Positions 1 through 34,821 of a stretch of 34,821 bases of DNA are shown piece after piece. The notes beneath the pieces were generated by a model that searched no databases, had not been told where the DNA came from, and saw only the letters and a program-made list of their open reading frames with translations. Where the stretch lies: the NCBI GenBank assembly GCA_031257255.1, contig JAIROZ010000151.1, positions 1 to 34,821 on the forward strand. The letters run 5' to 3'. Numbering within the stretch: position 1 is the stretch's first letter; every line of letters begins with the position of its first letter. Source of the DNA: Spirochaetaceae bacterium (GTDB lineage Bacteria > Spirochaetota > Spirochaetia > Treponematales > Breznakiellaceae). Position numbers and translations under genes: made by a program.

Positions 1-232
1 CGCCGATGAGCCGTTTATCACAGCCGGAAGCGGACCCGTCCCCGGCAGGCTCATCATCCAAACCGGAGACGGCAAAGAACACCAAATTACCCTTGCCGCC
101 GAAAAGGTAAACGAAAAACGCCCTGCCGCCGTTTCATCGCCCGCAGGCGCAGGCGCGTATGTCTACGCGCTGTCGGACTGGCTTGTAAATCAGTTATTCA
201 AGGATTGGAAACAGATGGAGAGCGCTCAGTAG
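1..232 (+). CDS. C-terminal end of a protein, possibly DUF4340 family (partial)
   Basis: An open frame enters from the left edge (codons start at base 2) and ends at the TAG at 230-232, giving about 76 residues. The tail contains VYALSDWLVNQLFKDW, which resembles the C-terminal repeat end of DUF4340 proteins. Those proteins are usually encoded after GldA/GldG-type ABC transporter genes. The family call rests on recollection of that tail pattern only, since the start and most of the protein lie outside the window. The reading frame itself is convincing: it is free of stops, has normal codon use, and is followed at once by a strong hairpin. Confidence 0.5.
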   Translation, partial: ADEPFITAGSGPVPGRLIIQTGDGKEHQITLAAEKVNEKRPAAVSSPAGAGAYVYALSDWLVNQLFKDWKQMESAQ

Positions 233-243
233 GGCGCTGCCGG

Positions 244-287
244 TAACAGATAAGATTCAGAACCGAAACACTGAATCTTATTTGTTA
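244..287. terminator. Long hairpin between convergent genes, probable bidirectional terminator
   Basis: Arms 244-260 and 271-287 pair over 17 bp with a single G-T pair and leave a 10-base loop. The hairpin sits between the stop of the left-edge gene (+) and the stop codon of the Wza-like gene (-). The TTA at 278-280, which is the minus-strand stop, lies inside the right arm. The short T-rich flank on the + side supports termination of the left gene. Confidence 0.65.
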
Positions 288-1723
288 AGATAAGTCTGAA
301 TTGACAAAAATGCCGTAATAACGGAAAGCACCGCCGTTATAGGCGGGGCATACTGGTTAAAGTAGTATAGGAAGTTGTTGGTATTTGCCGTAATAACTGT
401 TTCCGGGCGTATTACCGATTTTTTGGTAAGGCGTTTGCCGTCAAGGTCGGTTATCGTTACGCTGCTAAATGAATTTTCAGTCTTAATAAAACCGCCGGCA
501 AGTCCTATATAGTACTCCCAGTTGCGGTCGGCGGCGTGAGGGTAGCGCCCCGGCATTCGCACCGAACCGGACACGGTAACATAGTTGGTAATAAGCGGAT
601 TTTCGGTTATAGCGACATACATATTGGTTGTAGGACGGATGGTAACATTATCGTAGTCCAACAGTTCAAAGGTATCATCAAAATCCTTCTCTGTTAATTT
701 TATTATCGTATTATCCGGCGTATAGCGAAGAATTTCGCTGTTTGCTTTGTCGGCAAAACGGGTTAGACCGCCGCCGTACTTTACTATCAGTTCATTCAGA
801 TTTTCGCCTTCCAGCAATTGGTAAGTGCCGGGGCGTTCCACAGCGCCGCCTATGGTTACCCGCCGCTGAACACGCCCCACAGTGATAATGTCCCCCGGTC
901 TAAGGTACGGATTTTGGGAGAGGTCGCCATCGCGAGTCGCCTTAAAAAGGTCGTAGGTACGCTTTGTGCCGTTTGACGAAAGAATTGTTATATCGCGTGT
1001 AGAGGCAAAATCCGTAAGTATGCTGGAGGTTTGAAAATTCTGCTGGGACATACCTGTTAGTATCATGCCTTCGGTTAGTATTCCGCCGCCGCCGCCTATG
1101 CTTGATGTAGCAACGGTACGGGTAAGCGCGTCCGAAAGCCGTGTTAGCGCCCATGCTTCCATACTTTGCGCCGTCCGCACCTCGCCCTTTACATACACTA
1201 CAAAACTGGCGGGGCGTATCATCGTAAATTCCACAGGGCTTAAAGGATAATTTTCCAGTACTATCGCTTCTACCTGACGCTTTAGTTGCTGGTAGGTCTT
1301 CCCGTCCGAATTGGCTATGCCCATATTGGATACGCGCACACGGTAACTTGTGTCTATCGTTATAGGAATTTGAACTGTGGTAACGGTACCGCTTGACGAA
1401 ACGCCGGGGGAGTAAGCGAGCGTGTATACATCGCCTGCCGTAACGCGGTAGTCCGGCGCGGACAGCGCAAGTTGGAGCCTTAGCACCGCATCGGTTAAGT
1501 TTTGCGACTGGGCGCTCTGTAAAAGGGCTTGCGCCGCGCTCGTTTGTGTTGCGGGATTTTGCGCCGCGGTAGAGCCGCTTGTTTGCGCCATCATGCTTTG
1601 CGGCAAAGCGCAAAACATCAAAAAAATTACAGTTAAAAATTTAGCGGAAGTAAAAAGAATACCGCGCCGGAAATACGGCTGCCCGCCATTAAATTCCGCG
1701 TTCCTAATAAACATAGTCTTCAT
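278..1723 (-). CDS. Wza-like polysaccharide export protein with SLBB domains
   Basis: This 481-residue protein would form or belong to the outer-membrane/periplasmic channel that exports surface polysaccharide. It begins with a basic segment and a hydrophobic stretch at about residues 28-45 ending near AQ, consistent with a signal peptide. Next comes a Poly_export-type region (about 90-180: YRVTAGDVYTLAYSPG, then PLSPVEFTMIRP). Two SLBB-like blocks follow, including RRVTIGGAVERPGTYQLLEG and NYVTVSGSVRMPGRYP. The last about 20 residues are hydrophobic, as in Wza-type proteins with a C-terminal helix. GGAAGGA, 6 nt before the ATG, supports this start. The start overlaps the end of the upstream Wzz-like gene by 20 nt, so the two are co-transcribed. 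Family assignment is firm; the polysaccharide is unknown. Confidence 0.85.
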   Translation of the reverse strand: MKTMFIRNAEFNGGQPYFRRGILFTSAKFLTVIFLMFCALPQSMMAQTSGSTAAQNPATQTSAAQALLQSAQSQNLTDAVLRLQLALSAPDYRVTAGDVYTLAYSPGVSSSGTVTTVQIPITIDTSYRVRVSNMGIANSDGKTYQQLKRQVEAIVLENYPLSPVEFTMIRPASFVVYVKGEVRTAQSMEAWALTRLSDALTRTVATSSIGGGGGILTEGMILTGMSQQNFQTSSILTDFASTRDITILSSNGTKRTYDLFKATRDGDLSQNPYLRPGDIITVGRVQRRVTIGGAVERPGTYQLLEGENLNELIVKYGGGLTRFADKANSEILRYTPDNTIIKLTEKDFDDTFELLDYDNVTIRPTTNMYVAITENPLITNYVTVSGSVRMPGRYPHAADRNWEYYIGLAGGFIKTENSFSSVTITDLDGKRLTKKSVIRPETVITANTNNFLYYFNQYAPPITAVLSVITAFLSIQTYLNK

Positions 1724-2771
1724 TTTTATCCTTCCTATAATTTACCTCTCCACGCATTTTAGCCATAGCCTCCGGGTCGCGCTTAATGTTGTCTATTGCG
1801 TTTCCGGCAAATGCCAAAAAAACGGAAAAGAAGCCTGCGGCAAATGTTATGATAATGCAGAGCATTCCCCGCGCAGGCTTGGATTTTTGGTCGGGAACCT
1901 GCGCATATTCCAATACCTGAAACACCGGCTTTTCGCTTGCCATTGTTACCTTTAACAATTCGTACTGAACCTTTAGTTGGCTGTACACCTGTTCCTGCGC
2001 CTTTAGTTCAATCTGAAGCCGCGCCGCTTCGATAGCCGTGGCTGTGGCTGCGCCGGGCGCGGAGAAAGAGCGGTTAAAACCTTGAGCCTGAATTTGCAGG
2101 TTTTTTATCTCTTCCAGTGAATTTGTCATATTGTTTTCTAAATTTTCCTTTTCCAGTTTATTTTTATCCAGTCCCATTTCGTCAAAACGGCGTTCCAACA
2201 TTCTGACCATGTAGTTTACCACATGGGTAGCAAAGTCCGGGTCTTTGTCGGTAAACGATATGGTAATGACTCCGGCATCTTTGTCCTTTTCTGCCGTAAT
2301 GAGTTTTTTAAGCATTTTTCGGCTGGATGAGCGTACATACTTTTTAATTTTGTAGCGTTTTATCAATCCGAATTCGTCCACTACCGAATCGAGGAACATA
2401 TCGGACTTGACAACAAAGAGCGCCAGGTTAGCGTTTGTTCCGCCGGCAGACGGCAGGCTTACTCCCGCGAGAGATGCCAGCCCGCCTAAACTGCCGCTGC
2501 CCGCTAAAAGCGAGGAGAGCCCCCCGCCGCTGCTGCTGTCGTTTATGAGCAGCAGCGCCTTGGGCTTATACAGATTTGGTAGCGGCGATGTTTCCGGCGG
2601 CATTGATTTGGAAACCAGCGCCAGCACAATCGAAAAGACGGCGCCAAGCGCCGTAAGGACGATTATCATCACGCGCCTGCGCCATAAAACGGAAAAAAGG
2701 TCTATAAGGCTTATTTCATCATTATCTTCAACGTTGCTAAGTTTGTCATTTGCCATATTCTTACGATACAT
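1704..2771 (-). CDS. Wzz-type chain-length determinant / polysaccharide co-polymerase
   Basis: This 355-residue inner-membrane protein should set polymer length together with the Wzy polymerase and the Wza channel. The N-terminus reads EISLIDLFSVLWRRR followed by a membrane segment (about residues 34-54), the classic Wzz start. A large periplasmic section with coiled-coil character spans about 195-285. A second membrane segment near 305-328 is preceded by a proline-containing motif (AQVPDQKSKPARG), as in Wzz proteins. There is no C-terminal tyrosine-kinase domain, so it is not a BY-kinase fusion. A glycine/serine-rich loop (about residues 83-108) is unusual. The start is uncertain: neither the first ATG nor the in-frame ATG at 2756 has a clear Shine-Dalgarno sequence. 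It is the first gene of a two-gene unit with the Wza-like gene. Confidence 0.85.
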   Translation of the reverse strand: MYRKNMANDKLSNVEDNDEISLIDLFSVLWRRRVMIIVLTALGAVFSIVLALVSKSMPPETSPLPNLYKPKALLLINDSSSGGGLSSLLAGSGSLGGLASLAGVSLPSAGGTNANLALFVVKSDMFLDSVVDEFGLIKRYKIKKYVRSSSRKMLKKLITAEKDKDAGVITISFTDKDPDFATHVVNYMVRMLERRFDEMGLDKNKLEKENLENNMTNSLEEIKNLQIQAQGFNRSFSAPGAATATAIEAARLQIELKAQEQVYSQLKVQYELLKVTMASEKPVFQVLEYAQVPDQKSKPARGMLCIIITFAAGFFSVFLAFAGNAIDNIKRDPEAMAKMRGEVNYRKDKNEDYVY

Positions 2772-2853
2772 AGCACGGCGGGTTTTGTCTAGACTATTGC
2801 CAATAATGCAATGAACTGTAATAGTAAAAAAGTAAAAATCTATAGGAGGATTT

Positions 2854-4350
2854 ATGGATTATAGTCATTCTATCATGTTTGTGGTCGGATTCATTGTCTA
2901 CATAGGGATAATGATACTCATCGGAACGCTCGCTTCGCGTGGAAAAAGCGATGGCAAAGATTATCTTACAGGCGGCGCTAAATTGCCGCTGTTTTTAATT
3001 TTTGCGACAATGGGCGCAACCTTCATTGGAACAGGCAGCGCTCTGGGCGCTACTGCCAACGGTTTCCGGCAAGGCTGGTACGGTTCGGGTTACGGACTGG
3101 GCGCGGCTCTGGGGCTTTTTTGGCTTGTCTGGATGATACACAAGACAAAGCCGCGTTCAAAAGGCTTTATCACTCTGGCGGAAGAGGCGCAGTACCTCTT
3201 TAACGGCAGCCGTCAGATGAAGGTCATCATGTCTTTTATGATGTTTTTTGTGGAAATAGCCTGGCTCGGCAACCACATAAACGGCGGCGGCACTTACCTC
3301 TCCTACATAACCGGAGTAAACCCCGTGCTGGCGCGGCTCATCTGTGTGGCGGGCTTTGGTATCTATGTTATCATAGGCGGCTATCTCGCGGTTGTATGGA
3401 CAGACTTAATTCAACTTGCCATCATCGTTGTAGGCTTTATAGGCATAGCGCTTATTGCCGTTCCCACAGCGGGCGGCTGGGCAGAAATTACCAATACGCT
3501 TACGGCAGCCGGAAAAGCGGGCAACCTCACCTTCTACGGCATAGGTTCTACCACAACAATGGGAATTATTGCGCTCATCTGGGGTATAGTCATCCCCGGA
3601 CTCGGTACGCCTACCTACAGAATGAGGATTTACACCGCGAAGGATGACAAGACGGCAAGCCGCGCTTTTATTACAACTGCGGTGCTGCTTCTGGCGTTCA
3701 GTCTTATACCGGCGCTTATCGGCATGTCGGCTTTTGCCATTGCTACAAAGAACGGCGCGGAATCCGTGCTCGGCAACCCGAATTTTGCTTTCGCCTATGT
3801 GGCGACTATCGTTTTAGGTCCGGTTTTGGGGCTTTTATTTATGATAGCGGGGCTTTCGGCAACTCTCTCATCGGGCGATTCGGATGCCATAGCCGGCGTA
3901 ACGATTCTTATTCAGGACATTTATCCGGTTTTTGCTAAAAAACCGCTTGCCCCGGATAAAATTAAGAGTTGGTCGCGTTTGGGGCTTCTGGTAACTTTTG
4001 CGCTCGCATTTTTTGCCACGCTATTTGCCACAGATGTTATGAACTACATACTGAATGTTATAGGCTCGGTTATTCCGGGTGTATCTGTGGCGATGTTCCT
4101 TGGGGCGGTCTGGAAACGGGCAACCTGGCAGGGCGGCGTTGCCTCGCTTATAACAGGCGCGGTTTTCGGCATTCTCTATTTGGGCGTAGCGCCTTTCCAG
4201 AGTTACATAAAAGGCATATTTACAGCGCCGGCGATACCTTCGACCATCATTACGCTTGTGGTTTGCGTGATAGTATCGCTTTTAACGCCTCCGGGCACAC
4301 TCACCGAAGATGAAAGGCTTGCGGCTGTGGAAAAATCCAGAATGGCGTAA
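2854..4350 (+). CDS. Sodium:solute symporter (SSS family)
   Basis: This 498-residue integral membrane protein has about 13 hydrophobic segments, typical of the SSSF/LeuT-fold Na+ symporters. Family hallmarks are the early DYLTGGAKLPLFLIFATMGATFIGTGSALG region (read as two pieces, about residues 36-65), the GGYLAVVWTDLIQ segment (about 176-188), and AGLSATLSSGDSDAIAG (about 332-348), the Na+-site helix with its serines. TAGGAGG lies 5 nt before the ATG. It is transcribed divergently from the wzz-like gene and ends in its own terminator, so it is monocistronic. The substrate cannot be read from the sequence. The nearby LarA-like gene might hint at a hydroxy or organic acid, but that is only proximity. 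Confidence 0.88.
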   Translation: MDYSHSIMFVVGFIVYIGIMILIGTLASRGKSDGKDYLTGGAKLPLFLIFATMGATFIGTGSALGATANGFRQGWYGSGYGLGAALGLFWLVWMIHKTKPRSKGFITLAEEAQYLFNGSRQMKVIMSFMMFFVEIAWLGNHINGGGTYLSYITGVNPVLARLICVAGFGIYVIIGGYLAVVWTDLIQLAIIVVGFIGIALIAVPTAGGWAEITNTLTAAGKAGNLTFYGIGSTTTMGIIALIWGIVIPGLGTPTYRMRIYTAKDDKTASRAFITTAVLLLAFSLIPALIGMSAFAIATKNGAESVLGNPNFAFAYVATIVLGPVLGLLFMIAGLSATLSSGDSDAIAGVTILIQDIYPVFAKKPLAPDKIKSWSRLGLLVTFALAFFATLFATDVMNYILNVIGSVIPGVSVAMFLGAVWKRATWQGGVASLITGAVFGILYLGVAPFQSYIKGIFTAPAIPSTIITLVVCVIVSLLTPPGTLTEDERLAAVEKSRMA

Positions 4351-4370
4351 GTGTTTGTAAAAAACCCACT

Positions 4371-4409
4371 AAAAAAGGCGCATGGTATATAACCGTGCGT
4401 CTTTTTTTT
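4371..4409 (+). terminator. Rho-independent terminator after the symporter gene
   Basis: An A-run precedes a 9-bp stem (GCGCATGGT with ACCGTGCGT, two G-T pairs) with a 5-base loop, followed by C and eight T residues. It lies 20 nt after the symporter stop. Because the hairpin is flanked by A-run and T-run, it could also end the minus-strand LarA-like transcript. Confidence 0.85.
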
Positions 4410-4460
4410 GGGCTAATGGAATGATTAGGGCTATACTGATTAACTCGATGTTCCGGTTAC

Positions 4461-5777
4461 TTATCTGAATGAATCCCGCAAAGCCCACAGCCCGATTGCC
4501 GGGTTCGGCACAAAAAAGATGCGCTCGCCATGGACGGTATTCCAGCCGGTGTGAAGTTTGCGGACATCGTACTCTGCCATGGCTTTGTTGATGTCGCCCC
4601 ATTCGTAACCTGCGGATTCGATTTCTTTCCGGCTAACGGCGGAACCGGGGCAATAACGGACGGTAAAGCGTCCTTCGCTGGAACCATGTATCAGATGAGC
4701 CGCCGCGCTTAGGCTTTCGGCTAAGTCGGCATTGGCGGCGGCTTGCTCCCGAATCGTTTTTGCCGGGCGGTAACCGTATTTACGGATGAGGGCGTCAATC
4801 AGTTTGTCCTCGCCAAAGCGCTCCAGCCCCGGCGCGATGATAAGCAATTCGCCGTTGTCCGCCATTGCCATACGGGTACGGTAGATAGCCTTGTTGCCCA
4901 GCCAAGTAGTGCGAAATTCTTCCGGCTCCAGATAGACAACCGCCTTTTGCGCCGGTTCATCAAGGAGTTCAACATTCACTTGCCGGGCAAGTTCCGAAGC
5001 GCGGGTAAAACATTCCCGTCCAAAGCCCATATACAAGCCGCGCAAAGCCAGAGACCCGGCGGCATCTGTTTCGGCGCGGGCGCTCAGCACGGTAAGGGCG
5101 TATAGGATGGGCGGCAGCCTGCCGCCGAAGCGCCGCATACCCTCATCGAAAATTGCCCTCACCGGCGTGTCCGTCCGTCCCATCATTTTTTCCATACCGA
5201 AGCAAGCCCCGGCAAAATGGCTCTTGTCGATGGCTTCTTTGCCGCCTGTGCCCACAAAAATGTTCTTGGCGTGGTTTGCCATACCCACAACCTCGTGAGG
5301 CACTACCTGCCCCAGAGAGATGATAAGGTCAAAGCCGCCGTCCCGGAGCAATTTGTTTACCTGCGCCGGCAAATCGTAAGCGACAGCGCCGCCTGTAGCG
5401 GTTTCTATCCATTCCTTTTCGATGCGCCCCAGTTCAACTACATCGTTCCGCCAGTCATGCGTCCTGAATAGGGATGCCGGAGTGCCGGGAAACATACGCG
5501 CAAGTTCGGCGGCGGTAAGGGCAATATGAGTGCCCAGCGCCGGCAGCACCGTAACGGCAATCCCCCGTTTGGAGAGTTCCCTGTACGCAAGTCCGGTAAA
5601 AAAGCCTGCCCGCGAATGAAAACGGGTAATATCCGGCGGCAAGAGCAGCGCCGAGTCAACTTTGCCTGTATCGGCAAGGGCATTTTCCAAAGCCTCGCAA
5701 AATAGTTCATCCGCATAATCATCGGAAATATCGAGCGCCGCGCCGCCTGTGTTCAAATAAGTTTTATCAGTTGTCAT
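4461..5777 (-). CDS. LarA-family nickel-pincer racemase/epimerase (DUF2088)
   Basis: This 438-residue protein belongs to the lactate racemase LarA superfamily, which racemises or epimerises 2-hydroxy acids using a lysine-linked nickel-pincer nucleotide. The characterised catalytic set can be matched by spacing: D49/R52 in PPDITR, H84 in GTH, H161 in PH, K171 ten residues later (the cofactor lysine), and H187 sixteen residues after that (nickel ligand). These gaps equal those of L. plantarum D72/R75/H108/H174/K184/H200 to within one residue. The substrate is not predictable, because LarA homologues act on many 2-hydroxy acids. I chose the ATG at 5775-5777 because AGAGGG precedes it, although the spacing is short; an upstream ATG would add 8 residues. 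The cofactor genes larB/C/E are not in this window. It is divergent from the RidA operon. Confidence 0.85.
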   Translation of the reverse strand: MTTDKTYLNTGGAALDISDDYADELFCEALENALADTGKVDSALLLPPDITRFHSRAGFFTGLAYRELSKRGIAVTVLPALGTHIALTAAELARMFPGTPASLFRTHDWRNDVVELGRIEKEWIETATGGAVAYDLPAQVNKLLRDGGFDLIISLGQVVPHEVVGMANHAKNIFVGTGGKEAIDKSHFAGACFGMEKMMGRTDTPVRAIFDEGMRRFGGRLPPILYALTVLSARAETDAAGSLALRGLYMGFGRECFTRASELARQVNVELLDEPAQKAVVYLEPEEFRTTWLGNKAIYRTRMAMADNGELLIIAPGLERFGEDKLIDALIRKYGYRPAKTIREQAAANADLAESLSAAAHLIHGSSEGRFTVRYCPGSAVSRKEIESAGYEWGDINKAMAEYDVRKLHTGWNTVHGERIFFVPNPAIGLWALRDSFR

Positions 5778-5848
5778 AATCCCTCTTTGGAGTGATGGCA
5801 TAAGCCGTCATTTTACAGTATAGTATCATATTCAAGGAGATTATTGTT

Positions 5849-6319
5849 ATGGTAAAACTAGAAGAAGCGCTAAAGAAACATCAACTTTCTATGCCAAATC
5901 CGCCGGCAAAGGGCGGAATCTACGAGCCTGTAAAGGAATTCGGCGGAAATTTTTGCTACCTTTCCGGCTGCACTCCCTCTTTTAACGGAGAGGTCAAACT
6001 GACGGGGAAACTCGGCAAGGAAGTAACAATAGAACAGGGACAGGAAGCGGCGCGGGTCTGCGTCCTCAACCTGATGGCAAACTTGCAAGCGTTCTGCGGC
6101 AGTCTGGACAAGGTTAAGCGCATCGTTAAGATGATAGCCTTTGTCGCCGGCACCGATACTTTTTACGACCACCCCAAAGTTGCCAACGGCGGCAGCGAAC
6201 TTCTCGTGGACATATTCGGCGAAGAAGCGGGGCGCTGCGCCCGTTCCGCTATCGGAGTAAACGCCTTACCCGGAAATGTACCTGTAGAGGTAGAACTGCT
6301 AGTCGAACTTAAACCTTGA
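5849..6319 (+). CDS. RidA/YjgF-family enamine/imine deaminase
   Basis: This 156-residue protein belongs to the RidA (YjgF/YER057c/UK114) family. These proteins form trimers whose interfaces hydrolyse reactive enamines and imines such as 2-aminoacrylate released by PLP enzymes. The diagnostic C-terminal block ARSAIGVNALPGNVPVEVE (about 131-149) carries the conserved arginine (R132) that binds the substrate carboxylate in RidA. It is longer than the usual 125-130 residues because of an N-terminal extension and an insertion, so it fits a non-archetypal Rid subfamily. AAGGAG lies 9 nt before the ATG. It is the first gene of a + unit with the PLP enzyme 17 nt downstream, which suggests that RidA detoxifies that enzyme's intermediate. 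Confidence 0.85.
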   Translation: MVKLEEALKKHQLSMPNPPAKGGIYEPVKEFGGNFCYLSGCTPSFNGEVKLTGKLGKEVTIEQGQEAARVCVLNLMANLQAFCGSLDKVKRIVKMIAFVAGTDTFYDHPKVANGGSELLVDIFGEEAGRCARSAIGVNALPGNVPVEVELLVELKP

Positions 6320-6336
6320 ACGGCAGACGGCGCTCT

Positions 6337-7425
6337 ATGAACTATCATTTTCGGGGCGAGGAAACTATCGAGTCCCCCGCGCTGGTGTACTATCGGGACA
6401 TCATCGAAGAAAATACCGCTAAGGCTATTGCTATGGCAGGCGGCGCCGAGCGTCTGTGGACGCATATAAAAACCCATAAGACTGCCGCCCTTGTGCGTAT
6501 GCAGATGAACCGGGGCATTACCCGTTTTAAGTGCGCTACTTTAATGGAGGCGGAAACCTGCGCCCGCGAGGAGGCTCCACATGTCCTACTTGCCTACCCG
6601 CTTATTGGTCCTGCCATCAACCGCTTTGTCCGTCTGCGGGAGCGGTACCGCAGCACCCTATTCTGGGCTATCGGAGATAATTTGGGGCAACTGGAATTGC
6701 TGGGAAAGGCATTAGCCAAAAGCCAAACGCCGGTAAACCTTCTGGCGGATATCAACGCGGGTATGGACAGGACAGGCGTTCCGCTGGAAAACCTAGAAGA
6801 CTTCTGCCTTGCCGCCGCGAAGATAACGGGGCTCATTTTTAAGGGCTTTCATTGTTATGACGGGCATTTGGGCATAAAAGACCTTGCGGAGCGGAAGGCG
6901 GCGGCGGGAAGCATCGCAAAGCGCCTATTTGCCGTCAAAGTATCCCTCGAAAAAAAAGGCATAGAGATACCCGTCATCGTGCTGGGGGGCAGCCCCACCT
7001 TCCCCTGCCACATTGATATGCCGGAAGTCTACCTATCTCCGGGAACGGTTTTTGTCTACGACAACGGGTACCAGACAAAATTCCCCGACTTAGACTTTGT
7101 TCCGGGCGCGGCGGTAATGAGCAGAGTGATAAGCCATCCGGCGGCGGGGCTTTTTACTTTGGATACCGGCTACAAAGCCATCGCCTCCGACCAGACAGAC
7201 AGGGGCATTATTCACGGATTGCCGCAGGCAAAACCGGTCGCGCAGAGCGAGGAACATTGGGTCTGGCGGATAGAGGACAGGGAACCGCCCCCTATCGGAG
7301 CGGTGCTATACATTATCCCTACCCACATCTGCCCCACTTCGGCGCTCTACCCCGGCATATATGTGGTTAGCGGTGGAGAACTGGTCAACTACTGGGAAGT
7401 AAGCGCCCGCAACCGGCTTCCGTGA
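6337..7425 (+). CDS. Fold-III PLP enzyme, D-serine dehydratase / D-threonine aldolase-like
   Basis: This 362-residue enzyme has an alanine-racemase-type TIM barrel followed by a D-serine-dehydratase-like C-terminal domain. HIKTHKT (about 43-49) is the PLP-lysine motif of D-threonine aldolases and eukaryotic-type D-serine dehydratases. H330-I-C332 near the end matches the His-x-Cys metal site of those families. LLADINAGMDRTGV (about 134-147) and GFHCYDGHLG (about 170-179) are typical barrel motifs. The enzyme should act on a D-hydroxy-amino acid, by dehydration through an enamine or by retro-aldol cleavage; sequence alone does not decide which. A TTG overlapping the RidA stop could extend it by 7 residues, but the ATG is preferred. 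The next gene follows after 13 nt. Confidence 0.82.
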   Translation: MNYHFRGEETIESPALVYYRDIIEENTAKAIAMAGGAERLWTHIKTHKTAALVRMQMNRGITRFKCATLMEAETCAREEAPHVLLAYPLIGPAINRFVRLRERYRSTLFWAIGDNLGQLELLGKALAKSQTPVNLLADINAGMDRTGVPLENLEDFCLAAAKITGLIFKGFHCYDGHLGIKDLAERKAAAGSIAKRLFAVKVSLEKKGIEIPVIVLGGSPTFPCHIDMPEVYLSPGTVFVYDNGYQTKFPDLDFVPGAAVMSRVISHPAAGLFTLDTGYKAIASDQTDRGIIHGLPQAKPVAQSEEHWVWRIEDREPPPIGAVLYIIPTHICPTSALYPGIYVVSGGELVNYWEVSARNRLP

Positions 7426-7438
7426 TTACCGGTATTTT

Positions 7439-9874
7439 ATGGCGTTTGTTCAATTTACTAATGTATCGGTCTCTTTTGGAGAACGCGATGTACTAAAAAA
7501 TGTGAGTTTACGCCTCAAGTCCGGCGACAAAGCGGCGCTCTGCGGAGCAAACGGGGCGGGAAAATCAACCCTGCTAAAAGTAATAGCCGGTCTTATCGAG
7601 CCTGACACCGGCGACCGCGCCCTTGAACGCGGCTGCCGCCTCGCCTATCTGCCTCAGGAAGGAGTGGACAGTTTAGGGGACAGGGGACAGGGGGTAGTGG
7701 GTAGTAGAGGGGACAGGGGACAGGGGACAGGGGGTAGTTTAGGGGACAGTGGACAGTGGGTAGTGGGTAGTAGAGTGGGTAGTGAACAGTGGACAGTGGA
7801 CAGCAGCCGTTCAGGCAGTAAACAAAGCGCTAACGCAGATAACAATTTTGAAACCGATATATCAGACAAAAACCTACCCACTACTCACTACTCACCACCC
7901 ACTAAAACCGATATATCAGACAAAAATCTGTCCACTGTCCACTCGCCACTGTCCACTGTCCACTCGCCACTGTCCACTATCCTTGACTCCGTCTTCGATG
8001 AATGGCGAGTTTTGGAAGAACGGGTTGAGGCATTGCGGGAAGAACTTGGCGCCGCAGGCGCGGCTACTGTAGGCGCGGCTACTGTAGGCGCGGCATCTGG
8101 GGACGCGGATATATCCACGAACACATCTACAGATACATCCGGCGCAAACATAAAGACAGACGCGCTGCTTGCCGAGCATGATGCTCTCTTTGAAAAACTG
8201 GAAAATTCCGGCTATTTGCGCCGCGAAAAAGAAATCTACTTTGTGGCAAAGGGGCTCGGCTTTAAGCCGGAGGACTTTTCCCGTTCCCTCGATGAATTTT
8301 CGGGCGGCTGGCAGATGCGCGCCGGGCTTGCCAAGACATTGCTCCGCAAGCCGGACATCCTCATTCTGGATGAGCCGACCAACTACCTAGACCTCGAAGC
8401 GCGTACCTGGCTTCTTTCGTACCTCAAGGCATTTTCCGGGGCGCTTCTCATCGTCTCTCACGACCGGTACTTCCTCGACTCGCTTGTCGGGGCGGTTTAC
8501 GAACTCTTTTGCGGCATCCTAAAACGCTATACCGGCAACTATAGCACCTACGAAAAAACACGGGAGGCGGAATTGGCAAGCCTCTTAGACCGTTACCGCG
8601 CTCAGCAGGCGGAAATTGAAAAACGGACGCGCCTTTATGAGCGCTTTCACGCAAAGGCGCGGAAGGCATCTTTTGCGCATGAGCAGTTATCAAAAATCGA
8701 AAAGATAGAAAAAATCGAACTGCCTCCGCACTTGCAAAAAATTCACTTTAGTTTTCCGCAAGTTACCCATAATGCCCGCGTTGCCTTTACACTGAAGGAT
8801 GTTGCCAAATCGTACGGCGATTTCCGCGTTATAGAAAAATTCGACTTGACCCTTGACGCGGGCGAGCGCCTTGTCTGCGTGGGACCAAACGGGGCGGGAA
8901 AGTCTACACTGCTGCGCATAATTGCCGGTGTTGATGTAAGATTTTCCGGCAAGGTGCGCTATGGCACGGATGTGAGCGCCGGTTATTTTTCGCAGGATGC
9001 CGCCGAAAAATTGCGCGGGCGGGCAAGCATACTCGATTATCTAAAGGAGAGAGTACGCAGCTATCCGGCAGGGTATCAGCATACACCGGCGCGTCTGCGC
9101 GATATGCTCGGCGCGTTTCTTTTTAGAGGAGACGATGTAGAAAAACCGCTCGATGTCCTCTCCGGCGGCGAAAAGACGCGCCTTGCCTTGCTTGAACTTC
9201 TGCTGCAGCCGCATAACCTTCTCATTCTTGACGAACCAACCAACCACCTCGACATTTATTCCAAAGACATACTCCTCGATGCCCTCAAAAAATGGAAAGG
9301 CTCCTGCGTTTTTGTCTCCCACGACCGCGACTTTATGGACGCGCTTTCTACCAAAACCCTAGAACTGCGCCCTGGCGAAGCGCCGCGCCTCTTCTATGGA
9401 AACTACAGGTACTATGTGGAGAAGAAGGATTTTTTAGTGGGTAGTGAACAGTGGGTAGTGGGTAGTGTCCGTTCAGGTAGTAAACAAAGCGCTAACGCAG
9501 ATAACTTCGTTAGCACAGAAATATCAGACAAAAACCTACCCACTACTCACTACTCACCACCCACTAAAACCGATATATCAGACAAAAATCTGTCCACTGT
9601 CCACTCGCCACTGTCCACTGCTCAAGCCCGCGAACAGAAAAAACAGGCGCAGGCGGCGGAGCGGAGGCGGCAGCGGGACGAGGCGGCGCTGCTGGAGGCG
9701 CTAGAAACGCTGGAATACGAGAAGGCGGCGCTGGAGGCGGAACTGGCTCAGCCGGAAGTTTACGCCAATGGCGAAAAGTCCCGCGCCGTTCAAAAACAGA
9801 TTGAAGCGCTTGCCGCCGAAATTGCCGCCAAAGAAGCGGCATGGGAAAGGCTAGGAGAACAGCGCGGCTTTTAG
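7439..9874 (+). CDS. ABC-F ATPase (Uup-like layout) with repeat-derived insertions
   Basis: At 811 residues this soluble twin-ATPase is well above the usual 530-650 for ABC-F proteins, which act on ribosomes. NBD1 has Walker A GANGAGKST (36-44), signature FSGGWQMR (287-294), Walker B ILILDEPTN (307-315) and SHDR (340-343). NBD2 has GPNGAGKST (482-490), LSGGEKTR (574-581), LLILDEPTNHLD (594-605) and SHDR (627-630). The linker carries the basic helical PtIM-type region (about 370-430). A C-terminal coiled coil (about 728-811) resembles Uup. Extra residues come from a G/S-rich and T/S/P-rich segment at about 79-182, just after the Q-loop, an Ala/Thr-rich stretch (204-240), and a second segment at about 667-727. 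Both ATP sites look intact, so the protein could still function. It is the last gene of the RidA unit. Confidence 0.88.
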   Translation: MAFVQFTNVSVSFGERDVLKNVSLRLKSGDKAALCGANGAGKSTLLKVIAGLIEPDTGDRALERGCRLAYLPQEGVDSLGDRGQGVVGSRGDRGQGTGGSLGDSGQWVVGSRVGSEQWTVDSSRSGSKQSANADNNFETDISDKNLPTTHYSPPTKTDISDKNLSTVHSPLSTVHSPLSTILDSVFDEWRVLEERVEALREELGAAGAATVGAATVGAASGDADISTNTSTDTSGANIKTDALLAEHDALFEKLENSGYLRREKEIYFVAKGLGFKPEDFSRSLDEFSGGWQMRAGLAKTLLRKPDILILDEPTNYLDLEARTWLLSYLKAFSGALLIVSHDRYFLDSLVGAVYELFCGILKRYTGNYSTYEKTREAELASLLDRYRAQQAEIEKRTRLYERFHAKARKASFAHEQLSKIEKIEKIELPPHLQKIHFSFPQVTHNARVAFTLKDVAKSYGDFRVIEKFDLTLDAGERLVCVGPNGAGKSTLLRIIAGVDVRFSGKVRYGTDVSAGYFSQDAAEKLRGRASILDYLKERVRSYPAGYQHTPARLRDMLGAFLFRGDDVEKPLDVLSGGEKTRLALLELLLQPHNLLILDEPTNHLDIYSKDILLDALKKWKGSCVFVSHDRDFMDALSTKTLELRPGEAPRLFYGNYRYYVEKKDFLVGSEQWVVGSVRSGSKQSANADNFVSTEISDKNLPTTHYSPPTKTDISDKNLSTVHSPLSTAQAREQKKQAQAAERRRQRDEAALLEALETLEYEKAALEAELAQPEVYANGEKSRAVQKQIEALAAEIAAKEAAWERLGEQRGF
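7668..7985 (+). repeat. Palindromic low-complexity repeat inserted in frame, copy 1
   Basis: The left half is an array of GGGGACAG and GTGGGTAGT units (7668-7806). Next comes a 37-nt core (7807-7843). The right half holds complementary units (CTACCCACT, CTGTCCACT). A 100-nt stretch at 7859-7958 is identical to 9521-9620 in the same gene. A 20-nt unit (ACCGATATATCAGACAAAAA) occurs twice inside. The insertion keeps the ABC-F reading frame without a stop. Confidence 0.9.
8057..8095 (+). repeat. 15-nt tandem repeat in the ABC-F gene
   Basis: GGCGCGGCTACTGTA occurs twice in tandem (8057-8071, 8072-8086) and is followed by a partial third unit. It encodes GAATV repeats in the Ala/Thr-rich loop of NBD1. 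Being a multiple of three, copy-number change would keep the frame. Confidence 0.85.
9436..9620 (+). repeat. Palindromic low-complexity repeat inserted in frame, copy 2
   Basis: This copy lies between NBD2 and the C-terminal coiled coil. The left arm (9436-9465) pairs with 9536-9565 at 26 of 30 positions, a large potential hairpin. The 37-nt core (9469-9505) matches copy 1 with one difference. The 100 nt at 9521-9620 are identical to 7859-7958. It is read in the same frame as copy 1, so both encode the same peptide, including ISDKNLPTTHYSPPTK. Confidence 0.9.
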
Positions 9875-9965
9875 CACAACCTTTATTGATGAAGCGGCGC
9901 TTCGGGGGTCGGCAAAAACAGCGCATATCAATAGTATTAAGGTACACTCGATAAAAGGAGCAATT

Positions 9966-10598
9966 ATGAAAACTTTGGATATGCGCGGAAACCCCTGTCC
10001 TATACCGGTGGTAAACGCGAAAAAAGCCCTTGCAAAAAAAGAAGCGGAGGGCGTTGCCGTTTGGGTTGACAACATTGTCGCGGTGCAAAATCTCGAAAAA
10101 ATGGCAAAAGGAACCGGATGCGATTTTTCTTACGAAGAAACCGCGCCCTCCGAATTTAAAGTAACTATCGTTAAAGGAGCGGATTCACAGCGCTTCTTTA
10201 ACGAACAGCCGGCTGTTCCCGAAGGAAATGCCGTTCCCACTGGAAATGCTGGAAATGCCGGGCGGGGTCCTGTTGTCCTGATAACTTCGGACAGTATGGG
10301 CAGAGGCGCGGATGAACTTGGAAAATTGCTTATTAAAGGCTTTATTTTTTCGCTAACTCAACTGAACCCGCTGCCGGAAGCGGTCATCTTTTTGAACGGC
10401 GGCGCTCATCTTACAACCAAAGGCGCAAACACCGTCCCCGACTTAAAGGCGCTCGAAGAAAAAGGCGTAAGTATTTGCACTTGCGGCACCTGCGCCAATT
10501 ATTACAAACTTACAGAATCGCTTGCGGTCGGCAGCATAGTTGACATGATGAACATCACAAACCGTCTTTCAAAGGCGGCGCTCGTCATCACATTATGA
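9966..10598 (+). CDS. yedF: YedF-like selenium-metabolism protein (TusA + DsrE-like domains)
   Basis: The 210-residue protein begins with a TusA/SirA domain carrying the CPxP motif (C11-P-I-P14 after MRGNP). A variable linker follows (about 70-95). The C-terminal DsrE-like domain starts at GPVVLITSDSMGRG and contains the cysteine-rich ICTCGTCANYY. This arrangement matches the YedF family associated with selenium-using bacteria, probably handling a persulfide or perselenide. AAAAGGAG lies 6 nt before the ATG. Its stop overlaps the ATG of the NifS-like gene (ATGA), a strong sign of joint translation. Selenium or sulfur transfer by this pair is inferred from the family; no Sec machinery is visible here. 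Confidence 0.85.
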   Translation: MKTLDMRGNPCPIPVVNAKKALAKKEAEGVAVWVDNIVAVQNLEKMAKGTGCDFSYEETAPSEFKVTIVKGADSQRFFNEQPAVPEGNAVPTGNAGNAGRGPVVLITSDSMGRGADELGKLLIKGFIFSLTQLNPLPEAVIFLNGGAHLTTKGANTVPDLKALEEKGVSICTCGTCANYYKLTESLAVGSIVDMMNITNRLSKAALVITL

Positions 10599-11725
10599 TT
10601 TACGCAAATTACGCCGCCACATCTCCGGCGCTTACGCCCTCTGTCGCGGCGGAATTGCGCGGATATTTGGACGGCATACACCTTAATGCCGGGCGTAATT
10701 TTGAGGGGCTTCCCGAAGTCGCGGCGGCGCTCAGGGCGCGGCGGGCTGTGGGGCAGTTGTTCGGCATAGCAAATCCACTGCGGGTAATCTTTACAAGCGG
10801 CGCTACGGCGGCTCTCAATATGGCAATAAACGGACTGGTAACTCACGGCTGCCATGTGCTTGCCACAAGTGTGGAACACAACGCCGCCGCCCGCCCTCTC
10901 CATGCCTTGCAAAAAGAAGGCATAATAGACCTTGAATACCTGCGCTGCGCCCCGGACGGCTCGCTGGAACCGGAAACCGTCCGCAAAGCCGTCAAAAAAA
11001 ATACGCGCCTCCTTGTAATGACTCACGCCTCAAATGTTTTGGGGACTATCCTGCCGGTAACGGAATGTTTTAAGACAGCCCGCGAATTCGGTATTTTTAC
11101 AATTCTTGATACGGCGCAGACTGCCGGAATTTTGCCCTTGTCTATGGAAGCGGACTGCGATGTTATTGCCTTTGCCGGACATAAAGGGCTCGGCGCTCTT
11201 GCCGGAATTGGCGGCTTTGCCCTTAGCGAACGCGCCGCCCGCGAAATGCGGCAATGGATGCGCGGAGGCACCGGCAGCGCGTCAGATTCTTTGGAAATGC
11301 CTGACTTTTTGCCCGACAAATTTGAGCCGGGAACGCAAAATACTTTCGGCATCATTAGTCTTGCCGCGTCTGTGGAAGAAATTTTGCGTACTGGCGTCAA
11401 GGCAATACGCGAACGGGAACGCGCTCTTACGGCGCGGTTTATCGAGGGGCTAACTGAGAGAAAGAATATAACGCCTTGCGGAACCCTTAACGCGGATAGA
11501 AGCATGGCGCTTGTTTCCATTGTTGTGCGCGGGCAGGATGCCGGCGATGTTTCCCGCCGCTTGTTTGATGAACACGGCATAATTACCCGGAGCGGCCTCC
11601 ACTGCTCGCCGGCGGCGCATAAGACGGCGGGCACCTTCCCTGCCGGAACAGTACGCTTCAGTTTTGGGCGCGGTACAACAGAAGCGGAAATTGACGCGAT
11701 ACTCAAAGCGCTTGAAGAACTGTAA
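10595..11725 (+). CDS. NifS-like cysteine desulfurase family protein (PLP, class V)
   Basis: This 376-residue class V aminotransferase-fold enzyme should remove sulfur (or selenium) from cysteine or selenocysteine. FAGHKGLGALAG places the PLP lysine at K197, beside H196. The mobile-loop cysteine is C337 in RSGLHCSPAAH, followed by GTVRFSFGRGTTEAEID, the characteristic tail of the shorter 'cysteine desulfurase family' branch rather than IscS. N-terminal YANYAATSP and TSGATAALNMAI (about residues 67-78) complete the fold signature. It is translationally coupled to YedF, so it likely supplies persulfide or perselenide to it. The next gene begins only 4 nt downstream. Confidence 0.87.
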   Translation: MIYANYAATSPALTPSVAAELRGYLDGIHLNAGRNFEGLPEVAAALRARRAVGQLFGIANPLRVIFTSGATAALNMAINGLVTHGCHVLATSVEHNAAARPLHALQKEGIIDLEYLRCAPDGSLEPETVRKAVKKNTRLLVMTHASNVLGTILPVTECFKTAREFGIFTILDTAQTAGILPLSMEADCDVIAFAGHKGLGALAGIGGFALSERAAREMRQWMRGGTGSASDSLEMPDFLPDKFEPGTQNTFGIISLAASVEEILRTGVKAIRERERALTARFIEGLTERKNITPCGTLNADRSMALVSIVVRGQDAGDVSRRLFDEHGIITRSGLHCSPAAHKTAGTFPAGTVRFSFGRGTTEAEIDAILKALEEL

Positions 11726-11729
11726 AACA

Positions 11730-12668
11730 ATGCTATCTAATATGAAGTTTATGAAGTTATCGAATCTGCATGTCCACACGCATTTTTGCGATGGAACCGG
11801 AACGCCGGAGGATTATTGCCGCGCCGCCGTTGACGCGGGGCTGGTCTCCATAGGCTTTAGCGCCCATGCGCCGCTTGCCGAGAAAACCGGGCTTACCTCA
11901 GACTGGCACCTGCCCCGTGAACAATTTACCGCCTACCGCGATGCCGTACTTGCCTGCCGCGCCGAGTATGCCGCGCTATCGCCGCCTCTGCCTGTGTACC
12001 TCGGTCTGGAAGCCGACTATATTAGCGGATTTCAGATGCCGCGTATTGGCGGGCTTGATTACACGATAGGCTCGCTGCACTGTGTTGTGCCGCCTGATAT
12101 AAGCGCGGCGGCTTTTTTTGCCCGCGCCGGAAAAATGCTCACTATAGACGGCTCGCCGGAAGAATGGCGCTTACTTATTGATGAATTCTTTGGCGGCGAT
12201 GTCCGGCGTCTTGTTGATGCCTACCTGCGGGAGATGCGCGAAATGATACAAGAAGGCGGTTTTGACATTCTGGGACACGCCGACCTTATCAAAAAAAATA
12301 ACAACCCGGCGCTGGCGCCAAAAAAATATCTCTTTGACGAAACAGACGCCGCCTACCGGCGCGGCATTGAAGGCATAGTCCGCGCCCTTGAAGGCAGCGG
12401 GATAGTTGTGGAGATAAACACAGGCGGCATAAGCCGGGGACGCACGAAGGAGACCTACCCCGCGCTTGATTTTTTGCGCCTGCTCCGCGAGTCCGGCATA
12501 GAAGTTGCCGTCAACGGAGACTCGCACTACCCAGAACACATTGCGGCGGGCTACGAGACGGCTGTGGAAACAGCCCGCGCCGCCGGTTACACTCAAACGC
12601 TGTTATTTGAAGGGCGGCAAAACGGCAAACCTGTGTGGAAGCCGGAACCGCTTACAGTAGAAATTTGA
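11730..12668 (+). CDS. PHP-domain phosphatase, histidinol-phosphatase (HisJ/HisK) family
   Basis: This protein of about 312 residues has the PHP metal motifs in order: HVHTHFCDG near the start, FSAHAPL, GLEADY, IGSLHCV, DILGHADLIKK, VEINTGG and NGDSHYPEHI near the end. These match the HisJ-type histidinol-phosphate phosphatase family, which would catalyse the penultimate step of histidine synthesis. No other his genes are nearby, so the substrate is a family-level inference. The start is unclear: ATGs at 11730, 11742 and 11751 are in frame and none has a good Shine-Dalgarno sequence. The longest non-overlapping one was chosen. It follows the NifS-like gene with almost no gap and is probably the last gene of that unit. 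Confidence 0.8.
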   Translation: MLSNMKFMKLSNLHVHTHFCDGTGTPEDYCRAAVDAGLVSIGFSAHAPLAEKTGLTSDWHLPREQFTAYRDAVLACRAEYAALSPPLPVYLGLEADYISGFQMPRIGGLDYTIGSLHCVVPPDISAAAFFARAGKMLTIDGSPEEWRLLIDEFFGGDVRRLVDAYLREMREMIQEGGFDILGHADLIKKNNNPALAPKKYLFDETDAAYRRGIEGIVRALEGSGIVVEINTGGISRGRTKETYPALDFLRLLRESGIEVAVNGDSHYPEHIAAGYETAVETARAAGYTQTLLFEGRQNGKPVWKPEPLTVEI

Positions 12669-12693
12669 CAAATCGTGTAAACCCTACGATAAT
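12665..12693 (+). promoter_or_regulatory. Sigma-70-type promoter for the PTS gene
   Basis: A perfect TTGACA (12665-12670) is followed by a 17-nt spacer and GATAAT (12688-12693), one mismatch from consensus. The -35 box overlaps the stop codon of the PHP gene. Transcription would start near 12700, leaving a leader of about 50 nt before the PTS start codon. Confidence 0.75.
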
Positions 12694-12703
12694 AATAGTT
12701 GCG

Positions 12704-12721
12704 CCAAAACATAAGTTTTGG
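12704..12721. promoter_or_regulatory. CCAAAAC-N4-GTTTTGG dyad in the PTS leader (candidate operator)
   Basis: A perfect 7-bp inverted repeat with loop ATAA lies just after the predicted transcription start, a usual place for a repressor operator. The same dyad occurs at 14229-14246, before the next gene. It could alternatively act as an RNA hairpin in the leader. Confidence 0.5.
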
Positions 12722-12752
12722 AATGCAAAAAATATTTTAGGAGGGTATCTAT

Positions 12753-14192
12753 ATGATGAGATACTTACAAAAACTCGGTAAAAGCCTGATGCTTCCTGTC
12801 GCCTGTCTGCCAGTAGCGGCGATTCTGATGGGCATAGGCTATTGGATTGACCCCTCAGGATGGGGCGCGAACAATGTGATTGCCGCATTCCTGTTAAAGG
12901 CGGGCAGCGCGATAATCGACAATATGCCGATTCTGTTCGCCATTGGTGTCGGTGTCGGCATGAGCGAAGACGGCGAAGGGACGGCGGCGCTTGCCGCGCT
13001 CATTTCGTGGCTTATGATTCAGACGCTGCTTTCGCCGGCGTCGTACACGATGTTCACGCACAATGACGCGCCCGCCGCTTTCGGCAAACTGAACAACCAG
13101 TTTATCGGTATTATTTCGGGGCTTATCGGCGCTTCGTGTTACAACAGGTTCCACAAGACGAGCCTGCCGGACGCGCTTGCGTTCTTTAGCGGCAGGCGCT
13201 GTGTAGCCATCATTACGGCGGGCGTAACGCTCATTGTGGCGCTCGTTCTCGCATTCGTTTGGCCCATCGTTTACAACGGGCTCGTACTCTTTGGCGAGGC
13301 TATCCTTTCCACCGGGGCTATCGGCGCGGGCATCTACGGCTTCCTCAACCGCTTACTCATACCGGTAGGGCTGCACCATGCCTTGAACAGCGTATTCTGG
13401 TTCGATGTGGCGGGCATAAATGACCTTGGCAAATTCTGGAGCGGCAACGGCGGCGTTATCGGCGTTACAGGACAGTACATGACGGGCTTCTTCCCGGTAA
13501 TGATGTTCGGTCTGCCGGCGGCGTGTCTGGCAATGTTCCACTGCGCCAAGACAACCAAGAAGAAGGTAACGGCGGGGCTGCTCTTTTCGGCGGCGCTTGC
13601 GTCATTCTTTGTAGGCATAACCGAGCCGATAGAATTTTCGTTTATGTTCCTTGCGCCGGTACTCTATTTGGTACACGCCCTGCTTGCGGGCATTTCGCTC
13701 GCCGTCTGCGCTCTGCTGCCTATACGCGCCGGTTTTAACTTTAGCGCCGGCTTAATCGACTTGCTCTTGTCCGCCAAAGCGCCTATGGCTGTACAGCCCT
13801 GGCTCATCGTAATTCCGGGCTTGGTTTACGGGGCGATATACTACTTTATCTTCCGCCTGATGATAACCAAATTCAACTTAAAGACGCCGGGACGCGAGGA
13901 TGACGATGATGATGTAAAAGAATCTGAGAAAGCGGCGACCATCAAAGGGAATTTTGCCGATGTAGCCCGCATTTGTTTTGAGGGGCTTGGAGGCAAAGGG
14001 AACATAGCGGCGGCAAGTTACTGCGCTACCCGCCTTAGGATAGATGTAAAAGATTACACGCTTGTAGACGAAAAGAAGATAAAGAGCGCCGGAGTAAGCG
14101 GCGTTATACGACCCAGCAAGACATCCGTTCAGATTGTAATTGGACTTAAAGTGCAATTTGTGTACGACGAGTTCAAGAAATTGCTGGATTAG
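12753..14192 (+). CDS. PTS transporter EIICB, glucose/N-acetylglucosamine family
   Basis: This 479-residue sugar transporter couples uptake to phosphorylation. The EIIC membrane domain (about 1-375) begins LQKLGKSLMLPVACLPVAAI, typical of the glucose/GlcNAc/maltose superfamily, and includes LHHALNSVFWF and the substrate-site GITEPIEF (about 288-295). A short acidic linker (EDDDDD) leads to the EIIB domain, with phosphorylatable C424 in SYCATRLRID and a C-terminal VQIVIGLKVQFVYDEF. No EIIA domain is fused, so it must borrow one from elsewhere. AGGAGG lies about 8 nt upstream of the first of two consecutive ATG codons. The histidine-rich LHH and overall pattern lean toward GlcNAc or glucose, but the sugar is not proven. 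Confidence 0.88.
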   Translation: MMRYLQKLGKSLMLPVACLPVAAILMGIGYWIDPSGWGANNVIAAFLLKAGSAIIDNMPILFAIGVGVGMSEDGEGTAALAALISWLMIQTLLSPASYTMFTHNDAPAAFGKLNNQFIGIISGLIGASCYNRFHKTSLPDALAFFSGRRCVAIITAGVTLIVALVLAFVWPIVYNGLVLFGEAILSTGAIGAGIYGFLNRLLIPVGLHHALNSVFWFDVAGINDLGKFWSGNGGVIGVTGQYMTGFFPVMMFGLPAACLAMFHCAKTTKKKVTAGLLFSAALASFFVGITEPIEFSFMFLAPVLYLVHALLAGISLAVCALLPIRAGFNFSAGLIDLLLSAKAPMAVQPWLIVIPGLVYGAIYYFIFRLMITKFNLKTPGREDDDDDVKESEKAATIKGNFADVARICFEGLGGKGNIAAASYCATRLRIDVKDYTLVDEKKIKSAGVSGVIRPSKTSVQIVIGLKVQFVYDEFKKLLD

Positions 14193-14217
14193 CAAAAACG
14201 CCTTTGGCGGTTTTTGC
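14192..14217 (+). terminator. Probable terminator after the PTS gene
   Basis: GCAAAAACGCC pairs with GGCG-GTTTTTGC (one bulged G) around a TTT loop. The hairpin starts at the last base of the stop codon. The T-run lies within the descending arm, so this is a weaker form of intrinsic terminator. Confidence 0.55.
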
Positions 14218-14221
14218 GAAA

Positions 14222-14253
14222 GGTATTTCCAAAACTATGGTTTTGGAAATACC
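14222..14253. promoter_or_regulatory. 14-bp perfect inverted repeat containing the CCAAAAC-N4-GTTTTGG dyad
   Basis: Arms 14222-14235 and 14240-14253 are perfectly complementary around a TATG loop. The inner 18 nt (14229-14246) have the same arms as the dyad at 12704-12721. It lies 43 nt before the membrane-fusion protein start and no T-run follows, so an operator or RNA-stability hairpin is more likely than a terminator. Confidence 0.5.
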
Positions 14254-14289
14254 CGGTAACTCTCTTACCAGCCGCCGTGTTTTATCAGT

Positions 14290-15537
14290 ATGAAGAAAGA
14301 TAGAGTTACACAGTCAGTTATCATTGTTTTGATAGCGGTTTTTGCAATACTGATGGGCTGGACGCTCGTTTCACGGCGTTCCGGCGGCGGACAAAACGGC
14401 GGCGGCGCGGTAAGAGCGCCCGTTAGCCAAGCCGGACAGCCTGCGGGACAACCCGCAAGTCAGCCCGGCGACGGCACCCGTGGAGCGGGACAGCCTGCGG
14501 GAAATCCCGCGGGAAATCCCGGCGGAGAGATGCCGCCCGCAAATCAAGGCGGCAGTTCACGCCGGGCTTCCGGCGGCGGTCAAGGCGAACAAGCCGGCGG
14601 AATACCCGGCGCGGATGCCAATCAGAGCAGCCGCCGGAGCGGACAGGGACAGCCTGCCGGGCAGTCCGAACAAGCCGGCGCGAGCCGCCAACGGCAAGCG
14701 GGCGCTCAGAGCGGCAATGCCCGTCAAACAGGGGCGGCGCGTACGGCTACAGCCGTGCGGGTGCTGGCTGTCAGCCCCGGCAGTATCGAAAATACCATTG
14801 TTGTAAACGGCGATGTTCAGGCGGCGCGGCAGGTGCAGGTCTACCCCATTGCCGCCGGAAAAATCATACAATTACCCGTCCGGCTGGGCGGCAATGTGCG
14901 TCAAGGGGAAATCATTGCCGTCATCGACCCATCCAGACCGGGAGAAATCTATCAGTCAAGCCCCGTGCGCTCTTCCATAACAGGCAGCATCCTCCAACTC
15001 CCATTCGTGCTTGGCGACCAAGTTTCAACATCGCAGGCTGTAGCGGTTGTCGGCGACCTTTCCAGCCTTGTTCTGGAAACATATATCCCTGAACGTTTTT
15101 CCCAGTCAATGAGAACGGGACTCGGCGCGGAAGTCTACTTCGACTCGCTGCCGGACGAAGTATTCAAAGCCTCAATAAACGAAGTAAGCCCCATTATAGA
15201 CCCGGCAAGCCGCACCCTCCGCATCCGCCTCGTCTTTATCAAACCAGACCCCCGCATAAAAAGCGGAATGTTTGCCTCAATAAGCCTTGTAACCGCCTCC
15301 CGCTCAAATATCCCCGTCCTCCCCCGTGAGGCTGTTATCAACACCTACGGCACATGGATAGTCTTTGTTATCAACGATACAGACACAGGCACGACAGCGC
15401 TCCGCCGCGAAGTTACCACCGGCATGGAAAATGAAACATTAGTCGAAATTGTAAGCGGCATAAAAACCGGCGAGCGCGTAGTTATCTCCGGTCAGAATTT
15501 CCTCTCCGATGGAGACGCCGTGCGAATCGTGGAGTAG
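14290..15537 (+). CDS. RND/HlyD-type membrane-fusion (periplasmic adaptor) protein with long low-complexity linker
   Basis: This 415-residue protein is anchored by one N-terminal helix (about 9-27). Residues 31-152 are an unusual G/Q/A/P/S/R-rich, probably disordered stretch built of degenerate units such as AGQPAGQPASQPG. The adaptor proper follows: a barrel-sandwich/lipoyl-type half (VYPIAAGKIIQLPVRLGGNVRQGEIIAVID), a second half (SPVRSSITGSILQLPFVLGDQVSTSQ), then beta-barrel and membrane-proximal domains (ISLVTASRSNIPVLPREAVI). There is almost no alpha-helical hairpin between the lipoyl halves, so docking to a TolC-like tunnel would be unconventional. No pump gene follows, since the next gene is convergent. 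It would work with an RND or MacB-type pump elsewhere, or in assembly of an envelope structure. Confidence 0.82.
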   Translation: MKKDRVTQSVIIVLIAVFAILMGWTLVSRRSGGGQNGGGAVRAPVSQAGQPAGQPASQPGDGTRGAGQPAGNPAGNPGGEMPPANQGGSSRRASGGGQGEQAGGIPGADANQSSRRSGQGQPAGQSEQAGASRQRQAGAQSGNARQTGAARTATAVRVLAVSPGSIENTIVVNGDVQAARQVQVYPIAAGKIIQLPVRLGGNVRQGEIIAVIDPSRPGEIYQSSPVRSSITGSILQLPFVLGDQVSTSQAVAVVGDLSSLVLETYIPERFSQSMRTGLGAEVYFDSLPDEVFKASINEVSPIIDPASRTLRIRLVFIKPDPRIKSGMFASISLVTASRSNIPVLPREAVINTYGTWIVFVINDTDTGTTALRREVTTGMENETLVEIVSGIKTGERVVISGQNFLSDGDAVRIVE

Positions 15538-15556
15538 ATACAGCAAAGCATTAGAA

Positions 15557-15572
15557 TCAGTTACAAAACTGA
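15557..15572. terminator. Weak hairpin between convergent genes
   Basis: TCAGTT-ACAA-AACTGA is a perfect 6-bp stem followed on the + side by CATTTTAC. It lies 20 nt after the membrane-fusion protein stop and 19 nt before the end of the minus-strand gene. It may be a weak terminator; support is modest. Confidence 0.35.
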
Positions 15573-15590
15573 CATTTTACAACTGCCTCA

Positions 15591-16055
15591 TTATCCAATA
15601 ATTTTGTACAGTTCTTTTGTGGGGATGGGGTTTAAGGATTTTGCGTAAAGAATGGGCGGCGCTTCGTTCGGAAAGAATTCATTGTAGACGCGCCAGGGGA
15701 GCGATTGTTCGTGTGTCGGTTGTGTGTATTGCGGAGGTTTATATTCGGGAATGATGAGTTTTTCTTCTTCCAGTTTGATAATTAAATTTGATATGAGTAG
15801 CAGGCGTTCTTTTATTGATATACAAATTTTGTTAAATTGCTCACGCGAAAAGCCGTAAGCGGGCAGCGCCGCCTTGTTGTAAAAAAGCCTGAGCGTATTG
15901 GATGACGGCGTAATTAGCGTAAAGCGCTTGCTTTTGTCGAGCGTGCCGTCAAAGGCGGCAAAGTACTCAAGCGCATTTCTGGATACGGGTTTGTTTTCGT
16001 GTAACGCGATGATGGCGTAGAGTATGTCTTGTTCAAATGAGGAGAGAGTGAGCAT
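15591..16055 (-). CDS. Hypothetical protein at the end of the polysaccharide cluster
   Basis: I do not recognise this 154-residue soluble protein. It has no signal peptide and no membrane segment. The N-terminal half looks helical (SSFEQDILYAIIALHENK; later a basic helix EQFNKICISIKERLLLISNLIIKLEEEK at about 72-99, quoted here only as a description of a leucine/isoleucine-rich amphipathic segment). The C-terminal third is proline- and aromatic-rich (PEYKPPQYTQP, LPWRVYNEFFP). Its ATG overlaps the stop of the upstream glycosyltransferase half-gene by one base (TAATG), so it is translationally coupled to the cluster. The N-terminal half could be a winged-helix-like fold, but no motif proves that. 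Confidence 0.65.
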   Translation of the reverse strand: MLTLSSFEQDILYAIIALHENKPVSRNALEYFAAFDGTLDKSKRFTLITPSSNTLRLFYNKAALPAYGFSREQFNKICISIKERLLLISNLIIKLEEEKLIIPEYKPPQYTQPTHEQSLPWRVYNEFFPNEAPPILYAKSLNPIPTKELYKIIG

Positions 16056-16609
16056 TATTTTGATGAGTGTATCAGTCCGCGATACAATCTTTCGTATTTT
16101 CTGGTCATCTGTTGGCTGGAGAATAATGATACAACTCTTTTGTATCCGTTTTCTCCCATAAGCCCGCGCCGTTCTTTGTTTCGTATCAAATACAATACAT
16201 TCCGCGCAAGCAAATGAGGATTCCTCGGCGGCGATAACAATCCGGTTACATTGTCTTCTATTACCTCCGGCACCCCTTCCACATTGGTAGCGGCAACAGG
16301 AAGTTTGTGAAAACCCGCTTCCACAAACATCAATCCAAATGCTTCATATATAGATGAAGCCGCAAATATATGATGCGTTTTATAGTATTTCCTTACATCA
16401 GACTGCCAGCCCGCTAAATGTATATTATTCTCTAAATGATTATCCTTGATAAAAACTTCACAGGCTTTATATTTTTCTCCGTCTCCAACCAGCGTAAAAA
16501 CCGTCCCCGGTTCTTCCCTTACAACTTCTTTTGCCGCCTCTAACAGCGTCAATGGGTCCTTTTGACCGTCAAGCCGTCCTACAAAGAGAACTTTTACCGC
16601 TTCTGTCAT
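16055..16609 (-). CDS. GT4 glycosyltransferase, C-terminal (nucleotide-sugar-binding) half
   Basis: This 184-residue ORF encodes exactly the C-terminal Rossmann lobe of a GT-B, family 4 glycosyltransferase. It opens with VKVLFVGRLDGQKDPLTLL, the normal start of that lobe, and continues with FTLVGDGEKY and IHLAGWQSDV. The EX7E donor motif (EAFGLMFVE, residues about 114-122) and VPEVIEDNVTGLL follow. The N-terminal lobe is encoded immediately upstream in the same frame, separated by two in-frame stops (TAA, TAG). AAAGGGA, 9 nt before this ATG, means the half could be translated independently. It may therefore be one subunit of a split enzyme rather than a dead fragment. It couples to the next gene through TAATG. 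Confidence 0.8.
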   Translation of the reverse strand: MTEAVKVLFVGRLDGQKDPLTLLEAAKEVVREEPGTVFTLVGDGEKYKACEVFIKDNHLENNIHLAGWQSDVRKYYKTHHIFAASSIYEAFGLMFVEAGFHKLPVAATNVEGVPEVIEDNVTGLLSPPRNPHLLARNVLYLIRNKERRGLMGENGYKRVVSLFSSQQMTRKYERLYRGLIHSSK

Positions 16610-16621
16610 TATCTATTCCCT

Positions 16622-17194
16622 TTAATTTTTATACATTGAAAAATCAACACCGTTATATATGGTCATCAATTTTGACTTGAAAAACTTAAAATACCTGCTG
16701 TAATAATGGTTTACCAGCACAATCTTCGCGCAAAAGAACGACGCAAACATTTCACAAATCCAGTAAAATTGCCATTTTGGAAACTTTATATAATTATGAA
16801 ACGCCAGCCCATGCACCGTATGTATAACCAGCGGCACATGCGCCAGTGTCGCCGCTATGCGCCCGATTATTCCAGGCTTTGTAGAATGAGTATGAACAAT
16901 ATCAAAGCGTTCTTTTTTGCATAATTTATATATCTCAATGAATGCCGCAATATCTTTAAACCCTATTTCCCGGCACATGTTTTTAGAAAACAAAACTTTA
17001 GCGCCTGCCTTCTCAAATTCTTCTACACAATTTATGGTAAGGCTGCCGTCTGCGGCATCGCCGCTAAAAAGAATGTATTTGTCGTATTCTTCATTTGACA
17101 AACTCTTAAATATTTCCAGAGAAATACGCTGAACGCCCGATAATTTTGGAAGCACTTGTATATGTAAAATCTTCCTGCGTGTATCACTGTCCAT
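16622..17194 (-). CDS. GT4 glycosyltransferase, N-terminal (acceptor-binding) half
   Basis: This 190-residue ORF corresponds to the N-terminal lobe of a GT4 glycosyltransferase. It starts KILHIQVLPKLSGVQRISLE (the glycine-rich acceptor loop), has FDIVHTHSTKPGIIGRIAA (about 95-113) and HTVHGLAFHNY, and ends with IYNGVDFSMYKN, the usual hinge just before the C-terminal lobe. A TAA stop follows at this hinge, then five codons including a TAG, then the ATG of the C-terminal half. The break is thus at the domain boundary and no residues of either lobe seem to be missing. It could be a genuine split gene or a recent nonsense interruption. The Shine-Dalgarno sequence before its own ATG is weak, and a hairpin repeat lies upstream. 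Confidence 0.8.
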   Translation of the reverse strand: MDSDTRRKILHIQVLPKLSGVQRISLEIFKSLSNEEYDKYILFSGDAADGSLTINCVEEFEKAGAKVLFSKNMCREIGFKDIAAFIEIYKLCKKERFDIVHTHSTKPGIIGRIAATLAHVPLVIHTVHGLAFHNYIKFPKWQFYWICEMFASFFCAKIVLVNHYYSRYFKFFKSKLMTIYNGVDFSMYKN

Positions 17195-17215
17195 TTACAC
17201 TTTTCCATTTTTAAC

Positions 17216-17243
17216 TAGACTTGTTCGGGTTGCCGGACAAGTC
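17216..17243 (+). repeat. Hairpin repeat (copy 1) between methyltransferase and GT4 genes
   Basis: The 28-nt element starts TAGACTTGTTC and ends ACAAGTC. It forms an 11-bp stem (one T-G pair) with a GTTG loop. On the + strand it is followed by TTTTATTTT. A related copy lies at 21976-22003 on the other strand. It may be a terminator-like small repeat, but no + gene precedes it. Confidence 0.65.
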
Positions 17244-17245
17244 TT

Positions 17246-17977
17246 TTATTTTGCAAGAACGAGCAGCGAGCCGCCGCCCAAAAATCTGGAAGTAAGTTTA
17301 GGGCTTATCATGTTGAGCAATGTTCTTGGCAATGCCGCGATTTTTGTTATCAGTTTTACTTCATCTACCAGAAAATCAAATGCGCGCATTGTAAACTGAT
17401 AATCAATAATTTCGTAGCCGCAGTTTCGCAGCGCCAATAGCGCAATATCCTCGGTAAAAAAATGGATATGTCCCGCTAAGTCATATAAATGATTAAACCG
17501 GTTCAGAATAACATTGACTATTGATATATCAAGCGGTATATGAAATATTTTATATACCGCTTTCTCTTTGCATAATTTAAGAAATGTGTAATAATCAGGA
17601 ATATGCTCAAAAACATCTATTGCCATTAAAAAATCAAATCTTTTATCAATTTCGAATATATTTTTACAGTAAAACCTGAGCTTTTCATGCTTTAGGGTTT
17701 CGCAAAAACTTATGGCATCTTCTGATATATCATAACCCTCAAACAAATAATTTGCCGGCAATTTTTCCGCTAACAGGCTTAATATGCCGCCCGCGCCGCA
17801 GCCTACATCCGCAAATGTCCGGCACCTCCCATCCCCCCGCTCAGCATCGTAAATCAGGCGGTTCTTTTCCAGAATGTCATAGATTTTCTTTACTTTCCAC
17901 GCGGAATACTCACGATGCCATGTCGGGTTCTTTTTTAAGTATTCGCTGTTTTTACCGATGTATAAATGTTCGCTCAT
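17246..17977 (-). CDS. Class I SAM-dependent methyltransferase
   Basis: This 243-residue protein has the SAM-binding motif I TFADVGCGAGGILSLL (about 54-69), followed by FEGYDISEDAISFC (motif II acidic residue) and FDFLMAIDVFEHIPDY (motif IV/post-I region with the common DVFEHI). This is the UbiE/Methyltransf_11/12 type seen in glycan clusters, where such enzymes methylate sugars or cap chains. The acceptor cannot be inferred. AGAGGAT lies just before the ATG. It starts 11 nt after the GT2 stop and is followed by the hairpin repeat, so the repeat splits the operon into two segments. Confidence 0.82.
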   Translation of the reverse strand: MSEHLYIGKNSEYLKKNPTWHREYSAWKVKKIYDILEKNRLIYDAERGDGRCRTFADVGCGAGGILSLLAEKLPANYLFEGYDISEDAISFCETLKHEKLRFYCKNIFEIDKRFDFLMAIDVFEHIPDYYTFLKLCKEKAVYKIFHIPLDISIVNVILNRFNHLYDLAGHIHFFTEDIALLALRNCGYEIIDYQFTMRAFDFLVDEVKLITKIAALPRTLLNMISPKLTSRFLGGGSLLVLAK

Positions 17978-17988
17978 ATTATCCTCTG

Positions 17989-18873
17989 TTATTCCGCGCC
18001 AAGCATCCGCGCAATGCTGCCAAAATGCCTTTTGCCGAGTAAAAAATCCTTTAATCCAAGTAAATACATTTTTATCCGGTCTTTTTTATTTTTTAACGCA
18101 ATTAAAAAAAGCATCATTCTAAATGGTAAATGAAGCATAAACCGGATTCGTATATAAACCGGCGTTTCTTTTTCCAATAAAGATACATTTAAAGTATCCC
18201 GCGTCAAAAAATAATTTCTGTATGGCGCATGAAAATGTATTGTTATGTTTCCAAACTTAAAATTGTTAAATCCAATTTCGTGAGTTAAAACCGTACCGGC
18301 GCTTTGAAGTACAAGATAATTATTGTACACCGCTTTCCAGCAAAACATAAAATCGCAAAAATCCACAGGATAATTTGCGTTAAAGCCGCCAAGTTTAAGA
18401 AATACCGGAATATTGATTAACATACCGGAAGTTATTATGTGGTTTACGGAATAAACTGACGCAGAAACAGTTTGTCTGCTGTTTCTTAGCCATTTTGGTA
18501 TAGTTATATTATTTCCATACACGGCAAGCGATGGACCAATGCATGCAGCCGGGCGCTCTTTTTCTTCCGCAAGAAATTCGTTATACATTTTTTCAAACCC
18601 GTCTTTTGGCAGGCAACTGTCCTGGTCAAACAAGAGCGCATAACAATGCCCGTCTTTTGCCGCTATATCAATACCTTTGTTTATTGCCCGTGATATTCCA
18701 ATATTTTTTTTGTTATCAACGGCAATTATTCCGCTGTCGAACAATAACTCGTCTATTACCGGAGAATTAAACAGAAGATAGATTGCTTTAGAATATTGAA
18801 GCATAATTTCTATATTCTGCTTCAGTTTTTCAATATCCGGTTTGTAAATTGTTATGAGTGAACAAATACGCAT
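17989..18873 (-). CDS. GT2 glycosyltransferase, rhamnosyltransferase-like
   Basis: This 294-residue GT-A enzyme starts with ICSLITIYKPD (nucleotide-binding strand) and has NKKNIGISRAINKGI (about 54-68) and the DxD-type metal motif LFDQDS (about 81-86). These are followed by GGFNANYPVDFCDFMFCWK (about 182-200), the catalytic-base region. DQDS and the overall layout match the RfbF/WbbL-like rhamnosyltransferase subgroup of GT2, although the sugar is not proven. The C-terminal part (about 230-294) is hydrophobic and basic, suggesting membrane association. Its ATG overlaps the 3' end of the polymerase gene by 22 nt in another frame. Confidence 0.83.
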   Translation of the reverse strand: MRICSLITIYKPDIEKLKQNIEIMLQYSKAIYLLFNSPVIDELLFDSGIIAVDNKKNIGISRAINKGIDIAAKDGHCYALLFDQDSCLPKDGFEKMYNEFLAEEKERPAACIGPSLAVYGNNITIPKWLRNSRQTVSASVYSVNHIITSGMLINIPVFLKLGGFNANYPVDFCDFMFCWKAVYNNYLVLQSAGTVLTHEIGFNNFKFGNITIHFHAPYRNYFLTRDTLNVSLLEKETPVYIRIRFMLHLPFRMMLFLIALKNKKDRIKMYLLGLKDFLLGKRHFGSIARMLGAE

Positions 18874-19964
18874 CTTTTTTGTTCCGCCTCAACAATGGCA
18901 ACGCACATTAACATCATTATAGGCAGCGACATTAAAACAGGATTGGAAATTGCCACAACATAATGCGCCATAAGCGCAAATGCCAGCCGCGTTTGACGCG
19001 CTTGTCTTTTCTTGAATAACACAAAAATAATCCATAGCAGCGCAAGGCTTAATATGCCAAAAAACAGAACGCCGTATTTACGCATAAAATCAAAATGACT
19101 TATTTCCACAGAATCCGTATAGGTATTAAAACCGGATGTATAAAATGAAGTTCCCGCGCCTTGTCCAAACAATATATATGCCGGATTGTCTCTTAATAAA
19201 GCAAGAATACTGTAAAGATGTCCCTGCCGAATTTGGCTGCCGGAATATCTGCCGTTAAACATTTCCAAGAATGTAGTTAAAACCGGAATTTCCACCTGAA
19301 ATACCGCGATAACAGCCATTACCGCAAGCGCAAGCATCGCCGGTATATATATCTTTTTGCGATAAATTATCAGAAAAAATAATATGCTGGTAAAAAGCCC
19401 AAACCGCGACTGCGCCGCCGCCAGCGCGATAACGCATATCAAAAACCAGCCGGTCTTTTTTTGACAGGCAAACATTACAGAGCCGGGAACCAATGCCAGC
19501 GTCCCTTGATAATATACAACAGCCATGCCGTTTTTTGTGCCGTCCGGACCTGTTACAGACGGCACAAACCGGTATATTTCAACAATTATATTTATGCCCA
19601 GTAAACGCCCCAAAAAGAAAACTATTACAAAAACAGCAAAAACTTTTACGGCGTTCAAATATCCTTCTATATCTAAATAATTATTCCGCGCCAATATATA
19701 AAAAAATACAAGCATATACATGCTAAAACTAAAAACATTGGCGTTCAAAAATTCAGCGCCGTTTTGCATGGCAACAGCAAGGTTTACAAGCAAAAAAGAA
19801 ACAATTCCTACCCAGAATATCAAAAAATACCTGTTAATTATAATTTTATTTTTTAACAGGATTTCTAATACACAAATTCCCATCAATAAAAATCCTATAT
19901 TTCTTATGCCGATATTGCCGCCGGAATCAAAAATGAATAAAAAGAATATAAGAAAACTTATCAT
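18852..19964 (-). CDS. O-antigen polymerase (Wzy)-like membrane protein
   Basis: This protein of about 370 residues has roughly ten hydrophobic segments and a large polar loop between late helices (about 240-300, containing RQGHLYSILALLRDNP and LFGQGAGTSFY), the layout of Wzy/WaaL-type polymerases. The motif around FGQGAGTS is typical of O-antigen ligase/polymerase family proteins. It should link oligosaccharide repeats on the periplasmic side after flipping by Wzx. I chose the ATG at 19962-19964 because it forms an ATGA overlap with the preceding GT4 stop. An upstream TTG would add six residues inside that gene. Wzy proteins diverge strongly, so a polymerase role rests on topology, the motif and context. 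Confidence 0.78.
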   Translation of the reverse strand: MISFLIFFLFIFDSGGNIGIRNIGFLLMGICVLEILLKNKIIINRYFLIFWVGIVSFLLVNLAVAMQNGAEFLNANVFSFSMYMLVFFYILARNNYLDIEGYLNAVKVFAVFVIVFFLGRLLGINIIVEIYRFVPSVTGPDGTKNGMAVVYYQGTLALVPGSVMFACQKKTGWFLICVIALAAAQSRFGLFTSILFFLIIYRKKIYIPAMLALAVMAVIAVFQVEIPVLTTFLEMFNGRYSGSQIRQGHLYSILALLRDNPAYILFGQGAGTSFYTSGFNTYTDSVEISHFDFMRKYGVLFFGILSLALLWIIFVLFKKRQARQTRLAFALMAHYVVAISNPVLMSLPIMMLMCVAIVEAEQKRCVFVHS

Positions 19965-21082
19965 GCAAAAAATAAGCCGCAAAATTGTTTTGAAAAATTC
20001 GCGTTAAAATCATGCCGGCGCAGTTTGTTATAGCCGTTTGCGGCAAGCGTTTCCCGGCATCCGGCGTCTAAAAGGCGCTCCATGGCGTTGTATAGCGCCG
20101 TCTTGTCCAGCGGGTCAATAAAAATACAATCTACATCCGGCTCAAAAATTTCGCGCAGTCCGGTATGTATTGTGATTATTACGCTCTTACAGCAAGCCAT
20201 TGCCTCTAAAGTTACTAAACCCCAAGTTTCGCGCAACGAAGGCAGTACACAAACATCAATACTTGAATAAAATAACTCCGCATCACTAATTTGCCCCAAC
20301 AACAGCGCCGCGTCTTCCAGCGAATGTTTTTTTATTGTTTCTTTAATACTTTCCCGCAATTCTCCATCTCCGCCCATAAGCAGTTTAGTATTGGGGAATG
20401 TCTTATGTAATTCATAAAAAACTTCAACAAGCATGGCTATGTTCTTTCGTTTTGAAAAACTGCCCAAATAGCCATAAACAACAATGCCGTCTTGTTTTCT
20501 GCCGCATTGCCGTCCTGTTTGCTTTACGGGATTGTATATAATTGGACTTGTCCGGATGGGTCTTTCTAAATATTCTTCCCATTCTTTACGCTGAGTATTT
20601 GATATAAATACTGTTGTATTATTTTTATAGTTCATTAAATAGTTATATATACAGGATAGTTTTTTATCCGTAAAAATATCATCAAATCCAGTTGATTCGT
20701 GAATATGCCATATATGTGTTTTTTGTGATAATATCGCGGTTATTATTCCAATGCAAGTTACCGATGTATTTGAATAGATTATATCAATACGATGTTTTTT
20801 TACAAACAAACAAAGCCTTAGTATGCTGCAAGCGTTAAATAATAAAACAATTAAAAAATGCGGCAAAGAACCCCTTAAACATTTATATGGCAGGCTTAAA
20901 CAGTTGCCTGCGGGTATTATGCCGTTTAGCGCTTGTTTGAACAGCATCTCTTTTCCTTTGGGAAACAATACATAAAGAGCGCCGGACTCAGCGCTTCTGC
21001 TTATAGCCCGCAGTCCGGCAAGCATTACGGTTTCCGCGCCTGCCATTAAATTTGAATGGCTTACAAATAATATATTTTTCAT
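19961..21082 (-). CDS. GT4-type glycosyltransferase (full length)
   Basis: This 373-residue GT-B enzyme has both lobes. The N-lobe has NILFVSHSNLMAGAETVML (glycine-containing acceptor loop), DIIYSNTSV and HIWHIHEST. The C-lobe has VVYGYLGSFSKRKNIAMLVE, LLMGGDGEL and the EX7E motif ETWGLVTLE (about 287-295). The final motif is reduced (GLREIFEPDVDCIFIDP). The donor sugar is unknown. The start forms an ATGA overlap with the GT-D gene stop, and its stop forms another ATGA with the polymerase start, so translation is coupled on both sides. Confidence 0.85.
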   Translation of the reverse strand: MKNILFVSHSNLMAGAETVMLAGLRAISRSAESGALYVLFPKGKEMLFKQALNGIIPAGNCLSLPYKCLRGSLPHFLIVLLFNACSILRLCLFVKKHRIDIIYSNTSVTCIGIITAILSQKTHIWHIHESTGFDDIFTDKKLSCIYNYLMNYKNNTTVFISNTQRKEWEEYLERPIRTSPIIYNPVKQTGRQCGRKQDGIVVYGYLGSFSKRKNIAMLVEVFYELHKTFPNTKLLMGGDGELRESIKETIKKHSLEDAALLLGQISDAELFYSSIDVCVLPSLRETWGLVTLEAMACCKSVIITIHTGLREIFEPDVDCIFIDPLDKTALYNAMERLLDAGCRETLAANGYNKLRRHDFNANFSKQFCGLFFA

Positions 21083-21960
21083 ACTATATGAGCGGTAATC
21101 TGCGCTAAATAAATTTGGTCATCCAGCGCTGTGTTTACAGCGCCGTCTTGAACTTCATTTACATATTTATTAGGCAGCGCGGTTTTTACACGCGCCCCAT
21201 TCCGCATCCATTCATATTCAATATCAATATGCCCTATATCGACAGCCTGATATCCTAGTTTTGTAAGGTCGTAGGCAAGCACCGTGGCGGTCATCCCAAG
21301 CGCGATTAAAACAAGCGTTCCAGCCGGAATTTTTTCTGATTGCCGCAGTATTTCTTCGTATTTGTCAAAAGCGTTCTTTGACGGACAAAGTATTCTGGTT
21401 ATATTTTTTGCGCCGCTAAACAAATCGTTTCCAGCCCCAAGTCTGCTGTATTCGCCTTCTATAATGCATATATTTTGATTTTCCCAGATTTTCTTTAGCA
21501 GCGATATTATTTCTTTTGATTTTTGTTTATCTTTGTAATCAATATAAAAACGTGTCATGCCGGCATCGTAATATGTTTTATGAACATCAAGTATTTTTTC
21601 CAGTTTCTTTAATATTGAGCAAATATACGGCACAAGCGCATATCTTGCGCGGAGATTAAAATTCCGTATGGAAGTAAGCGCAAACGGAATACATACTATA
21701 TGTCCTTCCATATTTGATGTAAGTATTTCCAGAAGCCTGCGGGACAATACAGCGTCATATTTCTGAAACCCATTGCCTTTGCCAAAAATTATATTAAATT
21801 CGCCGTCTCCATACCTGCTAACGCCGCATTTATTCTTTAGTATGTATTGAATAGTTTGAAGCGTATCGCGTATAACAAAGCGCCCTCTTCGCTTTGATAG
21901 CAGTTTGTATTTAATGTCATACACACAAAAACGTAGATACCGGAAAACTATTCTTATCAT
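21079..21960 (-). CDS. GT-D fold glycosyltransferase (DUF1792 / SP_1767-like)
   Basis: With the start used here the protein has 293 residues. CGVSRYGDGEFNIIFGKG (about 47-64), FQKYDAVLSRRLLEIL and VCIPFAL are characteristic of the DUF1792/GT-D family, in which the DGE motif binds the metal and UDP-sugar. GEYSRLGAGNDLF and LIALGMTATVLAYDL follow, also typical. The start is not settled. An ATG at 22006-22008 overlaps the flippase stop (ATGA) and would add 16 residues, but those codons fall inside a 28-nt hairpin repeat. The ATG at 21960 gives the usual lead of about 30 residues before the family core. The acceptor and sugar are unknown; SP_1767-type enzymes extend glycoprotein or surface glycans. 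Confidence 0.8.
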   Translation of the reverse strand: MIRIVFRYLRFCVYDIKYKLLSKRRGRFVIRDTLQTIQYILKNKCGVSRYGDGEFNIIFGKGNGFQKYDAVLSRRLLEILTSNMEGHIVCIPFALTSIRNFNLRARYALVPYICSILKKLEKILDVHKTYYDAGMTRFYIDYKDKQKSKEIISLLKKIWENQNICIIEGEYSRLGAGNDLFSGAKNITRILCPSKNAFDKYEEILRQSEKIPAGTLVLIALGMTATVLAYDLTKLGYQAVDIGHIDIEYEWMRNGARVKTALPNKYVNEVQDGAVNTALDDQIYLAQITAHIV

Positions 21961-21975
21961 AGATTTTTTACATTG

Positions 21976-22003
21976 GACTTGCTCTATAACCAGAACAAGT
22001 CTA
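21976..22003 (-). repeat. Hairpin repeat (copy 2) between flippase and GT-D genes
   Basis: Read on the minus strand it starts TAGACTTGTTCTGGTT and ends CAAGTC. About 22 of 28 positions match the copy at 17216-17243, including both stem ends. Only the outer 6-7 bp of the stem are kept. Its position suggests it is an intergenic insert and that the GT-D start is downstream of it. Confidence 0.6.
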
Positions 22004-22004
22004 T

Positions 22005-23393
22005 TCATAATGCAGAATGCCAATTTTTGCGGCATTTTACAAAAATCACGGCATTTACAGGCAGCAGAAAAACATAACTTGACAAAAATCCCGTAAAAAT
22101 CCATTCCGGCGGCAAAAATTTGCCGGAAATTACCGTAAGCGCAGCCGTCCATACGGCTGCTGCCGCCGCAGGCAGTACAAGCGGGTCTTGTTTGTGTCCG
22201 CGTAAATATACTCCTACGCAATTAAGCGCCGACTGAATAAAATAACCTGTAAACAGCATAATTATCATTTTGAGCGGTAAAAATCTGGATGTTATTTGGG
22301 AAATCATACGCCAGTTTCTAAAAATGAGCAGAAAACCAAACAATCCCAGAACACCGCATATATAGGCTGCCATTACACATAAAAATCTTTTTCTAAAAAG
22401 CATATCAAGTTGATTCCATAGCCGTTTTGAAACAAGCATATTTATTTTTGGTATAACCGTATAAATCCAAATGCCGCTAAAATTAACCAGCGATAATACA
22501 AGAGTAATGCTTATGCCGGTTTTGCCGCTAAAAACAGGTCCATAAAAATAATGCGTTACCGGAGTATATATGGTAAACATAAAGTAAACGCACACATTGC
22601 TTACCGCGTATTTTGTAAGCAGCGGCAGGACATCTTTTTTCCAGTTGTATTTAAATCCCTCAGACGCATTTATTAACTGTTTTATATTTGCGCTAAATTT
22701 TGCAAAAATTAAAATTATGCCGGCAAGGACGCTTGTCAACATTCCCAGAGACAAGGCGTATATTTGCCCGCCGCCGGCAAGTATCCCCGCCAAAATTATG
22801 GTATTTACAACAGAAACAATAATGCGCATCTTTTGCGCGGTTTCAATTTTATTTAAGCCTTCTATAAACGAAAAAACCGCGTTAAGCACAAGCAGCAGCA
22901 TTGCCGCAAACGCATATATTGTCCACGGAAACCAATACTTGCTAAAAACCCCATCCCGCAAAAAAAAGGCAAATCCGGCGATATACATTACAAAAAATGC
23001 CGTTAAACCCAGCGTAAAAAACCATTTTACGCTGAACTTAAAAAAACTGCCGAGCCGTTTTAGATGAGTTTCATCTCCGTCAAGTATATTATTTTTATTA
23101 AATGATAAAAAAGCAAATTCATGGGCAGTAAACTGAAGTATAATTGTAGTAAAGCCCATATCCGCCAGAGCGCCAAATGCCGCAATGCTTCCAAACAGAT
23201 ACCAATACCCCTGAACATCCGGCGGCAAAAACAAAGGAATCAGCATCAGCGTTATCGGAGCGGATACCAGCCGCCAGAGTTGGTTTATCAAGGTAAAAAA
23301 TAAATCTTTGTAGCGCTGGTCAATTTTCAAAATATGATTTACAGTATTTAGTGGCAGTTGAAAAAAAGAAGTTTGCAACTGCCTCATATTCAA
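22005..23393 (-). CDS. Wzx-type polysaccharide flippase
   Basis: This 462-residue membrane protein has about 12 hydrophobic segments and the start LINQLWRLVSAPITLMLIPLFL followed by QGYWYLFGSIAAFGALADMGF (described as two pieces, about residues 36-83). The latter is the usual N-terminal signature of polysaccharide biosynthesis/MATE-like flippases. It would move lipid-linked repeat units across the inner membrane to the Wzy polymerase. The ATG used (23391-23393) has no convincing Shine-Dalgarno sequence, and an in-frame ATG two codons later is equivalent. The first 74 nt overlap the remnant of a pyruvyl transferase in another frame, so the present 5' end may be a rearrangement scar. The stop overlaps an ATG (ATGA). 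Confidence 0.85.
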   Translation of the reverse strand: MNMRQLQTSFFQLPLNTVNHILKIDQRYKDLFFTLINQLWRLVSAPITLMLIPLFLPPDVQGYWYLFGSIAAFGALADMGFTTIILQFTAHEFAFLSFNKNNILDGDETHLKRLGSFFKFSVKWFFTLGLTAFFVMYIAGFAFFLRDGVFSKYWFPWTIYAFAAMLLLVLNAVFSFIEGLNKIETAQKMRIIVSVVNTIILAGILAGGGQIYALSLGMLTSVLAGIILIFAKFSANIKQLINASEGFKYNWKKDVLPLLTKYAVSNVCVYFMFTIYTPVTHYFYGPVFSGKTGISITLVLSLVNFSGIWIYTVIPKINMLVSKRLWNQLDMLFRKRFLCVMAAYICGVLGLFGFLLIFRNWRMISQITSRFLPLKMIIMLFTGYFIQSALNCVGVYLRGHKQDPLVLPAAAAAVWTAALTVISGKFLPPEWIFTGFLSSYVFLLPVNAVIFVKCRKNWHSAL

Positions 23394-23454
23394 ACAAGTA
23401 CTTGTTTAGTTCATCGCCAAAATTGCCGCACGGATGATAATAAAGAGTTTGCAT
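23320..23454 (-). pseudogene. Truncated start of a polysaccharide pyruvyl transferase-like gene
   Basis: From an ATG at 23452-23454, preceded by GTGAGGG, the frame encodes MQTLYYHPCGNFGDELNKYL, then about 24 unrelated-looking residues to a stop at 23320. YY-x-x-x-xNFGDELNkyL is the typical opening of pyruvyl transferase-family proteins (WcaK/CsaB-like), normally over 300 residues long. The match ends abruptly near a GGCAGTTG inverted repeat (23353-23381), after which the Wzx gene takes over in another frame. It is probably a deletion remnant; a short functional peptide or a leader cannot be ruled out. Confidence 0.55.
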
Positions 23455-23541
23455 AATGTTTTTGCCCTCACCGCAAACTTCAAATTTAGTCCGGCGTCTT
23501 GCGGAACGCCGCGCCCGAATCCGCGCCTGCAGGAGGAGAAA

Positions 23542-23607
23542 ATGACAACCGGAATGGGCAGCCCCCGCCGGAGCGGGCGGCTTCCTTACCACCGGTTTCT
23601 ATCGTAA
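23542..23607 (+). CDS. Possible 21-residue small ORF with strong Shine-Dalgarno
   Basis: AGGAGG (23531-23536) lies 5 nt before an ATG that opens a 21-residue basic peptide (several Arg, starts MTTGMGSPRRSGR) ending at TAA 23605-23607. The stop falls within the palindrome cluster upstream of the XRE regulator. The peptide resembles nothing I know. It may be a leader peptide, a remnant of a deleted gene that kept its ribosome site, or chance. Confidence 0.25.
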   Translation: MTTGMGSPRRSGRLPYHRFLS

Positions 23608-23660
23608 ATACGATACTAATCAATTTTCTAAATAGCGTCAATACGCTATTTAGAAACCGG
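23592..23660. promoter_or_regulatory. Nested palindromes, candidate operators of the XRE regulator
   Basis: Outer arms CCGGTTTCTA (23592-23601) and TAGAAACCGG (23651-23660) enclose two dyads. The first is TATCGTA-AA-TACGATA (23600-23615). The second is a 14-bp perfect inverted repeat with a CAAT centre (23625-23638 / 23643-23656, containing AAATAGCGT). A further half-site ATACGCTATT (23672-23681) overlaps the presumed -10 box of the regulator gene. The layout suits autoregulation and possibly control of the divergent glycan cluster. Confidence 0.6.
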
Positions 23661-23689
23661 CGGCTGCTTAAATACGCTATTCTAGCGCT

Positions 23690-24037
23690 ATGGCTGATTT
23701 TGCGGAGAGGCTGCGGGAAGCAATAGAATACAGCGGGTTGCTGCAAAAAGAGATTGCGCTTAAAGCGGGAATAAAAAAACGCGCTCTGGATATGTATTTA
23801 GGGGTTCAAAAATCCATGCCTCCCGCTGATGCCGCCGTCCAACTAGCGGGCGTACTCGGTGTTACCGTTGAGTATCTGGTAACAGGAAAAAACCCGCCCC
23901 CCTTCAATACGGACAGCCCTTCGGAACAGGATTTATCGCAAATTCGCGGCATTATGCGCGATTTTCAGTCATTGCCCGAAAATGTCCGCAAAGCATTTGC
24001 CGTTATTCTGGATTTTGCGGCGCAAACGCAAAAATGA
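23690..24037 (+). CDS. XRE-family HTH transcriptional regulator
   Basis: This 115-residue protein has an N-terminal Cro/C1-type helix-turn-helix (FAERLREAIEYSGLLQKEIA, then KAGIKKRALDMYLGVQKSMP, about 4-44). A hydrophobic helix (AVQLAGVLGVTVEYLVTGK, about 49-67) follows, which is typical of phage-repressor-like regulators. The C-terminal part (about 80-115: IRGIMRDFQSLPENVRKAF) is a short helical, probably dimerising region. There is no Shine-Dalgarno sequence. A -10-like TATTCT (23678-23683) lies 6 nt before the ATG, which would make the mRNA leaderless. The gene is divergent from the polysaccharide cluster and preceded by strong palindromes, so it may regulate both itself and that cluster. 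Confidence 0.85.
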   Translation: MADFAERLREAIEYSGLLQKEIALKAGIKKRALDMYLGVQKSMPPADAAVQLAGVLGVTVEYLVTGKNPPPFNTDSPSEQDLSQIRGIMRDFQSLPENVRKAFAVILDFAAQTQK

Positions 24038-24106
24038 TATAAACCGGCGAATTACCCATCTTGTTCAAATAAGCATATTCAAGGTACATTTTAACAAGGA
24101 GGAAGT

Positions 24107-25255
24107 ATGAAAAAATACTTTTTAGGACTAACGCCGCTTGCGGCAGCGCTGCTTTTAACAATGACAGCGTGCGGCGGCGGCAATTCAAACACCGTCAAGA
24201 TTGGCGGCGTGTTTCCCCTTTCCGGGGATGTAGCGGTGTACGGCGTTGACTGTCGTAACGGAATTTTGCTTGCCATAGACGAAATCAACAACGCGGGCGG
24301 TATCGGAGGCAAAAAGGTCGAACTTATTTCTGAGGATGATGAGGGCAACCCCGAAAAAACAGTGAATGCCTACAAAAAACTCACCACAAAAGACAAGGTA
24401 AAGATGGTGATAGGCTCGCTGACCTCAGGCTGTACTATAGCGATAACCGAACTCGCGCAGACCCAGAAGGTAGTACAGATAGCCCCTGCGGCGACTAACC
24501 CTGCCGTTACTAATGCGGGCGACTTCATTTTCCGCACATGCTACACCGACCCGTTCCAGGGGACAGTCGGAGGGCTTTTTGCCGCCCGCGACCTTGCCGC
24601 ACAGAAAGGCGCGGTTCTCTACGATGTAGGCAACGACTATTCCACAGGGCTTATGGACAACTTTGTTAAAGCGTTTGAGGCGGAAGGCGGCATAATGGTA
24701 GCAAAGGAATCCTACAACAAAGGCGATGTCGACTTTAACGCTCAGATTACCAAGGTAAAAGCGGCTGCGCCGGATGTGGTATACCTGCCGGACTACTATT
24801 CAACAGTGTCGCTCATTGCCAAACAACTGCGGGCGCAAGGCGTAAATACGCCGATAGTAGGCGCGGACGGCTGGGACGGGCTTACCGAAAATGCCGGCGA
24901 TGAAGTGCTTAACGGCTTCTACTCGAACCATTATGCGGCGGACTCCACAGATGGAAAAGTCCTGAACTTTGTAAATAACTACAAGGCAATGTTCAACAGT
25001 ACAGTTCCTACAGGGTTTGCCGCGCTCGGCTACGATTCGATGTACCTGCTCAAGGACGCGATGGTCAAGGCAAACACAACTCAGGACAGCGTTGCCATCA
25101 AAGACGCTCTTGCCGCCACAAACGGCAGTTACCTTACCGGCAACCTTTCGTTTGACGCAAAACGCAATCCTGTCAAATCTGCCGTTATGGTCGAACTGGT
25201 AAAAGGCGCGGATGGTAAACTCACCACTCAGTATAAGACCACAGTAAATCCGTAA
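24107..25255 (+). CDS. LivK-like ABC transporter substrate-binding lipoprotein
   Basis: This 382-residue periplasmic binding protein is of the branched-chain amino-acid (Leu/Ile/Val-binding, type I) family. The signal peptide ends in LLTMTAC with lipobox cysteine C22. VKIGGVFPLSGDVAVYG, AIDEINNAGGIGGKKVEL and VIGSLTSGCTIAITELAQ (first lobe) match the LivJ/LivK pattern, as do IAPAATNPAVT and YDVGNDYSTGLMDNF. The ligand is likely an amino acid or amide but is not determined. AAGGAGG lies 5 nt before the ATG. A possible promoter is TTGTTC (24061-24066), 18-nt spacer, TACATT (24085-24090). No permease or ATPase genes follow, so it is an orphan here and must pair with a transporter encoded elsewhere. 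Confidence 0.87.
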   Translation: MKKYFLGLTPLAAALLLTMTACGGGNSNTVKIGGVFPLSGDVAVYGVDCRNGILLAIDEINNAGGIGGKKVELISEDDEGNPEKTVNAYKKLTTKDKVKMVIGSLTSGCTIAITELAQTQKVVQIAPAATNPAVTNAGDFIFRTCYTDPFQGTVGGLFAARDLAAQKGAVLYDVGNDYSTGLMDNFVKAFEAEGGIMVAKESYNKGDVDFNAQITKVKAAAPDVVYLPDYYSTVSLIAKQLRAQGVNTPIVGADGWDGLTENAGDEVLNGFYSNHYAADSTDGKVLNFVNNYKAMFNSTVPTGFAALGYDSMYLLKDAMVKANTTQDSVAIKDALAATNGSYLTGNLSFDAKRNPVKSAVMVELVKGADGKLTTQYKTTVNP

Positions 25256-25260
25256 ATCCA

Positions 25261-25287
25261 TAAGCGCCGGCAAACTACCGGCGCTTA
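25261..25287 (+). terminator. Strong hairpin after the LivK-like gene
   Basis: TAAGCGCCGG (25261-25270) pairs perfectly with CCGGCGCTTA (25278-25287) around a 7-base loop. It begins 5 nt after the stop. No T-run follows, so it may act as a partial terminator or an mRNA-stabilising 3' structure that keeps the abundant binding-protein transcript separate from the ABC-F gene. Confidence 0.55.
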
Positions 25288-25325
25288 CCCTAAACACTTG
25301 CCGCAAAGTCGGCTATCCTATAACA

Positions 25326-26972
25326 ATGATTTCTGTAACAAACATAAGCCTTGCCTATGGCGAGCGCTCACTTTTTAAGGATGTAAACTTAAAGTTCACG
25401 CCGGGCAACTGCTACGGCATTATCGGCGCAAACGGGGCGGGCAAATCGACCTTCCTCAAAATACTGGACGGCGAAATCGAACACGATACCGGCGAAGTAA
25501 ACATTAGCGCCGGTGAACGCATCGCCGTATTAAAACAAGACCACTTCGCGTTTGAGGAATTCAGCGTCCTTGATACCGTGATGACCGGAAACCCCAAACT
25601 ATACGAGGTAACAAAAGAAAGAGAAGCCTTATACGAGAAGGCTGACTTCACCGACGAAGACGGACTACGCGCCGCCGAACTGGAAGCGGAATTCGGTGAG
25701 ACGGGCGGCTGGGAAGCGGAGTCCGAAATCGGGCGCATACTGGCAGGACTCGGAGTGCCGGAAAATGAACATGGCAAAATGATGAGCGAAATTGACGAGG
25801 CGGCGAAAGTGCGCGTCCTGCTCGCGCAAGCCTTGTACGGCAATCCGGGCGTACTCCTCTTAGACGAACCGACCAACGGGCTCGACCTTGAATCTATCCA
25901 ATGGCTGGAGGAATTTCTGATAGATTTTCCCGGCATAGTCATTGTGGTATCGCACGACCGCCACTTCCTCAACGCCGTCTGCACCGTCATCTGCGACATC
26001 GATATGGGGCGTATAACGCCCTACTCCGGCAACTATGACTTCTGGTACGAAATGAGCCAGATGTTGCAGCGGCAGGCAAAGGAACAATTAAAAAAACGCG
26101 AGGAAAAAGCCAAAGAGTTAAAGGAATTCATACAGCGGTTTGCGTCCAATGCGGCAAAGAGCAGGCAGGCGACAAGCCGCAAGAAGGTGCTGGAAAAACT
26201 TGACCTTGACGGGCTTACGCCGACAAGCCGGAAATTCCCATTTGTGGGCTTTAAGCCTGACCGCGAGATAGGCAACAATGTACTCCGCATAGAAAATCTG
26301 AGCGTAGATGCCGGCGGGAAGCGCATACTCAATGGTTTTTCGCTCATCGTGAACAGAAATGACAAAATCGCGTTTGTAGGCACGGAACATCAGAGGAAAG
26401 CGGCGCTTTTTGACTGCATTAACGGGCTTACGGAACCGGCGGAGGGCGGGTATTACTGGGGGCAGACGGTTTCGGTCTCGTATTTTCCCCGCGACAATAC
26501 CGAATTTTTTGAAAGCGACCTCTCGATTACCGATTGGCTAAAGCAATATTCGCCGGCGCAAAAAGATGATACATACATACGCGGCTTTTTGGGGCGTATG
26601 CTTTTTTCGGGAGATGAGGCGCTAAAGCCTGTAAATGTATTATCGGGCGGCGAAAAGGTGCGCTGCATGCTGGCGCGTATGATGCTTTCCGGCGCAAATG
26701 CGCTCGTGCTTGACGAACCGGTAAACCACCTCGACCTTGAAGCGATAACGGCGCTTAATAATGGGCTTGCCGCCTTTAACGGCGTCATTTTGCTCAATAC
26801 ACGCGACCATCAGTTAATTTCATCCATTACAAACCGCATCATCGAATTCCTGCCGGATGTTGAAGGCGCGGACGCATCCGGCGGCGCAACGCGGTACATT
26901 GACCGTATGATGCCTTTTGATGATTACCTTGCCGATGAAAGTGTAAAATCACTCAGGAATGGAGAGGCGTAG
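25326..26972 (+). CDS. YbiT-like ABC-F protein with one degenerate ATP site
   Basis: This is a 548-residue twin-ATPase. NBD1 has Walker A GANGAGKS (34-41), Walker B LLLDEPTN (177-184) and SHDR (209-212), but its signature is changed to SEIDEAAKVR (154-163) instead of LSGGEKVR. NBD2 has an intact signature LSGGEKVR (439-446) and Walker B VLDEP (461-465), but its Walker A is GTEHQRKA (352-359) and the switch histidine is replaced (TRD, 492-494). Each ABC-F site combines Walker A of one domain with the signature of the other. So site 1 is complete and site 2 is lost on both faces. The basic linker (about 250-292) is the PtIM region that contacts the ribosome. It is probably a translation factor with single-site hydrolysis. 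It ends directly against the convergent aminotransferase gene. Confidence 0.87.
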   Translation: MISVTNISLAYGERSLFKDVNLKFTPGNCYGIIGANGAGKSTFLKILDGEIEHDTGEVNISAGERIAVLKQDHFAFEEFSVLDTVMTGNPKLYEVTKEREALYEKADFTDEDGLRAAELEAEFGETGGWEAESEIGRILAGLGVPENEHGKMMSEIDEAAKVRVLLAQALYGNPGVLLLDEPTNGLDLESIQWLEEFLIDFPGIVIVVSHDRHFLNAVCTVICDIDMGRITPYSGNYDFWYEMSQMLQRQAKEQLKKREEKAKELKEFIQRFASNAAKSRQATSRKKVLEKLDLDGLTPTSRKFPFVGFKPDREIGNNVLRIENLSVDAGGKRILNGFSLIVNRNDKIAFVGTEHQRKAALFDCINGLTEPAEGGYYWGQTVSVSYFPRDNTEFFESDLSITDWLKQYSPAQKDDTYIRGFLGRMLFSGDEALKPVNVLSGGEKVRCMLARMMLSGANALVLDEPVNHLDLEAITALNNGLAAFNGVILLNTRDHQLISSITNRIIEFLPDVEGADASGGATRYIDRMMPFDDYLADESVKSLRNGEA

Positions 26973-28154
26973 TCAGTCCGCTGCGGACATTGCCGCCTTG
27001 AATGCTTTAAGCGAGGCGCGTATTACCCGCTCATTAACACAGTAGGCAAAACGCGCATAGCCCGCCGCGCCAAATGCGGTGCCGGGCACCGCTAAAATCA
27101 GGTGTTTTTTTAACAGACTGCAAAAAGCCTCATCATCCCCATCCGGCGCTTTCGCAAAAATATAGAACGCCCCTTCGGGCTTTATGCAGCGAATGCCCGC
27201 CTCGTCTAGAATTTCCATAAATGCCTGCCGCCGCGCCGCGTAAATTTCCACAGGGGCGCGCTCTGCGGTAAGCGCGGCAACAGCGCGCTGCATAAGAGCG
27301 GGCGCGTTTACAAAGCCTAAGGTACGGGTCGCGTAAATGAGGGCAGCCGTAAGATTTTCCTTGTCATCGGCAGCCGGCGCAACGGCAATATACCCGATAC
27401 GCTCGCCGGGAAGCGATAGATTTTTGGAAAAAGAACTTACCACTATCGAATGAGGGTAAACGGAAAGTACAGGCGGCGCGGTTAGCCCGTCATAAACAAG
27501 TTCACGGTACGGCTCATCGGCAATAAGGTAAGGAAAACGCCCGCAATTTTTGCCATGCCGCAAAAGGACGGCGGCAAGCGCCTCCTGCGTTTGCGCATTG
27601 TACACGCGTCCCGTTGGATTGTTAGGCGAGTTGATAATGACGGCGGCTGTTTCGGCGGTAAGCGCGGCGCTAATGGCGTCAATGTCAAGGTTAAAGTCCG
27701 GCGCGGCGGCAGCCTCCACAAGTTTGCCGCCATGGTTTGCGGTATAGGCGCGGTATTCCATAAAGAACGGGCGTACAACAACAACCTCATCGCCCGGATT
27801 CAGGATAGCCTTGAGCGTTACATTAAGAGCGCCCGCCGCCCCCACCGCCATAATCACATCGTTTGCCGTAAGCGAAACGCCCTGTTCAGCGCCTATTTTA
27901 CGCGCCAGAGCCTCGCGCACATCCGGGAAGCCGGCATTGGGCATATAGCCATGCGCTCCAGACTTGCGTTCCTTTACCAGCGCTTCCAGCGCAGAAAAAA
28001 AACTTTCCGGGGGGTCTACATCCGGGTTGCCAAGCGAGAAATCAAAGACATTTTCCGCGCCATACTGCCGTTTTAGCGACAGTCCCTCCTCGAACATCTT
28101 GCGTATCATCGAGGAGGAGGCAAGCGATGCTACGATACCTTTTGCTGCGGGCAT
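26973..28154 (-). CDS. Class I/II PLP-dependent aminotransferase (aspartate aminotransferase-like)
   Basis: This 393-residue fold-I enzyme has FDFSLGNPDVDPP near the N-terminus, AVGAAGALNVTLKAIL (phosphate-loop region), INSPNNPTG (174-182), IADEPYRELVYDG and the PLP lysine K244 in SSFSKNLSLPGERIGY. The C-terminus has FYIFAKAP, and FAYCVNERVIRASLKAF includes the usual substrate-carboxylate arginine region. It transfers an amino group between an amino acid and a 2-oxo acid; the exact pair is not determined. It starts 8 nt after the EIIA stop and is likely co-transcribed with it. The start has little Shine-Dalgarno support. The two convergent stops with the ABC-F gene are adjacent, with no terminator visible between them. 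Confidence 0.85.
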   Translation of the reverse strand: MPAAKGIVASLASSSMIRKMFEEGLSLKRQYGAENVFDFSLGNPDVDPPESFFSALEALVKERKSGAHGYMPNAGFPDVREALARKIGAEQGVSLTANDVIMAVGAAGALNVTLKAILNPGDEVVVVRPFFMEYRAYTANHGGKLVEAAAAPDFNLDIDAISAALTAETAAVIINSPNNPTGRVYNAQTQEALAAVLLRHGKNCGRFPYLIADEPYRELVYDGLTAPPVLSVYPHSIVVSSFSKNLSLPGERIGYIAVAPAADDKENLTAALIYATRTLGFVNAPALMQRAVAALTAERAPVEIYAARRQAFMEILDEAGIRCIKPEGAFYIFAKAPDGDDEAFCSLLKKHLILAVPGTAFGAAGYARFAYCVNERVIRASLKAFKAAMSAAD

Positions 28155-28162
28155 CGTTAAGG

Positions 28163-28609
28163 CTATTCAGCGAGTATTTTTAGCACTTCTTCCGAAGTCG
28201 AAGCCTTGAGAATTTCGGAGCGTTTTTCGGAACTTTTGAAAAGCAGGCTGATTTCCGCCAGAAATTGAAGGTGCGGTCCGGTTTTTTCGAGCGGAGAAAG
28301 GGTCATAATGAAGATGCGGCACGGCTCTCCGTCCAGAGAATCGAAGTCTACCTGCGCGTCCGAAATACCGATACACGCCACAAGGTCGGTAACAGTGCCT
28401 GTTTTGCCGTGCGGAATACCGATACCGTGCTTCATACCGGTAGACATCTTGTTTTCGCGCTCCAATACCGCATTCAGCGCCGAAGCCCTATCCGTTATCT
28501 TGCCGGCAGCCACAAGCACATCCAGCAATTCGTTAATGATAGCGTCCTTTGTAGCCCCTTTAAGGTGTAACGCTATTGTCTCTTTAGAAAGTAATGTTTT
28601 CAGATTCAT
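28163..28609 (-). CDS. PTS EIIA of the fructose/nitrogen type (PtsN-like)
   Basis: This 148-residue PTS_EIIA type 2 domain has the phosphorylated histidine H67 in GIGIPHGK, preceded by ENKMSTGMKHG. The later IFIMTLSPLEKTGPHLQFLAEIS is a typical family block (about 104-126). It is stand-alone, so it either supplies phosphate to an EIIB partner or acts as a PtsN-type regulator. The start is placed at the ATG at 28607-28609. A longer frame would begin inside the promoter. The family core starts right after this ATG, and a consensus -10 sits 6 nt before it. The mRNA would then be leaderless. The aminotransferase follows 8 nt downstream. Confidence 0.87.
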   Translation of the reverse strand: MNLKTLLSKETIALHLKGATKDAIINELLDVLVAAGKITDRASALNAVLERENKMSTGMKHGIGIPHGKTGTVTDLVACIGISDAQVDFDSLDGEPCRIFIMTLSPLEKTGPHLQFLAEISLLFKSSEKRSEILKASTSEEVLKILAE

Positions 28610-28615
28610 AGAGTT

Positions 28616-28645
28616 AGTATATAAGAGGGCAAACAAGTATGTCAA
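28616..28645 (-). promoter_or_regulatory. Promoter for the EIIA-aminotransferase unit, leaderless layout
   Basis: Read on the minus strand: TTGACA (28640-28645), an 18-nt spacer, and TATACT (28616-28621), then only six bases before the ATG. Transcription would begin at or next to the start codon. Confidence 0.7.
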
Positions 28646-28695
28646 TGGGCTATGCGCTCAACATTCCCGCTATAGCGTAAATGCGCTCATCACAC

Positions 28696-28701
28696 TATAC
28701 T
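28696..28701 (+). promoter_or_regulatory. -10 box of the MFS gene, leaderless layout
   Basis: TATACT lies 7 nt before the MFS ATG and no Shine-Dalgarno sequence is present. The -35 region is poor (TAGCGT at a 17-nt spacing), which suggests an activator. ATGCGCTCA occurs twice in the same divergent region (28652-28660 and 28681-28689). Confidence 0.45.
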
Positions 28702-28708
28702 CAAACCA

Positions 28709-29914
28709 ATGAAAATTCACTCAATATACCGCGAAGGGGCACGTCCTTTGCGGTTTCTTTCTGTACTTATTCTTTCGGGGATAGCCTATGGATTATACAA
28801 GGGAGTGCAGGACAACTACCTGATAGAAGCGCTCGGCGTCAACCCTTTTCAGCGTGGAATAATCGAATTCGTGAGGGAAATACCCGGTCTCTTAGTAATG
28901 TTCATCCTTGCCGCTATGTACCGCTTTGCGGAGCAGCGCGTCTTTAAGATAGGAACAACTTTAATGCTTGCGGGAGTAGCGGGGCTTCTTGTTGTACGGT
29001 CGGAGATTTTTATCGTGGTTGTGTTCATTGTGGTGTATAGTTTTGGTGAACATATCGTAATGCCGGTTAAAAGTACAATTTCCCTCGACCTTGCGGAGAA
29101 GGGGCGCGGAGGGGCGGCGCTCGGTGTTACCTCAACTATAAGTAATCTTGGGAACATTGCGGGATACCTTATTGTATCTCTTATCTTTTTTATCTTTGCG
29201 CGGCTTGGGTTTGAGCGTACCGATACCGCGCAATTCAAGTTGGTATTCGGAGTTTCCACCGCGCTTATGGTTGCCGCCGTGCTTATTTCTCTGGCGGTAC
29301 GCGAAACAGAAATGAAAACGAAGCGCCGGCGTTTTTATTTTTCGCGCAAATTCAGTACATATTATATGCTGGAGATTTTTTACGGAGCGCGGAAACAGGT
29401 CTTTTTTACCTTTGGTCCTATGGTATTGATACGGGAATACGGAGCGCCGACCAGTGTAATTGCTACCTTGCTCGCGTTTGCCGCCGTCTTTGGCATGGTC
29501 TTCTCGCCGCTTATAGGGCGGTTGATAGATTATTTGGGCTGTAAAATAATCATGGTAAGCGATACTCTGATACTTGTAGCCGTATGTTTTTTTTACGGCT
29601 TCTCGCACAGGATTTTTCCAAAAGATACTGCTTTTATAGTGGTGTGCGTCAATTATATATTGGATTCCATACTAACGCTCGGAAGCATGGCTACAAATGT
29701 TTATGTTCAGTCCATATCGGAAACACAAGACGAGATGACCGCGACAATTTCCACCGGTATTTCCATTAACCATGTGCTGTCCATTTTTATCGCTCTTTTA
29801 GGCGGCTTTATCTGGAACATTACAGGAATCGAGGTCTTGTTCTGTATCTCGGCGGCGCTTGGACTGCTGAATAGCGCATACGCGGCGACAATAAAACTTC
29901 CCCCTAAGGGCTGA
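28709..29914 (+). CDS. Major facilitator superfamily transporter
   Basis: This 401-residue membrane protein has about 12 hydrophobic segments in two halves separated by a basic cytoplasmic loop (ETEMKTKRRRFYFSRKFSTYY, about 193-213). The N-terminal half has SGIAYGLYKGVQDNYLIEAL and VREIPGLLVMF. The second half has FAAVFGMVFSPLIGRLIDYLG, containing the MFS motif-A-like G-x-x-x-D. The substrate is unknown; YkuC/sugar-efflux-like transporters have similar layouts. It is divergent from the EIIA gene and has no Shine-Dalgarno sequence. It ends 18 nt before the convergent ModE-like gene with no clear terminator. Confidence 0.83.
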   Translation: MKIHSIYREGARPLRFLSVLILSGIAYGLYKGVQDNYLIEALGVNPFQRGIIEFVREIPGLLVMFILAAMYRFAEQRVFKIGTTLMLAGVAGLLVVRSEIFIVVVFIVVYSFGEHIVMPVKSTISLDLAEKGRGGAALGVTSTISNLGNIAGYLIVSLIFFIFARLGFERTDTAQFKLVFGVSTALMVAAVLISLAVRETEMKTKRRRFYFSRKFSTYYMLEIFYGARKQVFFTFGPMVLIREYGAPTSVIATLLAFAAVFGMVFSPLIGRLIDYLGCKIIMVSDTLILVAVCFFYGFSHRIFPKDTAFIVVCVNYILDSILTLGSMATNVYVQSISETQDEMTATISTGISINHVLSIFIALLGGFIWNITGIEVLFCISAALGLLNSAYAATIKLPPKG

Positions 29915-29932
29915 TTTATGCGGCGGTAGAAG

Positions 29933-30292
29933 TTACAGGAAGGAAGCGAATAGTTCCCGAAAGATTTGTTCGGCGGCTGACTGGGAGCGGTCTGCAAATT
30001 CGTGATAAGCGCGGGAAAAAGCCGCGCCTTTTTCGGTAACGGATGCGCTTCCGCCGTGGCTGCCGCCCTGCCGGCGTTCAATTAAAGGAAATCCGGCACA
30101 TTCTTCCGCTACTCTTAACAGTTTCCACGCCTTGCTGTAAGAAAGTCCTATTTCCGCGCAAGCCTTGCGGACATTTCCCGATGCCGCGATGGCATCCAAA
30201 AGTTGAATTACGCCCGGTCCGCAAAACGGCTCTCCGTGCTTTTCTACATTAGTAGTTAAAAAAACTTTAGCAACCGGTTTTATTATTTCCAT
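29933..30292 (-). CDS. ModE-like winged-helix (LysR-type HTH) DNA-binding protein
   Basis: This 119-residue protein matches the N-terminal DNA-binding domain of ModE, the molybdate regulator. GPGVIQLLDAIAASGNVRKACAEIGLSYSKAWKLL (about 26-60, described in outline) carries the signature AA-GLSYSKAW helix-turn-helix. Next come PLIERRQGGSHGGSASVTEKG (the wing) and a dimerising C-terminal helix. It lacks the molbindin domains that sense molybdate, so it is a stand-alone DNA-binding unit. Such short ModE proteins often accompany molybdate or metal transporters, but none is seen nearby. The -10-like TATACT is only 3 nt before the ATG, so the true start or promoter is uncertain. Confidence 0.8.
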   Translation of the reverse strand: MEIIKPVAKVFLTTNVEKHGEPFCGPGVIQLLDAIAASGNVRKACAEIGLSYSKAWKLLRVAEECAGFPLIERRQGGSHGGSASVTEKGAAFSRAYHEFADRSQSAAEQIFRELFASFL

Positions 30293-30295
30293 AAC

Positions 30296-30327
30296 AGTAT
30301 ACTCTCTTTTTTTTTTGTATTCGTCAA
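30296..30327 (-). promoter_or_regulatory. Possible promoter of the ModE-like gene with an A10 spacer tract
   Basis: On the minus strand TTGACG (30322-30327) overlaps the XRE stop codon and TATACT lies at 30296-30301. The 20-nt spacer includes ten consecutive A residues. A spacing of 20 is too long for a normal promoter and would change with slippage of the tract. This is only a candidate. Confidence 0.3.
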
Positions 30328-30701
30328 CGGGGCGCGTCTTTTACAGTTTTTACCAAATCAAGGGCTAGAGATGTCATACAGTTATCAACAAGGGCGCGGA
30401 GTTCAATTTTCTTTGCGGCGACCAGCGCGGTCAATTCAGACTGAAACGGCGCTTCCTCTTCAGTTTCTTCGCCGGTATTGGAAGGCACAAGCAGTTGATA
30501 AGGCTCTTTGTTGAACACGGAAGCAAGTTTATTCAATGTTTTATCGCTCACCCATGATTTGCAGTATTCTATGTCCGCAAGGTAAGGCAGCGAGATTCCC
30601 GCTCTTTCGGCGAGTTTTTCCTGTGTAATATGATGAACACTTCTAAATTTGCGGATGTTTTGAGCCAGAGTTCTCCGCAAATCATTTTCGGCTCTAGACA
30701 T
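30324..30701 (-). CDS. XRE-family HTH regulator
   Basis: This 125-residue protein has a clear Cro/C1 helix-turn-helix (LAQNIRKFRSVHHITQEKLA and ERAGISLPYLADIEYCKSWV, about 12-52). DKTLNKLASVFNKEPYQLLVP follows, as in small XRE regulators. The C-terminal part (about 78-125) has an acidic segment (GEETEEEAP) and a helix that may dimerise. Target genes are unknown. There is no Shine-Dalgarno sequence, and TATTCT (30709-30714) lies 7 nt before the ATG with TTGTAA (30733-30738) at an 18-nt spacing, again suggesting a leaderless mRNA. An AT-rich palindrome upstream (30764-30780) could be its operator. The ModE-like gene follows 31 nt downstream. Confidence 0.85.
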   Translation of the reverse strand: MSRAENDLRRTLAQNIRKFRSVHHITQEKLAERAGISLPYLADIEYCKSWVSDKTLNKLASVFNKEPYQLLVPSNTGEETEEEAPFQSELTALVAAKKIELRALVDNCMTSLALDLVKTVKDAPR

Positions 30702-30763
30702 AGTAAAAAGAATAATGGTAAAGGCATATTATTTACAAAATGACAATTTCATAAAATCTAAAT

Positions 30764-30780
30764 ATATGTTATTAACATAT
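30764..30780. promoter_or_regulatory. ATATGTT-ATT-AACATAT palindrome
   Basis: This 7-bp perfect dyad lies in the 128-nt AT-rich gap upstream of the XRE gene, about 30 bp upstream of its likely -35 box. It may be the regulator's binding site. The rest of this gap shows no gene. Confidence 0.35.
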
Positions 30781-30803
30781 TTTTACTATTACAATGATGG
30801 AAA

Positions 30804-30830
30804 CGCGGACGGCAATAATTCCGCGCCGTC
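30804..30830 (-). terminator. Hairpin after the ACT-protein gene
   Basis: Two alternative stems are possible: GACGGC (30808-30813) with GCCGTC (30825-30830), or CGCGGA (30804-30809) with TCCGCG (30820-30825). The hairpin begins at the stop codon of the ACT gene. It is a probable end of the minus-strand ilvB unit, but no T-run follows. Confidence 0.4.
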
Positions 30831-31117
30831 TATATTCTGTGCATAGCGTTAAATACTTTTTCGTGCATTATGCTTATAGATACATTGATGGAGTCTCCCA
30901 GCGCCGCCAGTTCGCGTTTTAATGTTTCGATATTGGCGGTCTGCTTGGAAATATCGACCATCATCATCATTACAAAGTTACCGCTTAGGATAGTCTGATT
31001 GATGTCAACTATGTTGATGTCATGTCCGGCAAAAAAAGCCGTTACCTTTGCGATGATGCCTACCTGGTCTGTGCCAACCACGGAAACTATCGCGCTTGAA
31101 GTTCCTGAACTCTCCAT
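30830..31117 (-). CDS. UPF0237-type ACT-domain protein
   Basis: The protein has 95 residues and a single ACT domain: AIVSVVGTDQVGIIAKVTAFF, then INIVDINQTILSGNFVMMMM, and the family-specific ending HEKVFNAMHRI. These features define the UPF0237 family, which probably binds a small ligand and regulates. It lies 10 nt downstream of ilvB and shares its transcript. AAGGAAG precedes the ATG at 31115-31117 and sets the start; a TTG further upstream would overlap ilvB. A true IlvN would be about 160 residues with a different ACT sequence, so this is not the usual acetolactate synthase small subunit. It might modulate branched-chain synthesis, but that is inferred from position. Confidence 0.87.
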   Translation of the reverse strand: MESSGTSSAIVSVVGTDQVGIIAKVTAFFAGHDINIVDINQTILSGNFVMMMMVDISKQTANIETLKRELAALGDSINVSISIMHEKVFNAMHRI

Positions 31118-31127
31118 ATTTTCTTCC

Positions 31128-32834
31128 TTATACAATTTGTTCGTCTATCGGTTTGCCGCCCGGCACCATAGGGAGTACAACCTCGTCTATGTCTATGAGC
31201 GCGTCTATAACGGCGGTTTGTCCGCGGGCTATGGCGGCAAGCGCCGCGTCCAGCGCGGCGGTAAAGGTTTCTTTATTGTGGGCGCGGAAGCCCGCCGCCC
31301 CGTACGCTTCCGCCAACTTAACAAAGTCCGGCGGGCGGTCGAGTACCGTGTGCGAAAAGCGCTTTTCGTAAAAGAGATTCTGCCATTGGCGCACCATACC
31401 GAGCACACGGTTATTCAGCACGATGACGAGTATGCCCCATCCGTAGGCGGCTAGGGTGCCAAGTTCGGCGCAGTTCATTCTGAATGAGCCATCGCCTGTA
31501 AAAAGCACAACGGGGCGTTCCGGGCAGGCGGCTTTTGCGCCGAGCGCCGCGCCGAGCCCAAAGCCCATAGTCCCAAGTCCGCCGGATGTAAGGAATGAGC
31601 GGGGTCGGTAGAGCGGGTAAAATTGCGCCGTCCACATCTGATGCTGCCCCACATCGGTAACGACAACCGCTTCCGGCGCAAGACGCGCCGCCGTCGAGCC
31701 TATCACAAAACGGGGATGGAGCGCCGCTTCCTTGCGGTGGGATGCCGGCGCTCTCTCCTTCCATTTGCTAACCTCATCCCCCCAGTCGTTGCTCATTTTT
31801 GCGGGGAGCGCTTCCAGCGTCTTGCGGAGTACGGGCTTTAGGCTGCCTGCCACAAAGCCTGCCGTGCGGACATTCTTGTTGATTTCCGCCATGTCAATAT
31901 CGAACTGCAAAATTTTAGCGTTCTTGGCAAAATCCCGGACGCTGCTCGTTACGCGGTCGCTAAAACGCGCCCCAATGGTAATGAGCAGGTCTGCCTTCTG
32001 CACCGCTTTATTGGAGGCAACCGTTCCGTGCATCCCTATCATGCCGGTATAGAGGCGGTGCGCGGGGCTTAACGCGCCCAGCGCCATCAGGCTGAGGGCG
32101 ACAGGCGCGTCAATGCGCTCGGCAAACTCGCGCAGTTCCTCGCCCGCATCCGCTATTATCACGCCGCCGCCGGCATATATCACAGGGCGGCGGGCAGCCG
32201 CGATAAGAGACGCGGCGTTTTGTATGTCCGCGTCTGTGTAACTAACACGGCATTCCCGTCCGGTAAGGCGGTTTGCCCGTTCCTTCATCACTTTGGTATC
32301 GCTAAAGAGCGAGGATATATCAGTTTTGTTCGCGGTAATGTCTTTGGGTATATCTATCAGAACGGGACCGGGACGCCCCGCTTTTGCAACAAGGAACGCT
32401 TCCCGCACAATTTCGGCAAGGTCGGCGACATCTTTTACAATCCAGTTATGCTTGACAATGGGCATACTGATGCCCGCTATGTCGACCTCCTGAAAACTAT
32501 CCTTGCCCAAAAGTTCCGTTGCCACATTGCCTGTAATGGCGACAATGGGAGAGGAGTCCATGTACGCGGTTGCTATGCCGGTAACGAGGTTGGTCGCGCC
32601 GGGTCCCGATGTGGCAAGGCAGACGCCGGTTTTGCCTGTGGCGCGGGCATAGCCGTCCGCCGCGTGAGCAGCGTGCTGCTCATGGCTTACAAGTATGTGC
32701 CGGAGCCTGTCGCTGTGTTTGTATAGTTCGTCATAAATGTTGAGAACCGCCCCGCCGGGATAGCCGAATATTGTGTCTACCCCCTGCGCAATAAGCGATT
32801 CTATGAGAATGCGGGAACCGGTGTACTGTTCCAT
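31128..32834 (-). CDS. ilvB: Acetolactate synthase large subunit
   Basis: This 568-residue ThDP enzyme makes 2-acetolactate or 2-aceto-2-hydroxybutyrate, the first common step of valine, leucine and isoleucine synthesis. The N-terminal catalytic glutamate is E52 in SHEQHAAHAADGYARATGK. FGYPGGAVLNIYDEL and GPGATNLVTGIATAYMDS are typical of AHAS. The ThDP-Mg motif GDGSFRMNCAELGTL runs on to the LVIVLNN that closes it. Full length agrees with the anabolic AHAS catalytic subunit, whose quinone-fold/FAD site distinguishes it from catabolic ALS. No ilvN gene follows; a UPF0237 ACT protein takes that position. The ATG overlaps the YbaB stop by one base (TAATG), so translation is coupled. Confidence 0.92.
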   Translation of the reverse strand: MEQYTGSRILIESLIAQGVDTIFGYPGGAVLNIYDELYKHSDRLRHILVSHEQHAAHAADGYARATGKTGVCLATSGPGATNLVTGIATAYMDSSPIVAITGNVATELLGKDSFQEVDIAGISMPIVKHNWIVKDVADLAEIVREAFLVAKAGRPGPVLIDIPKDITANKTDISSLFSDTKVMKERANRLTGRECRVSYTDADIQNAASLIAAARRPVIYAGGGVIIADAGEELREFAERIDAPVALSLMALGALSPAHRLYTGMIGMHGTVASNKAVQKADLLITIGARFSDRVTSSVRDFAKNAKILQFDIDMAEINKNVRTAGFVAGSLKPVLRKTLEALPAKMSNDWGDEVSKWKERAPASHRKEAALHPRFVIGSTAARLAPEAVVVTDVGQHQMWTAQFYPLYRPRSFLTSGGLGTMGFGLGAALGAKAACPERPVVLFTGDGSFRMNCAELGTLAAYGWGILVIVLNNRVLGMVRQWQNLFYEKRFSHTVLDRPPDFVKLAEAYGAAGFRAHNKETFTAALDAALAAIARGQTAVIDALIDIDEVVLPMVPGGKPIDEQIV

Positions 32835-33184
32835 TACGATGCCCCGCCCAAAAATCCGCCGCCTCCGCCCAGCATGGATGCTAGGCTGCCGAGGCTGCCC
32901 ATTCCGGTAAATGAGCCGAGTTCGGCGGCTATAGCCGCTTTTGCCTTTTCCATCGCGTTGGAATATGCCCCAATAACCAAGTCTTCGAGCATTTCCTTGT
33001 CGCCGCTTACTTCCGGCGCAATGCGGATGTCGAGCATTTCAAATTTGCCGGAAAGGTCGACTTCAACCATGCCGCCGCCGGCGCTGCCGGTTACAGTTAT
33101 GCCGGCTAGTTTTTCCTGAAACCCGGACAACTGTTTTTGAATAGCCTCCGCGTTCTTTAGTATGTCGAATGGATTTATGTTCAT
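32834..33184 (-). CDS. YbaB/EbfC nucleoid-associated protein
   Basis: This 116-residue small DNA-binding protein starts MNINPFDILKNAEAIQKQLSG. It then has the family core GITVTGSAGGGMVEVDLSGKF and helical segments (LEDLVIGAYSNAMEKAKAA). The C-terminus is an unusual glycine/serine-rich tail (GMGSLGSLASMLGGGGGFLGG). YbaB normally lies beside dnaX-recR, but here it precedes ilvB, which it overlaps by one base. TAGGAG lies 6 nt before the ATG. The function is nucleoid association, inferred from the family. Confidence 0.85.
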   Translation of the reverse strand: MNINPFDILKNAEAIQKQLSGFQEKLAGITVTGSAGGGMVEVDLSGKFEMLDIRIAPEVSGDKEMLEDLVIGAYSNAMEKAKAAIAAELGSFTGMGSLGSLASMLGGGGGFLGGAS

Positions 33185-33192
33185 TTTTTCTC

Positions 33193-33594
33193 CTATAAAA
33201 ACAGCGCTTTGGGAAGAAGGAAGTGTACCGCCGCCGCTATCATCGAAATGATGCCTATGGCGCGTTTTTTACTTTGCAGAATTTCAAAAAAGAATGAACG
33301 CGCCGCGCTCTCATCTTTCTGATGAAAATGCTCTTCCAAAAAGATAAGCCCGCCGGCAAGCGATGATGCCGCCGGCACTATATCGCCAATTAACGGAATG
33401 TCGCCTTCCACCGGGGAAAGCAGCGTGAGCACTCCCGTTACGGCGCACACTATTCCAAAAACAAAGCGCAGTGAATTTTCCTTGCCCGCAAAACCGAATG
33501 CCGGCTCAAAATTCAGCGTGTCATCCGCATCCTTGTAGAGCAAAAAACCGGAAACAGCCGGGCAAATTACAGATAAGAAGTAGACTTGAAGCAT
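33193..33594 (-). CDS. Small integral membrane protein of unknown function
   Basis: This 133-residue protein has three to four hydrophobic segments: MLQVYFLSVICPAVSGFLLY, FVFGIVCAVTGVLTLL, a less hydrophobic stretch around IGDIVPAASSLAGGLIFL, and IGIISMIAAAVHFLLP at the C-terminus. A charged loop (EEHFHQKDESAARS) separates the last two. I do not recognise a named family. The start is set by AGGGGG 4 nt before the ATG at 33592-33594. An upstream ATG would overlap tatD by 43 nt and add a non-hydrophobic leader. It lies between tatD and ybaB in a compact unit and is probably co-transcribed with both. Confidence 0.72.
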   Translation of the reverse strand: MLQVYFLSVICPAVSGFLLYKDADDTLNFEPAFGFAGKENSLRFVFGIVCAVTGVLTLLSPVEGDIPLIGDIVPAASSLAGGLIFLEEHFHQKDESAARSFFFEILQSKKRAIGIISMIAAAVHFLLPKALFL

Positions 33595-33602
33595 AGCGCC
33601 CC

Positions 33603-34379
33603 CTATGTATCGGGAAGCCCGAAGAAGCGGTTTGAATTCCGCCATAGATGTTCCGAAGTCTCTTCTATGCTCAAACCCAGGAGGTCAGCCATAGCGTAAG
33701 CCGTTTCGCTAAGGTATTTGGGCATATTCCGCTTGCCACGGTAACGCGCCGGTACCATAAAAGGGCTTTCCGATTCTATCATTATGCGGTCCAGCGGGAG
33801 TACGCCGATAGTTTCGTGCAGGTTCTTCGCGTTCCTGTAGGTGAGGTTGCCCGCGAAAGAGAAGTACAGGTTCAAATCGAGCGCCTTTTTAGCGTACTGG
33901 GCGTTCTCGCTGTAGCAGTGGAGAACGCCGCCCCTCGGCGGAAGGCGGTCGCGGAGTACATCGAGTACATCGTGCCCCGCGTCCCTGTTATGAATGATGA
34001 CGGGAAGGTTGTACTTGGTAGCAAGCCCCAGTTGAGTGATAAACAACTCAATCTGAGTTTTTTTGTCGCCGAAACGGTGGTGGTAGTCGAGCCCCGTTTC
34101 GCCTATCGCCACAATGCGCGGAAGGGCGGCGCTCTGCTCTATCGTCTTAATCCAGTTCTTCCCCGGATTCGTTACCTCCGAAGGGGCTACACCTACCGCA
34201 TGGTAAACATTGGCGGCGGACTTCAGGTTTTCGTACACTTTTACAAAGTCCAAGAGACTGTTGCAAATGGAGACAATACGCCCTACACCGGCAATTTTTG
34301 CTTCTTGCGTCACAAAAAGCTGGTCGATAGGGTCATCAAAAATAAGCCCAATATGGGCGTGAGTATCAAAGTACTGCAT
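33603..34379 (-). CDS. TatD-family metal-dependent hydrolase (divergent)
   Basis: This 258-residue TIM-barrel hydrolase has the TatD/YcfH metal motifs DTHAH (H7, H9), GETGLDYH (E94), IIHNRDA (H130) and LHCYS (H154). Two positions depart from the family. The usual GxHP is VAPS (about 64-67), and the last metal ligand, normally Asp in an ETD-P motif, is Glu (E204 in IESESPF). It may thus have altered metal binding or activity; known members are DNases or phosphoesterases. It starts 9 nt downstream of the tRNA-His 3' end and could be co-transcribed with it. The Shine-Dalgarno sequence is weak. Confidence 0.85.
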   Translation of the reverse strand: MQYFDTHAHIGLIFDDPIDQLFVTQEAKIAGVGRIVSICNSLLDFVKVYENLKSAANVYHAVGVAPSEVTNPGKNWIKTIEQSAALPRIVAIGETGLDYHHRFGDKKTQIELFITQLGLATKYNLPVIIHNRDAGHDVLDVLRDRLPPRGGVLHCYSENAQYAKKALDLNLYFSFAGNLTYRNAKNLHETIGVLPLDRIMIESESPFMVPARYRGKRNMPKYLSETAYAMADLLGLSIEETSEHLWRNSNRFFGLPDT

Positions 34380-34388
34380 GATTATTCC

Positions 34389-34462
34389 GGGTGGATAACG
34401 GGGTTTGAACCCGCGACAGCCAGATCCACAATCTGGAACTCTACCACTGAGCTACATCCACC
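34389..34462 (-). tRNA. tRNA-His (anticodon GTG)
   Basis: The minus strand folds into a standard cloverleaf. The acceptor starts GGTGGATG and ends ATCCACCC. The D arm GCTCAGTGGTAGAGT, anticodon arm CCAGA-TTGTGGA-TCTGG and T arm CGGGGTTTGAACCCCG-type pairing (GGGTTCAAACCC) are all present. The extra 5' G pairing with C73 is the tRNA-His identity feature. CCA is not encoded. A 15-bp hairpin lies directly upstream. Confidence 0.95.
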
Positions 34463-34499
34463 ATATATATGGAAAAACCAAAGATTTTTCCATATATAT
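34463..34499. repeat. Perfect 15-bp inverted repeat abutting the tRNA 5' end
   Basis: ATATATATGGAAAAA (34463-34477) and its exact complement (34485-34499) flank a 7-base loop. It starts right where the tRNA ends. CCATATATATGG across the tRNA boundary is itself palindromic. It could be the tRNA leader, part of its promoter, or a small repeat. Confidence 0.6.
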
Positions 34500-34624
34500 T
34501 GACTATAAAGGCTTTTAGCGCTTTGAGCAAGAGGGCTCGCCTCCCTTCCCGTAACCATACGCCGGCGCTATACTTCTTATTACAAACGCAAATCTACGGA
34601 TATAAAGGGAGAAATTAACACACC

Positions 34625-34821
34625 ATGATAGAAGTTGAACATGTGACCAAGACCTACGGCAGGTTTAAGGCGGTAGACGATGTGTCGTTTTCCGTTGGTG
34701 CCGGGCAGGTTTTGGGCTTTTTGGGACCGAACGGGGCGGGGAAAACGACAATAATGAAAATCCTCACCGGCTACCACTATCCGGCGGCTGGGAGCGCCCG
34801 CATAGACGGCTTTTCCGTGCA
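34625..34821 (+). CDS. ABC transporter ATP-binding protein, GldA-like (partial, runs off the window)
   Basis: The first 65 residues are present: IEVEHVTKTYGRFKAVDDVS, then the Walker A GPNGAGKTT (about 38-46), with TIMKILTGYHYP following. This is the DRA/GldA/CcmA-type ATPase of ABC-2 transporters, including the Gld-type and multidrug export systems. GGGAG lies about 14 nt before the ATG. The permease would be expected downstream outside the window. The left-edge gene may be the last member of a similar cluster, but that link is speculative. Confidence 0.85.
   Translation, partial: MIEVEHVTKTYGRFKAVDDVSFSVGAGQVLGFLGPNGAGKTTIMKILTGYHYPAAGSARIDGFSV

Follow-up and report, generated by a model that had tools for sequence, protein, structure and literature searches.

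A short palindromic element sits in frame at two sites of an ABC-F ATPase gene and is dispersed through the rest of the genome to which this gene belongs. The gene lies in the window (the whole 34,821-nt stretch analyzed, contig G000:C185) of a 2.17-Mb Treponema-like MAG from a termite gut, which comprises 210 contigs and is 71% complete. The phenomenon is not confined to the ABC-F gene, where it was noticed first: at least 21 ORFs carry copies. We consider it likely that these copies belong to a translation-tolerant, selfish palindromic element, which is mostly intergenic in some members of the family and is represented here by a gene-invading sub-family.

The host gene (positions 7439-9874, forward strand) encodes an ABC-F protein of 811 aa with YheS, YbiT, and EttA as its closest solved relatives, YheS being the nearest by sequence among solved structures. 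A reading of this DNA made without database searches (hereafter, the sequence-only reading) had described two similar segments, with G-rich units on the left and complementary C-rich units on the right, in one reading frame without stops, and had noted that the catalytic motifs were kept. All of this holds. Positions 7774-7958 and 9436-9620 are identical at 168 of 185 sites, and the 100 shared bases form one exact run (7859-7958 = 9521-9620), besides which shorter stretches of 27 and 19 nt are identical in the two copies. Each copy has inverted-repeat arms that are 34 nt long and 82%-88% complementary; the gene is a single open frame spanning both inserts, and the ABC-F motifs are intact in translation. 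The description of the segments stood as to the repeats themselves and was refined in its layout, to a 130-nt unit followed by a half-core and a C-rich tail, with an extra left array in copy 1. The unit of copy 1 (7774-7903) consists of a left arm (7774-7803), a core (7804-7873), and a right arm (7874-7903). It is preceded by an expanded G-rich heptamer array of AGGGGAC/AGTGGGT units, in frame (7663-7773), and followed by a tail (7904-7982) made of the half-core AAAACCGATATATCAGACAAAAAT (7904-7927) and a C-rich heptamer array (7928-7982). The unit of copy 2 (9436-9565; left arm 9436-9465, core 9466-9535, right arm 9536-9565) has a tail at 9566-9620 (half-core 9566-9589, C-rich heptamer array 9590-9620), which matches the start of the copy 1 tail exactly, inside the 100-nt match. 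The same gene also contains an in-frame perfect 15-nt tandem repeat, AGGCGCGGCTACTGT, at 8056-8094, and the exact 15-nt unit had no other occurrence in the stretches fetched from its own genome. An Rfam search of the window returned a tRNA as the sole match.

The 130-nt repeat unit is thus composed of a G-rich array of ∼30 nt, a hairpin core of ∼70 nt, and a reverse-complement array of ∼30 nt. The left arm is built from (AGTGGAC)n heptamers, with AGTGGGT units also present, and the ends AGTGG...CCACT form terminal inverted repeats with arms of about 30-34 nt. When folded against shuffled sequences, the ABC-F copies gave z-scores of -2.7 (copy 1) and -6.8 (copy 2). Nine of 10 copies folded better than the shuffle mean (z from -2.6 to -8.2), the copy in GltX being the exception (z +0.9). 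The consensus RNA structure of a 30-copy alignment has only eight pairs and negligible covariation, probably because the heptamer arms slide in register, so that the hairpin claim rests on single-copy folds. Left arms of the AGTGGGT type (e.g., L131 319-370) read as (GGGTAGT)n and fit a G-quadruplex pattern, repeated GGG-N4. We also observed a second heptamer family, (GTTGCCG)n, in frame as VAGCRLPVAGCRLP or PATGNQQPATGN and partly fused to half-elements (L095 ∼7150-7200, L092 ∼13700, L112 ∼2745).

The dispersal of the element could be confirmed by BLASTN, in which copy 1 matched the bin 106 times, in many cases through heptamer arrays alone, and by a model search of the entire bin, which gave 109 matches with both strands counted. 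A profile scan of the 352 kb fetched around matches in the window's own genome identified 52 core-bearing copies: 24 inside ORFs, 27 without a long ORF, and one in gatB. We examined 10 non-ORF loci; about half were clearly between different genes (e.g., alanine racemase/Sir2, Bmp/OmpA-like, BPD_transp/SBP_bac_3), and the rest could not be assigned. These numbers bear on whether the heptamer arrays might simply have grown in place by slippage, as local minisatellites with no dispersed element. The arms are indeed heptamer arrays that vary in length between copies, and inserts in mutS and mutL themselves could favor slippage. Slippage accounts for arm length only, however, whereas a nonrepetitive core of ∼70 nt is common to the 52 loci and the 130-nt length recurs among copies, so we regard local growth as very unlikely.

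The relatives of the window's bin, which are termite-gut Treponema MAGs, differ widely in element content. The congener G001 appears to be Cf509_bin4, as its ABC-F protein region is identical to that of L025 in the alignment. It has 23 core-bearing copies in the stretches fetched, nearly all of them between genes, and the congener G002, 94% complete, has none. G154 and G178, two genomes from a different genus of the same family, have related copies, mostly outside long ORFs; most relatives have no or few copies, and the weaker matches that were read from other members of the order are mainly heptamer arrays. The sole in-frame copy of G001 lies between an upstream ORF and the N terminus of V-ATPase subunit A, bridging the two in one open frame (L134 2527-3378, G001:C77).

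The 24 in-ORF copies of the window's own genome sit in 21 ORFs, and their strand and frame are identical in all 24. This shared frame encodes roughly VDSGQWTVDSVRSGSKPSTNADNTVSTDIPDKNLPTTHYPLPT, a peptide of ∼44 residues with no Pfam family match. By Pfam, the hosts are PreP/M16, a glycosyltransferase, Mfd (two copies), two FtsX permeases, a MiaB-like radical-SAM protein, an SNF2 helicase, a GlnRS-like fragment, MetH (two copies), a transglutaminase-fold protein, GltX, aconitase, MutS, MutL, an NTP transferase, a Mur ligase, an RND transporter, CbiM, the ABC-F protein (two copies), and ClpC-like and ClpB-like AAA proteins. Conserved domains are present in the host ORFs and in several cases flank the insert on both sides or are interrupted by it; two of the ORFs are cut off by the end of their contig. 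The insert of the transglutaminase-fold protein is located before a likely signal peptide, and may therefore precede the true start. GltX is encoded by a single copy in the bin, yet this copy bears an insert, and 20 other bin matches to its sequence center on the inserted peptide. The predicted host-insert junction peptides include LLARSSVNSGQGTVDSVR (GltX) and DISDKNLPTTHYSPPTK. The copies in mutS and mutL are at L099 2389-2518 and L100 513-634, respectively (G000:C16 and C80), and slippage of the heptamer arrays might rise if repair were impaired by them. The locus L103 (2001-4763) is a 921-aa ORF that joins a CNNM domain to a Mur ligase, the orthologous ORFs having 870 aa in G001 and 890 aa in G002.

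The canonical frame is open in 18 of 18 scored ORF copies, and the other five frames are open in 0-7 of 18. Since ORF copies are recognized by being open, this test is partly circular. Nonetheless, the phase in which stops are avoided is the phase predicted, and gatB is the sole recognized gene broken by a copy, neither of which is circular. When G-rich unit 2 ends in T (position 14), an in-frame TAG results; such a T occurs in 0/24 ORF copies versus 18/46 others (p = 1.4e-4), a contrast that shares the partial circularity, and at positions 7 and 21 (the ends of units 1 and 3) ORF copies do not differ from the others in T. At position 28, the end of unit 4, T is also rarer in ORF copies (4/25 versus 23/48, p = 0.01), a bias not explained by stop avoidance because T makes no in-frame stop there. 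Codon constraint in the core is weak, with dN/dS of 0.66 versus 1.34 and 0.76 in control frames. In the gatB copy (L211, G000:C5, element at 3051-3171), a TGA in the canonical frame parts GatB_N from GatB_Yqey; this split, together with the GlnRS-like fragment in the bin, suggests that GatCAB may be dispensable. The same TGA, as well as the long stable hairpin of most copies, would fit an intervening sequence acting at the RNA level, with the hairpin cut from the mRNA or skipped by the ribosome and the peptide never made. Such removal needs no open frame, yet 24 of the 25 recognized in-gene copies of this genome have one, and the avoidance of stops is confined to a single phase. We thus find removal at the RNA level very improbable, and suggest that the inserts are translated in the cell.

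The structure of one product was predicted in an AlphaFold2 model of the ABC-F protein, computed with 34 relatives. Values of pLDDT below 50 are found in exactly residues 80-172 and 676-725, which correspond to the two inserts, and pLDDT is high across most of the nucleotide-binding domains. Both inserts are therefore predicted to be disordered. Many insertion sites in the other host genes are also loops of variable length, as seen in alignments with three relatives (G001, G002, and G003).

The element is neither unique to the ABC-F gene nor present in its distant orthologues, as it would be if it had been an old feature of this gene: we aligned 35 ABC-F orthologues (a set that includes two duplicates and a fragment that stops short of site 2), and none has either insert. 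The orthologues of the other host genes in G001, G002, and G003 are likewise insert-free, where found and comparable. The sequence-only reading had proposed recent copying of a mobile or recombining palindrome; dispersal and insert-free orthologues support this, but neither ABC-F copy is simply a duplicate of the other. Across the 130-nt unit, copy 2 shares 93% identity with the copy in the PreP/M16 peptidase gene and 87% with copy 1. Overall, the in-gene copies are 58%-93% identical to one another at the nucleotide level, indicating that many of the insertions are not very recent. An artifact of assembly or binning, conceivable for a MAG in 210 contigs given that repeats can mislead assemblers, would have to account for junctions that keep the frame in 21 ORFs spread over many contigs, a large number of them between matching halves of conserved proteins, and for related elements in another bin and another genus; we deem it extremely unlikely. 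Another explanation is that a functional peptide, for instance a disordered tether or an interaction tag, was recruited as a linker under positive selection in many proteins. The same peptide is found across the 21 ORFs, and there is mild conservation at codon positions 1 and 2 (0.25 and 0.24, versus 0.33 at position 3). However, the hosts are unrelated (repair proteins, an aminoacyl-tRNA synthetase, transporters, proteases), the copies vary to the extent just given, orthologues do without them, and about half of the copies lie outside ORFs. Recruitment is thus unlikely, and we favor a selfish element whose insertions would be close to neutral.

In a FastTree phylogeny built from 73 copies, the in-ORF label undergoes nine changes, versus a mean of 20.4 and a minimum of 14 in 500 shuffles. 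The in-gene copies therefore form a loose sub-family. The intergenic copies of G001 have more symmetric cores. Our reading is that the intergenic palindrome came first and that a translatable sub-family then entered genes in the lineage of the window's genome. We suggest the following course of events. A short nonautonomous palindrome would reside mainly in the intergenic regions of certain members of this family of spirochetes, and a sub-family with one reliably stop-free frame would have spread into coding genes in the present lineage. Copying may have been the work of a transposase acting in trans, or may have proceeded through recombination or replication mediated by the hairpin, with disruptive insertions subsequently lost. 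The surviving copies would be those in the tolerated strand and frame, at loops that accept extra residues, and they would be translated as an unstructured peptide of ∼44 residues within a working host protein. Tentatively, one may go further and imagine an element adapted to coding sequence, through its stop-free frame, stop-avoiding arms, and disordered product, that multiplies in essential genes by an undescribed mechanism; we are inclined to doubt this, while considering it a possibility.

We searched for mobilizers that might account for the proposed active movement. REP/BIME palindromes associate with RAYT (Y1) transposases; the 71%-complete bin has no match to PF01797, for which the control matched in five genomes, and none to the reverse transcriptase family RVT_1. 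DDE_Tnp_1 has two matches in this incomplete bin, at loci without heptamers, and gave no candidate mobilizer. PF05635 (S23/IVP, the 23S rRNA intervening sequence) matched nowhere, and neither did its control. No target-site duplication was evident by eye, the array ends being ambiguous and the relatives too diverged for exact empty sites, and searches for a carrier in phages, plasmids, and viral contigs yielded no candidate.

The discussion of palindromic elements within genes has so far centered on Rickettsia and Wolbachia. These are obligate intracellular bacteria, so that relaxed selection is an easy explanation there. The same outcome is now seen in a gut spirochete of another phylum, for about half of the copies, with gltX, mutS, and mfd among the genes affected. 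G001, with almost only intergenic copies, and the copy-free congener provide a natural before/after comparison, by which the entry of an element into coding sequence, the tolerance of a sudden insert of ∼44 residues, and any seeding of new protein loops become testable.

None of the papers searched reports such an element in spirochetes. Among known systems, the REP/BIME are also dispersed palindromes; the spirochete element is larger, lies in frame in genes, and has no Y1_Tnp match in its bin. Bacterial MITEs (ERIC, Correia/NEMIS, RUP; PMC2229807) are similarly small, hairpin-forming, and nonautonomous in appearance, with some ORFs fused to genes, but for the spirochete element neither a target-site duplication nor a parent transposon was found, and about half of its copies are coding. 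The PARCEL repeats (PMC2996958) share palindromic coding sequence dispersed by horizontal routes; they are amphipathic repeat units, many in membrane proteins and lipoproteins, whereas the spirochete copies are single insertions in housekeeping enzymes. The coding palindromic repeats of Wolbachia and Methanocaldococcus jannaschii, cited in PMC2996958, are in-frame palindromes in protein genes as well; the organisms are different, and the likeness is one of description. The closest resemblance in kind is to the RPEs of Rickettsia (Ogata 2000, 2002). As described in PMC2229807, PMC10969869, and PMC3767692, RPEs are palindromes of 100-150 nt with a long hairpin (the first survey recorded lengths of 105-146 nt and copies in 19 reading frames; PMC2229807, PMC10969869), and the product of a Rickettsia gmk with an RPE is translated and active (PMC2229807). 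Like the spirochete element, they are dispersed between and within genes, in frame in unrelated housekeeping genes, and encode a shared peptide. The arms of the spirochete element, unlike those of RPEs, are inverted heptamer arrays, and the host phylum is unrelated; also, genes with RPE-1, RPE-2, or RPE-3 are reported to carry the same RPE group at similar sites in rickettsial orthologues (PMC3767692), whereas the spirochete congeners lack the inserts. By analogy, the spirochete element appears to be a functional counterpart of RPEs, a likeness of kind that implies no claim of descent.
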